The notes under the pieces are model-generated. The model worked only from the letters and a program-made list of their open reading frames with translations, ran no database searches and was not told the origin of the DNA. A stretch of DNA of 64,000 nt. It comes from Nitrospirota bacterium. Lineage in GTDB: Bacteria; Nitrospirota; Thermodesulfovibrionia; Thermodesulfovibrionales; UBA1546. Location: NCBI GenBank assembly GCA_016195565.1, contig JACPZK010000017.1, forward strand, positions 62,001-126,000, given 5' to 3'. The translations under genes and the position numbers were made by a program. Positions 1-64,000 of the stretch are shown here, one piece after another; position 1 is the first letter of the stretch; each line of letters begins with the position of its first letter.

Positions 1-1146
1 GACATGTCCCATGAGAATGTGGAAAGAGGGCTTATAATCATAGGCCTTGTAGGAATAATGGACCCTCCGAGGGAGGAGGCAAGGGAGGCAGTGGCAATGT
101 GCCAAACTGCAGGGATAAAACCCGTTATGATTACAGGAGACCATCCGATTACAGCATGGGCAATTGCGCGGAGGATTGGAATGCTTGGAGATGAGGATGT
201 AAATTTCAACCTTATAACAGGGAGGGAGCTTGAAAAACTCTCTCTTAAGGAATTTGAAGAGAGGGTTGAGAACATTCAGGTCTATGCCCGTGTTGCGCCA
301 GAACAGAAACTGAAGATTGTGAAGGCGCTTCAGGACAAGGGACAGTTTGTTGCAATGACAGGAGACGGTGTGAATGATGCTCCTGCATTAAAGAGAGCGG
401 ACATCGGCGTTGCAATGGGGATTACAGGAACAGACGTCTCAAAAGAGGCTGCTCATATGATACTCCTTGATGATAATTTTGCCACTATAGTGAAGGCTGT
501 AAGAGAGGGCAGAAAGATATATGACAATATAAGAAAGTTTATAAAGTACCTTCTTACAACAAACTCAGGAGAGATATGGACCCTCTTCCTCGCACCCCTT
601 GTCGGCTTGCCGATTCCGCTTCTGCCGATCCATATACTCTGGATAAACCTTGTTACAGACGGGCTTCCTGCCCTTGCCCTCTCTGCCGAGCCTGCAGAGG
701 GAGATGTGATGAGCGGGCCTCCGAGGCATCCGAAGGAGAGCATATTTGCCCACGGATTAGGACTACATGCCATATGGGTGGGTCTCTTGATGGGTGGAGT
801 TGTTCTGTTTGTCCAGGCATGGTCTATCAAAACTGAACATGCCCATTGGCAGACAATGGTGTTTACCGTTCTCTGCCTGACACAGCTCGGCCATGTCCTT
901 GCCATAAGGTCTGAGAGGGAGTCGTTATTTAAAATCGGATTGTTTTCGAATAAATATCTCCTCGGCGCAGTGATATTTACATTCATCCTGCAGATGGCGA
1001 CTATATATGTGCCTTTCTTAAATCCCATATTCAAGACAGAGCCGCTTACTTTAAATGAACTGGTGTTTACACTCGTCCTGTCATCTGTGGTATTCTTTGC
1101 AGTGGAAATAGAAAAATTAATCAGGAGGCGGAGATGTCGAATATAG
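1..1146 (+). CDS. Cation-transporting P-type ATPase, C-terminal part (5' truncated by window)
   Basis: This is the C-terminal part of an ion-pumping P2-type ATPase of the calcium/cation family in the cytoplasmic membrane; the reading frame is open from base 1, so the N-terminus lies outside the window. The P-domain hinge motif TGDGVNDAP is near residue 118 of the visible part, preceded by MITGDHP and followed by GTDVSKEAA and the LLDDNF segment. After residue 190 come hydrophobic segments expected for membrane helices 5-10, including the [16 protein letters not shown] stretch typical of Ca2+/cation pumps. The DKTGT phosphorylation site is not in the window. The ion is not certain; calcium is the best guess from the family. 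The stop overlaps purC by 13 nt, so purC is probably translationally coupled. Confidence 0.93.
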
Positions 1147-2012
1147 TAATGGAAACTAATTTATCCGATGTTAAATTTCTGAGAAGAGGGAAGGTGCGTG
1201 ATGTCTATGAAATAGATGACTATCTTCTGATAATAGCAACTGACAGGGTCTCTGCATTTGATGTCGTTCTTCCGAATGGAATTCCTGATAAGGGCAGGAT
1301 TCTTACACAGATTTCAATATACTGGTTCAACCGGATGAAGGACATAATAGAAAACCATATTGTTGCAACAGATGTAAAAGACTATCCGAAGGTTCTGCAT
1401 AAATACAAAGACATCCTTGAAGGCAGGAGCATGCTCGTTAAGAAGGCAAAGCCCATGCCTGTTGAATGCATTGTAAGGGGTTATCTCTCAGGTTCAGGGT
1501 GGAAGGAATACAAAAAATCAGGCACAGTCTGCGGCATAAAACTTCCTGACGGGCTTGTTGAATCCGCAAGGCTTGATGAGCCGATATTCACTCCAAGCAC
1601 TAAAGCGGAAGAGGGGCATGACATAAATATAAGTTTTGATGAGACGAGAAAGCTTGTCGGTGATGATACTGCAAACAAGCTCAGGGATACAAGCCTCAGA
1701 GTCTATAAAAAGGCGAGGGAGATGGCAGAGAAGAAAGGAATAATAATCGCTGATACGAAGATGGAATTCGGCGTCTATAATGATAAGTTGCTTCTGATTG
1801 ATGAAATCCTTACGCCTGATTCATCGCGCTTCTGGTCTATGAAGGATTATAAGCCCGGGAAAGGTCAGGACAGTTTTGACAAGCAGATCGTCCGAGATTA
1901 TCTTTTAACCCTCGATTGGAACCAGACATATCCCGGCCCCAAACTTCCTGATGAGATTGTTGAAAAGACAGCGGCAAGGTACAGGGCGATATTGGGGATA
2001 TTGACGGGGTAG
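1134..2012 (+). CDS. purC: Phosphoribosylaminoimidazole-succinocarboxamide synthase (SAICAR synthase)
   Basis: PurC joins CAIR and aspartate, using ATP, to make SAICAR in purine synthesis. The 292-residue protein begins with the [13 protein letters not shown] nucleotide-binding strand and carries [36 protein letters not shown] and IADTKMEFG, all typical of the longer SAICAR synthase form that has a C-terminal DKQIVRDYL segment. The start at ATG 1134 is chosen because an AGGAGG box sits 5 nt upstream; it lies inside the end of the ATPase gene. No other purine genes are adjacent; the stand-alone AICAR transformylase gene is about 36 kb away. Confidence 0.97.
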
Positions 2013-2045
2013 GAGTTGCTGGGGATGAAGAGATTATTGTAAGTT

Positions 2046-2675
2046 TCACTCATCCTGCTTTTTCGCCTTGAACTTGCCTGTAAATGTCATAAAGAGGTAA
2101 ACAATCAGCGGGATAATGAATGCTATGTCAACTACGCGCATTTGTGAAGATACGGAGGTGAAAAGCATCTGTCCGAGGACCATGCCAAAAAATGCACAGG
2201 CGATTGAGAGCCCAAGAAATCCACAGAGCCTCCAGAAATTAGTCCAGAAGACATCTTTTAAAAACCAGCTAATTACTGTTGCTACTGCTCCGGCAGTAAA
2301 TGCGATGGCGAGGAATGCCGGTTCCGGCATCTTTTTCAGAATTTCAAATCTGAGAGTTGCAAGGCCCAGAAGAGCCATGCTCCATAATGAGAGGGACAGG
2401 AATATGAGAATCAACAGAGAAATTTTTAATGTATTCTTATACCAAGTTTTCTCATGCAGCCTGTCATGCAAATAGCCGATGCGGTCAAGCGCTCCGAACA
2501 ATACAAAGACCGCTGCGACAACGCCTGCGATTGTAATTAAGAATCCGAGAATAAAGCCGGGGATTCCGTATTTTTGATACTGTGAGATTCCGACTGTGAG
2601 GGCGATGATTATTAGAAAGACGAGAAGAATGCGCTCAACCATAAAACCGCGGTCATTTCTTACAAGCTTTAGCAT
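2046..2675 (-). CDS. Hypothetical six-helix membrane protein
   Basis: I do not recognise this family. The roughly 209-residue protein has about six hydrophobic segments (near residues 12-32, 40-63, 83-105, 120-139, 147-169 and 179-197), short charged loops and a lysine-rich C-terminus (KFKAKKQDE), consistent with an integral inner-membrane protein. It is the last gene of a three-gene minus-strand operon after a TPR protein and a Cys-rich small protein. I chose ATG at 2675, 2 nt after the upstream stop codon, over the GTG at 2684 that would overlap it; the tight spacing suggests translational coupling. No catalytic motif is visible. Confidence 0.75.
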   Translation of the reverse strand: MLKLVRNDRGFMVERILLVFLIIIALTVGISQYQKYGIPGFILGFLITIAGVVAAVFVLFGALDRIGYLHDRLHEKTWYKNTLKISLLILIFLSLSLWSMALLGLATLRFEILKKMPEPAFLAIAFTAGAVATVISWFLKDVFWTNFWRLCGFLGLSIACAFFGMVLGQMLFTSVSSQMRVVDIAFIIPLIVYLFMTFTGKFKAKKQDE

Positions 2676-2677
2676 TG

Positions 2678-2884
2678 TTACCACGTAAGGGAAAGAATTG
2701 ACTTTACATCCGACTGAAGCCGGTTGAATTTACATTTGAGCGCCATGCACTGCTCTGAGCGGTAACAGTTGCCGTCTTTTATAACAACATGGATGTGAAT
2801 GCCTGTCTCTTCTGCATAAGGACAAGGCAGATGCAGTTTTCTTGTAGACTCGGAATAGTGTTTTTCCTTTATAGCCGGCTGCAT
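2678..2884 (-). CDS. Small Cys-rich protein of unknown function
   Basis: This 68-residue protein has four cysteines in the order CPY, then NC, then EQC and LKC, with C-x5-C-x4-C spacing in the second half. The spacing would suit binding of zinc or an iron-sulfur cluster, but this is inference. It has no signal peptide. It lies between a TPR protein (6 nt upstream) and a membrane protein (2 nt downstream), which supports it as a real gene. An AGGT box is 8 nt before the ATG. The C-x5-C element recalls the 59-residue protein encoded at 40769-40948, also next to signalling genes; whether the two are homologous cannot be decided by eye. Confidence 0.6.
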   Translation of the reverse strand: MQPAIKEKHYSESTRKLHLPCPYAEETGIHIHVVIKDGNCYRSEQCMALKCKFNRLQSDVKSILSLTW

Positions 2885-2890
2885 AGATTT

Positions 2891-3646
2891 TTACCTGTTT
2901 TTTAATTTTGTGAGCAGAAGCCCTATGTACTTGTTAATCGGATTGCCTCGTGAGAGAAACGGCAGAGGAGATTTTTTCCTGGTCCCGAGTTTTTTGATTT
3001 CCCACAGCAGGTCGTGATTAGCCCCGTCAATCTTTAACCCGCTATTAAATGCGGCAAGGGCTGCTTTTTTTTCTCCGCCGGCAACGTAGGCCCTGCCAAG
3101 GTTAAGATACAGCGTGGCGTGGATGGATTTGGTTATAGGCGGGAATGCAAGGTCAAGCCTTTCCATGGCCTTCTTGCATATATTTATCCCCCTGGTATAT
3201 TTTTTATCAACAATTGCTGTGAGGCATCCGTAATAGGATACAATGAGCGGGTCTTCGGAGTATTCCTCAACCGCTTCCCTTAATATTTTTAATGCCTCCT
3301 TATTGTTTTTCCTTGCGAGAAGTTTTTTTGCGGTGTCAAGATACTCTGTCTTTTTCCTGCTTTCTTTAAGTAGGGCTGTAAATTCTTCAATGGCGCTCTT
3401 ATGATGATTCTCCATAAACTCATGGAGCTTATCCTCATAGTCTTTTTTGTCCATAATATCAGAGCAATCCTCTTTTTTTGAATAAACTATTTCCCCTTTA
3501 TGGTAAATGAGGGTTGTGAGCAGGGGTTCTTTGATTCCGCCGTGCTCTGTCTGGACATGATAGCTTTTTTCTCCGAGCTTAATGTTTACGTTAAACCTGA
3601 GCGGGATGTCTGAGGTAATGTGCAACTGGCCTGATTTCTCTGTCAT
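2891..3646 (-). CDS. TPR-repeat protein
   Basis: The protein has an N-terminal beta-rich region of about 60 residues (SGQLHITSDIPLRFNVNIKL) and a helical C-terminal half with tetratricopeptide-like repeats (NNKEALKILREAVEEYSEDP; LYLNLGRAYVAGGEKKAALAAF). TPRs mediate protein contacts; the partner is unknown. The longer reading starts at ATG 3655, but a GATAAT -10-like box at 3654-3659 lies 7 nt before the ATG at 3646, so I prefer 3646 and a leaderless transcript. The promoter would be back to back with that of tsaD in a 72-bp divergent gap. It heads an operon with the Cys-rich and membrane proteins. Confidence 0.8.
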   Translation of the reverse strand: MTEKSGQLHITSDIPLRFNVNIKLGEKSYHVQTEHGGIKEPLLTTLIYHKGEIVYSKKEDCSDIMDKKDYEDKLHEFMENHHKSAIEEFTALLKESRKKTEYLDTAKKLLARKNNKEALKILREAVEEYSEDPLIVSYYGCLTAIVDKKYTRGINICKKAMERLDLAFPPITKSIHATLYLNLGRAYVAGGEKKAALAAFNSGLKIDGANHDLLWEIKKLGTRKKSPLPFLSRGNPINKYIGLLLTKLKNR

Positions 3647-3707
3647 ATAACACATTATCTAACAAGATTTTGATAATTAAATCAAGCTGAAAACACGAAA
3701 CATCTTA

Positions 3708-3713
3708 TATAAT
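3708..3713 (+). promoter_or_regulatory. -10 box of a probable leaderless tsaD promoter
   Basis: A perfect TATAAT lies 5 nt before the tsaD ATG, and no Shine-Dalgarno sequence is present. Transcription would start at or next to the A of the start codon. No clear -35 element is seen. Confidence 0.5.
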
Positions 3714-3718
3714 ATCCC

Positions 3719-4756
3719 ATGCTTATACTCGGAATAGACACATCATGCGATGACACTGCTGCCGCTGTTGTTGAGAACGGTGTCAGAATAGTTTCCAATA
3801 TTGTCTCAAGCCAGACGGATATTCACAAAAAATACGGAGGCATTGTTCCGGAGCTTGCATCGCGAAGGCATATAGAGATGATACTGCCTGTTGTTGATGA
3901 GGCGTTGAAGGGCGCAGGCGCAGGGCTTGAAGACGTCTCGGCTGTTGCGGTCTGCCATGGGCCCGGATTGATCGGCTCTCTTCTTGTCGGATGCTCATTT
4001 GCAAAGGCATTATGTTTTTCAAAGAATATTCCTTTGCTCGCGGTAAATCACCTTGAGGGGCACATGTTTTCCTGTTTTCTGGAAGAACCGCAGCCGGAAT
4101 TTCCGTTCATCTCGCTGATAGCATCAGGCGGCCACACGAGCCTTTACCGCGTTGACGGTTTTGGGAAATACAGAGAACTCGGCAGGACCAGGGATGACGC
4201 GTCAGGCGAGGCTTATGACAAGATATCCAAGCTTCTTGGGCTTGGTTATCCGGGAGGCCCTATAATTGACAAGCTTGCATCCGAAGGAAATCCAAAGGCG
4301 ATAGATTTTCCAAGGCCGTATCTTCCTGAATCATTTGATTTCAGCTTCAGCGGTTTGAAGACAGCAGTGAGAATGGCTATCAGCGTTCAGCAGTTAGCGG
4401 TCAGTGAAAAAAAGCTGAAGGCTGATAGCTGTAAGCTGAAAGCTGATTTATCACTCGCAGATATTGCCGCCTCATTTCAGGCATGCATGGTTGATGTGCT
4501 TGTAAGAAAGACAGAATGGGCGATAAAAAAAGAGGGCCTAAGGCGTGTCACTCTCTCAGGCGGCGTATCGGCAAACAGCGAATTAAGAAAGAGAATGAAA
4601 GAAATGGGAGATGAAAGGGAAGCAGAGATATTTATTCCATCCATAAATCTGTGCACGGATAATGCTGCCATGATTGCCTCGGCAGGGTATAATCACTTTT
4701 TAAATAAGGACTTTGCAGGAGCAAGCCTGAATCCCAAGGCATACCTTCCGCTTTAG
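3719..4756 (+). CDS. tsaD: tRNA N6-adenosine threonylcarbamoyltransferase
   Basis: TsaD, with TsaB and TsaE, transfers the threonylcarbamoyl group to A37 of ANN-decoding tRNAs to make t6A. The protein starts with the ASKHA-fold strand LILGIDTSCDDTAAAVV and has the metal-binding HLEGH motif at about residues 111-115, IASGGHTSLYRV, and the C-terminal SGGVSANSELR and TDNAAMIA motifs. At 345 residues it is near the family length but contains a lysine-rich insert at residues 221-243 (DNA 4381-4446) built from short AGCTGA-type repeats, just before the conserved LSLADIAASFQ helix. It probably starts from a leaderless mRNA. Confidence 0.97.
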   Translation: MLILGIDTSCDDTAAAVVENGVRIVSNIVSSQTDIHKKYGGIVPELASRRHIEMILPVVDEALKGAGAGLEDVSAVAVCHGPGLIGSLLVGCSFAKALCFSKNIPLLAVNHLEGHMFSCFLEEPQPEFPFISLIASGGHTSLYRVDGFGKYRELGRTRDDASGEAYDKISKLLGLGYPGGPIIDKLASEGNPKAIDFPRPYLPESFDFSFSGLKTAVRMAISVQQLAVSEKKLKADSCKLKADLSLADIAASFQACMVDVLVRKTEWAIKKEGLRRVTLSGGVSANSELRKRMKEMGDEREAEIFIPSINLCTDNAAMIASAGYNHFLNKDFAGASLNPKAYLPL

Positions 4757-4774
4757 CCGATGCGGTTTATCGGA

Positions 4775-5101
4775 TTAATACAGCGCCCTGACAAAGCTTA
4801 TGTATTCCTGCGGCGGGTCTATGATTTCAATGCCTATGCTGTCTGTTAAACCGTCCGGCGGCATCTTGTAATAGGCCCATTTTGTTATGCCGCGGAGGTG
4901 GATTGTTTCTCCTGTTGAGAGTTTTAGCCTCAATTCAATCTCTGTGCCGGCAGCATATTTTTTATTATCGCTTGAAGTTGTGGTAAGCATGTAGATGCCG
5001 GATTCTGAGATATTCTCTATGAAGACAGCATATTTTTCATTGCCGGATATCCGCTCAGCCTTCAGATTGACCCGTATTCTCCTGAAACGCCTTTTTTCCA
5101 T
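4775..5101 (-). CDS. PilZ-domain protein (putative c-di-GMP receptor)
   Basis: This 108-residue single-domain protein carries the PilZ N-terminal arginine motif (RRFRRIRV, an RxxxR form) and the N-x-S-x-x-G type motif (ENISESGIYM) followed by the beta-barrel strands. These are the residues that bind cyclic di-GMP in known PilZ domains. It probably acts in the cytosol as a signal adaptor for motility, surface attachment or polysaccharide production. It stands alone, convergent with tsaD, and has no clear partner here. Confidence 0.85.
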   Translation of the reverse strand: MEKRRFRRIRVNLKAERISGNEKYAVFIENISESGIYMLTTTSSDNKKYAAGTEIELRLKLSTGETIHLRGITKWAYYKMPPDGLTDSIGIEIIDPPQEYISFVRALY

Positions 5102-5174
5102 GGGGCTATTTTAGCATATCCCGGCTTAAAGTAAAGGGGCGAAAATTATCTGTGTCTGCAATTTCAGGAACGGC

Positions 5175-5939
5175 TTATATCTTCTTTTTTCTGAAGACAA
5201 GGATTGCCGCAACAGCGGACAGGAATAGTAAAACGCTTATCCCCTGCGATATTGAGATATTTCCAAAGAGAAAGCCTCTCACCTCATCGCCTCTGAAGAA
5301 TTCCACAGTAAACCTGATGACAGAGTAAATTAAAAGGTATGCCCAGAATAACTGTCCTTTGAATGACTGGCGCTTTCTCAGGGTTATGAGTATAAGAAAG
5401 TTTATGAATTCTCCCGCTGATTCGTATAACTGTGTTGGATGAAGTGGAATGCCAATCCTTGCAAGGGATTCAGGGTCAAGGAATGTCACTGCCAGAGGAC
5501 ATCCTTCCGCAGGGCTTCCGTAACAGCAGCCTGCTGAGAAGCATCCAAGCCTTCCGATTGCATGCCCGATTGCAAGTGACGGCGCGAAAATATCAGCGGT
5601 AGCCCGGATATCAAGCCCTTTCTTTTTTGCATACCAGACAGCAACTGGAATTGCGAATATAACGCCTCCGTAGAATACAAGGCCGCCTTCCCAAATTTTG
5701 AATATGTCCAGAGGGTTTCTCAGAAAATGGCCTGCCTCCACAAGCACAAAGAAAAGCCTTGAGCCTATCAGCGCTGCAATGAGCATGTAAAAACCAAGGT
5801 CCACGATTTTATCTGAAGAGATTCCCTGTTTCTTGGCCTGTCTTACGGCAAGCGCAAGCCCGAGCAAAAAACCTGCGGCAATGAGAACGCCGTAGGTATG
5901 TATCGTCAGCGGGCCTATTCTAATTAATATCGGATGCAT
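5175..5939 (-). CDS. lgt: Prolipoprotein diacylglyceryl transferase
   Basis: Lgt is an inner-membrane enzyme that moves diacylglycerol from phosphatidylglycerol to the lipobox cysteine of prolipoproteins. The sequence shows several hydrophobic helices and the Lgt signature region [17 protein letters not shown], with HPTQLYES and FRGDEVRGF later in the protein. I chose ATG 5939 over ATG 5954 because GAGGGA lies 7 nt upstream of 5939 while 5954 has no ribosome site; this also gives a better N-terminus ([17 protein letters not shown]). It overlaps lspA by 20 nt, so the two lipoprotein-processing genes are coupled. Confidence 0.96.
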
Positions 5940-6390
5940 TAGTGGTTCCCTCATGTTTTTTTAAAAACAATTTTATAAATATCAATCCTATTCCTATTGT
6001 CAGCGCTGAGTCCGCAACATTGAATGCCGGCCAGTGATGCCTGCCTGCAAAAACATCTATGAAATCAACGACAGAGCCTCTGAAGAGCCTGTCTATCAAA
6101 TTCCCTATTGCGCCTCCGAGAATGAGAGAAAGCCCTAATGGGTCTTCTTTCTCTTTTATAAGCATAAAAAAGATGACTCCAATTGCAATGAGGGATATGA
6201 TTATAAAGATGTTATTCCCGAAACTTTTGAACATGCCGAATGCAGCGCCTTCATTTCTCAGGTTCACGAGATGGAGAAATGGGAGAAGTTCAACCGGCTT
6301 GAAAGTACTTATAAGTTTATCCGCGAGATATTTTGTTGCCTGGTCCAAGATTACAAGCAGGGGGATAATGATAAAAGCTGTTTTTTTCAT
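5920..6390 (-). CDS. lspA: Lipoprotein signal peptidase (signal peptidase II)
   Basis: LspA removes the signal peptide of diacylglycerol-modified prolipoproteins. The 156-residue protein has four hydrophobic helices, the NEGAAFGMF motif at about residue 46, and the two catalytic aspartate motifs VVDFIDVF (about 107-114) and NVADSAL (about 124-130). It overlaps ileS by 4 nt and lgt by 20 nt. The ileS-lspA-lgt order is common in bacteria and supports a single transcript. Confidence 0.97.
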
Positions 6391-9176
6391 TTAACGACAT
6401 TATAACATCTATCGCATAATTCAGCGGCGCCGGTGTGTGTTCCAACGGATGCGCTCCAGTTCCAGCAGCGCCCGCATTTTTTGCCGCTGGCCCGTTCTAC
6501 AATGACTGACATGCCTTTTATCTCTTCGCTTTCATAAGCGCTGTCTATTTTTCCTGATGCCTGCTTTGCCTCTGCTGATGAGACGATAAAAAGCGCCGGA
6601 AGGAATTCTTTATATTCATTCAGGAGATTAAACTCATTTTCAGGAAGGCATATAATCACCTTTGCCTCAAGAGAGTTGCCTATGAACTTGTTCTGCCTCT
6701 TAAGCTCAAGAGCCTTGTTTGTCGCATTTCTTATTGCTATGAGTTTTGCCCATTTTTCTTCAAGCGCCGGATCGAGGTATTTTTCATCTGCCATCGGGAA
6801 AGGCGAAAGAAACACGCTCTCCTCTTTTTTGCCGGCAATGAATCTCCATATCTCTTCTGCCGTGAAAGAAATTACCGGAGCCATAAGCCCGGTCATAGAT
6901 AAAAGTATTCTGTTTAAAACCCACTGTGCAGCCCTTCTTTCTTTTGAATCAGCTTTGAAGGTGTATAGCCTGTCTTTGAGAATATCAAGATAAAAGGAGC
7001 TCATATCCACAACGCAGAAGTTATGCAGGAGATGATAAACTTCATGGAAGTCAAATCTCTCGTATGCAGATGTGATTTTTGCAGTCAGAGTCTGAAGTCT
7101 TGACATGGCCCACCTGTCTATCTCAAGCAGGTCCTTGCTATAATCTTTTCCGTCCTTCCCGTCAAAATCAGAAAGATTGCCGAGCAGAAATCTTGCGGTA
7201 TTCCGAATTTTTCTGTAGGCCTCTGTAAGCCTGTCTATAATTTCCTTTGATATCCTGACATCATCCCTGTAATCTTCAGCAGAGACCCACAGCCTCAGTA
7301 TCTCGGCGCCGTTTGCTTTAATGATCTCCTGCGGCGCAACAACATTGCCGAGAGACTTTGACATCTTCTTGCCTGAGCCGTCCATTACAAATCCGTGCGT
7401 AAGGACTGTTTTATACGGAGATGTCCCCCTTGTTCCCACTGACGTAAGAAGGGAACTCTGGAACCACCCTCTGTGCTGGTCGCTGCCCTCAAGATACATA
7501 TCAGCGGGCCAGGAGAGCTTCGCATTTTTCTCCATTACGGCAGCGTGGCTTACGCCTGAATCAAACCATACATCCAGTATGTCCATCTCTTTTGAAAAAG
7601 ATGTCCCGCCGCATTTTTCGCATTTGTATCCTGACGGCAGAAATTCCTCTGCTTTTTTCATGAACCATATATCAGCCCCGTTTTCCTCAACGTGCTTTGT
7701 GATTGCATCAAGAACCGAATCTTTTTTGACAAATTCTCCGCAGCCTTCGCAGCTGATAAGCGTTATAGGCACTCCCCAGGCCCTCTGTCTTGATATGCAC
7801 CAGTCAGGCCTGCCTGAGACCATATTGTATATTCTGTCTCTGCCCCATTTAGGAATCCAGTTGACTCTGTCTATCTCCTCAAGGCATTTTCCCCTGAGGC
7901 TGTTATGCTCAACAGATATGAACCACTGCTCTGTTGCGCGGAATATGACAGGTTTTTTGCACCTCCAGCAGTGAGGATAGGAATGTGTTATCTTTTCTTC
8001 CTTGATGAGCGCATTTTTGCTTTTCAATATCTCAATTATCTGTGCGTTTGCCTTGAATACGAACTGCCCTTCAAGTTTTCCTGCCTGTTTTGTGAATTTA
8101 CCTTTGTCATCAACAGGCGCATAAATATCAAGCCCGTATTTTAAGCCTGTTTTATAGTCGTCCTCGCCGTGGCCGGGCGCAATGTGAACTATTCCTGTTC
8201 CTTCTTCAAGGGATACAAATTCTCCGAGTACAGCCCTTGATTCCCTCAGGATAAAAGGATGCTCTGCATTCACGCCTTCAAGCTCTCTGCCTGTTATCTT
8301 TGCAATAATCTTTCCGTCCAAGCCGATTCTTTCTTTCAGCGCTTCAAGCCTTCCCTCAGCAACAATGTAGACTTCATCACCCTGTTCAACGGCAGCATAA
8401 ACAAGTTCGGGATGAAATGCGAGTGCAAGATTTGCAGGCAGTGTCCACGGAGTAGTTGTCCATATTACAAAAAAGATCTTTTTGCCCTTCAACGAGGGCA
8501 TCTTATCTCCAAACTCCGAACTCTCCACTCCGAACTTTACAAATACAGACGGCGACTCCTTCTCAGCATATTCCACCTCTGCCTCTGCTAATGCAGTAAC
8601 ACAGGATGGGCACCAGTGCACAGGTTTCTTGCCTTTATATGCATAGCCTTTTTTTACAAATTCTAAAAATTCCCTGACAATCGTCGCTTCATATCCGTAT
8701 GACATTGTGAGATACGGCTCTTGCCAGTCTCCCATAACTCCGAGCCTCTTGAATTCCTCTCTCTGAATGTCCACAAATTTTTCTGCGTATTCCTTGCAGA
8801 GCTTTCTTTTCTCAAGGATGTCAACCTTGTCTTTTTTTTCTCCGAGGTTTTTGTCCACCTGAAGCTCAATCGGAAGGCCGTGGCAGTCCCAGCCCGGAAC
8901 GTATGGCGAATAAAAACCCTGCATGGATTTGAATTTTACTATTATGTCCTTGAGTATCTTATTAAGCGCATGCCCGATATGGATGTGGCCGTTAGCATAA
9001 GGAGGGCCGTCATGGAGGATGTAATGTTTACTGCCTGAATTTTTGTTTTGCAGCTTTTCGTATATCTTATTCTCTTCCCAGAACCTGAGCATTTCAGGCT
9101 CTTTCTGTGTAAGGTTCGCCTTCATGGGAAAACCTGTCTGTGGAAGATTGAGAGTGTCTTTTATGTCTTTTGCCAT
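6387..9176 (-). CDS. ileS: Isoleucyl-tRNA synthetase
   Basis: IleS charges tRNA-Ile and edits misactivated valine. The 929-residue protein has the class I motif HIGH (in GHIHIGHAL, near residue 65), KMSKS near residue 604, the editing-domain [14 protein letters not shown] segment, and a C-terminal zinc site (CGRCWNW and CDRCY). A short block at about residues 214-223 (DNA 8507-8536) is encoded by repeated CCGAACT/CCAAACT units like those in intergenic repeats, and it sits just before the conserved [10 protein letters not shown] strand. AAGGGGAG lies 11 nt before the ATG. Confidence 0.97.
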
Positions 9177-9198
9177 GTCAGAAAATGCTCCCCTTGTC

Positions 9199-11298
9199 TT
9201 ATTTCTCTTCTGCTTTTTCTTTCTTCTGCGCAGCCTTATCAGCGATTATCTTCTGCGCCTGGTGTGAAGGCACTTCTTCGTAATGCGAAAATTCCATTGA
9301 ATACAGCCCTCTTCCTGATGTGAGGCTGTGGAGCTGGTTTGCGTATGTCAGCATCTCGGACATAGGCACTAAGGCTGTTATCTTCTGGTTTCTCGCCTGT
9401 GATTCAACTCCCTGAACCTTGCCCCTCTTTGAATTGAGGTCGCCTATAACTGCGCCGAGGGCCTCATCAGGAGTTGTTATCTCTACTTTCATTACGGGTT
9501 CAAGGAGTATCGGCTTTGCATTTTCAACAGCCTTTTTTATACCCAATGACCCTGCAATCTTAAACGCCATTTCCGATGAATCCACTGTATGATATGAGCC
9601 GTCATAAAGGGTTACTTTTACATCCACCATAGGATAACCGGCAATTATCCCTTCGTGCATTGCATCTACAATTCCTTTTTCTACAGCAGGTATATATTGC
9701 CTTGGTATTGATCCTCCGACTATATTATCGACAAACTCAAAGCCCTTGCCTCTCGGCCTCGGCTCTATCTTTATCCGGCAGTCTCCGTACTGTCCTCTTC
9801 CGCCTGACTGTTTTTTATACCTGCCCTGCGCATCGGATGAAGCCCGGATTGTTTCCCTGTATGGAATCTTCGGAGTTTTCATGACAACCTCAACTCCGAA
9901 CTTTCTCTTCAACCTTTCAAGCGCAACTTCAAGATGCACCTGTCCCATGCCTGAGAGTATCATCTCTTTTGTCTCTTCGTCCCTGTGGAATTTAATGGTC
10001 GGGTCTTCTTCAAGCATCCTGTGAATGCCTGTGCTGACTTTTTCTTCGTCCCCTTTGCTTTTCGGCGCTATAGCATAGGAGATTATCGGTTCTGCAAACT
10101 TCACCTTCTCAAATATAATGGGATGAGCCTCGTCTGAGAGCGTGTCTCCGGTGTTTGTCTCTTTGAGTTTTGATACAACTCCTATCTCGCCGGGCCCTAA
10201 ACTGCTTGCCGGTATCTGTTTTTTGCCGAGGAGATAGAATATCTGGCCTATTCTTTCTTTCGCTCCTGATGTTGCATTCAGCACAGTTGAATCGGCCTTC
10301 AGCGCGCCTGAATAGACTCTGAACACAGACAGCTTTCCCGCATAAGGGTCTGCTATTGTCTTAAAGACGTATGCGGAGAACGGCTCTTTTTCGTCAGGCT
10401 TTCTCTGCACGTCTTTTGAGTCTTTCGGATTTTTGCCTTTAATGGGAAAAATTCTTACGAGGTCATGGGGAGAAGGCAGGCAGAGCATTATTGCATCCAT
10501 GAGCTGGGGGATGCCTATGTTTTTGGTTGCTGAGCCGCATACAACAGGGATAAACCTTCTTGACAGAGACCCCTCTTTTATCCCTCTTATAATTTCTTCC
10601 TGTGTCAGTTCACCGCCTTCAAGGTATTTTTCAAGGAGCGCGTCTTCTGATTCAGCAATCTTTTCTACAAGCTTTTTCCTGTATTCCTGAGCCTCGGACA
10701 GCATATCAGAGGGGATGTCTGATTCCGCTGCCTTGCCGCCTGAAAACTTATATGCCTTCATGTTAATGAGATTGATTATTCCACTGAAAGTTTCTCCTGA
10801 ACCTATTGGTATCTGAAGCGGAACGCCTTCTGTGCCGAAGGATTGGACAAGTTCATCAAGGGCGCCCGGGAAGTTGGCTGATTCTTTATCCATCTTGTTT
10901 ATAAAGACTATTCTCGGGATTTCATATTCACAGGCGTATTTCCAGACCTTCTCTGTTTCTGCTTTAACTCCTGATAGGGCGCTGACTATAACGACAGCTC
11001 CGTCAACAGCCTTGAGGCTTCCTCTGGTGTCTTCTACAAAATTTATGAATCCAGGCGTATCAATCAAGTTTATGCGGTGGCCGTCCCAGTTGCAGAAGCC
11101 GAAAGCCGATGTAATGGTTATCTTTCTTGATATTTCTTCAGGTTCGCAGTCAGTCGTTGTGTTGCCTTCTTCAATTCTGCCGAGCCTGTCAATAGAACCT
11201 GAATTAAAAAGCATTGCCTCGGTCAGGGATGTTTTCCCCGCGCCTCCATGCGCAATTACAGCGACATTTCTGATTTTGTTAACATCAAGATTAGCCAT
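9199..11298 (-). CDS. Elongation factor G-like GTPase (EF-G2/FusA-like)
   Basis: This 699-residue translational GTPase has all EF-G domains: a G domain with P-loop AHGGAGKT, DTPGF and NKMD, then domains II-V ending in the HYEEVPSHQAQKI tail. EF-G drives ribosomal translocation. The P-loop reads AHGGAGKTSL rather than the AHIDAGKTT of canonical FusA, a form found in the EF-G-like second paralogues, so it may be a specialised EF-G rather than the main factor. It is not next to rpsL, rpsG or tuf, which agrees. AGGAGGGG lies 5 nt before the ATG. Confidence 0.9.
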   Translation of the reverse strand: MANLDVNKIRNVAVIAHGGAGKTSLTEAMLFNSGSIDRLGRIEEGNTTTDCEPEEISRKITITSAFGFCNWDGHRINLIDTPGFINFVEDTRGSLKAVDGAVVIVSALSGVKAETEKVWKYACEYEIPRIVFINKMDKESANFPGALDELVQSFGTEGVPLQIPIGSGETFSGIINLINMKAYKFSGGKAAESDIPSDMLSEAQEYRKKLVEKIAESEDALLEKYLEGGELTQEEIIRGIKEGSLSRRFIPVVCGSATKNIGIPQLMDAIMLCLPSPHDLVRIFPIKGKNPKDSKDVQRKPDEKEPFSAYVFKTIADPYAGKLSVFRVYSGALKADSTVLNATSGAKERIGQIFYLLGKKQIPASSLGPGEIGVVSKLKETNTGDTLSDEAHPIIFEKVKFAEPIISYAIAPKSKGDEEKVSTGIHRMLEEDPTIKFHRDEETKEMILSGMGQVHLEVALERLKRKFGVEVVMKTPKIPYRETIRASSDAQGRYKKQSGGRGQYGDCRIKIEPRPRGKGFEFVDNIVGGSIPRQYIPAVEKGIVDAMHEGIIAGYPMVDVKVTLYDGSYHTVDSSEMAFKIAGSLGIKKAVENAKPILLEPVMKVEITTPDEALGAVIGDLNSKRGKVQGVESQARNQKITALVPMSEMLTYANQLHSLTSGRGLYSMEFSHYEEVPSHQAQKIIADKAAQKKEKAEEK

Positions 11299-11304
11299 GA
11301 AACC

Positions 11305-11376
11305 CCTCCTATATTAAATTTAAAATTCAAGATTCAAAAATCAGGTATATTAAATTTTAAATATTGAATGTTGAAT
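11305..11376. repeat. AT-rich ATTCAAA-type short-period repeat
   Basis: The gap between the EF-G-like gene and the rseC homologue is filled with repeated AAATTCAA/ATTGAATTT units in both orientations, able to fold on themselves. The same unit type occurs inside livF (19444-19492) and rimO (27650-27700). Confidence 0.6.
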
Positions 11377-11377
11377 T

Positions 11378-11803
11378 TTACTCAAGTATTTCTTCTATAA
11401 CAGGCTTTGTTTCTGTTTTTTTCTCTGCTGTCAGGCTCCATATCTTGATGCCTAAAAAAGCAATCAAAAATAAACCGAAACCGAATATTGCTGACAGTAT
11501 GTCGGGGTCTGTATCTTTAAACTGACGGCTGAAAATTTCTTTTCCAAGGACCGCGCCTGCAATCAGAGCTATTGCAGGAATGCCGTAAACAAGGATTGAA
11601 CCTTTGAGATATGTGTATGACTTTATGACAACCCTGACCCTCTGCCCTGCCTTTGCGCCTGCCTTGTTAACCGCATCAATCTCCATGGACTGTTCATCAG
11701 GCTTGCATGTGCCTGCCGTGCATCCCTCACAGACGCTCTTTTTCGGAACAGAGACTTTTGCAAAAGCCCCCGCTGTGCTTTTTACTGTGCCGATTTCCTC
11801 CAT
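11378..11803 (-). CDS. RseC/MucC family membrane protein
   Basis: The 141-residue protein matches the RseC/MucC family: an N-terminal cytosolic region with a short Cys motif (CEGCTAGTC, about residues 25-33), a basic beta-rich stretch, then two membrane helices (about 70-92 and 103-125) and a charged tail. Family members modulate sigma-E signalling in Escherichia coli and take part in SoxR reduction with the Rnf-like Rsx complex. There are no rnf/rsx genes next to it, so its role here is open. Confidence 0.85.
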   Translation of the reverse strand: MEEIGTVKSTAGAFAKVSVPKKSVCEGCTAGTCKPDEQSMEIDAVNKAGAKAGQRVRVVIKSYTYLKGSILVYGIPAIALIAGAVLGKEIFSRQFKDTDPDILSAIFGFGLFLIAFLGIKIWSLTAEKKTETKPVIEEILE

Positions 11804-11906
11804 AGCAATGGCATTTTAACATACTGTGTTATTTTCTTAAAAGTCCTGTTTTTTATCTCGGTTCAAGCCTGTGAAACAACTTCTCAGAAGAGAAGGATGA
11901 AAATTG

Positions 11907-13475
11907 CTATTCTTCTTCCTTAAGCAGCTTATATTCAATGCTGTCAACAAGCGCCTGCCATGACGCCTCTATGATATTCTCCGATACGCCGACAGTGCTC
12001 CACCTGTTTTTTTCATCTCCTGATTCTGCAAGCACCCTGACTCTTGCGGAAGTTCCCTTGCCTGCCGTAAGCACCCTTACCTTGTAATCGTGAAGTTTTA
12101 TATTTTTTAATTCAGGATAGAACTTATCAAGGGCGCTTCTCAGGGCATTGTCAAGCGCGTTCACAGGGCCGCTGCCTGTGGCGGCAGTGTGCTCGGTCTT
12201 CCCTCCGACCCTTACCATTATTGTAGCCTCGGTCAATGGGATCTCGCCTTCTTTTCTTTTTTCTACAATTACCCTGAACCCGATAAGGTCAAAGAATTTT
12301 CTGTGCAGCCCGAGCTCCTTTTTGAGAAGAAGCTCAAATGACGCATCCGCCCCTTCAAACTGAAATCCCTGATGTTCGAGATCCTTCAATCTGTTTAATA
12401 TGTCCTGAAGCTGCGGGGAATCCGGCTCTATGTGGATGTTAAATTCCTTTGCCTTTCTGAGAATGTTGCTTTTCCCTGCAAGGTCTGAGATTAGGACCCT
12501 GTGCGAGTTTCCCACAAGCTCGGGTTTTATATGCTCGTATGTCTCAGGTCTTTTCATAACAGCGCTTACATGCACTCCGCCCTTATGAGCAAATGCGCTG
12601 TCTCCGACAAACGGCTGGCGCTTGAAATGCCTCATATTTGATATCTCGTTTACGAACCTGGAAACGTCCCTGAGCCTTTTCATCTGTTCATCCGTAATGC
12701 ATTTTATCCCGAGTTTGAGATTAAGATTAGGGATTATGGAGCAGAGGTTGGCGTTTCCGCATCTTTCTCCAATGCCGTTTATGGTCCCCTGCACCTGCGA
12801 TGCGCCTAACTCAACCGCGATTATTGAATTTGCCACTGCGCATTCAGAGTCATTATGCGTATGTATCCCGATTGGAGCTTTTGTTTTTTTAATGACGCTG
12901 GCGACTATTTTTCGCATTTCATCAGGCATCGTGCCTCCGTTTGTGTCGCACAGCACGAGGAAGTCTGCGCCTGCATCCTGAGCAGCGATGAGGCATTTCA
13001 ATGCAAGGGATGGATTGTCCTTGTATCCGTCAAAGAAGTGTTCTGCATCAAAAAATACCTGGTCTGCGTATTTTTTAAGATAGGCCACTGAATTATGGAT
13101 TATCTCAAGGTTTTCTGAAGGCGTTATCATCAGGGATTCTTTTATGTGAAAATCCCAGGTCTTTCCGAATATGGTTATTACAGGAGTTTCTGATGCGATA
13201 AGCGCCTTTATGTTTGCGTCATCTTTAGCTTTGTGTTTGGGCCTGTGCGTGCTCCCGAAGGCAACTACCACGGAATTTTTCAGCTTCAGTTTTTTTGACT
13301 TTTTAAAGTAGTCTGCGTCTTTCGGGTTTGAACCGGGCCAGCCTCCCTCAATATAACGCACTCCGAGTTCATCAAGCTTCCCGGTAATCCTGAGTTTGTC
13401 CTCAACGGAGAATGCAATGTCCTCTGCCTGGGAACCATCCCTCAGCGTTGTGTCATATATCTCTACCTTATGCAT
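11907..13475 (-). CDS. cimA: (R)-citramalate synthase
   Basis: CimA condenses pyruvate and acetyl-CoA to citramalate, the first step of the threonine-independent route to isoleucine. The 522-residue protein has the DRE-TIM motif TTLRDGSQ near residue 8, the HTHND metal-binding motif with [18 protein letters not shown] after it, and a C-terminal LeuA-type regulatory domain ([24 protein letters not shown]), which usually senses isoleucine. The length and the [11 protein letters not shown] segment fit CimA rather than 2-isopropylmalate synthase. The start lies at the edge of a heptad repeat; no ribosome site is visible. Confidence 0.95.
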
Positions 13476-13478
13476 ATT

Positions 13479-13567
13479 AGAAAGTTAAAAGTTAAAAGTT
13501 GAAAGTGAAAAGTTAAAATCGGTGCTTTGCTGTTTTTTAAACTTCTAACTTAAAACTTCTAACTTTT
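13479..13567. repeat. AAGTTAA heptad repeat, inverted
   Basis: The gap between cimA and ahcY consists of tandem AAAGTTA-type heptads on one side and their inverted form (AACTTCT, AACTTAA) on the other, with a short unique loop. It can form a long imperfect hairpin. Copies of the same family occur at about 14844-14878, 22136-22212, 22390-22443, 34983-35047 and inside rlmN and thiL. Confidence 0.8.
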
Positions 13568-13569
13568 AT

Positions 13570-14859
<1,290 letters not shown>

Positions 14860-14878
14860 TTAACTCTTAACTCTTTTT

Positions 14879-16030
14879 CTACAGTCCCGCCTCTTTTTTC
14901 AATACTTCCGCCTTATCTGTTTTTTCCCATGTGAAGTCAGGGTCATTCTTGCCGAAATGTCCGTATGCGGCAGTCTTTTTGAATATGGGCCTCCTCAGGT
15001 TCAGGTGTTCAATAATGCCTTTAGGCGTAAGGTTGAAGTTCTTTCTTATGAGTTGTACAATCTTTTCCTGTTCAACCTTTCCCGTGCCGAATGTGTCAAC
15101 GAGTATTGACACAGGTTCAGGGATGCCGATGGCATACGCAAGCTGGACTTCAACTCTGTCAGCTATGCCTGCCGCAACGATATTTTTGGCTATGTACCGC
15201 GAAACATAGGCGCCTGAGCGGTCCACTTTCGTTGGATCTTTTCCGGAGAAGCATCCTCCTCCGTGGCTGCCTACGCCGCCGTAGCTGTCAACTATTATCT
15301 TTCTTCCTGTCAGTCCTGTATCACCCATAGGGCCTCCGACAACAAAACGTCCTGTGGGATTAATGTAGTATTTCACGTTTTCCTCATCAAGGAGTTTTTT
15401 TGGGACAACAGGCTTGATGACTTTTTCGATGATGTCTTCCTTCATATCTTTCATGTGCACGTCAGGGCTATGCTGAGAAGAGACGACAATTGTGTCTATC
15501 CTGAAGGGCTTCCCGTCCTTGTATTCAATTGTAACCTGCGATTTTCCGTCAGGCCTGATATAGGGAAGGATATCATTTTTTCTGACCTCCGAAAGCCGCA
15601 TTGCAATCTTATGCGCAAGCATTATCGGCAAGGGCATAAGCTCCTCTGTTTCATTGCATGCAAAGCCGAACATCAGTCCCTGGTCTCCTGCGCCGCCTGT
15701 GTCAACGCCCATTGCTATATCGCCGGACTGCTGGTCAATGGAGGTTATTACCGAGCAGGTTTCATAATCAAAACCGTATTTTGCTCTTGTGTAACCTATG
15801 TTCTTAATGGTTTCTCTAACGATGTCAGGTATATGGACATAACACGTTGTTGAAATCTCGCCTGCGACAAACGCCAGTCCTGTTGTCACAAGAGTCTCAC
15901 ATGCCACTCTTGCAATCGGGTCCTGCGCGATTATCGCATCAAGAATTGCATCTGATATCTGGTCGGCTATCTTATCAGGATGGCCCTCAGTTACAGATTC
16001 AGAAGTAAAAAAATAGTTCTTTCTTGCCAT
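14879..16030 (-). CDS. metK: S-adenosylmethionine synthetase
   Basis: MetK makes SAM from methionine and ATP. The 383-residue protein shows [19 protein letters not shown] at the N-terminus, [16 protein letters not shown], the [15 protein letters not shown] loop, and [16 protein letters not shown]. The start at 16030 (MARKNYF) has AAGGAGG 6 nt upstream; the longer reading from TTG 16036 would run into this box. It is divergent from livH. I see no SAM riboswitch in the roughly 100-bp upstream gap. Confidence 0.98.
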
Positions 16031-16122
16031 TGGCAACCTCCTTGAGCGTAATTTGAATACATATTCTATATATTTTTGGATGAAAAATGGAAGAGGTATT
16101 TAAAAACAACTCTTTTTTCTGC

Positions 16123-16128
16123 TAAAAT
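16123..16128 (+). promoter_or_regulatory. -10-like box directly before livH
   Basis: TAAAAT ends 5 nt before the livH GTG start and there is no ribosome-binding site, consistent with a leaderless transcript. No good -35 element is visible. Confidence 0.35.
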
Positions 16129-16133
16129 CTCCT

Positions 16134-17036
16134 GTGTTCACCCAGCAGTTAATCAACGGCCTTACGCTCGGCGGCGTGTATGCGCTTATAGCGCTCGGCT
16201 ACACAATGGTCTACGGCATACTTGGGCTTATAAATTTCGCGCACGGCGAGATTTATATGCTCGGCGCATATCTCGGAATTATATTTCTTGCTTTTTTCAC
16301 GGCAATAGGACTTACATCATACAGCTTTCCGCTTGCGCTGATTCTGACGTTTGTTCTCTCTGTCGTCTTCTGTTCATCCTATGGTTTTACAATAGAAAAG
16401 ATTGCGTATAAGCCTCTGAGGAATGCGCCGCGGCTCAGTCCTTTGATAAGCGCAATAGGCGTGTCAATATTCCTCCAGAATTATGTGATGCTTACGCAGG
16501 GAGCAACCGATAAAATTTTCCCGCATCTTTTTGAAAAGGCAGGAATTGAACTTATGGGGGCAAGAGTTACATATACGCAAATTTTCATAATAGCGGCCTC
16601 AGCAATCTTAATGCTCTCTTTGAATCTGTTTATCACAAAGACACGAAGGGGCAAAGCAATGAGGGCGGTTGCGCAGGATAAGGTGATGGCGTCACTCGTT
16701 GGGATAAACATAAATACCGTCATCTCAGAGACCTTTATAATAGGTTCAGGCCTTGCCGCAGTTGCCGGCCTTATGGTTGCGGCGTATTATGGCCTTGTGA
16801 ATTATTCTATTGGCTATATGGCAGGAATTAAGGCATTCACGGCAGCAGTATTAGGCGGCATCGGAAGCATTCCGGGCGCAATGTTCGGCGGAATCCTTCT
16901 CGGTCTTATTGAGAGCTTCAGCGCGGGCTACATATCAAGTGAATACAAGGATGCATACGCATTTATCATATTGATTATCATTCTGTTTATTAAACCCTCA
17001 GGCCTGTTCGGAAAAACACAGGAAGAAAAAGTATGA
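16134..17036 (+). CDS. livH: Branched-chain amino acid ABC transporter permease LivH
   Basis: This is one of two permeases of a LIV-type importer for leucine, isoleucine and valine or similar compounds. The 300-residue protein has about eight hydrophobic helices and typical LivH segments: GGVYALIALGYTMVYGILGLINFAHGE at the N-terminus and AFTAAVLGGIGSIPGAMFGG near residue 240. The start is GTG at 16134; no Shine-Dalgarno is seen. It overlaps livM by 4 nt and heads a livHMGF operon. Confidence 0.95.
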   Translation: MFTQQLINGLTLGGVYALIALGYTMVYGILGLINFAHGEIYMLGAYLGIIFLAFFTAIGLTSYSFPLALILTFVLSVVFCSSYGFTIEKIAYKPLRNAPRLSPLISAIGVSIFLQNYVMLTQGATDKIFPHLFEKAGIELMGARVTYTQIFIIAASAILMLSLNLFITKTRRGKAMRAVAQDKVMASLVGININTVISETFIIGSGLAAVAGLMVAAYYGLVNYSIGYMAGIKAFTAAVLGGIGSIPGAMFGGILLGLIESFSAGYISSEYKDAYAFIILIIILFIKPSGLFGKTQEEKV

Positions 17037-18310
17037 ATAAGGTAGAACACAAAATACAGAACACAGAAGATGTCTCCCCTCCCCCTCACCCCCTCCCACA
17101 AGGGGAGGGGGACTCTTTTGATATTCCCTCCCCCTCGAGGGGGGAGGGTAAGGAAGGGGGTGGAAGTCTTAATCTTTTTTTAAGACCGCTGATTATTGCT
17201 CTGTGGCTGGCGCTGCTTTTTCTTCCATTTAAGGGTTTAGAAGCAGCGGGGATTCTCTTCATTGTGTTATTTGCTGCGGTTTCCATGCTGAACATGTTTA
17301 AAAAGTATGTTGGAACCATGAAGGGAGTTTTCAGCGATTTTAAAAAATACCTTTCAGGCAGAATCAGGATAAAACTGCCGGAATCAAAAACTCGTTCAAT
17401 AGCCCTGACTCTTCTCATGTCTGTCGTTGTCATGGCCCTGCCTTTTTACGGGCATGATTATCTGATTGACATTGCAGTGCTTTCAGGCATCTACATAATA
17501 CTGGCACAGGGATTGAATATAGTTGTAGGTTTTACCGGATTATTAAACCTCGGCTTTGTAGCTTTCTATGCGATAGGCGCATATTCCTATGCGCTTCTCA
17601 ATACAAAACTGGGGCTCGGTTTCTGGGCGTCTCTGCCTCTTTCAGTCATGCTTGTAACTTTATCGGGATTCATACTCGCTATTCCGGCATTGAGGCTGAG
17701 GGGAGATTATCTTGCCATAGTGACTCTCGGCTTTGGAGAAATTGTGAGGCTTGTGCTGAATAACTGGGATTCTTTTACTAAGGGGCCGAACGGAATCAGC
17801 GGAATTGAGCCGCCGCATATTTTCGGGATGCAGATAAGCAAACTGGGGCAGTTCTATTATTTCATCATTATATTTGTGCTGCTTGCCGTATTCGTAATAA
17901 GAAGGGTATCTGCATCAAGGATTGGAAGGGCCTGGATAGCGATAAGAGAGGATGAGATTGCATCATCTTCCATAGGGATAAATACAACAGCATACAAGCT
18001 TTATTCATTTGCATTCGGAGCATTCTGGGCCGGGCTTGCAGGAGTTCTCTTTGCCGCTAAGATGCAGTTTGTATCTCCTGAGAGTTTCACATTCATGGAG
18101 TCTGTTCTGGTACTTTGCATGGTGATACTCGGAGGGCTGGGAAGCATTCCGGGTGTAATATTAGGGGCAATAATACTCGTTATACTCCCTGAGATGCTCA
18201 GAGAAGTGCAGTTATACCGCATGCTTGCGCTTGGAAGCGGGCTTGTCATGCTGATGATATTCAGGCCGCAGGGGTTGATGGGAGGGAAGGGTGTATCTTT
18301 TAGAGGTTAG
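17033..18310 (+). CDS. livM: Branched-chain amino acid ABC transporter permease LivM
   Basis: This second LIV-type permease is 425 residues long, with many helices and the signature region LGFGEIVRLVLNNWDSFTKGPNGI and GGLGSIPGVILGAI. The N-terminus is odd: residues 6-44 (DNA 17050-17165) are proline- and glycine-rich and come from a GC-rich inverted repeat (CCCTCCC units and their complement) preceded by an ACAGAACACA-type direct repeat. The first membrane helix follows directly, so the extra cytosolic tail may be tolerated. It overlaps livH by 4 nt and livG by 20 nt. Confidence 0.94.
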   Translation: MNKVEHKIQNTEDVSPPPHPLPQGEGDSFDIPSPSRGEGKEGGGSLNLFLRPLIIALWLALLFLPFKGLEAAGILFIVLFAAVSMLNMFKKYVGTMKGVFSDFKKYLSGRIRIKLPESKTRSIALTLLMSVVVMALPFYGHDYLIDIAVLSGIYIILAQGLNIVVGFTGLLNLGFVAFYAIGAYSYALLNTKLGLGFWASLPLSVMLVTLSGFILAIPALRLRGDYLAIVTLGFGEIVRLVLNNWDSFTKGPNGISGIEPPHIFGMQISKLGQFYYFIIIFVLLAVFVIRRVSASRIGRAWIAIREDEIASSSIGINTTAYKLYSFAFGAFWAGLAGVLFAAKMQFVSPESFTFMESVLVLCMVILGGLGSIPGVILGAIILVILPEMLREVQLYRMLALGSGLVMLMIFRPQGLMGGKGVSFRG

Positions 18311-19052
18311 GGACCTCACAAAACATTTTGGCGGAATAAGAGCGATAGAGGAAGTCAGGTTCAGGGCTAAGGAAGGCTCTATCATGAGCATCATCGGGCC
18401 TAACGGCGCAGGGAAGACAACACTCTTTAACTGCCTTACAGGAATAACCCGGCCGACAAAGGGAGCGATAAGTTTTTTTGACAGGGAGATAACAGGGCTT
18501 AAGCCAGACAGCATTGTGAGGCTCGGCGTAGCAAGGACCTTTCAGAATATAAGGCTATTCAGGGAGATGACCGTCATTGAGAATGTTATGGTATCGCAGC
18601 ACTGCAGGACACAGTCAGGACTCCTGTCAGCAATAATCAGGAGCAGCAGCTTCAGGGATGAAGAGAAGGCAATAAGGGAAAAGGCGCTTGAATATCTTGA
18701 ACTCGTCGGGCTGGAGGCATATTCTGACACTATTGCAGGAAGTCTTCCATACGGAAGCCAGAAGAGGCTTGAAATAGCGAGGGCGATTGCAACAGAGCCG
18801 AGGCTCATTCTTCTTGATGAGCCAACGGCAGGCATGAACCCGCAGGAGACAGGAGAGATGATGGGGCTTATTAAAAAACTTCAGGAACTCGGCAAGACGA
18901 TAATTCTTATAGAGCATGATATGAAGGTTGTAATGGGGATTTCGGAGAATATTGTAGTGCTGGACCACGGCGTTAAGATTGCGGAAGGAACTCCTTCTGA
19001 GATAAAGAGCAATCCGATGGTGATAGAGGCGTATCTTGGAAAGGAACACTAA
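18291..19052 (+). CDS. livG: Branched-chain amino acid ABC transporter ATP-binding protein LivG
   Basis: This 253-residue ABC ATPase has Walker [10 protein letters not shown], an ABC signature region ([16 protein letters not shown]), Walker [14 protein letters not shown], and the H-loop IEHDMKVVM. It powers the LivHM permeases. The start is GTG 18291, which lies inside livM and directly follows GGGAGGGAAGG. The separate LivF ATPase follows after an 84-bp repeat-filled gap. Confidence 0.95.
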
Positions 19053-19135
19053 AATAGAGCAGAAGAGCAGAAGAGCAGAAGAGCAGAAGTCTGTTTCGCT
19101 ATTGCGCTGCTGCGCTGCTGCGCTGTTGAGCTATT
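19053..19135. repeat. 9-nt tandem repeat with inverted partner between livG and livF
   Basis: Four tandem AGCAGAAG(A/T) type units are followed by an inverted set of GCGCTGCT units, ending in GAGCTATTT opposite the initial AATAGAGC. The two halves can pair as a long imperfect hairpin. It interrupts an otherwise overlapping operon and resembles the other short-period repeats of this window. Confidence 0.7.
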
Positions 19136-19136
19136 T

Positions 19137-19856
19137 ATGTTAGAGCTTAATGACATACACACATTCTACGGCCCGATAGAGGCCTTGAAAGGCATTACCC
19201 TGAAAGTAAATCAGGGTGAAATAGTATGCCTTATAGGGAACAACGGCGCAGGGAAATCCACCACGCTCATGACCATATCCGGCATATTAAAGCCTAAGGC
19301 TGGAACAATATCTTTTATCGGAAGTGACATCTCCGATATGCCGCCTCACAGCATTGTTGAAATGGGGATAAGCCATGTGCCTGAAGGGAGGAGGATATTC
19401 CCAAAGCTTACCGTAAAGGAAAATCTCGAAATGGGAGCGTACTCAAAAAAATCAAAATTCAAAAATCAAAATTCAAAAATCAAATCTCAATTTGATAAAG
19501 TCTATGAGATGTTTCCTGTGCTTCGGGAGCGGGAGAAGCAATTGGGCGGGACTCTGAGCGGCGGAGAACAGCAGATGCTTGCGATATCAAGGGCGTTGAT
19601 GCCGGAGCCGAAGCTTCTTCTCCTTGACGAGCCGTCACTGGGGCTTGCGCCGATAATAGTGAGCAGGATATTTAAGGCGATACAGGAAATAAATAAGGAA
19701 GGAGTTACAATCCTGCTTGTTGAACAGAATGCGCATGCAGCCTTAAATCTATCAGGCAGAGGATATGTCCTTGAAACCGGCAGGATAAAGATGCACGGGC
19801 AGGGGAAGGAACTTTTGAATAGTGAAGAGGTAAGGAAGGCGTATCTGGGAGAATAA
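19137..19856 (+). CDS. livF: Branched-chain amino acid ABC transporter ATP-binding protein LivF
   Basis: This 239-residue ABC ATPase has Walker A GNNGAGKST, signature LSGGEQQMLAISRALM, Walker B LLLLDEPSLGLAP and VEQNAHAALNLSGRGYVLETG, typical of LivF. A Lys/Asn/Ser-rich insert at residues 103-119 (DNA 19444-19492), encoded by tandem AAAATTC-type units, lies between the conserved ENLEMGAY and VYEMFP segments. No substrate-binding LivJ/LivK gene follows, so the binding protein must lie elsewhere. Confidence 0.95.
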   Translation: MLELNDIHTFYGPIEALKGITLKVNQGEIVCLIGNNGAGKSTTLMTISGILKPKAGTISFIGSDISDMPPHSIVEMGISHVPEGRRIFPKLTVKENLEMGAYSKKSKFKNQNSKIKSQFDKVYEMFPVLREREKQLGGTLSGGEQQMLAISRALMPEPKLLLLDEPSLGLAPIIVSRIFKAIQEINKEGVTILLVEQNAHAALNLSGRGYVLETGRIKMHGQGKELLNSEEVRKAYLGE

Positions 19857-19914
19857 AGGTTGTTTTGCCTCATTCCAAAACTGCTGCCTAACCCCTCTCG
19901 CTTTTTGCAGAGAT

Positions 19915-20046
19915 TTTTTGACAAATCTATGGCTCGTTGCAGGCAATTTCAAAACTCGCCTTCAGCTCAGACAGTTGAAATTGCTTTTCCTCCACTTCAC
20001 CGAGATTTGTTATCAAAAATTCTCTGATGTCGCTCAAAGGGTTTGT
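19915..20046. repeat. Nested inverted-repeat element upstream of rplU
   Basis: This 132-bp stretch holds two nested perfect inverted repeats: GCAATTTCAA (19943-19952) with TTGAAATTGC (19975-19984), and outside it ACAAATCT (19921-19928) with AGATTTGT (20003-20010). The layout suggests a small palindromic mobile element. It contains no gene. The rest of the gap up to rplU holds a promoter. Confidence 0.65.
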
Positions 20047-20072
20047 CAACAGCTTAATTTGCGACAGTTTTC

Positions 20073-20102
20073 TTGACTTTTATACGGTGAATAGTGTTTA
20101 AT
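20073..20102 (+). promoter_or_regulatory. Sigma-70-type promoter of rplU-rpmA
   Basis: TTGACT (20073-20078), an 18-bp spacer and TTTAAT (20097-20102) resemble a vegetative promoter. Start of transcription is expected near 20109, just before the GGAGGT ribosome site of rplU. Confidence 0.55.
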
Positions 20103-20127
20103 AATTATTCCGGAGGTAATGAAAATC

Positions 20128-20466
20128 ATGTATGCAATTATAGAAACAGGCGGAAAGCAATATAAAGTCTCATCAGGCGATACGATAAAGGTGGATAAGA
20201 TGGCTGAAGCAGCCGGCTCTGCCGTGACGCTGGATAAAGTGCTTGCAGTAGTCAGGGATGAGAAAGGCAAGAAGAATAAAATAGGCGCTCCTTTTGTAAA
20301 GGGCGCAGAGGTTAAGGCTGAGGTAATAGGCGCTGTAAAAGGCGACAAGGTCATTGTGCATAAGCAGAGGCCGAGAAAGGTGTACAGAAAAACCAACGGG
20401 CACAGGCAGCAGTATACAGCACTGAAGATAAACGAGATTGTAATCGGAGGAAAAGATGGCGCATAA
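20128..20466 (+). CDS. rplU: 50S ribosomal protein L21
   Basis: L21 is a structural protein of the large ribosomal subunit that binds 23S rRNA. The sequence starts with the family hallmark [14 protein letters not shown] and contains [20 protein letters not shown] chose ATG 20128 over ATG 20119: GGAGGT is only 2 nt before 20119 but 11 nt before 20128, and L21 normally begins MYA. At 112 residues it is near family length. It overlaps rpmA by 11 nt. Confidence 0.97.
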
Positions 20467-20746
20467 AAAAGGCGTAGGAAGTTCAAGAAACGGCCGTGAC
20501 AGCGAGTCTCAGCGTCTCGGCGTTAAGATATACGGAGGGCAGGTAGTCCGTGCAGGCAATATCATTGTAAGGCAGAGGGGCACAAAGTTCCATCCGGGAT
20601 TTAATGTCGGAAAAGGAACTGACGATACTCTGTTTGCAAAGGTTGACGGCAAAGTTTCTTTTGAGAGGAAGAACCGCTCAATGCTCAAGATAAGTGTATA
20701 TCCGATAACAGAGCCCGCAGTAGAGCAGACCGTAGCAGCAAGTTAG
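20456..20746 (+). CDS. rpmA: 50S ribosomal protein L27
   Basis: L27 lies near the peptidyl transferase centre. The 96-residue protein begins [20 protein letters not shown] and has [11 protein letters not shown], the usual conserved blocks. GGAGG precedes the start inside rplU. The GTPase gene obgE often follows rpmA, but here the next region is a repeat and a convergent transporter gene. Confidence 0.98.
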
Positions 20747-20768
20747 TCCTCACGTTTCAATATTTTTC

Positions 20769-20836
20769 GTCATTCCCGCGAAAGTGGGAATCCAGTAAAA
20801 TCATATGTCTGGATTCCGCATCAAGTGCGGAATGAC
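20769..20836. repeat. GTCATTCCCG-type palindromic repeat
   Basis: Two inverted-repeat hairpins lie head to head: CATTCCCGCGAAAGTGGGAAT and, after a CCAG...CTGG spacer, GGATTCCGC...GCGGAATGAC. It lies in the convergent gap after rpmA. Related cores occur at 25579-25643 and 61100-61170. This type of repeat is widespread in bacterial genomes. Confidence 0.8.
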
Positions 20837-20865
20837 AAATAAAAAGGTATCACATTTTTATTTTT

Positions 20866-21735
20866 TCACAAAGCCGTTACGACCAACACAAAGCCGATGA
20901 GCATGAGGACTGCGCCGAGGAATCTTTCTTTAATATTCTCTTCCCTGAAAAGAAAGTAGCCGTACATTATCCCTATAATCAGGCTTAACCTTTTCACTGA
21001 AATCATATAAGCCACTTTTGTCAGGTTCATGGCAAGCATGTGTGTTGCTGCCATGACGGCAAAAAAAACACCCGGGAGGACAAGCTTCCTGAATTGTTTG
21101 TCTCTGAAAAAAACTCCCAGTTCCTTTCTGCCCATCCAGAAGGCTATGGGCGCAAAACAAATTGTCAGGGCTATGTAATAGGTTATTACAAAAAACAAAG
21201 GAGAGGAATGCTCTATCGCTATCTTGCCGAGAGATGCGGTAAAACAGTAAATAAGCGCAACTCCTATCATAAAGACCGAGCCTTTTTCTCTTGGTATGCT
21301 CCTGAACGGCTCAAGTATGCCTTTTTTTATTTCACTGATATTCAGTGTATAACTTCCCGCTGCAATGAGGAATATGCCTGCGCCTCCCCGGAACGAGACT
21401 TTCTCCCCAACAATCAGATAGGAGATGAAAATTAAAAACACAGGTGTAATCGCAAGGAACGGAAGCGTGAGGCTGAGGGGCGAAACCCTCAAAGCTTTTA
21501 TATACAGGATAATCGTCACAATCTCAAGCGGCAGTGCGATTGCAAAGGCCCTGTAAAATTCCGCATCAAGTTTCGGCACTGGAATAAAGGGACAGAGAAT
21601 CAGGAGCAGGGGGAGAGAAAAAAAGAACCTGAACCAGGCGGCAAGATATTCATTGCTGTCTTTCAAAGCCTTTTTGGTAAGCGCATCGCTTGTTGCGAGA
21701 GTAAAAGCTGATATTAACGCAAAAACCACCCACAT
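20866..21735 (-). CDS. EamA/DMT-family transporter
   Basis: The 289-residue protein has about ten hydrophobic helices arranged as two EamA repeats, as in drug/metabolite transporters (RhaT/YdcZ-like superfamily). The N-terminus MWVVFALISAFTLATSDALTKKAL and the second-half start IYCFTASLGKIAIEHSSPLFF fit this fold. The substrate cannot be told from sequence. It is a single gene, convergent with rpmA and divergent from the lipoprotein gene. Confidence 0.88.
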   Translation of the reverse strand: MWVVFALISAFTLATSDALTKKALKDSNEYLAAWFRFFFSLPLLLILCPFIPVPKLDAEFYRAFAIALPLEIVTIILYIKALRVSPLSLTLPFLAITPVFLIFISYLIVGEKVSFRGGAGIFLIAAGSYTLNISEIKKGILEPFRSIPREKGSVFMIGVALIYCFTASLGKIAIEHSSPLFFVITYYIALTICFAPIAFWMGRKELGVFFRDKQFRKLVLPGVFFAVMAATHMLAMNLTKVAYMISVKRLSLIIGIMYGYFLFREENIKERFLGAVLMLIGFVLVVTAL

Positions 21736-21780
21736 CCAGTTATTTTATAATAAAGATTAAAAATGTGATATTATATTTCC

Positions 21781-22080
21781 ATGAAAAGGTTGTTTTTAGG
21801 CTTGGCTGTTTTATCTCTTATTGCGGCTTGTGATGAAAAGCCCAAAAACCCTGTCTCAGAATACGGCGATGCGATGATTAACGCATATAAAAAAGGGCAG
21901 GCTGTTAAAGAAACTGCAGACCTTGATGCGTTAAGAAAGACCATTCAGGCATATCATGCCGCCAATGATAAATATCCTCAGTCCCTCGATGATGTTAAAG
22001 AATTAATCGGCGCTGAAATGGATATGTCGAAATACAGCTATGACCCTCAGACAGGGACTGTGAACATCAGGAATAATTAA
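21781..22080 (+). CDS. Small putative lipoprotein
   Basis: This 99-residue protein starts with a lipoprotein signal (MKRLFLGLAVLSLIAAC; lipobox LIAAC, Cys17), so it is probably anchored in the cell envelope after Lgt/LspA processing. The C-terminal half (ALRKTIQAYHAANDKYPQSL and YDPQTGTV) resembles the globular end of type II secretion pseudopilins, though the pilin N-terminal helix is absent. The function is unknown. A TATTAT box ends 6 nt before the ATG and there is no ribosome site, which suggests a leaderless mRNA. Confidence 0.8.
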   Translation: MKRLFLGLAVLSLIAACDEKPKNPVSEYGDAMINAYKKGQAVKETADLDALRKTIQAYHAANDKYPQSLDDVKELIGAEMDMSKYSYDPQTGTVNIRNN

Positions 22081-22135
22081 GCCTGTCAGATAACCTCATG
22101 ACGGAAGATTCTGATTTTTGATGGGGGTGTTTACT

Positions 22136-22212
22136 TGAAATATTAAGATTAAAGTTTCCGTTTGCAGCTTATAACTTTTAACTCTTTGCTTTAAACTCTT
22201 AACTTTCATTGC
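22136..22212. repeat. AACTTTT/AACTCTT heptad repeat
   Basis: Short runs of ATTAAGATTAAAGTT face inverted ATAACTTTTAACTCTT and AAACTCTTAACTTT runs. This is a weaker copy of the heptad repeat found at 13479-13567. It lies between the lipoprotein gene and the tRNA promoter. Confidence 0.6.
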
Positions 22213-22239
22213 ATTTAGATTTTATCACAAGCGTCATAT

Positions 22240-22269
22240 TTGACAAAAGTTATCTGTGTGTAGTTTAAT
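22240..22269 (+). promoter_or_regulatory. Sigma-70-type promoter of tRNA-Val (and possibly tRNA-Asp)
   Basis: A perfect TTGACA (22240-22245), an 18-bp spacer and TTTAAT (22264-22269) lie 21 bp before the tRNA-Val gene. Confidence 0.65.
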
Positions 22270-22290
22270 AATAACTCTTTTGTTCTATTA

Positions 22291-22366
22291 GGGCGGATAG
22301 CTCAGATGGGAGAGCACAGCCCTTACAAGGCTGGGGTCACAGGTTCAATCCCTGTTCCGCCTACCA
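22291..22366 (+). tRNA. tRNA-Val (anticodon TAC)
   Basis: The 76-nt cloverleaf has acceptor stem GGGCGGA/TCCGCCT (first pair G-U), D arm GCTCAGATGGGAGAGC, anticodon stem CAGCC/GGCTG with loop CTTACAA (anticodon TAC), T arm CAGGTTCAATCCCTG, discriminator A and encoded CCA. Confidence 0.95.
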
Positions 22367-22469
22367 TTTTTGCCTATGGCAAAAATGGAGTGAGAAGTTA
22401 AGAGTTTTTTTCACTTTCAACTTTTCACTTCTAACTTGTAACTCAAAAATCTGTTTTACAGATTTTTGC
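22364..22469. repeat. Hairpin-bounded repeat between tRNA-Val and tRNA-Asp
   Basis: The tRNA spacer is made of repeats: an 11-bp hairpin CCATTTTTGCC/GGCAAAAATGG starting at the tRNA CCA, then inverted heptads (AGAAGTTAAGAG against CACTTCTAACTTG), then a 10-bp hairpin AAAAATCTGT/ACAGATTTTT (22445-22467). The GGCAAAAAT and ATTTTTGCC ends face each other, giving the element inverted termini. Confidence 0.65.
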
Positions 22470-22472
22470 CTT

Positions 22473-22549
<77 letters not shown>

Positions 22550-22604
22550 TACCTTTGAGGGAGGTCGTCCCGATAATATCGGGGTCCACCCCGCCGGCTT
22601 CTCT

Positions 22605-22664
22605 ACCCCGTTAGAATGCCCCGTGTGAGCCTTCCCGTTAATAGGCAAAGTCTTCTAACGGGGT
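22605..22664. terminator. Inverted repeat downstream of the MEMO gene
   Basis: ACCCCGTTAGAA (22605-22616) and TTCTAACGGGGT (22653-22664) form a perfect 12-bp stem with a 36-nt loop, ending at the stop codon of the minus-strand MEMO gene. It may act in termination or be a repeat element. No T-run follows on either strand, so the terminator role is uncertain. Confidence 0.4.
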
Positions 22665-23498
22665 CTACTTCACTATCATGCCTGCGTAACCCACTACATG
22701 GTCATAGTCTCCGCTGACTTCGCCTGATGTGGCGTATTTTACGAGCCTTGCCTCAATAGCTCCGAGCGCCTTTGCCGCAAAGAGCATTATTGTTGCCGGA
22801 AGATAGCCGCACATAGAAATTCTCTCCCTTCCTACAACTTCATAAAGCCCTTCAGGTTTCAGGGACCTAATCATTTCTATCGCTTTTTTGTCTTTCTGCC
22901 TTGCTACATCATCAGGCACGTAGTGGCTCATGTCAGAGCTTGCAGCTATGACAACGGCATAATTAACCTCTTTTATTGATTTTGCGATTCCCTCGCCGAG
23001 CAAACGGCACTCTTCAAGAGAGGCTGACATAACTGTAATCGGCACGATCTTCGGCCCGCCTGATCCGCCTAAGGCGGAGGACGGCTCTTTTGAAAAATAA
23101 GCTATGAACGGAAGCTGCACTTCAAGTGAATGCTCAAATGCATGTGCCTGTGCATCCTCTGAAATTATCGGTGTGTTTGCGGCTATTCTCCGTGAAAGCT
23201 TCTCATCTATGGAAAAAACACCTGTTGGTATTTCCCATTCGCCTGACGCCATCATGGAAACCTTTGCGCCAATGCCTGTATGATTAGGGCCTATAAGCAC
23301 AAATGTTTTAGGAAACTCTATTGCTGAGTATACCTCTCCTGCAACAGAGCCCGAGTATATGAGTCCGGCATGAGGAGAGAGTATCCCGATTGTGTGTTCT
23401 TTTACGGCGTTGATGTTTATGTATTGTTGGACCTGCTGTGTCAGTTTTGATGCTGTGCCCTGATAGAACTGTCCTGCAACTGCGGGAGACCTTCTCAT
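22665..23498 (-). CDS. MEMO family protein (AmmeMemoRadiSam system protein B)
   Basis: The 277-residue protein matches the MEMO1/class III extradiol dioxygenase-like family. It begins RRSPAVAGQFYQG and has LSPHAGLIYSGSVAGEVY, LIGPNHTG, HSLEVQLPFI, ASSDMSHY and GDYDHVVGYAGM, which include the conserved His residues. Bacterial members often occur with AMMECR1 and a radical-SAM protein; neither partner is in this window. An insert after YFSKE (residues about 137-148, DNA 23053-23092) is encoded by a palindromic TCCGCCT-A-AGGCGGA repeat in frame. The function of the family in bacteria is not settled. Confidence 0.9.
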   Translation of the reverse strand: MRRSPAVAGQFYQGTASKLTQQVQQYININAVKEHTIGILSPHAGLIYSGSVAGEVYSAIEFPKTFVLIGPNHTGIGAKVSMMASGEWEIPTGVFSIDEKLSRRIAANTPIISEDAQAHAFEHSLEVQLPFIAYFSKEPSSALGGSGGPKIVPITVMSASLEECRLLGEGIAKSIKEVNYAVVIAASSDMSHYVPDDVARQKDKKAIEMIRSLKPEGLYEVVGRERISMCGYLPATIMLFAAKALGAIEARLVKYATSGEVSGDYDHVVGYAGMIVK

Positions 23499-23536
23499 GC
23501 TTTCCTCTCATCTGTCATTGCAAGTCCCTTCGCTTT

Positions 23537-23639
23537 TGTCATTGCGAGCGGAGCGAAGCAATCTTGTTTTTTGAGATTGCGGAGACTGTTCCGAGCCTGT
23601 AATGAGATTGCTTCGGGACTTCGTCCCTCGCAATGACAG
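23537..23639. repeat. GTCATTGCGAG-type palindromic repeat
   Basis: The element begins TGTCATTGCGAGCGG and ends CCCTCGCAATGACA, with AAGCAATCT/AGATTGC internal inverted segments (two copies, one imperfect). It lies in the gap between the MEMO gene and dnaB. Other copies are at 27506-27579, 30579-30661 and 63371-63494. Confidence 0.8.
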
Positions 23640-23668
23640 GTGAGGCATCTATTGCTCCTGCAATGACA

Positions 23669-25039
23669 TTAAAAGACATCTTCAGTTTCCTGATATTCCC
23701 TGTCGCTGTAATTTTCAAACCTTGTGTATTGCGGGAAGAATGCGAGATTGATTGTTTTGGTCGGCCCGTTTCTCTGCTTTGCAACATTGATTTCCGCCTT
23801 GCCCCTGTCATTAGAATCCTTATTGTAGAATTCATCCCTGTAGAGGAAGATTATGACGTCCGCATCCTGCTCTATTGCGCCTGACTCTCTCAAATCAGAG
23901 AGATTAGGCCTTTTGTCGTTTCTTTGCTCTACGCCTCTGTTTAGCTGGCTCAGAGCTATTACGGGCACTTGCAGTTCTTTGGACAGCGCCTTGAGCGAAC
24001 GGGATATCTCGGAGATTTCCTGTTCCCTGTTCTTGTCAAAGCCTCCTCTGCCTCTCATCAGCTGGAGGTAGTCCACTACTATAAGGCTTAATCCCTTGTG
24101 TTCAAGTTTAAGCCGCCGCGCCTTAGCCCTCATCTCAAGGACATTTATGTTTGAGGAATCATCTATGAAGACAGGCGCCTCTGTGAGTTTGCCTGCGGCA
24201 TTGGTGAGTTTGCTCCAGTCCTCTTTTCTTATGAAACCTTTTCTTACGCTGTTGGAATCAACCCTTGCTTCCGAACAGAGCATTCTCAGCGCCAGCTGTT
24301 CCTTTGACATTTCCAGACTGAATATTGCGACTGGTTCTTTCAGCTCAACACCAACCTGACGGGCAATATCAAGGCTGAATGCTGTTTTCCCCATAGAAGG
24401 CCTTCCGCCTATTACTATCAGGTCGCCCCTCTGAAATCCTGACGTCAGCTCATCCAACTGGGTAAACCCTGACGCAACGCCTGTTATTGCGCTCTTTTTG
24501 TCATAAAGGTACTCTATAGTCTCAAAGCTGCCCTTTATCAGGTCTTTCAAAGTTACAAAGGACGCCTTTATGCGCTTGTCCGATATATTGAAAATTATTC
24601 TCTCCGCATTATCAACAAGTTCGTCGGCGTCCAGGTTGTCTTCATAAACCTTGCCTGCAATTTCAGAAGCGGATTTTATGAGCGACCTCATGAGAGCTTT
24701 TTCGCGGATTATCTTTGAATGATATTTTATGTTCGCAGCGGTGGGAACCTGGCTTGCAAGGGCGGACAGATATGGTTCTCCGCCCACTGCGTCAAGGTCG
24801 TTTCTTTTCCTGAGTTCTTCCGAGATTGTTATCAGGTCAATAGGCTCGTTTTTTTCAAAGAGTTCTATCATCGCATCGAAAATTTTCCTGTGCGATTCCT
24901 TGTAAAAATCTTCACGCGTGATAATCTCGATGATTTTCGGGAACGCATCGTTTTCTATCATGATTGCGCCGAGGACAGACTGCTCTGCCTCAATGTTCTG
25001 AGGCGGCAGCTTGTTTGTTGTCAGGTCTGTATCTTTCAT
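23669..25039 (-). CDS. dnaB: Replicative DNA helicase DnaB
   Basis: DnaB is the hexameric helicase of the replication fork. The 456-residue protein has the N-terminal primase-interacting domain (PPQNIEAEQSVLGAIM) and the RecA-like C-terminal domain with Walker A GGRPSMGKTAF near residue 215, SLEMSKEQL, and the VVDYLQLMRG Walker B segment. No intein is present. The start overlaps the rplI stop by one base (TAATG arrangement), giving the common rplI-dnaB operon. Confidence 0.98.
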   Translation of the reverse strand: MKDTDLTTNKLPPQNIEAEQSVLGAIMIENDAFPKIIEIITREDFYKESHRKIFDAMIELFEKNEPIDLITISEELRKRNDLDAVGGEPYLSALASQVPTAANIKYHSKIIREKALMRSLIKSASEIAGKVYEDNLDADELVDNAERIIFNISDKRIKASFVTLKDLIKGSFETIEYLYDKKSAITGVASGFTQLDELTSGFQRGDLIVIGGRPSMGKTAFSLDIARQVGVELKEPVAIFSLEMSKEQLALRMLCSEARVDSNSVRKGFIRKEDWSKLTNAAGKLTEAPVFIDDSSNINVLEMRAKARRLKLEHKGLSLIVVDYLQLMRGRGGFDKNREQEISEISRSLKALSKELQVPVIALSQLNRGVEQRNDKRPNLSDLRESGAIEQDADVIIFLYRDEFYNKDSNDRGKAEINVAKQRNGPTKTINLAFFPQYTRFENYSDREYQETEDVF

Positions 25040-25482
25040 TATTCTGCGATTACCGTAATATTCAGTTGTGTTGTTATATCAGAGTGAACCTTTATGCTCA
25101 CAGTGTAAGCGCCGAGCCTTTTAATCGGCTCTTCTATGGATATTTTTTTCTTGTCTATATCAATGCCCTCATTTTTGAGCGCTGATGCAATGTCCATCGA
25201 GGTTATGGAGCCGAAGAGCTTCTCTTCTTCGCCCGCCTTTGCCTTTATGAACAGGTTAAGCGATGCTATTTTCCCGGAAAGCGTCTGAGCCGAGTTCTTC
25301 TGTTTCTTTGCCTTTGCCTGAATTATTTTTTTCTGGTGCTCAAGCTCCTTTATGTTTTTTGTGATTGCCTCCACTGCCAGTTTTTTTGGGATAAGAAAAT
25401 TTCTTGCATAACCTTCAGCGGCATTGACAATATCGCCCATCTTGCCGAGATTCTTCACGTCTTCTTTGAGAATTACTTTCAT
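25039..25482 (-). CDS. rplI: 50S ribosomal protein L9
   Basis: L9 is a two-domain protein of the large subunit. The 147-residue protein begins MKVILKEDVKNLGKMGDIV and has the GYARNFLIPKKLA hallmark, a lysine-rich linking helix and a C-terminal domain with KLFGSITSMDIASAL. AGGAGG precedes the ATG. The usual rpsF-ssb-rpsR genes are not upstream; a MITE-like element and a toxin-antitoxin pair are there instead. Confidence 0.98.
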   Translation of the reverse strand: MKVILKEDVKNLGKMGDIVNAAEGYARNFLIPKKLAVEAITKNIKELEHQKKIIQAKAKKQKNSAQTLSGKIASLNLFIKAKAGEEEKLFGSITSMDIASALKNEGIDIDKKKISIEEPIKRLGAYTVSIKVHSDITTQLNITVIAE

Positions 25483-25545
25483 TTATAGGCCTCCTTTTTT
25501 ATTGAACTCCAATATATAATGATTTTTGGTAGCGAATTGTATTTC

Positions 25546-25686
25546 TTACTAAGGAGTTCATAAGTAAGACCACATGATTGTCATTCCCGTGAAAACGGGA
25601 ATCCAGAAAAGACACTGGATTCCGTGTCAAGCACGGAATGACAAAACAGGCTGAACACGTGGCGTTACTTATGGTCTTATTAGTAA
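25546..25686. mobile_element. MITE-like element with terminal inverted repeats (copy 1)
   Basis: The 141-bp element has terminal inverted repeats of the form TTACTAAnnAnnnCATAAGTAA, and a core of two head-to-head hairpins of the GTCATTCCCG family (GTCATTCCCGTG...CGGGAATCCAG and CTGGATTCCGTG...CACGGAATGAC). It encodes nothing. A second copy in opposite orientation lies at 61055-61202. The rest of the 25483-25757 gap holds no gene. Confidence 0.7.
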
Positions 25687-25757
25687 CTACTATTTTGGTT
25701 TAAACCATGATAAAAATCAAGGGGAATCTGAGGTTTTTTAAGATGACAGGAGGGACT

Positions 25758-26171
25758 TTAGTTCTGCCCCAGATTGTTTTCAATTTGGTTAATAAAAATA
25801 TCCACATCCTTAAGTCTGGATATTATCTCTTCACAGATGAACTTTGCATCTATCTGTTCATAGTCATGCGCTAAGAAGTTTCTGAAACCTGCTACCTTTG
25901 CGAAGGAATAGGCGAAATCAGGCTCTAATATCTTATTGTCTCCCAATATATCAAACGCCTCATGATAAGACTGAGGGGGCCTGAGTTTTTTGTGTTTAAT
26001 GACAAGCTCTGCAAGGGCTATGCAGCTGTCTGTAAGCAAATAAAGATAATGAAGCAGCGCCCCGCGATAAATTGAGTCAGCGGCAAAACGCTTCAGGCAA
26101 TCCTCCTTGATTGACCTGATTAATGAAAGATATTCCTTAATCCTTTCAATCTTTTGATGAATTCTTTCCAT
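25758..26171 (-). CDS. hepT: HepT-like toxin (DUF86 family)
   Basis: This 137-residue all-helical protein matches the DUF86/HepT family. It carries the family RX4HXY motif as RNFLAHDY at about residues 96-103. HepT proteins are HEPN-fold RNases that pair with an MntA-type nucleotidyltransferase antitoxin, which neutralises HepT by adding AMP units next to the motif. The start overlaps the mntA stop by one base, so the pair is translationally coupled and forms a type VII toxin-antitoxin module. Confidence 0.88.
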   Translation of the reverse strand: MERIHQKIERIKEYLSLIRSIKEDCLKRFAADSIYRGALLHYLYLLTDSCIALAELVIKHKKLRPPQSYHEAFDILGDNKILEPDFAYSFAKVAGFRNFLAHDYEQIDAKFICEEIISRLKDVDIFINQIENNLGQN

Positions 26172-26572
26172 TAAATCCCTATAACAGAAAGCCTTTGTTC
26201 TTTAAAGTCAATTGCACGGTGCAGAATTCTGTGTTCAAACTCTTCTCTGAATTCTGCATCTTTATCAAATAAAACAACACCCTGTCTTATTGTCTCGTCA
26301 AGAAGCATTATATTGCGTGTTGTATTGAGGACAACCATATCAATGTCATTCCTTTTTAATGCCCTGCAGATGTCAGCATACAAGGAGACTCTCAACTCAA
26401 AAAAAGATTCTCCCGCTTTGCCCGAGAAAAACACTGCAATATCTATATCACTTAAGGGAAGGGCTTCATCCTGCGAGACTGAACCAAAGAGGTAAGCAAA
26501 CAAAATTCTCTCACCGTATTTCTGAAAGACCGGCATAAGGGTATCCTTAATTTCTATTATTTCTTTACTCAT
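26171..26572 (-). CDS. mntA: MntA-like antitoxin nucleotidyltransferase
   Basis: This 133-residue minimal nucleotidyltransferase has the GSX10DXD motif (GS in LFGSVSQDEA, DID in PLSDIDIAVF, about residues 30-44) and a third acidic residue in NDIDMVVL. It is the antitoxin partner of the adjoining HepT. A TATACT box (26579-26584) ends 6 nt before the ATG and no ribosome site is visible, so the module may have a leaderless mRNA. Confidence 0.9.
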   Translation of the reverse strand: MSKEIIEIKDTLMPVFQKYGERILFAYLFGSVSQDEALPLSDIDIAVFFSGKAGESFFELRVSLYADICRALKRNDIDMVVLNTTRNIMLLDETIRQGVVLFDKDAEFREEFEHRILHRAIDFKEQRLSVIGI

Positions 26573-26578
26573 AGCATA

Positions 26579-26584
26579 AGTATA
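26579..26584 (-). promoter_or_regulatory. -10 box of the mntA-hepT module
   Basis: TATACT on the minus strand ends 6 nt before the mntA ATG, consistent with a transcript starting at the start codon. No convincing -35 box is seen. Confidence 0.4.
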
Positions 26585-26645
26585 TCACAAATGATTTGAA
26601 GTCACGAGGCAAGGTAAGCCGAAGCAGTGTTGGGCGCAAAAGGGT

Positions 26646-27488
26646 TTACGGCATTACCTTAAACGGCACAGGAATAAATGTCAGGATGAATATTATTGCC
26701 GTAATCCAGCTGATGAGCCTTCTTCTGCCGTCCAGAGGCGTTTCCCAGTACATAACAGGCGGATGCCTCAGACCCAGAATAAGCAGGAGCACGGCCCATA
26801 TAATCCATCCCTCCCAGAATAAGAACCCAAGTATCAGCATGGAAAGGACCAATATCTTTGACATGTTCTCATGTTTTTCTCCCAACAGGGCATACGCAAT
26901 GTGCCCTCCGTCAAGCTGGCCTACGGGTATCAGATTCAGCGCCGTGACAAAGAAACCTATCCACCCTGCAAATGCAATGGGGTGCAAAAGCACATCATAC
27001 GATTCCGGCAGATCGCCCAGAATTAATCGCGAAAGCAGAGAGAAAAGCAGAGAGTCTCCGAGAGACAGGCCGCCTTCCAGCCCTTTTGCCACTATTATCC
27101 TGGACAGCGGAAGTCCTATGATGACTGCCATAAGCGAGACTATAAAGCCTGCGATAGGGCCTGATGCGCCAATGTCTATAAGCGCTTCTCTTGTAGTGAT
27201 GGGAGATTTCATTTTTATAAATGCGCCGAGTGTTCCAATTAAGGTAGGCGCGGGAATGAAATAGGGCAGGGTTGCCTTCACATGATGCTTTCTTGAGGCA
27301 ATATAATGCGATAACTCATGACAGAGAAGTATAAGCATAAGGGTAACTGAAAACGGCAGTCCGGCTGTTATTTTTGACGGAGTTTTAATTATGTCTTCTA
27401 TTGTCTGTGTCTGGAGTGCGCCCACTGTAAGAGTGGAAAAAAATGTGGCGATAAAAAGAACTATGTGCAGCCACGGAATTTTTTTCAT
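26646..27488 (-). CDS. Site-2 protease family membrane metalloprotease (M50)
   Basis: This 280-residue polytopic protein has the zinc-binding HELSH (HExxH) motif near residue 57 and the second motif NLIPVGQLDGGHIAYAL near residue 190, as in M50 peptidases. Such enzymes cut substrates within the membrane, often anti-sigma factors or signal peptides. No PDZ domain is present; the central part has further helices. It overlaps rimO by 4 nt. The substrate is unknown. Confidence 0.9.
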   Translation of the reverse strand: MKKIPWLHIVLFIATFFSTLTVGALQTQTIEDIIKTPSKITAGLPFSVTLMLILLCHELSHYIASRKHHVKATLPYFIPAPTLIGTLGAFIKMKSPITTREALIDIGASGPIAGFIVSLMAVIIGLPLSRIIVAKGLEGGLSLGDSLLFSLLSRLILGDLPESYDVLLHPIAFAGWIGFFVTALNLIPVGQLDGGHIAYALLGEKHENMSKILVLSMLILGFLFWEGWIIWAVLLLILGLRHPPVMYWETPLDGRRRLISWITAIIFILTFIPVPFKVMP

Positions 27489-29041
27489 CTGGAACGACCT
27501 CTTTGTGTCATTGCGAGCCGAAGGCGTGGCAATCTTATCTCTTGAGATTGCTTCGTTGCTAATGCTCCTCGCAATGACTCTTTACTTATAATGATTCCTC
27601 TTAAGTCATAATCATAAACATCTGTAATCTCTACAGTCACAAAATCTCCGACTTTCAATTTTGAATTTTGAATTTTTAACTTTAAATTTTCAATAATCAC
27701 CACTCCGTCTATCTCAGGCGCATGGGAATACAATCTTCCGATGGCTATCCCATTGTCAATCTCGTCAACTATAGCCTTAAATCTACTGCCTATTAATGCC
27801 TTGTTTTTCTTCAGCGATATATCTGCCTGATGCCTCATTATTGTATCAAACCTTCTGTTTTTTATTGCCTCTGTCAGATGTTCTTTGAGTTTTGCGGCAG
27901 GTGTGCCTTCTTCTTTTGAATATTTAAAGGCGCCAAGCCTGTCAAATTCTGCTTCCTCTATGAATTTTATAAGCGAATTGAATTCCTCCTCTGTCTCGGA
28001 GGGAAAACCCGCTATGAATGTTGTCCTTAACGCAATATCAGGTATGGTGTGCCTGATTTTTCTGATGAGGTTCAGGTATCCCTTTCTGCTGCCTCCTCTT
28101 TTCATGAGCTTGAGGATTCTGTCCTCAGAGTGCTGAAAAGGTATATCAAGGTACTTGCATATCTTTTCTTCTCCGGCAATAACCTTCAGGAGCGGGTCTT
28201 TTATTGACGCAGGATAGGCATAGAGCAGCCGTATCCAAAAATCACCTTTTATTGAGCAGAGGCCTTTAAGGAGAGCAGCAATGTCATATCCCTTGAGGCC
28301 TTTGCCGTAGGAAGCAGTGTCCTGTGCAATAAGAATAAGCTCTTTTATCCCTGCATTTATATATCCCTCTGCTTTTTTAAGGATTTCATCAGGCGTGATG
28401 CTTTTGTATTCTCCTCTGATTGAGGGGATAACACAGTATGTGCATTTCCTGCTGCAACCTTCCGCAATTTTGAGATAGGCGTAGCTGCTGAATGGGTGAA
28501 TGGGTGAAGGGGTTAGATTAGTGTCAGTGTCAGTTTTCAGTGTCAGTTTTTTACCGACACTGACACTATTCACTGACACGCTAACACTTGGAACCTGTAT
28601 TTTTTCGCAGTATTCAACTATCTTTTCCTCTTCTCCGACTCCGAATATAGCATCTATATCGGGAATCTCTTTTATCAGGTCGTTTTTATATCGCTTTGCA
28701 AGACATCCGAAGACAATCAGTTTTGGATGGTGTTCATGGGTTTGAGAGGGCAGGTTAGTATCAGTGTCAGGTTTCAGTGTCAGTTTTTTACCGACACTGT
28801 CACTATTCACTGTCACGCTAACATGAGTCCTTTTCTTTATTTCAGCAAGCTTTAGTATCTCTGCTATTGACTCTTTTTTTGCGTCTTGTATGAAACCGCA
28901 TGTGTTTATAAGGAGAATGTCTGTATTTTCAGGATTATCAAGGTACGATAATCCGCTGTTGACGAGTCTCTCCGTAAGATTATCAGAGTCAACAAGGTTT
29001 TTCGGACACCCCAGGCTTACAAGAGAAAATTTATTTGCCAT
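27485..29041 (-). CDS. rimO: Ribosomal protein S12 methylthiotransferase RimO with repeat insertions
   Basis: RimO is a radical-SAM enzyme that adds a methylthio group to an Asp of ribosomal protein S12. It has the N-terminal UPF0004 domain (SLGCPKNLVDSDNL, NTCGFI, FGCLAKRY cysteines), the radical-SAM motif CSRKCTYC and a C-terminal TRAM domain. At 518 residues it is well above the usual 430-450. Two near-identical inserts (DNA 28753-28822 and 28511-28586), a third (27650-27700) and a repeat-derived C-terminal tail (27485-27580) account for the excess. All three cysteines of each cluster site are kept. It overlaps the M50 gene by 4 nt and the DUF2062 gene by 11 nt. Confidence 0.95.
   Translation of the reverse strand: MANKFSLVSLGCPKNLVDSDNLTERLVNSGLSYLDNPENTDILLINTCGFIQDAKKESIAEILKLAEIKKRTHVSVTVNSDSVGKKLTLKPDTDTNLPSQTHEHHPKLIVFGCLAKRYKNDLIKEIPDIDAIFGVGEEEKIVEYCEKIQVPSVSVSVNSVSVGKKLTLKTDTDTNLTPSPIHPFSSYAYLKIAEGCSRKCTYCVIPSIRGEYKSITPDEILKKAEGYINAGIKELILIAQDTASYGKGLKGYDIAALLKGLCSIKGDFWIRLLYAYPASIKDPLLKVIAGEEKICKYLDIPFQHSEDRILKLMKRGGSRKGYLNLIRKIRHTIPDIALRTTFIAGFPSETEEEFNSLIKFIEEAEFDRLGAFKYSKEEGTPAAKLKEHLTEAIKNRRFDTIMRHQADISLKKNKALIGSRFKAIVDEIDNGIAIGRLYSHAPEIDGVVIIENLKLKIQNSKLKVGDFVTVEITDVYDYDLRGIIISKESLRGALATKQSQEIRLPRLRLAMTQRGRSR
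27506..27579. repeat. GTCATTGCGAG-type repeat forming the 3' end of rimO
   Basis: TGTCATTGCGAG at one end and CTCGCAATGAC at the other, with internal GCAATCT/AGATTGC arms. It is translated as the last roughly 30 residues of RimO. Confidence 0.8.
28511..28822. repeat. Pair of GTGTCAGT-type repeat copies inside rimO
   Basis: Copies at 28511-28586 and 28753-28822 share TCAGTGTCAG, TTTCAGTGTCAGTTTTTTA, CCGACACTG and CACGCTAAC in the same order. Each is itself an inverted repeat (GTCAGTGTCAG against CTGACAC), so each can form a hairpin and each adds about 25 residues in frame. Confidence 0.85.
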
Positions 29042-29468
29042 AGGAGTGCGCCTTTTTCACCGCATGGTAGATAATAAAATAACTGATAACAGCTGAGATG
29101 AAACCAATCAAAAGTGTGCCAAAGACAAAAGGTATGAGCAGAGGCTTTAGTTCATGCACAAAGCGGCTGAAGGTAATATGCGCCCAGTCTATTTTGGGCA
29201 TCGCCTGTTTTATGCCGAGGCATTTTGCGCCGATATAAACGCTGAAAGTATAGATAGGGACGATAGTCCACGGGTTTGTGACGAACACACCTGTGATGGT
29301 GACAATCCTGTTCAGTCCGAAAATCCAGGCTGCTGCGATTCCGAGAATAGTATGAAAGCCCAGCAGGGGAGACATGCCTATGAAAACACCGGCGGCAAAG
29401 GCAATTGCCAGCCTGTGAGGAGAATCCTTGATGGTTAAGATGTCTCTGAGTCTATCTTTGAATTTCAA
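29031..29468 (-). CDS. DUF2062 membrane protein
   Basis: The 145-residue protein matches DUF2062: SPHRLAIAFAAGVFIGMSPLLGFHT followed by LNRIVTITGVFVTNPWTIVP, with three or four membrane helices. The function of the family is unknown; members often lie near glycosyltransferases or tRNA/rRNA modification genes. It overlaps thiL upstream by 17 nt and rimO downstream by 11 nt, so all three are co-transcribed. Confidence 0.88.
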   Translation of the reverse strand: MKFKDRLRDILTIKDSPHRLAIAFAAGVFIGMSPLLGFHTILGIAAAWIFGLNRIVTITGVFVTNPWTIVPIYTFSVYIGAKCLGIKQAMPKIDWAHITFSRFVHELKPLLIPFVFGTLLIGFISAVISYFIIYHAVKKAHSYGK

Positions 29469-30531
29469 AGTGCCGGTATCCTGAAGGAGAGAACTTTTTC
29501 TCTCTGCCGTTTGTATCTATGATTTTTCTTCCTGATTTTACAATGTCTCCGATATAAGTTATTTTAACCTCCCCTAAGCCCCTCCTTAACAAGGAGGGGA
29601 TGGGGGAGGTTGGAGATGTCGTGAAAAGCAGTTCATAGTCCTCTCCGACTGAGCAGGCAAGTTTCATGGCGTCCAGCCCAAGCAGAGAAGACGCAGTTCT
29701 CATCTTGCCGGAAACAGGGATGCGCTCCATGTATATCTTTGCGCCGGTTTTACTTTCGTCGCAGAGCCTTGAGAGGTCAATAAAAAGCCCGTCGCTTAAG
29801 TCAATCATCGCTGTTGCATATCTGGTAAAATTTTTTGGATTTCTTGCCTCAGGCATGAGATGCCTTCTAAGCAATGGCTTCGCCATGCTCCAGTTGAGAG
29901 TTAAGAGTTGAGAGTTAAGAGTTAAGAAAATATTTTTTATCGTTTCATTTTTCACTTTTAACTTTTCACTTTTAACTGTTTGTATTGATTTAGGCGTCAG
30001 TCTTTTAAGAATCTCAAGCCCGCATGCTGAATCACCGAGATTCCCTGTTACGTATATCCTGTCACCGGGTTTTGCGCCTGAGCGTCTTATATGCTTTTTC
30101 GCATCGCCTATGAGCGTTGCTGCAAGGACCAAATCTTTCCTTGAGGAAGAAATGTCTCCGCCTATGAGAGAGACTCCGTATAATTTCATTGCACAGCGTA
30201 TGCCGTCAAAAAATCTGTCAACAAATGACTGCTCCGTGTTTTTGTTCAATGCAATATCAAGCAAAAGGTATTGAGGCCTTCCGCCCATGGCATATATGTC
30301 GCTCACATTCACGGAGACGAGTTTAAATCCGAGCTGATAGGGCGTTATAAGATTCAGGTCAAAGTGAATGCCTTCAACCATCATATCGGTGGTTGCCAAT
30401 AAATTATTGCCCGACGGTTTTATTACTGCCGTGTCATCGCCTATGCCTACGATGACATCTCTTGATTTTACGGTAAATCTTCTGCGGATTGTTTTCAGAA
30501 GGGATAATTCGCCGATAGCAGAAAGTTTCAT
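29452..30531 (-). CDS. thiL: Thiamine-monophosphate kinase with repeat insertions
   Basis: ThiL phosphorylates thiamine monophosphate to the diphosphate cofactor. The protein has IGDDTAVI, the ATTDMMVEGIHF metal-binding segment, DIYAMGGRPQYLLLDIAL, and AMIDLSDGLFIDLSRL, typical of the AIR synthase-like fold. At 359 residues it is longer than most ThiL (about 310-330). A Lys/Leu-rich insert (DNA 29888-29985) from inverted heptad repeats and a SPTSPIPSLLRRGLG insert (29564-29612) from a CCCCTCC repeat explain the excess. It begins the thiL-DUF2062-rimO-M50 operon. Confidence 0.95.
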   Translation of the reverse strand: MKLSAIGELSLLKTIRRRFTVKSRDVIVGIGDDTAVIKPSGNNLLATTDMMVEGIHFDLNLITPYQLGFKLVSVNVSDIYAMGGRPQYLLLDIALNKNTEQSFVDRFFDGIRCAMKLYGVSLIGGDISSSRKDLVLAATLIGDAKKHIRRSGAKPGDRIYVTGNLGDSACGLEILKRLTPKSIQTVKSEKLKVKNETIKNIFLTLNSQLLTLNWSMAKPLLRRHLMPEARNPKNFTRYATAMIDLSDGLFIDLSRLCDESKTGAKIYMERIPVSGKMRTASSLLGLDAMKLACSVGEDYELLFTTSPTSPIPSLLRRGLGEVKITYIGDIVKSGRKIIDTNGREKKFSPSGYRHFEIQR

Positions 30532-30578
30532 GACAGTTATTAGTGAATAGTATTTAATACAAATGCAATAAGTAAGGT

Positions 30579-30661
30579 GTCATTGCGAGGAGTGAAACGA
30601 CGAAGCAATCTCATAGCTACAAGTGAGATTGCCACGCTCCCGTTGGTCGCTTGCAATGACA
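30579..30661. repeat. GTCATTGCGAG-type palindromic repeat
   Basis: The element starts GTCATTGCGAGGAGTG and ends GGTCGCTTGCAATGAC, with GAAGCAATCTC and GTGAGATTGCC internal arms. It fills most of the gap between lon and thiL, which holds no gene. Confidence 0.8.
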
Positions 30662-30703
30662 ATGAAAAAGTATTTATTGAGTTTGTATTAGTTAAAAAAC
30701 TGT

Positions 30704-33073
30704 TCACTTTTTCTTGTTGGTTTTCAGCGCTGCTTTAAGCACATCATCCATTGTATCGGCAAAGATGAATGTCAGGTCTTTTTTTACGTATTTCGGAATA
30801 TCTTCAAGGTCTTTTTTATTTCTTTTCGGAATAACTATATGTTTTATGCCCATTCTCTTTGCCGCTAAAGCCTTCTCTTTGAGTCCGCCTATCGGAAGCA
30901 CCCGGCCTCTCAATGTCACTTCGCCTGTCATTGCAAAATCCTTTCTTACAGGTTTTCCTGTGAGCGCTGATGCAATTGCAGTCGCCATTGTTATGCCTGC
31001 TGAAGGTCCGTCTTTGGGTGTTGCGCCTGCAGGGACATGTATGTGAATATCTGTTTTTGAGAAGACCTCATCCTTTATCCCAAGTGACTTAGCCTTTGAG
31101 CGGACATAGCTTAAAGCTGCCTGTGCAGACTCCTTCATAACGTCTCCGAGTTGTCCTGTCAGCGTGAGACTGCCCTTGCCCTTCATGGTAGTAGCCTCAA
31201 CATAAATTATGTCGCCTCCCGACTCGGTCCAGGCAAGGCCGGTTGAAACGCCGACCTCGTCTTTTTCCATCTCTTCTTCGAGAAGGTATTTTGGGATGCC
31301 GAGAAATTTATGCAGATTTCTTGAAGTTATAAGAAAATTTTTCTGTTTCCCCTCCGCTATTTTCTTTGCAACTTTTCTGCAAAGATTGGCTATCTCCCTT
31401 TCAAGGTTTCTGACGCCCGCCTCTCTTGTATACTGAGATATTATTGTAAGAACTGCGGAGTCTGCTATCTTCAACACCTTGCCTGTTATCCCATGTTCTT
31501 CAAGCTGTTTCGGGATAAGATAATTTTTTGCAATGCCGAGCTTTTCCTCTGACGTATATCCCGAGAGATAGATTATCTCCATCCTGTCGCGCAGGGGGTT
31601 TGGTATTGTGTCAACAAGGTTCCCGGTTGTTATGAACATCACCCTTGAAAGGTCGAAGGGAACTGTAAGGTAATGGTCCACAAAGGTGTTGTTCTGTTCA
31701 GGGTCCAGCACCTCAAGAAGCGCTGATGACGGGTCTCCCCTGAAATCCATTCCAATCTTGTCTATCTCGTCAAGCATGAAAACAGGATTGTTGGTGCCTG
31801 CTGTTTTTATACCCTGTATCATCCTGCCGGGAAGCGCTCCTACATAGGTCCTTCTGTGCCCTCTGATTTCTGCTTCGTCTCTGACTCCTCCCAGAGACAT
31901 GCGGACGAATTCCCTTCCGAGGGACCTTGCAATGGATTTTCCCAGTGATGTCTTTCCAACTCCCGGAGGGCCTATAAAACAGAGTATAGGGCCTTTCATC
32001 TTTTCTTTCCTCAGCTTTCTTACGCTGAGATATTCAAGTATCCGCTCTTTTACCTTCTCTAAGTCATAGTGGTCGTCATCAAGCACTTTTTTTGCTGCTT
32101 TTATATCAAGATTGTCTTTTGTCTGTTTGGACCACGGCAGTTCAACCATCCATTCAAGATAGGTCCTTACAGTTCCTGCCTCGGCGCTGTCAGGGTGCAT
32201 CTTCTCAAGGCGCTTAAGCTGTTTCTCTGCCTCTTTCTGAACTTTTTCAGGCATCTTTACTTCCAAAATCTTTTTCTTGAATTCCTTTATCTCTTCTGAG
32301 CGCTCATCAATGTCTCCAAGCTCTTTCTGTATAGCCTTCAGTTGTTCCCTGAGGAAATATTCCCTCTGATTCTTGTCTATCTCACCCCTGACTTCTGTCT
32401 GAATCTTCTGCTGAACAGTGAGGAGTTCTATCTCTCTGTTCAGTATTTCACTGACTTTTTTCAGCCGCCGGGCAGGTTCGGTTATTTCAAGCACTTCCTG
32501 CGCCTGCTCTGTTTTTAATCCGATGTTTGAGGCTATGAGGTCGGCAAGTTTCCCGGGGTCTTCAAGATTTTCAATCACAATCATGATATCAGGGAGTATT
32601 GTTTTTCCGAGAGAGACTGTTTTATCTATCTGTTCCTTCACAGTTCTCATTATGGCCTCAGTCTCTATAGTTATTTCTTCGGGCTGAGTATCTGTTATTT
32701 TTTCTATGGTCGCAGTAAAGAACGGCTCTTCTTTGAGAAACTTCACTGCCTTTGCCTTGCTCAGCCCCTGCACAAGCACCTTGACTCTGCCGTCAGGGAG
32801 TTTGAGCATCCTCATTATGAGTCCTACAGTGCCTACATGGTAGAGGTCGGAAGGCGACGGATTCTCAGCATTAAGGTCTTTCTGAGCAATTAGCATTATC
32901 ATCTTGTTTGTGCTTAATGAATGCTCTATCGCCTTTATGGACATTTCTCTTCCCACAAAAAGAGGGAGTATCATATAAGGAAAGACAACGATGTCCCTTA
33001 TAGGAAGCACAGGAAGGCTTTGAGGAATCTCAATCTCTTTTTCTTTTTCTTCTTTTTCCGCTGCTTTTGCCAT
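30704..33073 (-). CDS. lon: ATP-dependent protease Lon
   Basis: Lon degrades misfolded and regulatory proteins in the cytosol. The 789-residue protein has the N-terminal LON substrate domain ([20 protein letters not shown]), AAA+ Walker [16 protein letters not shown] near residue 366, and a C-terminal protease domain with catalytic Ser in [10 protein letters not shown] (about residue 689) and a downstream Lys in [12 protein letters not shown]. This is the usual LonA layout and length. AGGAGA precedes the ATG. Confidence 0.98.
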
Positions 33074-33134
33074 TCTTATCTCCTGAATACAGGGTGCGAA
33101 TCCGTCCGGTTAATTTACCTGAATCCCTGACCCT

Positions 33135-34025
33135 TTATTTTTTAATCATTGCCGCTATATCAATCAGATATTCGGTGAACGGTTTCGAGACCTCCGGATT
33201 TTTCAGGGCAAAGTTTACCGTTGCCTTAAGATAACCTAACTTGTCTCCTGCGTCATACCGCCGGCCTTTGAAAATATAACCGTAAATGGGTTCCTTTTTA
33301 AGAAGTTTTTTGAGTCCGTCTGTCAGTTGTATCTCTCCGCCCCTGCCCGGAGGCAATTTCTCGAGTACGCCGAATATCTGCGGTGTGAGAATGTATCTGC
33401 CTATTATTGCAAGGTTGGACGGCGCCTTTTCTCTTGCGGGTTTTTCAACGAGGTCGCTGATTTTATATACCCCGCTGCCGCAAGGGTTCCCCTTTATTAC
33501 GCCGTATTTATGTATCTCAGTCATTGGAACTTCTTCAAGCGCGAGTATCGGACAGCCAAGTTTTTCATACAGCCCCAGCATATCTCTCAGCAATGTTTCT
33601 TCCGGAGCGATTACATCGTCGCTTAACAGCACCGCAAATGGCTCATCCTTTACAAACGGCCTTGCGCAGAGAATTGCATGCCCGAGGCCGAGCGCCGCTT
33701 TCTGCCTTATGTATGCGAAGTTCAAATGGTTGAGCTTTGTTATTTCGTTGAGAAGCTTTTTCTTTTTCATCTGCCTGAGATTTTCTTCAAGTTCGTATGC
33801 CGAGTCAAAATGGTCTTCGATAGCGCGCTTATATTTGCCTGTGATTATTATGAACTCCTCAATGTTGCATGCGATGGCTTCTTCTACCGCATACTGTATC
33901 ATCGGCTTATCAACAATCGGGAGCATCTCCTTGGGCGATGCCTTTGTAGCAGGCAGAAACCTTGTGCCAAGCCCGCCTGCAGGGAATATAGCCTTCCTTA
34001 TTTGTTTACGCATTTTTTTCTTCAT
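33135..34025 (-). CDS. galU: UTP-glucose-1-phosphate uridylyltransferase
   Basis: GalU makes UDP-glucose for cell-envelope polysaccharides and glycogen. The 296-residue protein has FPAGGLGTRFLPATKASPKEM near the N-terminus, VDKPMIQYAVEEA, LLSDDVIAP and VEKPAREKAPSNLA, all typical of bacterial GalU. The start could be at 34025 (MKKKMRKQ) or at the second ATG (34013); neither has a clear ribosome site. Confidence 0.96.
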   Translation of the reverse strand: MKKKMRKQIRKAIFPAGGLGTRFLPATKASPKEMLPIVDKPMIQYAVEEAIACNIEEFIIITGKYKRAIEDHFDSAYELEENLRQMKKKKLLNEITKLNHLNFAYIRQKAALGLGHAILCARPFVKDEPFAVLLSDDVIAPEETLLRDMLGLYEKLGCPILALEEVPMTEIHKYGVIKGNPCGSGVYKISDLVEKPAREKAPSNLAIIGRYILTPQIFGVLEKLPPGRGGEIQLTDGLKKLLKKEPIYGYIFKGRRYDAGDKLGYLKATVNFALKNPEVSKPFTEYLIDIAAMIKK

Positions 34026-34233
34026 AAAAATTAGACTACTGTGATAAGATAGTGCATTGCAATTTTAAATTATAACATATATCACACTTGTTTTTTCTGT
34101 TTTTGTGAGATAAGATTCATCGGTAAATTTTATTCTGCTTTTTTGTCTTTAATCGGAAATTTTTCTGAGAGGACTGGAAAATAAATAGAACTCTCTGTTA
34201 AAATTATAGCCGATTTTTTGATTGGAGGAATTG

Positions 34234-34974
34234 ATGGATTTTAAAGGACAGGTGGCTGTTATCACAGGCGGCGCACGCGGGATTGGAAAGACAATAGCCG
34301 AGGCGCTTGCAAGAAAAGGCGTCAATATCGTTATTGCCGATATCAGCAGCGAGCAGGCGCAGGGGACAGCGGCTGAGATAGAAAAGCTGGGTGTTAAGGC
34401 AACCGGAGTCGGGCTTGATGTCTCAAAGTCAGAAGAAGTGGCTAAAGTATTCGGAGAGATAGCAAAAGACTATGGTAAAATAGACATTCTTGTAAATAAT
34501 GCAGGCGTAACAAGAGACGGGCTTATAATGAGGATGAAGGAAGAAGACTGGGATGCCGTGATTAATATTAACCTGAAGAGCGTGTTCCTCTGTTCTAAGG
34601 AGGCGGTTAAAGTAATGGCAAAACAGAGATACGGCAGGATTATAAATATATCGTCAGTGGTTGCTTTTATGGGGAATCCGGGACAGGCAAATTACAGCGC
34701 ATCAAAAGCGGGAATAGTCGGACTGACAAAGACTACCGCAAAAGAATATGCGAGCAGGGGGATTACCGCAAATGCAGTTGCGCCGGGCTTTATAACAACT
34801 GCCATGACCGAGGCCCTGCCTGAAAACGTTAAGGAGGATATGAAGAGGGCGATTCCGCTTGGAAGGTTCGGCGCTACAGATGATGTTGCAAATGCCGTTG
34901 TCTTTCTCGCATCGCCGGAAGCGGGTTATATAACAGGACAGGTGATACATGTTAACGGCGGGATGTATATGTAA
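34234..34974 (+). CDS. fabG: 3-oxoacyl-[acyl-carrier-protein] reductase
   Basis: FabG reduces 3-oxoacyl-ACP with NADPH in fatty-acid elongation. The 246-residue SDR protein has the GGARGIGKT cofactor loop, NNAGVTRDGL, the catalytic S-Y-K set (SSVVAF, YSASKAG) and VNGGMYM at the C-terminus. ATG 34234 is chosen because GGAGG lies 5 nt upstream; the TTG at 34222 lies before that box. It heads fabG-acpP-fabF. Confidence 0.96.
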   Translation: MDFKGQVAVITGGARGIGKTIAEALARKGVNIVIADISSEQAQGTAAEIEKLGVKATGVGLDVSKSEEVAKVFGEIAKDYGKIDILVNNAGVTRDGLIMRMKEEDWDAVININLKSVFLCSKEAVKVMAKQRYGRIINISSVVAFMGNPGQANYSASKAGIVGLTKTTAKEYASRGITANAVAPGFITTAMTEALPENVKEDMKRAIPLGRFGATDDVANAVVFLASPEAGYITGQVIHVNGGMYM

Positions 34975-34982
34975 CACAAATT

Positions 34983-35047
34983 AAGAGTTAAAAGTTAGAA
35001 GTTGAAAGTTGTGAATTTTTAACTCCTAACTCTTAACTTATAACTTG
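34983..35047. repeat. AAGTTAA heptad repeat between fabG and acpP
   Basis: Tandem AAGAGTTAAAAGTTAGAAGTTG on one side faces TTTTTAACTCCTAACTCTTAAC on the other, forming a long hairpin directly before the acpP ribosome site. In an RNA it could affect translation of acpP, which is inference. Confidence 0.8.
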
Positions 35048-35070
35048 AACTAAACTTGGAGGTGTTTTAA

Positions 35071-35301
35071 ATGGTAGAAGAAAAGGTAAAAGAGATTATA
35101 TCAAAACAGCTTGGCGTCAATGCTTCAGAGGTGACGCCGGAAGCATCCTTTGTTGAAGACCTGGGCGCAGACTCGCTGGATACGGTTGAGCTCGTAATGG
35201 CATTTGAAGAGTCATTCAACATAGAGATACCCGACGAGGATGCTGAAAAGATAACAAAGGTCAAGGACGCTATAGCGTATATCAACAGTAAAAAAGCTTA
35301 A
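35071..35301 (+). CDS. acpP: Acyl carrier protein
   Basis: ACP carries growing acyl chains on a phosphopantetheine arm. The 76-residue acidic protein has the [13 protein letters not shown] motif, with the modified serine at residue 37. GGAGGTG is 8 nt before the ATG. The stop overlaps the fabF start by one base (TAATG). Confidence 0.98.
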
Positions 35302-36545
35302 TGGAAAAAAGAAGAGTTGTTGTAACGGGTGTAGGCCTTATCACGCCTGTAGGGATTGGAGTCGAAGAAAGCTGGAAAGGGCTTATTGAAGGCAGGTCGG
35401 GTATAAAAAAACTGACCCGGTTTGACGCTTCTGCTTTTGCAACTCAGATAGCAGGCGAGGTGGAGGGGTTTAACCCTGAGGACTATATAGAGCCTAAAGA
35501 AATAAAGAAGATGGACCGTTTTATCCATCTTGCCATTGCAGCTTCGGATATGGCTGTAAAGGATTCGGGGTTAAAGATAACGGACAGCAATGCCGAAAGT
35601 GTCGGTGTGATAATCGGCTCAGGCATGGGCGGACTGCCGGCAATTGAACATTACCATTCTGTTCTCCTTGAAAAAGGCCCCAGAAGGATAACTCCTTTCT
35701 TTATCCCTATGCTAATAATAAACCTTGCAGGCGGCCATGTGTCCATGAAATATGGCGCCAAGGGCCCAATTTCTGCAGTTGCAACCGCATGCGCTACCGG
35801 CAGCCATTCAATAGGCGACGCATTCAAGATAATTCAGAGAGGAGACGCAGATGCAATGATTGCAGGCGGCGCTGAATCTGTTATAACGCCGATGGGAATC
35901 GGCGGGTTCAATGCAATGAAGGCGCTTTCTATACAAAACGATGAACCTGAAAAGGCAAGCAGGCCGTTTGACGCAGACAGGGATGGTTTTGTTATGGGAG
36001 AAGGCGTTGGCATAATGGTGCTTGAGAGCCTCGAACACTCACGCTCAAGGGGCGCCAGAATATATGCCGAGATTGCCGGATACGGGATGACAGCAGACGC
36101 TTACCATATGACGTCTCCTGCTCCTGAGGGAGAAGGCGCTGCACGGTGCATGGCTATAGCTTTAAAAGACGGAGGAGTTGCCGCTTCAGAAGTTGACTAT
36201 ATAAATGCACACGGGACATCCACAAAATACGGGGATGAACTTGAGAGTATCGCTATAAAGACAGTATTTAAAGGCCATGCATATAAGCTTGCAGTGAGTT
36301 CAACAAAATCCATGACAGGGCATCTGCTCGGCGCGGCAGGAGGCGTTGAGGCTGTTGTATGTGTTTTATGCATGAGAGATAATATTGTTCCTCCGACAAT
36401 AAACCTTGATAATCCCGACCCGCAGTGCGACCTTGATTATGTTCCTCATAAAGCACGGAAGATGGATGTTAACTGCGTTATGTCCAATTCATTCGGTTTT
36501 GGCGGAACAAACGCCTGTCTGGTTTTCAAGAGACTTAAAGAGTAA
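35301..36545 (+). CDS. fabF: 3-oxoacyl-[acyl-carrier-protein] synthase II
   Basis: FabF condenses acyl-ACP with malonyl-ACP. The 414-residue protein has the catalytic Cys in ATACATGSHSIGDAF (about residue 165), His in NAHGTSTKYGDELE and His in STKSMTGHLLGAAGG, the Cys-His-His triad of KAS II. It completes a fabG-acpP-fabF operon; fabD, fabH and plsX, often next to it, are not in the window. Confidence 0.97.
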   Translation: MEKRRVVVTGVGLITPVGIGVEESWKGLIEGRSGIKKLTRFDASAFATQIAGEVEGFNPEDYIEPKEIKKMDRFIHLAIAASDMAVKDSGLKITDSNAESVGVIIGSGMGGLPAIEHYHSVLLEKGPRRITPFFIPMLIINLAGGHVSMKYGAKGPISAVATACATGSHSIGDAFKIIQRGDADAMIAGGAESVITPMGIGGFNAMKALSIQNDEPEKASRPFDADRDGFVMGEGVGIMVLESLEHSRSRGARIYAEIAGYGMTADAYHMTSPAPEGEGAARCMAIALKDGGVAASEVDYINAHGTSTKYGDELESIAIKTVFKGHAYKLAVSSTKSMTGHLLGAAGGVEAVVCVLCMRDNIVPPTINLDNPDPQCDLDYVPHKARKMDVNCVMSNSFGFGGTNACLVFKRLKE

Positions 36546-36551
36546 TTCGGA

Positions 36552-37466
36552 CTATGCCAGCATCTCTTTGATTGTTAGTAAAACCGACTTGCCGAGCGCC
36601 TGCAAATCATAACCTCCTTCAAGCGCAAAGATAACAGGAACCTCTGCGCATGACAATATGCTGTTCACAAGGCCTCTTATTCCTTCGTCAGAAACCCTTA
36701 TGCCTGACAAGGGGTCTTCGGCGCGGATGTCATAACCGGCGGACACAATGATAATATCCGGCGTGAACCTTCTTACAAGATCAGGAAGCATGTCCTGATA
36801 TATATGGAGATAGTCTTTATTGCCGGAGCCGGAATTCAGAGGTACATTATAAGTGTATCCTTCGCCTTTGCCTTTTCCTCTTTCAGAGCCGCTGCCTGTT
36901 CCGGGATAGTGAGGATACTCATGGGTGCTGAAATAAAACACTGTATCATCTTCCTCAAATATATGCTGCGTGCCGTTTCCGTGATGGACGTCAAAATCTA
37001 TGATGAATATTTTTTTGTATCCTCTTTTCTGCGCATACCGCGCTCCAACTGCGACATTATTGAATATGCAGAAGCCCATGGCCCTGCCTGCCTCTGCGTG
37101 ATGTCCCGGAGGCCGAACAGCACAGAAGGCCCTCTCAATTTCTCCTTTTTTGCATCTGTCTATTGCCTCTATCACAGCGCCTGCCGCATACAGCGCAGCT
37201 TCAAGGCTGTTCACTGATATGTATGTGTCAGGGTCGGCATAGCCGGTTCTCATCCCCTTAAGCCTTTCAATATAATCGTGCAGATGAACAGCCTCTATAT
37301 CCTTGAACTCAGCCTTGCGGGGTTTTATGTGTATGAGTTTATCCCAAATCGCCGAGGATTTGAGCGCATCCATAATTGCGATTAATCTCTCTTTGCACTC
37401 GGGATGCCACTGCGGAGTTTCATGCGCAAGGAATATATCGTCATAGATTAATCCAACCTTTTTCAT
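36552..37466 (-). CDS. Histone deacetylase superfamily protein (AcuC/acetylpolyamine amidohydrolase-like)
   Basis: This 304-residue zinc hydrolase has the deacetylase motifs RPPGHHAE, DFDVHHGNGTQ, FYFSTHEYPHYPGTG, SAGYDIRAEDPL and LEGGYD. These place the catalytic His pair and the Asp-His-Asp zinc ligands. In bacteria such enzymes deacetylate acetyl-CoA synthetase or polyamines; the substrate is not clear here. I chose ATG 37466 (MKKVGLIYDD); the TTG at 37490 would add eight residues. A TATTAT box lies 7 nt upstream with no ribosome site. Confidence 0.9.
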   Translation of the reverse strand: MKKVGLIYDDIFLAHETPQWHPECKERLIAIMDALKSSAIWDKLIHIKPRKAEFKDIEAVHLHDYIERLKGMRTGYADPDTYISVNSLEAALYAAGAVIEAIDRCKKGEIERAFCAVRPPGHHAEAGRAMGFCIFNNVAVGARYAQKRGYKKIFIIDFDVHHGNGTQHIFEEDDTVFYFSTHEYPHYPGTGSGSERGKGKGEGYTYNVPLNSGSGNKDYLHIYQDMLPDLVRRFTPDIIIVSAGYDIRAEDPLSGIRVSDEGIRGLVNSILSCAEVPVIFALEGGYDLQALGKSVLLTIKEMLA

Positions 37467-37791
37467 ATCATAAATAATAACAGAATTCAAAAACTTTTCC
37501 GCTCAAAACTGTTCCTGTTGTCTTTACATGAGGAATACAGGAGGCTGTATCTGTTTTTCGGCAATATTAAACTACCTTTGTAAAAGTGAAGATGTTAGTA
37601 CCATATATTAAGGTTTTTGCAAATTCCCGTGCGGGGCTATCCGCTACATTTCATTACGACTTCAGCCCCTATTCTGATTGACCCGTGAATCTTGCTTCAA
37701 TCCAGACACAGCCTCTTGATGAATTTTCATAATCTTTTATTTATATTTTTGTTATTATATTTACATCTATTTTTAATCCCGAGGAGGCACT
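37467..37791. other. Divergent intergenic region without a recognised element
   Basis: This 325-bp AT-rich gap separates the deacetylase-family gene and the AICAR transformylase gene. I see a TATTAT -10-like box (37474-37479, minus strand) for the former and a GAGGAGG ribosome site for the latter. No ORF, tRNA, strong hairpin or known riboswitch pattern is visible. Confidence 0.5.
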
Positions 37792-39084
37792 ATGTCTGAA
37801 CTAAAAAAGATGTACCGCACTATTATGGATGACAATTTCCCGGATGATATGACAATAAAATTAGGGAATCAGACACTCGTTTATAAAAAGCGTGCATGGA
37901 AGATTCCGGATGCAAGAACAGGCGAGGTTATAGAGAAGGGGTTGCGCTACGGCGAAAACCCTGACCAGCAGGCTGCCATTTATGAACTGGTAAACGGAAA
38001 TCTTGTCTTCGCTGGATGCGAGTATATCAATGCCGGAAACGGGCTTGTAAGCAGTATCACAGAAAAGGACATGATACAGGCAGGAAAACATCCGGGTAAA
38101 ACTAACATGACAGACCTTGATAATGGCTTAAACATACTAAAATATCTCACAAATAAACCTGCTGCTGTTATCTTGAAGCATAATAACCCATGCGGCGCAG
38201 CGCATGGGACAGACATTGCTGATGCATATGACAGGGCTAATATGGCAGACAGGATTGCCGCATTCGGTGGATGCCTTGTTGTAAACAGGCCGATGGATAA
38301 AAAAACAGCAGAAGCTGTTAACGAAAATTACCTTGAGGTTGTTGCAGCGCCTGATTTTGAAGAAGGCACTGTTGATATTCTCGCAAAAAGGAAGAATCTC
38401 AGGATTATAAGAGTCAAAAAAATCAATGAGCTTGAAAAATACAGGAACTTCCGTTTTGTTGATTTCAAGTCGTTGATTGACGGCGGTTTGATAGTCCAGC
38501 AGTCACAGTTAAGCAGGATAAAGTCAAAAGCTGATTTTCTTCCCGCAAAGACTGTATACAAGAACAAAGAATATGCCACAGAAAGGATGCCGACTGATAA
38601 AGAATATGAAGACATGATTTTCGGCTGGAGCGTTGAGATGGGCATTACATCGAACTCTGTCATCTATGTTAAAAACGGAGAGACAGTAGGTATCGGCACA
38701 GGAGAGCAGGACAGGGTGGGCGTTGCGGAGATTGCGGTATTCAAGGCATATACAAAATATGCGGATGCATTATGTTTTAAGAACTATGGAATCCCTTACA
38801 AGACCCTTGAGATGGAAGTTGCGCGAGGAGAGCGTGATGCAGGCCTGCTTCAGGAGATTGATGAAGAGACGAGGAAGAATAAAGGAGGGCTTATTGGCGC
38901 TGTGATGGTATCCGATGCGTTCTTCCCGTTCAGGGACGGAATTGAAGTAGGAATAAAGCAGGGAGTTACAGCAGTTGTCCAGCCCGGAGGCTCGGAGCGT
39001 GATTTTGAGGTTATTGAGGCGTGTAACGAAGCGAATCCAAAAGTGGCGATGGTATTTACAGGACAGAGGGTATTCAAGCATTAA
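37792..39084 (+). CDS. Stand-alone AICAR formyltransferase (PurH C-terminal-type domain)
   Basis: This 430-residue protein matches the AICAR transformylase half of PurH: LRYGENPDQQAAIY, VILKHNNPCGAA, AFGGCLVVNRP and a C-terminal QPGGSERDFEVIEACNE. It lacks the N-terminal IMP cyclohydrolase domain of normal PurH (about 200 residues); only about 45 unrelated residues precede RYGENP. It would formylate AICAR to FAICAR, using 10-formyl-THF that the Fhs encoded in this window could supply. GAGGAGG precedes the ATG. The cyclohydrolase must be supplied elsewhere. Confidence 0.88.
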   Translation: MSELKKMYRTIMDDNFPDDMTIKLGNQTLVYKKRAWKIPDARTGEVIEKGLRYGENPDQQAAIYELVNGNLVFAGCEYINAGNGLVSSITEKDMIQAGKHPGKTNMTDLDNGLNILKYLTNKPAAVILKHNNPCGAAHGTDIADAYDRANMADRIAAFGGCLVVNRPMDKKTAEAVNENYLEVVAAPDFEEGTVDILAKRKNLRIIRVKKINELEKYRNFRFVDFKSLIDGGLIVQQSQLSRIKSKADFLPAKTVYKNKEYATERMPTDKEYEDMIFGWSVEMGITSNSVIYVKNGETVGIGTGEQDRVGVAEIAVFKAYTKYADALCFKNYGIPYKTLEMEVARGERDAGLLQEIDEETRKNKGGLIGAVMVSDAFFPFRDGIEVGIKQGVTAVVQPGGSERDFEVIEACNEANPKVAMVFTGQRVFKH

Positions 39085-39113
39085 TATAAAATCACAAAAA
39101 AGGAGATTATAAA

Positions 39114-39596
39114 ATGGCAGAGACAAAGGCAGTAATAGAGACTAAATTCGGGAATATTGAGTTAAAGTTTTTCCCTGATGTTGCTCCCAATCACGTTAAT
39201 AATTTTACAGGGCTTGCAAAAAAAGGATTTTACGACGGCACGATATTCCACCGTGTTATTCCGGGTTTTATGATACAGGGAGGAGATCCAAATTCTAAAA
39301 GTCCTGACAAGTCAAAACATGGAATGGGAGGCCCCGGATATACGATTAAAGCTGAATTCAATAACATGCCGCATAAGAGAGGAACTCTCTCTGCTGCTCG
39401 GTCTGCAAATCCGGACAGTGCGGGCTCCCAGTTTTTCATCTGCGTTGCTGATGCGCCTTTCCTTGACAGGCAGTACACGGTATTTGGAGAGGTGGCCTCA
39501 GGCATGGATGCAGTGGACAGGATAGTGAACCAGCCAAGGGACGCACACGACAATCCTGATGAGAGGATTGAGATGAAGGTGAAAGTTGTGGAATAG
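39114..39596 (+). CDS. Cyclophilin-type peptidyl-prolyl cis-trans isomerase
   Basis: This 160-residue cyclophilin assists protein folding. It has IFHRVIPGFMIQGGDP, GTLSAARSANPDSAGSQFFI and VFGEVASGMDAVDRI. The shorter loops and the GPGYTIKAEF segment fit bacterial PpiA/PpiB types. No signal peptide is present, so it is cytosolic. AAAGGAG precedes the ATG. It follows the AICAR transformylase gene by 29 nt, probably in one transcript. Confidence 0.95.
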   Translation: MAETKAVIETKFGNIELKFFPDVAPNHVNNFTGLAKKGFYDGTIFHRVIPGFMIQGGDPNSKSPDKSKHGMGGPGYTIKAEFNNMPHKRGTLSAARSANPDSAGSQFFICVADAPFLDRQYTVFGEVASGMDAVDRIVNQPRDAHDNPDERIEMKVKVVE

Positions 39597-39649
39597 AGAT
39601 TTTTCAGCTTTTGAATTTTTGAACTATCGCGCTATGTGGGGCGGTGAGA

Positions 39650-39694
39650 GGGTAGTGGAAATATGAGACTCCACATCCCATATTTCCACTACCC
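39650..39694. repeat. Perfect 16-bp inverted repeat between convergent genes
   Basis: GGGTAGTGGAAATATG (39650-39665) and CATATTTCCACTACCC (39679-39694) pair perfectly around a 13-nt loop. It lies between the cyclophilin gene and the PstS-like gene, which converge, so a two-way terminator role is possible, but no T-run follows. The GTGGAAATAT arm also occurs at 40641-40650. Confidence 0.75.
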
Positions 39695-39744
39695 CCCTCC
39701 CGGATTAAACCCCGACTTTGGATACAGGCAGGCTCATTCTTTAT

Positions 39745-40539
39745 TTACTGCTTTATGTATCTCTGTCCTTCACCTTTAATGTAGTCAACGAGTTTAAGGG
39801 TATTTGGTGAGGGGTTACCTTTTGTAATCATAATTATCGGCCTTGATATTTCGGGTGTCTCGGGAGACTTAACGGTATCATCAACTATACCTGATGGGCC
39901 GATCCCGATTGCTCCCGGATTTGATGTTACTTTTTGCTTGATATCATCGGCTGTAGTGGCCTCAAGGATGTTTCCCTTTGGTGGATTGCCATCAAGGATG
40001 CGCTTTTCAAATAGACTGTTAGTTCCATGAATAAGTTTCCCCCAGACAACAGTAATGGGCATATCCTTTCCGCCGGCATCCTTCCAGTTTGTTATCTTTC
40101 CTGAAAAGATTCCCTTTAGCTGCTCCTGCGAGAGTTTTGAAACGGGGTTATTTTTATGGTGAATTACAACAATCATGTCCTTCCCGATTGTAATCTGCTG
40201 AAGTGATGCCATATCCTTCACTTTTGCTCCATCCTTCTCCATCAGGTCCATCCAGTCTTGGAGTGTGAGGCCTGCTGCTGCTGCATCTGTCAGGCCTCTA
40301 TCGAGGTCAATCAACGCATTCTTAGGCCCTGATGGTATAATGGTGAGTTTTATTCCGGTCGCCTTTTCGAATGGCTCCTTCACAGGCTTTAAAATATTCT
40401 CTACCGGTGCAGCCCCTGCGCCGATCTTTATCTCACTTCCAAGAGCATAAGTCCCAAGAACCATAATCATAATCATAACCATAACAACAGGAATTAAGCT
40501 GAATTTTAGCTTACTTACAAATTGACCAGGTATTAACAT
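39745..40539 (-). CDS. PstS-like phosphate/anion substrate-binding protein
   Basis: This 264-residue protein has an N-terminal signal/anchor helix (FSLIPVVMVMIMIMVLGTYA) and a type II periplasmic-binding fold of the PstS/PBP-like family: IKIGAGAAPVENIL, SGPKNALIDLDRGLTDAA, LSQEQLKGIFSGKITNWKD and SNPGAIGIGPSG. The LKGIFSGKITNW segment is a hallmark of PstS relatives. It may bind phosphate or another anion. There are no PstCAB genes nearby, so it could act in signalling or scavenging. ATG 40539 is chosen because AAAGGAGG lies 8 nt upstream. Confidence 0.88.
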   Translation of the reverse strand: MLIPGQFVSKLKFSLIPVVMVMIMIMVLGTYALGSEIKIGAGAAPVENILKPVKEPFEKATGIKLTIIPSGPKNALIDLDRGLTDAAAAGLTLQDWMDLMEKDGAKVKDMASLQQITIGKDMIVVIHHKNNPVSKLSQEQLKGIFSGKITNWKDAGGKDMPITVVWGKLIHGTNSLFEKRILDGNPPKGNILEATTADDIKQKVTSNPGAIGIGPSGIVDDTVKSPETPEISRPIIMITKGNPSPNTLKLVDYIKGEGQRYIKQ

Positions 40540-40681
40540 CTCATTTGCCTCCTTTGTTTTCAAAAAGTTAGAAAGTCAGGATTTATTTTTTCCTCAATCT
40601 TATTGACTTATTAAGGTGGACACCGTACCGGAACAAGCAAGTGGAAATATTCCCTCGAGGCCTTGATACAAAGGGGAGGTG

Positions 40682-40720
40682 GGGATATAAGCCCTGAATT
40701 TCCCTTTATACTTATATCCC
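40682..40720. repeat. Hairpin upstream of the PstS-like gene
   Basis: GGGATATAAG (40682-40691) and CTTATATCCC (40711-40720) pair perfectly with a 19-nt loop. It lies in the 229-bp gap between the small Cys-rich gene and the PstS-like gene. No T-run follows on either strand; role unknown. Confidence 0.55.
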
Positions 40721-40768
40721 TGTAAAATGGGAGGGAAGGCGCTAAGAAATTTATGTCTTTATGTTCTC

Positions 40769-40948
40769 TCATCTTGCATTGCTGAGAATAGACCTTTGGA
40801 ATTCATAATTGATGAGTTTCTCAGCTATGTAGAGCTTGCAGTGTTCATAGGGGTTGTTAGAATGGCAGAGACTTTTATCGGCACACTCGATATACCATGG
40901 TTCAATACCCACGACATCGCATACACCACCTCGCATCTTTTGGCACAT
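40769..40948 (-). CDS. 59-residue Cys-rich protein (previously easy to miss)
   Basis: I do not recognise a family. The small ORF begins MCQKMRGGVCDVVG, has five cysteines (2, 10, 22, 28, 37) and ends QRSILSNAR. The C-x5-C-x8-C block in ECADKSLCHSNNPYEHCKL could bind zinc or an Fe-S cluster, which is inference. It is supported by a strong AAAGGAGG 6 nt before the ATG and by its place 70 bp after the PilZ gene on the same strand, downstream of a sigma-54 promoter. The overlapping plus-strand ORF (40727-41047) lacks such support. Confidence 0.7.
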   Translation of the reverse strand: MCQKMRGGVCDVVGIEPWYIECADKSLCHSNNPYEHCKLYIAEKLINYEFQRSILSNAR

Positions 40949-41018
40949 ATAATTCCTCCTTTCAGTTTGAAACTTAATAAGTTGTTTACGATGTTCTATA
41001 GGTTAAACAAACTTTTCT

Positions 41019-41318
41019 TCATGCCAAAAACCTTAATCCCCCTCTGAGGTTCTCATCAGCGGGCTTGGACCACATTACCTCAGCATAAGCAGGCAACCTC
41101 GTTTCAACGTTATTAATCGGAAGATAGAGCTTTAAAATATCACCCTTCCTCAAGTCATAGTCTGTGGCGAGGCCTATACCCTCCGCGCTTATATCTACTC
41201 CAAGTCCATTTTGCTGAATATCCATAGATTGGCTGGTTTTTGTCGCGCATATTTCAAAGCTGACTGGTCTGTTAAAGCTTTGTCTCCCACTAGACCTTTT
41301 TTCTGATTTGTGTTCCAT
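41019..41318 (-). CDS. PilZ-domain protein under sigma-54 promoter
   Basis: This 99-residue PilZ-like domain has an N-terminal basic stretch with RQSFNR (RxxxR form), the DISAEGIGL motif (D-x-S-x-x-G) and a C-terminal strand GGLRFLA. It may bind cyclic di-GMP. GGGAGGG lies just before the ATG. A sigma-54 -24/-12 element lies about 50-60 bp upstream, and the neighbouring gene encodes a sigma-54 activator, so it is probably a target of that system. Confidence 0.85.
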   Translation of the reverse strand: MEHKSEKRSSGRQSFNRPVSFEICATKTSQSMDIQQNGLGVDISAEGIGLATDYDLRKGDILKLYLPINNVETRLPAYAEVMWSKPADENLRGGLRFLA

Positions 41319-41365
41319 ACCCCTCCCTTGGTATTAATGTTAAGCTAAGCTGCTTTTTCTTTATT

Positions 41366-41382
41366 AGCAAGAGGCATACCAA
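41366..41382 (-). promoter_or_regulatory. Sigma-54 (-24/-12) promoter of the PilZ operon
   Basis: On the minus strand the site reads TTGGTATG-CCTC-TTGCT. The GG at 41379-41380 and GC at 41367-41368 are separated by exactly 10 nt, as sigma-54 requires. It differs from consensus TTGGCACG-N4-TTGCT only by two C-to-T changes. Transcription would start near 41355, giving a leader of about 37 nt before the PilZ ATG. Confidence 0.75.
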
Positions 41383-41655
41383 AAGAAATAGTATCCTTTA
41401 AGTACTTGATTTTAAATTAGAATATTGTGATAGGCGTCTTAACCTTAAAGGGGCTTTTGTATGGATTTTCATGCAGTAGAGATTATGAGAATTGAATAAA
41501 AGATAGTCCTTTAGCAAGAAATTTTAAGGATAATCCATATGTATGGATTATCCTACATCTCAAAAACATTCTTTACTTTTACGTATCAAAAGAACTGAAT
41601 TATCTCATTTGAATGCTTATGAAAAGAACCTTATTAGCAATCCTGTATCTCATTT
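41383..41655. other. Regulatory gap between the response regulator and the PilZ promoter
   Basis: This AT-rich stretch holds no ORF of note. Its main feature is a near-perfect palindrome at 41528-41553 (separate entry). It fits a DNA-looping region between an enhancer and a sigma-54 promoter. Confidence 0.5.
41528..41553. promoter_or_regulatory. Palindromic enhancer-like site for the sigma-54 activator
   Basis: GGATAATCCATA and its exact complement TATGGATTATCC flank a 2-nt centre (TG). The site is centred about 185 bp upstream of the predicted sigma-54 start, a typical enhancer distance, and directly after the gene for the likely activator. That it is the activator's binding site is inference. 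Confidence 0.6.
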
Positions 41656-43017
41656 TCAAGTCTTCTTAAAGTTCTCAGGTTTGATGTCGTGTTTCTTAAA
41701 GAGGTTATAAAAATCAGCCCGATATTTTCCTGCCAGTGTTGCTGCTCTACTGACATTGCCTCTTGTAAGTTCAAGGAGGCGAAGGAGATATTCCCTTTCG
41801 AAGGCATCCCTTGCCTCCTTAAGGGGCTTTAATGGTTCCTGGACAATACCCTTTGTATGAAGGATCAGGTCATCGGTGATAACATCCTGCTGTGTCATGG
41901 CAACTGCATACTCGATGGTATTCTCCAGCTCCCGCACATTCCCTGGCCAGTCATAAAGCATGAGTTTCTGCATTGCCATAGGTGTCAGGCCCTTTATCTC
42001 CTTTTTCATCTGCCGGCTGAATATTTTTAAGAAATGGTCTACTAAAAGTGGGATATCTTCTTTTCTTTCTCTGAGAGAAGGCAGATAAATGGGAATGACA
42101 TGAATCCTGTAAAAGAGATCCTCTCGGAAAGAACCATTTTTGACCTCAGCCTCCAGGTCTTTATTTGTGGCTACGATGACCCTCACATCTATGTCTACTG
42201 GTTTTTGGCTCCCAACAGGATAGAACTGTCGCTCCTGAAGCACCCTTAATAGTTTAGCCTGAGTCAGAAGGGGCATATCACCAATTTCATCCAAGAATAT
42301 TGTGCCTCCAGCAGCATGGGCAAATAAACCCTTTGAATTTCGTATAGCGCCGGTAAAGGCCCCCTTCTCATAACCGAAGAGTTCGCTTTCGAGAAGTGTT
42401 TCAGGGATAGCAGCACAGTTTATAGCAACAAAGTGTTTGCCCTTCCTTTCGCTGGCAAGGTGGATGGCCATGGTAATGAGCTCCTTACCTGTGCCGCTTT
42501 CTCCATAGATATAAACAGTGGAGTCAGTGTTTGCAATGCGGGATATCTGCTCCAATACCCTCTGCATTCTTTGGCTTTTGGCCACGATGTTTTCAAAATC
42601 ATATCTCTCCTGCAGAAGCCCTTCAAGCCTTTTGACTTCAGAGGTTAGCCTGCGATTCTCCATGGCCCTTGCGACCTGTAGAAGAAGTTCTTGGGGACTA
42701 AAGGGTTTGGTGAGATAGTCAAAGGCCCCCTTTTTCATTGCCTCTACAGCGCTCTCAATACTTCCATGGGCAGTGAGTATGATGACAGGCATATCAGGGT
42801 TTATTAAATGTAACTCCTCCATCAATGATATACCGTCCCTGTGAACAAGCCTGAGGTCAATAATAGAAAGGTCAAAGGCCTCTTTTTTAACCTCCTCTAT
42901 CGCCTCATTTTCATTAAGTGCGGTGGCTACATCATAGTTTGCCGATTCAAGCCTCATCCTTATCAGTTCTAAGAGGTTACTATCATCATCCGCTACTAAT
43001 ATCTTTTTTGAAGACAT
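41656..43017 (-). CDS. Sigma-54-dependent response regulator (GlrR/QseF-like)
   Basis: The 453-residue NtrC-family protein has a receiver domain with phosphoacceptor Asp54 (SIIDLRLV) and KP in LTKPFSP, an AAA+ domain with Walker A GESGTGKE near residue 170 and the sigma-54 contact loop GAFTGA, and a C-terminal Fis-type helix-turn-helix. Upstream lie a lipoprotein gene and a histidine kinase gene in the order of glrK-qseG-glrR of enterobacteria. It probably activates the sigma-54 promoter just downstream of its own gene. Confidence 0.94.
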   Translation of the reverse strand: MSSKKILVADDDSNLLELIRMRLESANYDVATALNENEAIEEVKKEAFDLSIIDLRLVHRDGISLMEELHLINPDMPVIILTAHGSIESAVEAMKKGAFDYLTKPFSPQELLLQVARAMENRRLTSEVKRLEGLLQERYDFENIVAKSQRMQRVLEQISRIANTDSTVYIYGESGTGKELITMAIHLASERKGKHFVAINCAAIPETLLESELFGYEKGAFTGAIRNSKGLFAHAAGGTIFLDEIGDMPLLTQAKLLRVLQERQFYPVGSQKPVDIDVRVIVATNKDLEAEVKNGSFREDLFYRIHVIPIYLPSLRERKEDIPLLVDHFLKIFSRQMKKEIKGLTPMAMQKLMLYDWPGNVRELENTIEYAVAMTQQDVITDDLILHTKGIVQEPLKPLKEARDAFEREYLLRLLELTRGNVSRAATLAGKYRADFYNLFKKHDIKPENFKKT

Positions 43018-43021
43018 GACT

Positions 43022-43525
43022 TTAAAGCCCTTTCTTTTTTTCTTCTATCTCGATATCCACCTGCTGTGATTTCTGGATAGCCTTATTTAGTTCTCTGATA
43101 GTTTTATTTAATTCCTCATTCCCTTTGCTTAATTTCTCGTTCTCCTGTAGTATCCCTATCCAGATTTTGGCCTGCTCAACCAGAGGGCTCTGGGGATAGT
43201 CTTTAATCAGCCTTCTAAGGAAATTAAGAGAATTTTTATAGTCCTTTTTTGGATATTCAGAATGGGCATGAATAAGCCCCATGTTAAAAAGGGCCTCATC
43301 TCCAGGAGGGTTGTTATTAGAGAGAGATAAAGCCTTCCGGTTTTCTTTCAGAGAACCCTCGTAATCTCCCTGGACAAGGAGTTTTTGACTCCTAATAATA
43401 GATTCGCGCGCTTCTCTCCCATTTTCAATCTCCTTCAATGTAGCGCAACCAAGAAAGGATAGAAGTATCAGGCCGGTAATACAAAGATGAAAGTACTTCC
43501 ATGTCTTAATTCGCTTTCTACCCAA
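43022..43525 (-). CDS. QseG-like TPR lipoprotein
   Basis: The 167-residue protein has a lipoprotein signal (LCITGLILLSFLGC, Cys27), a TPR-like helical region (LVQGDYEGSLKENRKAL, DEALFNMGLIHAH) and a C-terminal coiled coil (NEKLSKGNEELNKTIRELNK). The place between a kinase and a sigma-54 regulator matches QseG (YfhG) of Escherichia coli, an envelope lipoprotein that interacts with the GlrK kinase. The start lies 58 nt inside the kinase gene in another frame; this start gives a full signal peptide. Confidence 0.85.
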   Translation of the reverse strand: MGRKRIKTWKYFHLCITGLILLSFLGCATLKEIENGREARESIIRSQKLLVQGDYEGSLKENRKALSLSNNNPPGDEALFNMGLIHAHSEYPKKDYKNSLNFLRRLIKDYPQSPLVEQAKIWIGILQENEKLSKGNEELNKTIRELNKAIQKSQQVDIEIEEKKKGL

Positions 43526-44916
43526 ACCTTACCTCCATGGGCTTTTATGATATGTTTAACAATGGCCAGCCCTAGGCCTGTTCCCTTGATTTTATTATAA
43601 CTTGTGATCATTGCCTGCTTAAATTTATCAAAGATTATGTTTAAATCCTCTCTTGGGACACCATGTCCAGTATCCGCCACAGAGACCTCCATGCCTTGCT
43701 CAACAGGTCTTGCAGATACCTTAACATGACCACCGTTGGGTGTAAATTTTATAGCATTCCCTATCAAATTCCGAAGTACCTGAAGTATCCTTTCACTGTC
43801 CATTTTGACAGTTGGTAATTCCTGCGTGATGTCCACTTTAAGACTTATATTTTTAGCCACCGCCAAGGGTTCTATTTCAGTAACAGCCCTATTTATCAGA
43901 GGCCTAATATCTGAGTCAGTAAAGTTGAATATCGCCATTCCAGCCTCCATCTTCGAAATATCCAGCAGGGAATTAACCAGGTCAATCACACGATTACTTT
44001 CTTCAGTGATGATTGTCAAAAGTCTTTTTTGTTTATCCGTAACCTCTCCTCCGATACCATCCCATAAGAGATTGCTCCCTTCCTTGATGGAGGCAAGGGG
44101 GGTACGCAGTTCATGGGCCATCAATGAGAAAAAATCCGACTTCATCTTATCCATCTCTTTAAGTTTATTGCACATAAGATTAAAGGCCTGTGCTAAATCT
44201 CGTATTTCGGGTGGAAAGGAAAGGCTTAAGTTACCCTCAAAATCCCCTCTTGCAATCTCTCCGGTCTTTTTCTTCATAAAAGAAAGTGGTCTGGTGATAC
44301 TTCTTGTAATAAAGATAGAGATTATGATTCCAAAAAGGAGAGTGCTTACAGTCATCATCATGGCCACTCTATGCGCCCTGGCTCCGGTCTCTCCCAGTCC
44401 TTTTATCTTTTCATAGGTATCTTGTTCGGTGTAGACCTTCAATCTCCTCAACTCTTCTATTATTCCATCCACAATCCTTTCTTTCTCTCCTCTATACGAA
44501 TTTTGAGGATAGTTTTTATCGGCCCTGACAAACCCTATTTCCTCATCAAAAAGAGATTTATAGTGTTGATGATAATCCTTTATCTTAAGCAATATATCTT
44601 TTTTATGGGCGGTGTCTGCTATGTATATTGCCTCATTAAGATATTGACTGAAATCCCTTTCAGCGAGCAGAAACTGGCTGTAAAGCGCAGCATCTTTTAT
44701 AATAATATATTTCCTCTCGTGCCTCACCTGTGACAGAAGAGAGTCTGTGAGCTTCTTTTCGTAGTCTCTCATTTTATTATCAGCGTCCAGCGTATAACGG
44801 GTAACCTGCTCAAATTGTTGTAACTGTAAAATGGTATATGCATTCACCGCCATAGCAGGAACAAATATGGCGAGATACACACTAATCAGCCGGGAAAATA
44901 TACTCAACCTTCTCAT
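43468..44916 (-). CDS. Sensor histidine kinase (GlrK/QseE-like)
   Basis: The 482-residue membrane kinase has a first helix (about residues 9-30), a periplasmic helical sensor domain (about 31-170), a second helix (about 180-200), a HAMP domain (SITRPLSFMKKKTGEIARG), an H-box HELRTPL with the phosphorylated His at about 267, N-box NLIGNAIKFTPNGG and G-boxes DTGHGV and GTGLGLAIV. It probably phosphorylates the sigma-54 regulator two genes downstream. The signal is unknown. GGAGGG lies 11 nt before the ATG. Confidence 0.94.
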   Translation of the reverse strand: MRRLSIFSRLISVYLAIFVPAMAVNAYTILQLQQFEQVTRYTLDADNKMRDYEKKLTDSLLSQVRHERKYIIIKDAALYSQFLLAERDFSQYLNEAIYIADTAHKKDILLKIKDYHQHYKSLFDEEIGFVRADKNYPQNSYRGEKERIVDGIIEELRRLKVYTEQDTYEKIKGLGETGARAHRVAMMMTVSTLLFGIIISIFITRSITRPLSFMKKKTGEIARGDFEGNLSLSFPPEIRDLAQAFNLMCNKLKEMDKMKSDFFSLMAHELRTPLASIKEGSNLLWDGIGGEVTDKQKRLLTIITEESNRVIDLVNSLLDISKMEAGMAIFNFTDSDIRPLINRAVTEIEPLAVAKNISLKVDITQELPTVKMDSERILQVLRNLIGNAIKFTPNGGHVKVSARPVEQGMEVSVADTGHGVPREDLNIIFDKFKQAMITSYNKIKGTGLGLAIVKHIIKAHGGKVWVESELRHGSTFIFVLPA

Positions 44917-45154
44917 GTTGTTATTATCCCTCCCTCAAGAAATTAGGCCATGTCCCTTTGAGTTGTTGAAGTAGGAAGCGGCCCCGGTTAAACTTAAATA
45001 ACCAAATCATGAGACTTCTCTGATTCACAGCAAAATTTCCCCTCAATATTAAAAGCTTTCAGCAATAATTGCAATAGAGGAAGGGGTCGGCTTACAACTA
45101 TCAGCCATAAACAGCAAAAATGGGGCTCAGGCCTTGAAGTGCGAAAGTGAATTT

Positions 45155-45188
45155 TAAAAAGCCTCCGGAAATTCCGGAGGCTTTTTAA
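45155..45188 (-). terminator. Rho-independent terminator of the formate operon
   Basis: AAAAAGCCTCCGGAA and ATTCCGGAGGCTTTTT form a near-perfect hairpin with A and T runs on both sides. It lies 18 nt downstream of fhs on the minus strand, and being symmetric could stop transcription both ways. Confidence 0.92.
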
Positions 45189-45205
45189 GTTTAATTTTTA
45201 ATCTC

Positions 45206-46969
45206 TTAGAACAATCCGCTGACCTTTCCGGTGTTCACATCCACATCAATCCTTCTGTATGCAGGGTCGGAACTTGTGCCGGGCATGAGGCTGATAGTGC
45301 CTGCGCAGGGGCAGAGGAATTTGGCGCCGGAGTAAATCAATATATCTCTGATGGGCAGCGTCCACCCTTTAGGAACTCCCTTGAGGGCAGGGTCGTGTGT
45401 AAGGCTCAAGTGGGTCTTGACCATCATGGTGGCGAAGTCCGCGTACTTGGGATCGTCTTCCAGCATCTTCGCCTTGGCTTCAGCTTCAGGCAGCCATGAG
45501 ACGCCGTCAGCGCCGTATACTTCTTTGGCGATGGTTGCTACGCGGTCGCGCAGCTTCATTTCTATAGGATACAGATATTTGAAGTCATTTTTTTGGTTGC
45601 AGGCGTCAATGACCGCATCGGCAAGTTCCAAAGCTCCCTCACCGCCCTTTAGCCAATGCTGGGATTCAGCGCAGCGGGCACCTGCTGCTTCAGCGGCTTT
45701 TTTGACAACAGCCACTTCAGCATTCGTGTCAGTATAAAAACGGTTGACGCAGACCACAGGGTTTATGCCGGACTTGCGGATAACATTAATCATGTGTATC
45801 ATGTTGGCGCAGCCTTTTTCTACCAGCGCTATATTTTCCTTTGTGTATTCTTCAGGCAGGGGCTTGCCGGCCACTACCTTGGGACCGCCGCCGTGCATCT
45901 TCAGGGCGCGGACCGTAGTGGTAAGCACGGATACGTGGGGTTTCAGCCCGCTGAAGCGGCACTTGACGTTCCAGAATTTTTCAAAACCGATGTCTGCCGC
46001 AAAACCGGATTCGGTCACATGGTAGTCGAACAATTTCAGTCCGACCCTGTCTGCTATGATTGAGGACTGGCCTACGGCAATGTTGGCAAAAGGCCCGGCA
46101 TGTACAAAGCAGGGGTTGTATTCAGCCGTGCACATGAGGGTTGGATTGATTGTATTGCGCATGAAGGCTGCCATGGCATTGCCGACTTCAAGATCGCCTG
46201 TGGTAACAGGTTTGCCGCTCTTATCAAAAGCAACTGTGATATTGTTCAGGCGCTGTTTCAGGTCAGCGAGGTCATTGGCTACTGAAAGAATTGCCATGCA
46301 CTCTGAGCCTACTGCGATACCGAACTTTGACTGCATCATAAAACCGTCCTGCCTGCCGCCGAGGCCGATGATTATATTGCGGAGGCTCTGGGCGCAAAAG
46401 TCCATTATCCATCCCATCTCCACGCGGGTAGGGTCTATGCCGAGCCGCCTCATCCTGGTGAGACGCTTCAACTGCTCATCGTTATAATTACGCTCGTGCT
46501 GCATACGGGATGTCATTGCTACCATGGCCAGGTTGTGGGCGTTCATGATGTCGTTGATGTCACCTGTGAGTCCCAATGAAAACTCGGTCATGGGAATCAG
46601 CAAAGAGTTGCCGCCGCCGGCAGCAGTGCCTTTTACGTTCATTGTGGGGCCGCCGGAAGGCTGACGCAGCGCTCCTCCAACGTTCACGCCGCGCTTGCCA
46701 AGTCCCTCCATCAAGCCGCACGATGTTGTGCTTTTGCCTTCGCCCAGAGGGGTCGGCGTGATGGCCGTTACCTCGATGTACTTGCCATCGGGCTTGTCTT
46801 TGAGACGATTGATGACCTTAAGAAAGTCAATTTTGGAGAGGCGTCCCATGGGGAGCATCTCGTCTTTTTGCAGACCGAGTTTCTCACGCCACTCTTCAGG
46901 TGAGGGCATATTTTTTTCAGCTTCTTCTGAAATCTGCCAGTCAGCTAACTTCGTTGCATCAAAGGCCAT
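45206..46969 (-). CDS. fhs: Formate-tetrahydrofolate ligase
   Basis: Fhs makes 10-formyl-THF from formate, ATP and THF, the second step of the methyl branch of the Wood-Ljungdahl pathway and an entry point of formate into C1 metabolism. The 587-residue protein has the ATP-binding [11 protein letters not shown] loop, [16 protein letters not shown] and [18 protein letters not shown] 46969 (MAFDATK) has AAGGAGG 9 nt upstream; the TTG at 46975 is not supported. It is the last gene of the formate dehydrogenase operon, so formate made or used by FDH is linked directly to folate. Confidence 0.97.
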
Positions 46970-46987
46970 TTTCAAAATCCTCCTTAT

Positions 46988-47443
46988 TTAGTAATTTATC
47001 AATGCATTTAAGAATTTCTCGTTCATGCGCCTGAGGTTTTTGCTCAGGACCAATACAAGTTTCTTAAGTATCTGGGAAGCCAGAACAACATCTTCTTTTT
47101 CCAGTTTCTCGAATTCATCTTTGGGAAGCTTTAACAGTTCTGCGCTTTCAATGGCAATTGCATTAGCTTCATGCCGGCGATGCTCAATAATCGAAAGCTC
47201 TCCAAAAAAATGTCCCGGAGTCAGAACCGCAAGTGTCTGTTTCCAGCCGTCAGGCGTTACCTTGTTTATCTCAATCTTCCCTGAACGAATCATATAAATG
47301 CCTTTTGTGTCCTCGCCTTCCTTAAAAAGAAACTCTCCTTTTTTTAATGAGACTTCTTTTATGACTTTTGTTAACTTTTCAAGTTCGGCAGTGCCAATGT
47401 CTTCAAATAGAATCTGTTTTTTAAGTTCGCTGATGCTTGTCAT
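46988..47443 (-). CDS. Cyclic-nucleotide-binding domain protein without DNA-binding domain
   Basis: The 151-residue protein is a single CNB domain: KKGEFLFKEGEDTKGIYMI, SGKIEINK, and the phosphate-binding-cassette-like HFFGELSIIEHRRHEANAIA. A C-terminal helix replaces the helix-turn-helix of Crp/Fnr. The ERR-type Arg of the cassette reads HRRHEA, so ligand binding is uncertain. It lies between fdhA (13 nt) and fhs (18 nt) in the operon, which suggests a regulatory role at protein level in formate metabolism, as inference. Confidence 0.85.
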   Translation of the reverse strand: MTSISELKKQILFEDIGTAELEKLTKVIKEVSLKKGEFLFKEGEDTKGIYMIRSGKIEINKVTPDGWKQTLAVLTPGHFFGELSIIEHRRHEANAIAIESAELLKLPKDEFEKLEKEDVVLASQILKKLVLVLSKNLRRMNEKFLNALINY

Positions 47444-47456
47444 AATCTCTCCTTTC

Positions 47457-50204
47457 TTATTTCTCTATCTTTACCGCACACACCTTGAGTTCAGGTGTTT
47501 TTGAGTGGGGGTCAAGAGCGTCTGAGGTTATTACGTTTACAGCGGCTTTGCTGTAATGCATCGGGATAAAAAGAACGCCGTTTGATACCATGTCCGTTAT
47601 CCGCGCCTTTATCTCAATCTGCCCTCTCCTTGATCTGACCTTGATTTTTTCACCATTCTTTATTCCGGCTTTTTTCGCATCTTCCGTGTTTATCTCAACA
47701 TAAGGTTCGCCTGCGTGCTTTTCAATAGGCGCAACTCTCATCGTCATTGTAGCGCTGTGATACTGAAAAAGGTTTCTGCCTGTCGTGAGTATAAATGGAT
47801 AATCGCTGTCTGCAAGCTCTGCAGACGGAAGATATTTTACCGGAGTAAATGATACTTTGCCTCTCGGAAACCCTGCCTTGTACAGATATTCTGTGCCGGG
47901 ATGGTCTTTTGTAGGACAGGGCCAGTGGATGCCATGGGTGCGTATCCTGCTGTAGGATATGCCTGAAAGAGCGGGCCATAAACTGCCGAGTTCTTCAGAT
48001 ATCTCTTCAACAGAAGAGTATTTCATGGGGTATCCTATCCTGTTGGATAATTCAGCTATTATCCATGAGTCCTCTTTTGCGTCTCCCGGCGGCTCTACCG
48101 CTTTTCTTACAAGCTGGACTTTTCTTTCTGTATTTATGAAAGTGCCGTTCTTTTCAGCAAAGCAGGTAGCAGGCAGGACTACATCTGCGAGAGCCGCTGT
48201 CTCTGTAAGGAATATGTCCTGAACCACCATGAACTCAAGATTTTCCAGCGCTTCTTTCGTATGATTTGCATTTGCGTCTGTAATTATTGGATTTTCTCCC
48301 ATTATGTAAAGCGCCTTGAGTTTTCCTTTGAAGGCTGATTCTACCATCTCTGTTGATTTCAGCCCCTCTTTATCGGAAAGCCGGACTTTCCATGCATCCT
48401 CAAATTTTTTCTTGACCATGGGCATGTCAACCCTCTGATAGCCGGGATATACATTAGGAAGGCAGCCCGCATCACAAGCGCCCTGAACGTTGTTCTGTCC
48501 TCTGAGAGGATTTATTCCCGTATGCTCTCTTCCGATATTGCCTGTAAGAATGGCAAGATTGGCTATTGCATTTACATTGTCTGTACCGTGAGTGTGCTGG
48601 GTAATCCCCAAGGTGTAGAATATTCCCGCCTTTCTTGAGCCCCCATAAAGCTTTGCAGCCTTAATTATATTTTCCGCAGGCACGCCTGTAATCTGTGAGA
48701 CTGCCTCTGGTGGGAACTTCTCCAATGACTTTGTCCATTCATCAAAGAACTCGGTTCTTTCCTCTATGAATTTTTTGTCGTGAAGCCCTTCCTTTAATAT
48801 CACATGGGCAATGCCATTAATCAGGGCAACATCTGTCCCCGGTTTCAGGTTCATGAAAACTTCTGAAAATCTTGCCATAGGCACTTTCCGCGGGTCGGCT
48901 ACGATTATCTTTGCGCCCTTTCTGAATGCCTTTATCATCCTGTTTGCGATAACAGGATGGGTCTCTTTCGTGTTGGAGCCGATTACAAAGAGAACCTCCA
49001 TCCCCTCAATCTCTCTTATGGAATTGGTCATTGCTCCTGAGCCGAATATTGTAGCCAGACTGGCTACAGTTGCAGCGTGTCAGAGACGGGCGCAGTGGTC
49101 CACATTATTGGTCCCTACTACTGCCCTCATAAATTTCTGGAACAGATAGTTTTCTTCTGTAGTGCATTTTGCAGAAGAAAGTCCTGCTATTGAATCAGCG
49201 CCGTGCTTTTCCTTTATCTCCCTGAGTCTTGAGGCTATGTAATTGAGAGCCTCATCCCACGATGCTTCTCTAAAGAGTTCGAAGCCTACCCCCCCACGCC
49301 CCCCCTTACTAAGGGGGGGATTAAGGGGGGGTGTCTGAACGCTGAACGCTGAATGCTCTTTTGGCTTTATTCTAATAAGAGGTCTCGTGAGCCTGTCGGG
49401 GCTGTTGATAAACGAATAGCCGAACCTGCCTTTAACGCACAGCCATCCCTCGTTCCACTTGTCTTCCTTTGAAGTCACTCTTATAACTTTATTCTGCCTT
49501 ACGTGAAGGGTGAGGTTGCACCCTGTTCCGCAGTATGAGCAGGTAGTGTCAATTTCTTTTATGTCTTTCTGTCTGCCGCGGAGTTGCCGCATTTTCCCTG
49601 TTAAAGCGCCTGTCGGGCATACAGCCACACACTGTCCGCAGAATTCACAGTCAAGGTCTTTTTCAAATGTCGGGCATATCTTGGATTTAAAACCGCGGTA
49701 TGCAAAATCTATAGCGCCCACGCCCTGTATCTCATCGCAGGCCTTTACGCATCTGCCGCAGAGGATGCATTTCTCCATATCCCTTTCAATAAAAGGATTG
49801 CCGTCCCTTTTTTCGTATATCCTTCTTTCCCCTCCGAACCTGTTTTCCCTTATGCCATAGAAATATGCGAGTTCCTGAAGGGTGCAGTCTCCTGCCTTTT
49901 CGCATACCATACAGTCATTCGGATGGTCTGAGAGAATAAGTTCAAGCACTGTTTTTCTTAAGCCCTCAAGGGCTGGAGTTGAAGTTGTCACTTCCATTCC
50001 CTCTGAAACAGGCGTTGTACATGATGTGAGCGGCCTCGGAACACCCTTTACTTCAACAATACAGAGCCTGCAGCCTCCGAATGGTGTAAGTTTCGGATGA
50101 TAACAGAGCGTAGGTATTTCTATATTCAGCATACGCGCTGCGTCAAGCACAGTTGTGCCTTCCGCAACCTCTATTGCTTTGCCGTTAATATTCAGTTTAA
50201 TCAT
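47457..50204 (-). CDS. fdhA: Selenocysteine-containing formate dehydrogenase, catalytic subunit
   Basis: The 915-residue protein has a [2Fe-2S] domain (PTLCYHP, GGCRLCIVEV), a His-Cys [4Fe-4S] segment (NDCMVCEKAGDC), two ferredoxin clusters (CILCGRCVKAC, CEFCGQCVAVC), then the molybdopterin domains starting at CSYCGTGCNL. The codon at 49080-49082 is TGA in the active-site position after DHCARL, where formate dehydrogenases carry Sec or Cys, followed by HAATVASLATIFGSGAMTN. The frame then runs open to 47457. A SECIS hairpin lies at the right distance. A repeat-derived insert lies at residues 281-306. ATG 50204 (MIKLNING) is chosen; the longer frame overlaps the upstream gene. Confidence 0.95.
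49050..49068 (-). promoter_or_regulatory. Bacterial SECIS hairpin in fdhA
   Basis: TGTAGCCA and TGGCTACA pair around the loop GTC, 11 nt after the TGA codon on the mRNA. The loop GU lies at positions 20-21 after the codon, the same place as the GU of the Escherichia coli fdhF SECIS, which binds SelB. Confidence 0.85.
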
Positions 50205-50238
50205 TGCTTTGATACTCTGACCCTCTGACACTTTGAAT

Positions 50239-52017
50239 CTACTCCTTCCCCACTGCCTTGAATTTACATACATCAAAACAGGCCCCGCATTTAATGCACA
50301 TTGCAGAGTCTATCTTGTGCAGTTTCTTTTTCTCCCCTGTTATTGCCTTTGCAGGACATGCCCTTAAGCACGCTCCGCATCCTTTACAGAATTCCTCAAG
50401 AATATAGTAAGTCAGCAGTTCTTTGCAGACTGCCGCCGGGCACTTTCCATTTAAATGCGCTTCGTATTCATCTCTGAAATATTTTATAGTGCTTAAGATA
50501 GGGTTTGGCGCTGTCTGGCCAAGACCGCAGAGTGATGCGGCCTTAATATCAGCGCTGAGTTTCCCGAGGAGTTCTATGTCTCCTTCTTTCCCTTTGCCTT
50601 TTGTTATTCTGTCGAGAATTTCAAGAAGTCTTTTAGTTCCTATCCTGCACGGCACGCATTTCCCGCATGACTCCATCTGCGTGAACTGGAGAAAGTACTG
50701 CGCCATGTTAACCATGCAGTTATCTTCATCGAGCACTACCATTCCGCCTGAGCCTACTATAGAACCTACTTTTGCAAGCGACTCAAAATCAACAGGGGTA
50801 TCAAGCATTTCCGCAGGAATACATCCGCCTGAAGGCCCTCCTGTCTGGATTGCCTTAAGCGCCCTGTCGCCTTCAATGCCTCCGCCTATGTCGTAGATTA
50901 TTTCCCGAAGCGGAATTCCCATAGGCACTTCTATGAGCCCTGAGTTCTTGATCTTTCCAGTAAGGGCAAATACCTTTGTGCCTTTTGATTTCTCTGTGCC
51001 GAAGGAAGAAAACCACTCCGCGCCGTTCCTTATGATATATGGAATATTTGCAAGGGTTTCGACATTATTTATCACTGTTGGTTTTCCCCATAATCCGCTG
51101 TAGACAGGGAAGGGCGGTTTTGCCCTCGGCATTCCTCTCTGCCCCTCAATGGAGGCGATTAAAGCCGTCTCTTCGCCGCAGACAAAGGCCCCGGCGCCGA
51201 GTTTTACCTTTATATCAAAGCTGAATTTTGTGCCGAGGATATCTTTTCCGAGAAACCCTCTTGTCCTCGCATCAGAGAGAGCTTTTCTCAGCCTTTCAAC
51301 AGCAAGCGGATACTCAGCCCTTATGTAAACATAGCCCTTATCAGCGCCGATGGAATAAGCGCCTATTATCATTCCCTCGATTACAGCATGGGGATTGCCC
51401 TCGATAACAGACCTGTCCATAAATGCGCCGGGATCGCCTTCATCTGCGTTGCAAATCATGTATTTTTGCCTGGAGGCCTGTTTCATTGCCGCTTCCCATT
51501 TAACTCCCGTAGGAAACCCTGCTCCGCCTCTGCCTCTGAGGCCTGAAGCCTTGATAATTCCGATTACATCCTCGGGGGCAGATGAGGTAAGAACCTTTCT
51601 TGCCGCCTCATAGCCCTTGCCTGCAATATAGGCATCTATGTCCTCGGGATCTATAGAGCCGCAGTCCGAAAGAACAACCTTAAGCTGTTTTTTATGGAAG
51701 TTATGATAGTCATCTCCCACAACCCAATCGGTTACAGGATTGTTTTCGATGATGTGCTCTTTTACTATTCTTGATATCATCTCAGGCTTTACATACTGGT
51801 ATGTTGTTTTTTGTCCTTTTACTATCACATCCACCAGAACGTCTTTAGCGCACAGGCCGCGGCATCCCACCTTATGCGTCAAGCAGTTTTTCGCTACCGT
51901 CGCCTCAATGCCGGATGCGTCAAGTTCTGTCCTGAAGGCATCCATAACTTCAGAGCCGCCGGCTGCTATTCCGCCCGTGCCCATACATACTTTTATAACA
52001 ATGTTAGTCGGCTTCAC
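50239..52017 (-). CDS. NuoF/HndC-like NAD(P)H-binding flavoprotein subunit of formate dehydrogenase
   Basis: The 592-residue protein has an N-terminal thioredoxin-like [2Fe-2S] domain (KVCMGTGG, CRGLCAKDV), an FMN/NADH domain (GLRGRGGAGFPTGVKWE, FVCGEETALIASIEGQRG), an SLBB domain, a [4Fe-4S] domain (ESCGKCVPCRIGTKR) and C-terminal ferredoxin clusters (CKGCGACLRACP, CIKCGACFDVC). Such subunits pass electrons between NAD(P)H, ferredoxin and the catalytic subunit. GTG 52017 has AAGGG 8 nt upstream and overlaps the preceding gene by 14 nt; ATG 52077 would overlap by 74 nt. Confidence 0.92.
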   Translation of the reverse strand: MKPTNIVIKVCMGTGGIAAGGSEVMDAFRTELDASGIEATVAKNCLTHKVGCRGLCAKDVLVDVIVKGQKTTYQYVKPEMISRIVKEHIIENNPVTDWVVGDDYHNFHKKQLKVVLSDCGSIDPEDIDAYIAGKGYEAARKVLTSSAPEDVIGIIKASGLRGRGGAGFPTGVKWEAAMKQASRQKYMICNADEGDPGAFMDRSVIEGNPHAVIEGMIIGAYSIGADKGYVYIRAEYPLAVERLRKALSDARTRGFLGKDILGTKFSFDIKVKLGAGAFVCGEETALIASIEGQRGMPRAKPPFPVYSGLWGKPTVINNVETLANIPYIIRNGAEWFSSFGTEKSKGTKVFALTGKIKNSGLIEVPMGIPLREIIYDIGGGIEGDRALKAIQTGGPSGGCIPAEMLDTPVDFESLAKVGSIVGSGGMVVLDEDNCMVNMAQYFLQFTQMESCGKCVPCRIGTKRLLEILDRITKGKGKEGDIELLGKLSADIKAASLCGLGQTAPNPILSTIKYFRDEYEAHLNGKCPAAVCKELLTYYILEEFCKGCGACLRACPAKAITGEKKKLHKIDSAMCIKCGACFDVCKFKAVGKE

Positions 52018-52477
52018 TGTTTGCACCCTTGATAGAACGTATTTCTTTAATGAGTTTATCAGCTGCTGCCTTCCCATGGACCTTTTTATTGATTATGAAG
52101 ACCGGAGCAATGCTGCAGGCGCCAATACAGTTTACTTTTTCGAGCGTGAATTGCATATCCTTTGTTGTTTCCTCACCCTCCGAAATATCAAGCTCCTTTT
52201 TTACTCCGTTTATCAATCTCTCGGAGCCTTTGACATGGCATGCAGTGCCGCAGCAGGCAGTGATAATATTTTTCCCCCGCGGTTTCAGGTGAAACTGCGC
52301 ATAGAATGTGGCTATTCCGTAGAAGCTGCTGGGATTGACGTCCAGCCTTGATGCAAACCAGTTGACAGCTTCCTCAGAGATATATCCAAAGGCATTCTCA
52401 ATATCCTGAAGAATAGATATGAGATTGCCCTCATTTTCTCTGTTTTCTTTCAGAATCTTTTCAAGAGTTTTCTCCAT
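52004..52477 (-). CDS. NuoE/HndA-like [2Fe-2S] subunit
   Basis: The 157-residue thioredoxin-like ferredoxin has ligand motifs CCGTACHVKGSE and CIGACSIAPVF with the spacing of NuoE/HndA, and NPSSFYGIATFYAQFHL. It hands electrons within the NuoEF-type module to the formate dehydrogenase. It is the first gene of the operon. AAAGGAA lies 9 nt before the ATG. Confidence 0.94.
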   Translation of the reverse strand: MEKTLEKILKENRENEGNLISILQDIENAFGYISEEAVNWFASRLDVNPSSFYGIATFYAQFHLKPRGKNIITACCGTACHVKGSERLINGVKKELDISEGEETTKDMQFTLEKVNCIGACSIAPVFIINKKVHGKAAADKLIKEIRSIKGANSEAD

Positions 52478-52507
52478 GCCAAAAATTCCTTTCAGATGTG
52501 GACTTTA

Positions 52508-52537
52508 AAATTAGCACAGCAAAGGAAAGGCTGTCAA
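52508..52537 (-). promoter_or_regulatory. Candidate promoter of the formate operon
   Basis: On the minus strand, TTGACA (52532-52537), an 18-bp spacer and TAATTT (52508-52513). The -35 box is perfect; the -10 box is weak. It lies about 30 bp before the first gene. Confidence 0.4.
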
Positions 52538-52659
52538 TGCAGAAATAGAAATGAATCAATAAGTCTTGGTTATGGGAATGCTGTGCTCTCCATGCAAGAA
52601 TACTTAAAGTTTTTCATTTGACACTCAGTCAGAAGGATACAATTTTACCCAGCCTGAAG

Positions 52660-52689
52660 TTGACAATGAAATCAAAATAATTGTATTCT
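52660..52689 (+). promoter_or_regulatory. Sigma-70-type promoter of tRNA-Lys/tRNA-Glu
   Basis: A perfect TTGACA (52660-52665), an 18-bp spacer and TATTCT (52684-52689) lie 17 bp before tRNA-Lys. Confidence 0.65.
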
Positions 52690-52706
52690 ACAAATCTATT
52701 TTTCGC

Positions 52707-52782
52707 GGGCCGCTAGCTCAGTTGGTAGAGCAACGCCCTTTTAAGGCGTGGGTCGAAGGTTCGAATCCTTCGCGGCTCACCA
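52707..52782 (+). tRNA. tRNA-Lys (anticodon TTT)
   Basis: The 76-nt cloverleaf has acceptor stem GGGCCGC/GCGGCTC, D arm GCTCAGTTGGTAGAGC, anticodon stem ACGCC/GGCGT with loop CTTTTAA (anticodon TTT), T arm GAAGGTTCGAATCCTTC, discriminator A and encoded CCA. Confidence 0.96.
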
Positions 52783-52785
52783 TGT

Positions 52786-52863
52786 GTCCCCATCGTCTAG
52801 CCCGGCCTAGGACATCGCCCTTTCAAGGCGGTAACACGGGTTCGAATCCCGTTGGGGACGCCA
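52786..52863 (+). tRNA. tRNA-Glu (anticodon TTC)
   Basis: The 78-nt cloverleaf has acceptor stem GTCCCCA/TGGGGAC, anticodon loop CTTTCAA (anticodon TTC), T arm ACGGGTTCGAATCCCGT, discriminator G and encoded CCA. It starts 3 nt after tRNA-Lys, so the two are co-transcribed. Confidence 0.95.
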
Positions 52864-52872
52864 TTGAAAATC

Positions 52873-52899
52873 AAGGGGTTACAGCGAGTACCCCTTTTT
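52873..52899 (+). terminator. Terminator of the tRNA-Lys/tRNA-Glu unit
   Basis: AAGGGGT and ACCCCTT form a 7-bp stem with a 10-nt loop, followed by a short T run, 9 nt after tRNA-Glu. Confidence 0.7.
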
Positions 52900-52953
52900 C
52901 ATTTTCATCTCTACGTGCCGTCATCGGATTGCAGCAAAATTGAAGCAGTCTCC

Positions 52954-53109
52954 TTAATGATTTAGTCTGCTGAGGCTACATATGCACTTCAAAAAAAGAG
53001 TTTCGGATATTTTTGGGCTCAGGAAAGCGGGTTTTTGAAAAATAAAAAAGGCGCCGATACCTGCGGCAGGGATTACGGTAACAATTATTGGAATGATTAG
53101 TTTGTTCAT
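52954..53109 (-). pseudogene. Decayed N-terminal fragment of a third glycoside-hydrolase-like paralogue
   Basis: The 51-codon reading begins MNKLIIPIIVTVIPAAGIGA and FFIFQKPAF, matching the first 30 residues of the two genes at 53164 and 54875, then loses similarity (SPKISETLFLKCICS) and stops before any CGDG motif. The 53 bp before it encode KDKLVFVEEK and a stop, matching the C-terminal end of the gene at 54875 (KDKPMFVEEK). A whole gene body therefore seems to have been lost, leaving a tail and a head of former tandem copies. Confidence 0.7.
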
Positions 53110-53163
53110 ATTATTTCTCTTCAACAAATACAAGCTTGTCTTTGGATGTTTTGGATAAATTTA

Positions 53164-54873
53164 TCAGTTAACCGTTTCTATAAAAACCGGTTCTTTATTT
53201 AAAACAAAATTAATTTTACCGTTAACCGCCTTTTCCGTTCGAACGCCGTTGCGCATAATGAAATTTACTGATTTAGCTCCGCCGACTTCAACAACAACAT
53301 TTTGCGGCGATTTTAGAGTTTTATTTGTTATTGCCGGCATAACATCATCAGCAGTTTCATAGAGAAAAGGATTAAATGCCACCCACATTTTCTTCCCGTT
53401 TGTATTTTTAAATTCTTCAAGCCAATAACCGGATTGATTTATTTCTCCGAAAAGATGCCTTGAATGAACGGGGTATTTTTTAAACAGAGCAATCAGGTTT
53501 TTAACGACATAATACTGTTTTCTTTTGGCGCCGGTTTTTGAATCAATAAGTCCGATTTTGGCGGTTCTCGATATTCCGGTTATTATTTTGCCGGTGACAT
53601 TATTTTTTGAAGCATTGGAAAACGCCATGACATATCCTTCAACCCATAAAATAGAAGCCTCGTCTTCATCAAGATATCCCCAATCTCTTCTCCCATTTTT
53701 CAAATATGGTGTATCCATAAAGCCTTCAGATATCAAAATGGGTTTATCGCCATAGCCATATTTTTTCAATAAAGCGCGATAGGTTTCATAAAGGTTATAT
53801 TCAGAAGCCAGATCGCCAGCTTTTGTGCCTTGGACATAACCAAAACTTTTAGGATAATCGTGATACATAAAAACATCGAATTTCGGTTTCGCCTTAAAAT
53901 ACGCTTGATAAAATTTTTCCGTGTAGAGTTTGCTCTGATTTTTGCTTTCGCCAATAAATCCGGGTGAGCCGACCATAATATCTGGGAAGGCCGCCTTAAT
54001 CTTTTCGTAAGCAGCATTGTCAAGTTTAACTAAATTCTCCGCAGTTCCGTTATATGAGCCGGGCAAAGAATTTGACGCTCCACTTCCGTCGTTTCCCGGG
54101 TTTGGCTCATTTTGAGACTCTGTATATTTGATATTCATTTTATCTTTGTAGCGGGCAATGAAGCGATAAACAAATTCCGCAAACGATTCAGCGTCTTTTT
54201 GCCGGCTGAAATTAGCCGATGGGGCAAACATTGGAATAATAGAAATGCCGTATTGATTGGCAAATTTGGCAATTTCGTCAAAATCAAATTCAATCCCGCC
54301 GAGTGAAGTTTTCCAGCGCCATTCACTATTGCTGGGATTAATTGTGTCTTGAGGGACTACTATTTTCACATAATTCAATCCCAAATCGTTGGCTATTTGA
54401 AAATAAGTTTCTTTGTTTTTTGATTTTGCTTCTTCGTAGCCGATTTTGAGCCCGAAAATCCCAAAAGGCGAATTCCCGCTTGAAACTGGCGGCGGAGTTA
54501 TGACGGGTGGGGTCGTGGCCGGAAGTTGTGTTGTGGGAGATTGCATGGCTGGCGATTGTGTTGCAGAGGGTTGGACTTGTTGGCAATCTTTCGGGCACAC
54601 ATTAGGATTGGCTCTTTCAAAGGCATCGCAAACACCATCGCCGCATTTGCCGATTTGAGGTGTTGACTGTTTATTTTGAGTTGGTTTTTCTGTGGAAGAC
54701 TGACAATCCCTTGGACAAAGGTTAGGGTTTGCCTTTTCAAATTCGTCACATATCCCGTCACCACACCTGTCCACGGGCGGCTCAGAAAAAGCGGATTTCT
54801 GAAAAACAAAAAATGCGCAAATGCCTGTGGCGATTATTAAGACTGTGATAATTGGAATGAATAGTTTGTTCAT
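53164..54873 (-). CDS. Secreted/anchored glycoside-hydrolase-like protein (clan GH-A type) with two CGDG-Cys motifs
   Basis: The 569-residue protein has an N-terminal membrane anchor (FIPIITVLIIATGICAFFVF), two copies of a cysteine motif (CGDGICDEFEKANPNLCPRDC-like, about residues 36-56 and 76-96), a Pro/Thr/Gln-rich linker, and a TIM-barrel domain. The SQNEPNPG motif and the later ILISEGFMDTP segment would give the acid/base and nucleophile Glu of clan GH-A glycosidases. The sugar is unknown. ATG 54873 (MNKLFIPI) has GGAGGAG 7 nt upstream. Low G+C and the CGDG motif suggest transfer from another lineage. Confidence 0.75.
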   Translation of the reverse strand: MNKLFIPIITVLIIATGICAFFVFQKSAFSEPPVDRCGDGICDEFEKANPNLCPRDCQSSTEKPTQNKQSTPQIGKCGDGVCDAFERANPNVCPKDCQQVQPSATQSPAMQSPTTQLPATTPPVITPPPVSSGNSPFGIFGLKIGYEEAKSKNKETYFQIANDLGLNYVKIVVPQDTINPSNSEWRWKTSLGGIEFDFDEIAKFANQYGISIIPMFAPSANFSRQKDAESFAEFVYRFIARYKDKMNIKYTESQNEPNPGNDGSGASNSLPGSYNGTAENLVKLDNAAYEKIKAAFPDIMVGSPGFIGESKNQSKLYTEKFYQAYFKAKPKFDVFMYHDYPKSFGYVQGTKAGDLASEYNLYETYRALLKKYGYGDKPILISEGFMDTPYLKNGRRDWGYLDEDEASILWVEGYVMAFSNASKNNVTGKIITGISRTAKIGLIDSKTGAKRKQYYVVKNLIALFKKYPVHSRHLFGEINQSGYWLEEFKNTNGKKMWVAFNPFLYETADDVMPAITNKTLKSPQNVVVEVGGAKSVNFIMRNGVRTEKAVNGKINFVLNKEPVFIETVN

Positions 54874-54874
54874 G

Positions 54875-56398
54875 TTATTTCTCCTCCACAAACATCGGCT
54901 TGTCTTTTAGGGTTAAAGTGATTTTTCCGGCAGCAACAGATTTTGTCTCGGTGTTGAAAGCGGTGTTATAATCCGTCACTTCTTTTCCTGACTCGTATTT
55001 AGGTATAGCTTCGGTGATTTTGACTTGCTTGATATTGCCTGTGTTTATTTCAATTGTTTTTGAAGCGCTATTGTCATTCCAAGCGGCATAAATTGATTTT
55101 CCGTTTTTTGTAAATTTGTATACATACACGCCGTCCTTTTCCTGAATCGTCTGGATATTATTCCAATCGCTTCCTTCTAAGACCTCAACCATCTTTTTGT
55201 AGGTGTAGTAGGAGAGTTTTTTAGAACCATTGTCATGAATAAACCCGTAGTGAGAAAAAACTTGGTGATTAGGTTTTCTTTCTATCACATACATCCAAAA
55301 AATCTTATCAATGCCCTGAACGAGTGAATAGACGTATGTTTTAAGCAATGCCGCAGCTTGCTGACTCTCTGTTTGGTAAGGCAAAAGATTTGCTATGGGG
55401 TGGCGGGCGGGATAGGCAGGCTGACCATCGTACATTGCTGTTTCCAGATAAATCGGCACTTCTTTAACATTTATCCCATAATTGGAAAGAATCTTTCCGA
55501 AAACCTCAATCCTATTCTTGAGCAGTTTGTAATCTTCCGCTCTTGCGTGATGTTGCTTAAATTCAAATATGTCAAAATATCCCTTGGCGCCGTTTTCAAG
55601 AATTGCCTTCAAAAATCTGGCTGGATTGTGGATATCATTAGTTGGCGGCTCTGCATCGCCTGGATTGACTTTTTCCCAATCGCCTGCCTCGGTGATGTTC
55701 CAATAGCCAAAGCTGCTGAGTCCTCCCAAAACAACCTTACAATCACTGCATTCACCCTTGATTATTTTATAGGTAGTTTGCAGAAACTCTGCGTATTCTT
55801 TAGGATAGGTTCCCCAGAATGCATTTGGCTCCGTATCAACCTCCCAAATTTTTACTCTATCTTTATACTTCCGAACTATATCCCTGGCCGCCTTCTTATA
55901 TTCCTCTGAGACGTTTGGCGGTTGATTGCCCCCTTCCATAGCGACCAATCTGGAATATACTTTTATATTTTGAGGAACAGATTCTATGTTTGTTGAATTG
56001 GGAACTGGCATCTCCTGAACCCATTTCACGCCAAGATCACCGAGGTATTGATTTATTTCGGACCTGGAAATGTTCATTCTGTCAACAACGATGGTCTCGG
56101 TATATGGATTGAAGACCCCAAACGGCGAAACTTGAGATTTTATATTTGGGGTTATAGACTTAGTTGAAATAGTATGGCTGGGTGAAGTTAGCTGCGGAGC
56201 TGCCTGTTCTTTACAATCCTGTGGGCATATAGTCGGATTCTTTTTTTCAAACTCATCGCAAATCCCGTCGCCGCATCTGCCGAATTTTGCAATTGGCATC
56301 TTTGGTTCAGAAAAAGCGGATTTCTGAAAAACAAAAAATGCGCCAATGCCTGCGGCAATAATTATAACGACAAAAATTGGAATAATTAATTTATTCAT
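54875..56398 (-). CDS. Secreted/anchored glycoside-hydrolase-like protein with one CGDG-Cys motif
   Basis: This 507-residue paralogue has the same anchor (LIIPIFVVIIIAAGIGAFF), one CGDGICDEFEKKNPTICPQDC-like motif, a linker, then a TIM-barrel-like domain with WEVDTEPNAFWG (acid/base Glu in the NEP-like position) and PIYLETAMYDG (second Glu). The C-terminus (GKSIYAAWNDNSASK) is a beta domain as in GH39/GH5 relatives. It ends 1 nt before the next paralogue. ATG 56398 is chosen by matching the MNKL starts of its paralogues; upstream ATGs at 56410 and 56440 are possible. Confidence 0.75.
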   Translation of the reverse strand: MNKLIIPIFVVIIIAAGIGAFFVFQKSAFSEPKMPIAKFGRCGDGICDEFEKKNPTICPQDCKEQAAPQLTSPSHTISTKSITPNIKSQVSPFGVFNPYTETIVVDRMNISRSEINQYLGDLGVKWVQEMPVPNSTNIESVPQNIKVYSRLVAMEGGNQPPNVSEEYKKAARDIVRKYKDRVKIWEVDTEPNAFWGTYPKEYAEFLQTTYKIIKGECSDCKVVLGGLSSFGYWNITEAGDWEKVNPGDAEPPTNDIHNPARFLKAILENGAKGYFDIFEFKQHHARAEDYKLLKNRIEVFGKILSNYGINVKEVPIYLETAMYDGQPAYPARHPIANLLPYQTESQQAAALLKTYVYSLVQGIDKIFWMYVIERKPNHQVFSHYGFIHDNGSKKLSYYTYKKMVEVLEGSDWNNIQTIQEKDGVYVYKFTKNGKSIYAAWNDNSASKTIEINTGNIKQVKITEAIPKYESGKEVTDYNTAFNTETKSVAAGKITLTLKDKPMFVEEK

Positions 56399-56737
56399 AT
56401 TATTTAACATTCTCACTTTTTTAAAAGTTTTTGTTTTCAATTATCGGGTTCGGAATTTCACTTAACTTGGTCACAAACGCATTCCTACTTCGCTTTTTGT
56501 CAAGATTTGGGGTTATATCCGAACCTGTTTCGGATATTCCACCTATAGACATGGTTGAAATATACCTATTTTTATGGAATATGTAAACATTTATTTCAGG
56601 ATAAGATATATGCTTTTAGAGTGCGAGCAAAATCTGAATATCCCCTCTTTAAAGAATGCGGCGCTTTTTGTTTTTAAAAAGTCATCCAACATTGGTATAA
56701 TAACCTCCATACATTTCCATACGAGGTGAAGGATATT
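56399..56737. other. Divergent gap between the glycosidase genes and the thymidylate synthase gene
   Basis: The gap holds a 9-bp inverted repeat ATATCCGAA/TTCGGATAT at 56515-56537 and a TATAAT box at 56696-56701 that may serve the plus-strand gene. No gene is visible. Confidence 0.45.
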
Positions 56738-57457
56738 ATGCTTCCTTTTTGTTTGCATGCCAAGACAATATCAGATGCGTGGTTTCAGTTGATATATAAT
56801 ATTTTTGACCATTCCTACACTCAGAAAATCCAGAAAGGCTCATTTGAAAACGAGCAGTATCGCCTTCAGTATCCGGGCATGGCAGTGTTCATTGAACACC
56901 CCGGCGAGGATATGATTCCTGTGATTCCGCCTGCGTTGAATATCCCGTCGCCTACGACAATGGACTATATAGAAGATTATTTCGCAAATTACCTTATGGA
57001 CCCTGAGCTTTCAGAAAATGAGACCTATAAGTATTCAAGCAGGATTCATCACCCGATGCCAAAGGGAGGGACGCAGTTTGAAAGGGTAATTGAAATGCTT
57101 AAGGCTACACCACTTACAAATCAGGCTGTTATAGAGATAGGCTCTCCGGAAGACCATGATATATGTTATGGAAACGACGGGAACCTTGATCCTCCATGCC
57201 TGAGGCTTCTGGATTTTAAGGCAGTGCCGATTAATGATGAGCTCGTTCTTACTGTAAGCTGCTACTTTCGTTCATGGGATCTGTGGGCAGGTTTTCCTAC
57301 AAACCTCGGCGGCATAGAGCTTTTAAAAAGCTATGTTGCCGGAGAAACAAATCTAAAGAACGGGCCCATGTATGCGTACAGCGCAGGCGCTCATATCTAC
57401 GGTTATCAGGAAGAGATTGCGAGAATAAGGACGCTAAAAACGGTGGTTAAGAAATAA
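56738..57457 (+). CDS. Archaeal-type thymidylate synthase
   Basis: The 239-residue protein matches the ThyA-fold family in its methanogen/archaeal form: FCLHAKTISDAWFQLIYNI, the catalytic Cys in DPPCLRLLDFKAVPI (about residue 155), and CYFRSWDLWAGFPTNLGGIELL, which replaces the RSxDxxLGxPFNI of bacterial ThyA. It would make dTMP from dUMP and methylene-THF, or hydroxymethylate a related nucleotide. The start could be GTG 56726 or ATG 56738; the latter is preferred, with GAGGTGAAGGA just upstream. It lies next to the horizontally acquired glycosidase genes. Confidence 0.85.
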   Translation: MLPFCLHAKTISDAWFQLIYNIFDHSYTQKIQKGSFENEQYRLQYPGMAVFIEHPGEDMIPVIPPALNIPSPTTMDYIEDYFANYLMDPELSENETYKYSSRIHHPMPKGGTQFERVIEMLKATPLTNQAVIEIGSPEDHDICYGNDGNLDPPCLRLLDFKAVPINDELVLTVSCYFRSWDLWAGFPTNLGGIELLKSYVAGETNLKNGPMYAYSAGAHIYGYQEEIARIRTLKTVVKK

Positions 57458-57470
57458 TTGCGCCGCTGTC

Positions 57471-57878
57471 CTATTTAGTCCGATAGCTCTCTAAAAACTC
57501 CTGAGGCGGCAATATTCTGATACCCATATATTCCTGTATGGCAAGGACTTCTCCATCGCCGGTTATGACAGCATCTGCCTTTAATGCCACGGCGCATTCA
57601 ATAAACTTATCATCATCGGGATCATTTTTGACAATCTTTATCTTTGGTGTTTTCGTGGTAAACAGGATGTTGAAGCCCTTGGCGAAAAGGGATAACAGTT
57701 CTTCAAGTTCAGCTTCGTCCTTCATGCCGATCCTGCCAAGGACGTCTATATATTCATCAAGGACAGCATGGGACAGGCAGAGGGTTATTTTTTCATTTTT
57801 CCACAGGTCTGTAATCTTCTTCGGGTTTCCGCCGAAAAAAGATGAGACAAAGATGTTAGTATCAATGACGACCTTCAT
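57471..57878 (-). CDS. PIN-domain toxin
   Basis: The 135-residue protein has the PIN-fold acidic residues: VVIDTNIFVSSFFGG (Asp6), the central Glu in AVLDEYIDVL, and NDPDDDKFIECAVALKADAVITGD near the C-terminus. PIN toxins of this type are RNases. It is encoded 2 nt after the RHH antitoxin gene. The family is the PIN-type toxin rather than classical VapC, given the length and NDPDDDKFIECA. Confidence 0.9.
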   Translation of the reverse strand: MKVVIDTNIFVSSFFGGNPKKITDLWKNEKITLCLSHAVLDEYIDVLGRIGMKDEAELEELLSLFAKGFNILFTTKTPKIKIVKNDPDDDKFIECAVALKADAVITGDGEVLAIQEYMGIRILPPQEFLESYRTK

Positions 57879-57880
57879 CC

Positions 57881-58123
57881 TTATTTTTTGCGCGCCGATT
57901 TAATAGCCTTGTCAATCGCTGCAGGCGTTACGCCTTTTGACTTCAATTTCCTGCCGATTCTACCCCACAGGTCATCAATATACGCGCCGATATCACGCTC
58001 TTTAATGTGCTCTTCTATAAGCCCTCTCACCATCTCGCTCGTAGTCTTGCCCTCGCCTCTGGCAAGCCTGTTGAGCCTGTTCTTGACCTCGTCATCAATC
58101 CTTATAATCATCTGCGTTGACAT
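57881..58123 (-). CDS. Ribbon-helix-helix antitoxin
   Basis: The 80-residue protein has an N-terminal ribbon-helix-helix fold (TQMIIRIDDEVKNRLNRLA, TTSEMVRGLIEEHI), which binds DNA as a dimer, and a C-terminal basic region that would wrap the PIN toxin. ATG 58123 is chosen since GGAGGTG lies 5 nt upstream; the longer frame to 58165 reads through the promoter. It probably represses its own promoter at the palindrome at 58148-58173. Confidence 0.85.
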   Translation of the reverse strand: MSTQMIIRIDDEVKNRLNRLARGEGKTTSEMVRGLIEEHIKERDIGAYIDDLWGRIGRKLKSKGVTPAAIDKAIKSARKK

Positions 58124-58147
58124 CTCTTCACCTCCAAAATATATCTT

Positions 58148-58182
58148 GTATATATTGTATATCACATATATACGATTGTCAA
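58148..58182 (-). promoter_or_regulatory. Promoter and operator of the RHH/PIN module
   Basis: On the minus strand TTGACA (58177-58182), a 17-bp spacer and TACAAT (58154-58159) make a near-consensus promoter. A 7-bp inverted repeat GTATATA/TATATAC (58148-58173) covers the spacer and -10 box, as expected for an autorepressing antitoxin. Confidence 0.75.
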
Positions 58183-58214
58183 ATTCCTCGAGCCGATGAG
58201 ACTGGGCTAAGGCA

Positions 58215-58919
58215 CTATTGCTCTATTGCACTTTTACGTTTCTGCATTGGAGCGGATGGGCGGCGGGGGATATAAAGATGTTTCTCTATCAATGAACTCA
58301 ATCTTTTCATGTCCGCCGCATTCAAAGGCTCTCTGTAAAGCTCATTGACCTGCCACAAGCCGCTCTCGCTTATTCGCACTTTCGGGGAATGTTGACCTAA
58401 CCATTTGGCAGATGATCCGCACTTCTTGCAAAGCGAAATAGTGGAAACAATTCTTGATTCCAAGTGCAAACGCTCGTCTTTGTCATTCACCTCGATTACA
58501 GAAAAGGACATGTTATTCTGGACATAAAGAGAAATCCTTTTTTCGATCTGTCTTTGCAGTGGCTCGTCCACAAGGTGCGCATTTTTGTTTCTCTGGTCTC
58601 TTGTTGTGAGATCGAATTCCCAGACCTTTAGATACGGATGAGTTTCTTTGTTCAAGAAACAACGACCAATGTTCTTTCTGAATATACTGCGATCCTTATT
58701 CTCATAGACAAAATGCTGATAAAGTCGTGACTGTAATTGATTGCCGCCTGTATGAGTTCCCACCCTGACAACTCTGTCTATGTCGGCGAACGATTCACCT
58801 TTTTCGAAGAGAATATAAATACCATTCCTTGGGATCAGTTCAAGGTTCTTATCAAAAGGGAAGCGAAACCTCTTTAATGCATTGAACCATTGATGAATTA
58901 AAAGGCACTTGTCAGTCAT
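58215..58919 (-). CDS. GIY-YIG-like nuclease domain protein, accessory
   Basis: The 234-residue protein has a GIY-like start NGIYILFEKGE (about residue 32), then DRVVRVGTHTGGNQLQSRLYQHF, which resembles the second strand and Arg helix of the GIY-YIG nuclease fold. A later Cys pair (SLCKKCGSS) could bind zinc. I do not recognise a named family; nuclease activity is inferred. It overlaps the upstream gene by 4 nt, so the two form a unit, probably a mobile or defence-type cassette in this accessory region. Confidence 0.65.
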   Translation of the reverse strand: MTDKCLLIHQWFNALKRFRFPFDKNLELIPRNGIYILFEKGESFADIDRVVRVGTHTGGNQLQSRLYQHFVYENKDRSIFRKNIGRCFLNKETHPYLKVWEFDLTTRDQRNKNAHLVDEPLQRQIEKRISLYVQNNMSFSVIEVNDKDERLHLESRIVSTISLCKKCGSSAKWLGQHSPKVRISESGLWQVNELYREPLNAADMKRLSSLIEKHLYIPRRPSAPMQKRKSAIEQ

Positions 58920-59356
58920 TTCAGCCTATCGGTCAGGAATTTAAGTTGTTTCCCTATTCCTAATCCTTCCATCGGAACCCAATATTTCTTGATTCTTGGA
59001 ATAAGAAATCTCCTGTAATTGGCTCCTGCAAAAAAGACGAACTCATCTCTATCCAAGTCTGTTTCCCCTTTCAATCTTGCAGCTACCTTAATTGCCCATG
59101 ACTTTATTTCCTCTGTGCTCATGTCGTTAAGAGTCAGATTATAGGGGCTAATTGTTTGGTCAAGAGGCACGAGATAATATTTAGCCGAAAGAACGAAGAT
59201 CTTGTTGGGCTTCAGAGTATGGGCATAGGCTAATGCCTTCTTAAACAGGGGACTAATATACAGGTCTTTGGCTTTAGCAGGGCGATTAAGCTTCATGCTT
59301 ACACAAGATATTAAGACTATCCTTTTCAAACCTAAATGCCTCCAATCACTTAACAT
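58916..59356 (-). CDS. DUF6884-like (YaaA-related) protein, accessory
   Basis: The 146-residue protein begins with a hydrophobic strand and Cys-Ser motif (RIVLISCVSMKLNRPAKAKDLYIS), then SPLFKKALAYAH, FVLSAKYYLVPLDQTISPYN and FFAGANYRRFL. These features resemble DUF6884-type proteins related to YaaA-like DNA-binding folds; I am not certain. ATG 59356 has GGAG 7 nt upstream; the TTG 59371 start is not supported. It forms a coupled pair with the GIY-YIG-like gene. Confidence 0.6.
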   Translation of the reverse strand: MLSDWRHLGLKRIVLISCVSMKLNRPAKAKDLYISPLFKKALAYAHTLKPNKIFVLSAKYYLVPLDQTISPYNLTLNDMSTEEIKSWAIKVAARLKGETDLDRDEFVFFAGANYRRFLIPRIKKYWVPMEGLGIGKQLKFLTDRLK

Positions 59357-59389
59357 TTTAACACTCCACAAAGCGAAATACTTGAGAAT

Positions 59390-59600
59390 ATTTCTATATA
59401 TATAGTCTTTAGGTATTCCCTCCGGTCAGAAGAAATTAAATCTGTGCGTGTTCGCCTCAGAGAATCCGACGAGTCGGACAATACTCGTTCAACTAAGCGC
59501 AGAAAAGCAGTCGCCTCATTCTCATCAGCGAACCCGCCTGAGCACGGGGGCGACTCTTCGCTGACAATTCGAAAAGTTCGGAAGATCGGAAGTAACAAAT
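59390..59600. repeat. Possible palindromic repeat block upstream of the accessory cassette
   Basis: The stretch holds short palindromes (TCCGACGAGTCGGA), facing CAGCGAA/TTCGCTG segments, and GAAGTTCGGAAG-type tandem units at its right end. An 82-codon ORF crosses it (59350-59598, minus), but its reading is Arg/Ser-rich and lacks a ribosome site, so I treat it as non-coding. Confidence 0.4.
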
Positions 59601-59641
59601 AGAACAGAAAAACACAAGAACGAAAGTGCGGAAGAGCAAAT

Positions 59642-60613
59642 TTATTTATTCAGAATCTTTGCCGCTTCTTTTGCAAAGTAGGTGAGAATCAAATCAGCGC
59701 CTGCGCGCTTTATTGAGGTGAGAACTTCCATCATAACGCGTTTCTCATCAATCCATCCGAGTTTTGCTGCTGCCTTTACCATAGAATATTCACCGCTTAC
59801 ATTGTATGCTGCAACAGGCACATTGAACGCATTTCTTACATCAGAAATAATATCAAGATATGTCATCGCAGGCTTTACCATCACAATATCAGCGCCTTCT
59901 TCAATATCAAGCGCAGCTTCTTTCAACGCCTCTCTTCTGTTTGCCGGGTCCATCTGATACGAGCGCCTGTCACCGAATTTAGGGGTGGACTCAGCAGCCT
60001 CTCTGAACGGCCCATAAAAAGCCGATGCGTATTTTACCGCATAACTCATTATTGGCATCTCTGAGAACCCCTCGGAATCGAGCGCAATTCTTATCGCCTT
60101 TACCCTTCCGTCCATCATGTCAGACGGCGCTACCATGTCTGCTCCTGCCCTTGCGTGAGATACCGCCTCTTTGGATAGGAGTTCTAATGTGGGGTCATTC
60201 TTTACAGCGCTTTTTTCGATTATCCCGCAGTGGCCATGAGCTGTATATTCACACATGCAGACATCTGTTATGACATAGAGTCCGGGCACCCTATTTTTTA
60301 TTGCCTTTATCGCCTTCTGCACGACTCCGTGAGGGTCATATGCGCCTGAACCTGTTTCGTCTTTGTGTTCAGGAATCCCGAAAAGTATTACCGCAGGTAT
60401 GCCGAGGGAATAGACCTCTTTTGCATGTTTTACAATCTTATCAACTGATTCCTGATAACATCCCGGCATTGATTTTATCTCTTTGCGGGTGTTTTTGCCG
60501 TAGGTGACAAAGAGAGGATATATAAAATCATCGGGAGAAAGCGAGGTTTCTCTCACCATTCTCCTGATGACTTCGTTCTTTCTCAACCTTCGAGGCCTGT
60601 GCAAAGGGAACAT
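59642..60613 (-). CDS. hemB: Delta-aminolevulinic acid dehydratase (porphobilinogen synthase)
   Basis: HemB joins two 5-aminolevulinate molecules to porphobilinogen for haem, sirohaem and cobamide synthesis. The 323-residue protein begins [19 protein letters not shown] and has [13 protein letters not shown] (metal-site cysteines), [15 protein letters not shown] and [11 protein letters not shown] with the two active-site lysines. ATG 60613 is the natural start; the longer frame to 60697 runs through the preceding gene in another frame. Confidence 0.97.
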
Positions 60614-60617
60614 AGAT

Positions 60618-60938
60618 TTATTCGCAGCTGGTGCAGCTTGGGCCGCATGACGGAGCGCTTCCGCCTGTGATGACGAAGCCCTGTTTTTCACCGTCATCTA
60701 TGAAGTCAATGTTCATGCCTTCAAGTTTTTTTGATGTGTCTTTGTCAACGAAGACCTTAATACCGTTTTTCTCCACTACATCGTCGTTATCTCCCGGCTT
60801 TTCATCTATATCCATTCCGTAAGACGGGCCGCAGCATCCCCCTCCGGCAGTATATACACGAAGCCCCCAGCCGGCTTTTCCTTCTGTTGTGAGTAGCTCT
60901 TTTGCTTTTTCTGCAGCAGTGTCTGTTATTGTTATCAC
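60618..60938 (-). CDS. IscA/HesB-type iron-sulfur assembly protein
   Basis: The 106-residue A-type carrier has [31 protein letters not shown] and a C-terminal [11 protein letters not shown]-type proteins carry Fe-S clusters to apo-enzymes. The first conserved Cys of the family is in GGGCCGP and the C-terminal pair is CGPSC. It ends 4 nt before hemB. AAGGAGG precedes the start. Confidence 0.92.
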
Positions 60939-61054
60939 AATAAACCTCCTTAGTCAGGTTCTCTTGGAATTTTTTTGTAGAACCGTATCTTTAAGAATAA
61001 AGTAAAAAAGACCCAAAAAGCAACCTTTTACAGAAGTTAAGAGTTAGGTGAGAA

Positions 61055-61202
61055 TTACTAATCAGTTCATTAGTAAGCATACACGCAATGACTTTATTCG
61101 TCATGCCCGCAGGTCGTAAGCGGGCATCCAGTCCCTTTCTGGATTCCCCGATCGAGTCGGGGAATGACAAGGATGTAATCTTACTTATGAACTCCTTAGT
61201 AT
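61055..61202. mobile_element. MITE-like element with terminal inverted repeats (copy 2)
   Basis: The 148-bp element has terminal inverted repeats of the form TACTAAnnAGTTCATnAGTAAG, which match those of the copy at 25546-25686 when reverse-complemented. The core holds GTCATGCCCGCAGG...GCGGGCATCCAG and CTGGATTCCCCGA...CGGGGAATGAC hairpins. The core sequences differ from copy 1, while the ends are similar. Confidence 0.7.
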
Positions 61203-61255
61203 GAATAAGAATATAGGTCTTTAAAAACTTTTAACTTTTAACTTCTCTCGCTTGT

Positions 61256-61261
61256 TATAAT
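61256..61261 (+). promoter_or_regulatory. -10 box of a probable leaderless rlmN promoter
   Basis: A perfect TATAAT ends 5 nt before the rlmN ATG; no ribosome-binding site is present. Confidence 0.5.
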
Positions 61262-61266
61262 TAACC

Positions 61267-62376
61267 ATGTCAAAAATTAATCTCAGGGCATTAAGCAAAA
61301 CTGCAATGGAGGAGTTTGTAAAAGAGCAGGGGCTTCCTGCTTACAGGGCAAAACAGATACTTCATTGGATATACGGAAAAAAAGCTGAGTCAATAGAGGA
61401 TATCACCGAATTATCCAAGGACTTAAGGGAGAGACTTTCTAATGCCGCCTATGTCAGCAATCTAAAACTCCTGAGCAGGCAGATTTCTCAAGACGGGACT
61501 GAAAAATTCCTATTCGGGCTTGAAGATGGTGAGTCAATAGAGAGCGTGCTCATCCCTGATGAAGACCGTCACACGCTCTGTATTTCCTCTCAGGTAGGGT
61601 GTGCCATGTCGTGCGGTTTCTGTCTTACAGGGGGCATAGGATTCAAGAGAAATCTTAAGGCGCATGAGATTGTTGACCAGATAATTGCGGTAATGAAAGT
61701 TAAGAGTGAAGAGTTAAAAGTTAAAAGTTCAGAATCAATAATCCCCACTCCCCCCACTTTACTAAAGGTGGGCGCAGGGCGGATTACCAATATCGTTTTT
61801 ATGGGGATGGGCGAGCCGCTGTTAAATCTTGATGAAGTGGTTGAGGCGCTTCACAGGATAACCGGGTTTATGGGCTTTTCAAAGAGGAGGATAACGCTTT
61901 CTACATGCGGAATCGCTCCTGAGATTGCAGAACTTTACAGAAGGGCGCCTCACGTTAATCTTGCTGTTTCTCTGAATGCGGCTACCGATGAAGTAAGAAA
62001 CAGGCTCATGTCAATAAACAAGAAATATCCCATCAGGGTTTTGCTTGACGCCTGCAGGAAAGCCCAACTATTTTTATCTCCGAGGGACAGGATAACATTT
62101 GAATATGTGATGATAGACGGCATGAATGATTCCCTGTCTGACGCAAAGCGGCTTATGACGCTTCTCAAAGGGATTCCTTCAAAAGTGAATCTTATTCCTT
62201 TCAACCCATTTGCAGGAAGCAGGTTTAAAAGGCCCTCTGATGAGAGGGTTCTTGCTTTTCAGGAGATTCTTGTAAGAGGGGGAATTTATACTTTTATAAG
62301 GAAGAGCAAGGGGCAGGATATTCTTGCTGCATGCGGGCAGCTTAAGGCAGGATATAAAACAAAAGTTAAAAGTTGA
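61267..62376 (+). CDS. rlmN: 23S rRNA/tRNA adenine-C2 methyltransferase RlmN
   Basis: RlmN is a radical-SAM enzyme that methylates A2503 of 23S rRNA and A37 of some tRNAs. It has the cluster motif CAMSCGFC (about residues 112-119), FMGMGEPLLN, RRITLSTCGI and a C-terminal Cys in LAACGQL for the methyl-carrying step. A Lys/Glu/Ser insert followed by a PTPPTLLK stretch (DNA 61697-61775) lies between EIVDQIIAVM and RITNIVFMGMG and is made of AAAGTTA heptads plus a CCCCAC repeat. The C-terminal residues are again repeat-encoded. Confidence 0.96.
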   Translation: MSKINLRALSKTAMEEFVKEQGLPAYRAKQILHWIYGKKAESIEDITELSKDLRERLSNAAYVSNLKLLSRQISQDGTEKFLFGLEDGESIESVLIPDEDRHTLCISSQVGCAMSCGFCLTGGIGFKRNLKAHEIVDQIIAVMKVKSEELKVKSSESIIPTPPTLLKVGAGRITNIVFMGMGEPLLNLDEVVEALHRITGFMGFSKRRITLSTCGIAPEIAELYRRAPHVNLAVSLNAATDEVRNRLMSINKKYPIRVLLDACRKAQLFLSPRDRITFEYVMIDGMNDSLSDAKRLMTLLKGIPSKVNLIPFNPFAGSRFKRPSDERVLAFQEILVRGGIYTFIRKSKGQDILAACGQLKAGYKTKVKS

Positions 62377-62395
62377 GAGTTAAAAATTAAAAGTT

Positions 62396-63349
62396 ATGAA
62401 AAAAGTAATTATCCTTTTAGGGCCGACAGGCGTCGGAAAAACAGAGGTCTCCATCCTTCTTGCAAAGGCTTTGGACACAGAAATAATCAGCGCAGACTCA
62501 ATGCAGATTTACAGGGGGATGGATGTCGGGACTGCAAAGCCGTCTGAAGAGCAGAGGATGAATATTAAACATCACATGATAGATAGTGTAAGTCCTGTAG
62601 AGCCATTCAGCGTCGGCAGATACATTGAAGATGTTACGCCAATAATAGAGGAGCTTCACAGAAGAGACAAAATCCCCATCGTTGCAGGAGGGACAGGGCT
62701 TTACATAAAGGCAATGACAAGGGGGATATTCAGCGGGCCTTCCGCTGACTGGAAACTCAGGGAAGAACTCGCTTCGCTTGAGGAAGGACAGGGCGGTGCG
62801 CTTTATAGTTATCTGCAGAAACTCGATCCGGAGGCAGCTTCGAAGATAATGCCTGCTGACACAAGGCGTATCATAAGGGCGCTTGAGGTATGCCTTAAAA
62901 CCAAAAAAGGCATCTCGGAGTTCCAGCAAAAACTCACGACCTCCTTACCGTATGAATTTATAAAGATAGGACTCAGGAGGGATAGAAAAGAACTTTACAG
63001 GATGCTTGAGGAACGTGTTGATAAGATGATAGATGCAGGGCTTGTGGAGGAAGTTAAGAAACTCACGAGTCTTGTTTCAAACTCCAAACTCCAAATTCCA
63101 AACTTTGAACTTTCTTGTATGCAGGCAATAGGATACAAAGAGATTGCAATGTATCTTAATGGAGAGATACCGCTTGAAGAGGCAATAAGGCTCATAAAGA
63201 GGAACACAAAGCGTTATGCCAAGAGGCAGTTTACATGGTTCAATAAAGAAGAGGATATACATTGGATAGATATTACAGGCATTCAGGATGTCAATGAAAT
63301 ATTCAAACAGCTATGGCAAGTTCTTGATGGGGTGATACAAAAGGCATGA
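62396..63349 (+). CDS. miaA: tRNA dimethylallyltransferase
   Basis: MiaA adds a dimethylallyl group to A37 of tRNAs that read codons starting with U. The 317-residue protein has P-loop LLGPTGVGKTEVS, SADSMQIYRGMDVGTAKP, VAGGTGLYI and RYAKRQFTWF. An insert SNSKLQIPNFEL (DNA 63076-63112), encoded by CAAACTC-type units, precedes the conserved MQAIGYKE. The start follows directly after a heptad repeat that ends rlmN. Confidence 0.97.
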   Translation: MKKVIILLGPTGVGKTEVSILLAKALDTEIISADSMQIYRGMDVGTAKPSEEQRMNIKHHMIDSVSPVEPFSVGRYIEDVTPIIEELHRRDKIPIVAGGTGLYIKAMTRGIFSGPSADWKLREELASLEEGQGGALYSYLQKLDPEAASKIMPADTRRIIRALEVCLKTKKGISEFQQKLTTSLPYEFIKIGLRRDRKELYRMLEERVDKMIDAGLVEEVKKLTSLVSNSKLQIPNFELSCMQAIGYKEIAMYLNGEIPLEEAIRLIKRNTKRYAKRQFTWFNKEEDIHWIDITGIQDVNEIFKQLWQVLDGVIQKA

Positions 63350-63370
63350 TAACAGCAATTCACGGTGAAA

Positions 63371-63494
63371 TCGCAAAGGCTTGAGATTGCTTCACTTTGT
63401 TCGCAATGACAAAATAATCTTTTGTGAACTGTCATTGCGAGGAGTCTTTATTCCGAAGCAATCTCGTCATTTTTCGCCGTGAGTTCCTCGCAGG
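63371..63494. repeat. GTCATTGCGAG-type repeat pair
   Basis: Two half-elements lie together: TGAGATTGCTTC...TTCGCAATGAC and then TGTCATTGCGAGG...GAAGCAATCTC. They match the repeat at 30579-30661. This fills the gap between miaA and the aconitase gene. Confidence 0.75.
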
Positions 63495-63569
63495 ACAATT
63501 TAAAAGTTGATTCCGCTGACTTCAGATATGTAGAATAAATGAATTGATTCTGAAAATGCGAGGTGCGGC

Positions 63570-64000
63570 GTGGGTAAAAACATTATAGAGAAGATTTTTG
63601 AGGCGCATAAAGCATATGGCGAGCTGAAAACCGGCAGTCCTGTCGGGCTCAGGGTTGACCAGGTGTATACGCAGGATGCAACAGGCACTATGACATGGCT
63701 TCAGCTTGAGGCGATTGGCGTTGATAGGGTTAAGGTTCCGCTTGCTGTCTCATACATTGACCATAATATGCTCCAGACAGATTACATGAATCCTGATGAC
63801 CATAAATTCCTTCAGACCACAGCCGCAAAATACGGCGCGTATTTCTCAAGGCCCGGCAATGGTATCTGCCATCAGGTTCATCTTGAGCAGTTTGCCGCAC
63901 CCGGAAGAGCCGCGCTCGGCACTGACAGTCATACGCCAACAGGCGGCGGAATGGGAATGATTGCCATAGGCGTAGGCGGTCTCGATGCCGCAACAGTGAT
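63570..64000 (+). CDS. Aconitate hydratase, N-terminal part (3' truncated by window)
   Basis: The frame is open to the end of the window. It begins with GTG 63570 (MGKNIIEKIFEAHK), after a GAGGT box, and reads GLRVDQVYTQDATGTMTWLQ, VSYIDHNMLQTD, GNGICHQVHLEQF and GTDSHTPTGGGMGMIAIGVGG. These are conserved in aconitases of the short bacterial/archaeal type, where GTDSHT holds substrate residues. The cluster cysteines lie outside the window. It would interconvert citrate and isocitrate. Confidence 0.93.
   Translation, partial: MGKNIIEKIFEAHKAYGELKTGSPVGLRVDQVYTQDATGTMTWLQLEAIGVDRVKVPLAVSYIDHNMLQTDYMNPDDHKFLQTTAAKYGAYFSRPGNGICHQVHLEQFAAPGRAALGTDSHTPTGGGMGMIAIGVGGLDAATV

Follow-up and report, generated by a model that had tools for sequence, protein, structure and literature searches.

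The sigma-54 promoter that lies beside a kinase, lipoprotein and regulator operon in this 64-kb stretch of DNA (the window) raises the question of which activator would act on it, through which sites, and which products would be made in response. The initial annotation had described kinase, QseG-like and response-regulator genes, and these were found as described. They are arranged on the minus strand in the order of a QseEGF-like operon and comprise a QseE/GlrK-like sensor histidine kinase with HAMP-HisKA-HATPase domains (43468..44916; Pfam HisKA 1.1e-15, HATPase_c 4.6e-29), a QseG-like lipoprotein with weak TPR matches and the N-terminus MGRKRIKTWKYFHLCITGLILLSFLGC (43022..43525), and an NtrC-type response regulator (41656..43017), for which GlrR was the best NCBIfam model and whose recognition helix reads GKYRADFYNL. 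Of 56 loci checked, the window among them, 55 had a kinase homologue upstream of the regulator, and in most of the checked loci a gene with a similar signal/Cys N-terminus was present between the two. At three orthologous loci (L241, L242 and L252) the search for a lipoprotein gene in this position gave none, and the downstream activator site (UAS) and its linked promoter were also missing, possibly a joint loss.

The promoter, TTGGTATGCCTCTTGC, is located at 41367..41382 on the minus strand with a predicted start near 41355, and was the only match to the strict sigma-54 pattern when both strands of the window were scanned. It has the GG-N10-GC spacing, conserved -24 and -12 boxes and activator sites upstream, and it was aligned with 19 other promoters. 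As had been proposed, it reads into a PilZ gene, followed by a gene for a 59-aa protein and then a PBP_like_2/PstS-like gene. A single copy of rpoN was present in the genome.

Upstream of the promoter are two predicted activator sites on the plus strand, the distal UAS1 (TGTATGGATTATCCTACA, 41540..41557) and the proximal UAS2 (TGTATGGATTTTCATGCA, 41458..41475), at 175 and 93 bp respectively. Judged from these sequences, the operator is an 18-bp site of the TGTATG-N6-CATACA type, present in two copies 82 bp apart. UAS1 keeps to the TGTN12ACA frame, from which UAS2 deviates at a single base. An IHF consensus (AATCAAGTACTTA, 41399..41411, minus strand) lies between UAS2 and the promoter. A 26-bp palindrome, GGATAATCCATA-TG-TATGGATTATCC, had earlier been put forward as the operator. 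Its sequence and position (41528..41553, without an assigned strand) were exactly as given, and its distance from the promoter, about 150 to 185 bp depending on the ends chosen, agrees with the earlier figure of about 185 bp. The palindrome has only this one occurrence in the 2.3-Mb genome, and it shares bases with UAS1 and with an inverted half site. The repeated unit, however, was the 18-bp site, the second copy of which had not been listed. One further palindrome match, at L175 in a different genome of the order, lay inside a coding sequence reading as truB and was rejected for that reason.

A pattern-only scan of the genome with the UAS1 18-mer, allowing up to three mismatches, identified six places, of which two are the window sites, three are on contig C4 and one lies elsewhere. 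Five of the six fall within two cassettes. Among weaker UAS matches across the genome, no convincing promoter adjoined those that were checked. The C4 places are located 5' of a second sigma-54 promoter, TTGGCGTGCCTCTTGC. Over a stretch that begins ahead of UAS1 and runs to the ribosome-binding site, the C4 and window sequences shared 87% identity and differed in length by 22 bases at the palindrome. UAS2 was the identical 18-mer, the promoter GG and GC and the fixed IHF bases were unchanged, and the IHF consensus was matched exactly in both. The palindrome arms were retained on C4 with a longer spacer, which indicates that conservation does not extend to the 26-bp palindrome as a unit. The two cassettes are copies of each other rather than two independent observations. 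The C4 cassette reads into an exported-protein operon that includes one protein with Cys-rich repeats. A plasmid search gave no match.

Conservation in relatives was assessed at several depths. The best relative in the first whole-protein scan shared 66% identity with the regulator and members of its clade in the tree reached 75%. At E up to 1e-11, a search with the DNA-binding domain matched 157 of 396 same-phylum genomes, the phylum being presumably Nitrospirota, with some of these matches falling outside the clade; in the class of the L002 genome it matched 23 of 148 genomes at E up to 1e-10. The regulator had no close relative in the same-genus genomes searched, which are the closest relatives, so conservation is seen at order-to-phylum level only. 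In 41 loci of the same phylum with related regulators, window included, 39 UAS-like sites (at least 10 of the 12 fixed bases) were located within 1 kb after the regulator compared with a mean of 1.9 and a maximum of 6 for permuted motifs. A UAS 50 to 260 bp before a sigma-54 promoter was present in 21 of the 41 loci, while about half of the sampled loci had no UAS-promoter pair at the thresholds used. Where two sites were present, they were mostly 78 to 83 bp apart, and distances to the promoter had modes of about 174/94 and 184/103 bp, one helical turn apart. The arrangement of the promoter with its upstream 18-bp sites was conserved in relatives, while the 26-bp palindrome was not kept. Of 19 loci, 12 had the IHF consensus, with up to one mismatch, in the interval from UAS2 to the promoter, compared with 3.4 in shuffled sequences, none of 300 shuffles reaching 12, and it was mostly placed 43 to 57 bases past UAS2; thresholds and set-up of both the UAS and IHF scans were chosen after the first examples had been seen. 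In the class of the L002 genome the TGTATG motif was rare and a TGTAGG..CCTGC-like variant was present in few loci only. In L002 itself, the regulator is followed by two sigma-54-like promoters (1814 and 2456), which precede genes for a receiver protein and for an OmpA-like lipoprotein; TGTAGG..CCTGC palindromes lie close to them.

The placement of the regulator was examined with curated models and a tree of 102 sequences built by a quick method with a midpoint root. The regulator scored 479 bits against the GlrR/QseF model NF011695 (cut-off 763) and 431 bits against the PEP-CTERM-box response regulator model TIGR02915 (cut-off 502.6), a family which is also NtrC-type and which matched less well than GlrR. 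In the tree, the window sequence belonged to a clade of 49 rows (SH-aLRT 99) and the GlrR sequences to a separate one of 24 rows (100); a clade of 83 rows (99) contained both and left 19 other NtrC-type regulators outside. Recognition helices were RNRT(D/E)FY in the GlrR rows and KYRADFY or close variants in the clade of the window. All 31 TGTC-N10-GACA sites in the GlrR loci were located upstream of sigma-54-like sites, and the TGTA-N10-TACA form occurred there once, whereas loci from the window's clade within its own phylum contained 22 TGTA-N10-TACA sites, 20 of them upstream of promoters, and two TGTC-N10-GACA sites. The window sites are of the TGTA type and not of the GlrR/QseF TGTC type. 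On this comparison, helix and operator have changed together, RNRT occurring with TGTC..GACA and KYRA with TGTA..TACA; that the helix change brought about the operator change, or the reverse, would be a further step of interpretation. At four loci with the helix GRYRADFY (L268, L270, L272 and L273), UAS-like sites were located about 3.5 kb before the regulator end, near the start of the operon and not downstream.

The nearest described system is QseE-QseG-QseF (GlrK-QseG-GlrR) of the Enterobacteriaceae, in which, as in the window, a kinase, a lipoprotein and an NtrC-type regulator share one operon, and several sites in the TGTN12ACA frame, IHF and a sigma-54 promoter adjoin it (PMC6075780). 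QseF binds TGTN12ACA with the help of IHF and activates sigma-54 promoters (PMC6075780), and GlrK/GlrR has been assigned to Nitrospira by KEGG taxonomy (PMC8895600). The window differs in the clade, recognition helix and operator of its regulator, and while glmY is located upstream of the enterobacterial operon, the window promoter is downstream of the operon and reads into protein genes. Other proteobacterial GlrR systems (L006, L010, L017, L018, L020, L022, L024, L046 and L048) share the gene order and a promoter directly after glrR with the window, but have BON, EF-hand or other exported proteins as outputs and TGTC-N10-GACA operators where a site was found. Outside the Enterobacteria, the GlrR promoter was often directly downstream of glrR and drove periplasmic BON or EF-hand proteins; at five proteobacterial GlrR loci (L017, L018, L020, L046 and L048) the sigma-54-like promoter just past glrR led to a BON-type periplasmic protein. 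BON-type envelope proteins were recurrent adjacent outputs in both the GlrR clade and the clade of the window.

The candidate outputs of the window are all encoded on the minus strand, and the PilZ, 59-residue Cys-rich and possible PstS-like genes were found where they had been annotated. The PilZ protein (99 aa, 41019..41318; Pfam PilZ 2.3e-8) carries both c-di-GMP motifs in alignment, RxxxR as R8-S-S-G-R12 and [DN]xSxxG as D42-I-S-A-E-G47, and would by motif be a c-di-GMP-type effector. A PDB sequence search with the PilZ protein gave no match, and an AlphaFold model of PilZ alone was discarded at a pLDDT of 41. A PilZ paralogue with 96% identity is located at C22:29100-29396 (L326 5101-5400), where the upstream DNA is without the cassette. 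The similarity of this paralogue to the window begins at the ribosome-binding site, just at the point at which the C4 cassette ceases to match, and its neighbours are, by sequence reading only, an acyl-CoA synthetase and a polysaccharide-glycosyltransferase-like gene. The Cys-rich protein (59 aa, 40769..40948) was assigned from its homologues and neighbours to a pst-linked family; 14 of 296 same-phylum genomes, the organism's own among them, carried a homologue. Two further copies in the organism's own genome, at C16:11114-11674 (L131 6106-6705), are just upstream of a PstS-PstC-PstA-PhoU-like cluster, and homologues in other genomes adjoin phosphate-selective porins (L135, L136 and L137), so a phosphate link of the window operon is plausible. 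The PstS-like periplasmic binding protein (39745..40563), a possible distal gene of the operon, matched PBP_like_2 (1.4e-27) and scored 89.5 bits against the curated model ptsS_2, below its cut-off of 206.6. No terminator-like site was found on the minus strand between the PilZ and PstS-like genes by a simple scan, and Rfam gave no match over 39000-45500, hence no known GlmY-like RNA there.

Genes following the promoter in relatives encoded, among others, BON lipoproteins, exported proteins of the FN3-like type and small Cys-rich proteins belonging to two other families; in one type of output, an exported protein preceded a FeeM/GNAT-type enzyme. A PilZ output was seen in no other of the orthologous loci examined. 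Small Cys-rich genes of the SLCNCC and CDPCC types were located downstream of the regulator at eight loci (L248, L249, L255, L257, L264, and L238, L246, L251) and are candidate first output genes of the orthologous systems; the one tested had no Pfam match. The initial annotation had suggested that the output here would be new for this system. The reading of the promoter into PilZ and a Cys-rich gene was supported, but not a single exceptional rewiring, since outputs vary by locus. This variation, together with the BON and EF-hand genes driven by GlrR promoters outside the Enterobacteria, suggests that GlmY is one output among several.

From the observed sequences, conservation, spacing and helix-operator co-variation we infer binding, phosphorylation, transcription and a sensed signal as follows. 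The lipoprotein and kinase would sense an envelope condition, leading to phosphorylation of the regulator, which would then bind the two 18-bp sites, some 93 and 175 bp before the promoter. IHF would bend the DNA between the sites and the promoter, the regulator would drive sigma-54 open-complex formation, and the PilZ and Cys-rich proteins, perhaps with the PstS-like one, would be made. Very probably, then, the locus encodes an envelope-sensing, three-component switch of the QseEGF kind, acting through its own sites, IHF and a sigma-54 promoter on these genes.

Other readings of the locus were weighed against this switch. It is improbable that the promoter and sites serve another NtrC-type regulator and are near this regulator gene by accident. 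Ten other places in the genome match the regulator at E up to 1e-100 and other NtrC-type activators are, by these matches, present, but the sites directly follow the orthologous regulator gene in many genomes and track the recognition helix across clades. The palindrome could instead end transcription of the regulator operon or form a hairpin in its mRNA, with no operator role, as it folds well on both strands (-19.4 and -16.3 kcal/mol, z about -4.5) and is located about 100 bp past the regulator stop codon. We give this little credence, in that no T run follows the palindrome, the terminator scan did not return it, and relatives retain the 18-bp sites at a fixed distance from the promoter and not the 26-bp hairpin, although the hairpin and operator roles could coexist.

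A further reading takes the system for GlrK/QseG/GlrR itself, acting on a new target. The three-gene order, the sigma-54 and IHF layout and the best NCBIfam model all agree with it, and the annotated layout and three-gene operon beside the promoter stand. The identification with GlrR does not: the model score is under its cut-off, the separate clade has an SH-aLRT of 99, and recognition helix and operator both differ. We therefore regard this reading as very unlikely, and the regulator is, as judged by sequence, not GlrR proper but a member of a separate clade with another helix and another operator.

The switch proposed here thus appears as a conserved variant of a QseEGF-like system with a changed operator and exchangeable outputs. 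As read from the genomes compared, the regulator clade, operator, spacing and IHF site recur across many related genomes while the targets differ by locus. We lean slightly towards a wider interpretation, in which helix and operator switched together within the superclade and a fixed cassette beside the regulator (two sites about 80 bp apart, an IHF site and a sigma-54 promoter) has had its outputs exchanged between lineages and even been copied within a genome, here tying envelope sensing to a c-di-GMP effector and a Cys-rich family of phosphate-uptake loci. The literature searched contained no paper on QseF with BON proteins and none on the operator described here, and the three-component-system clade is apparently without an earlier description; a predicted operator, geometry and target set are now supplied for it. 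The clade would also provide a natural experiment on change of DNA specificity in an activator, with a few helix residues set against one base pair per half site, and it suggests that the enterobacterial control of a small RNA by GlrR is one output among many.
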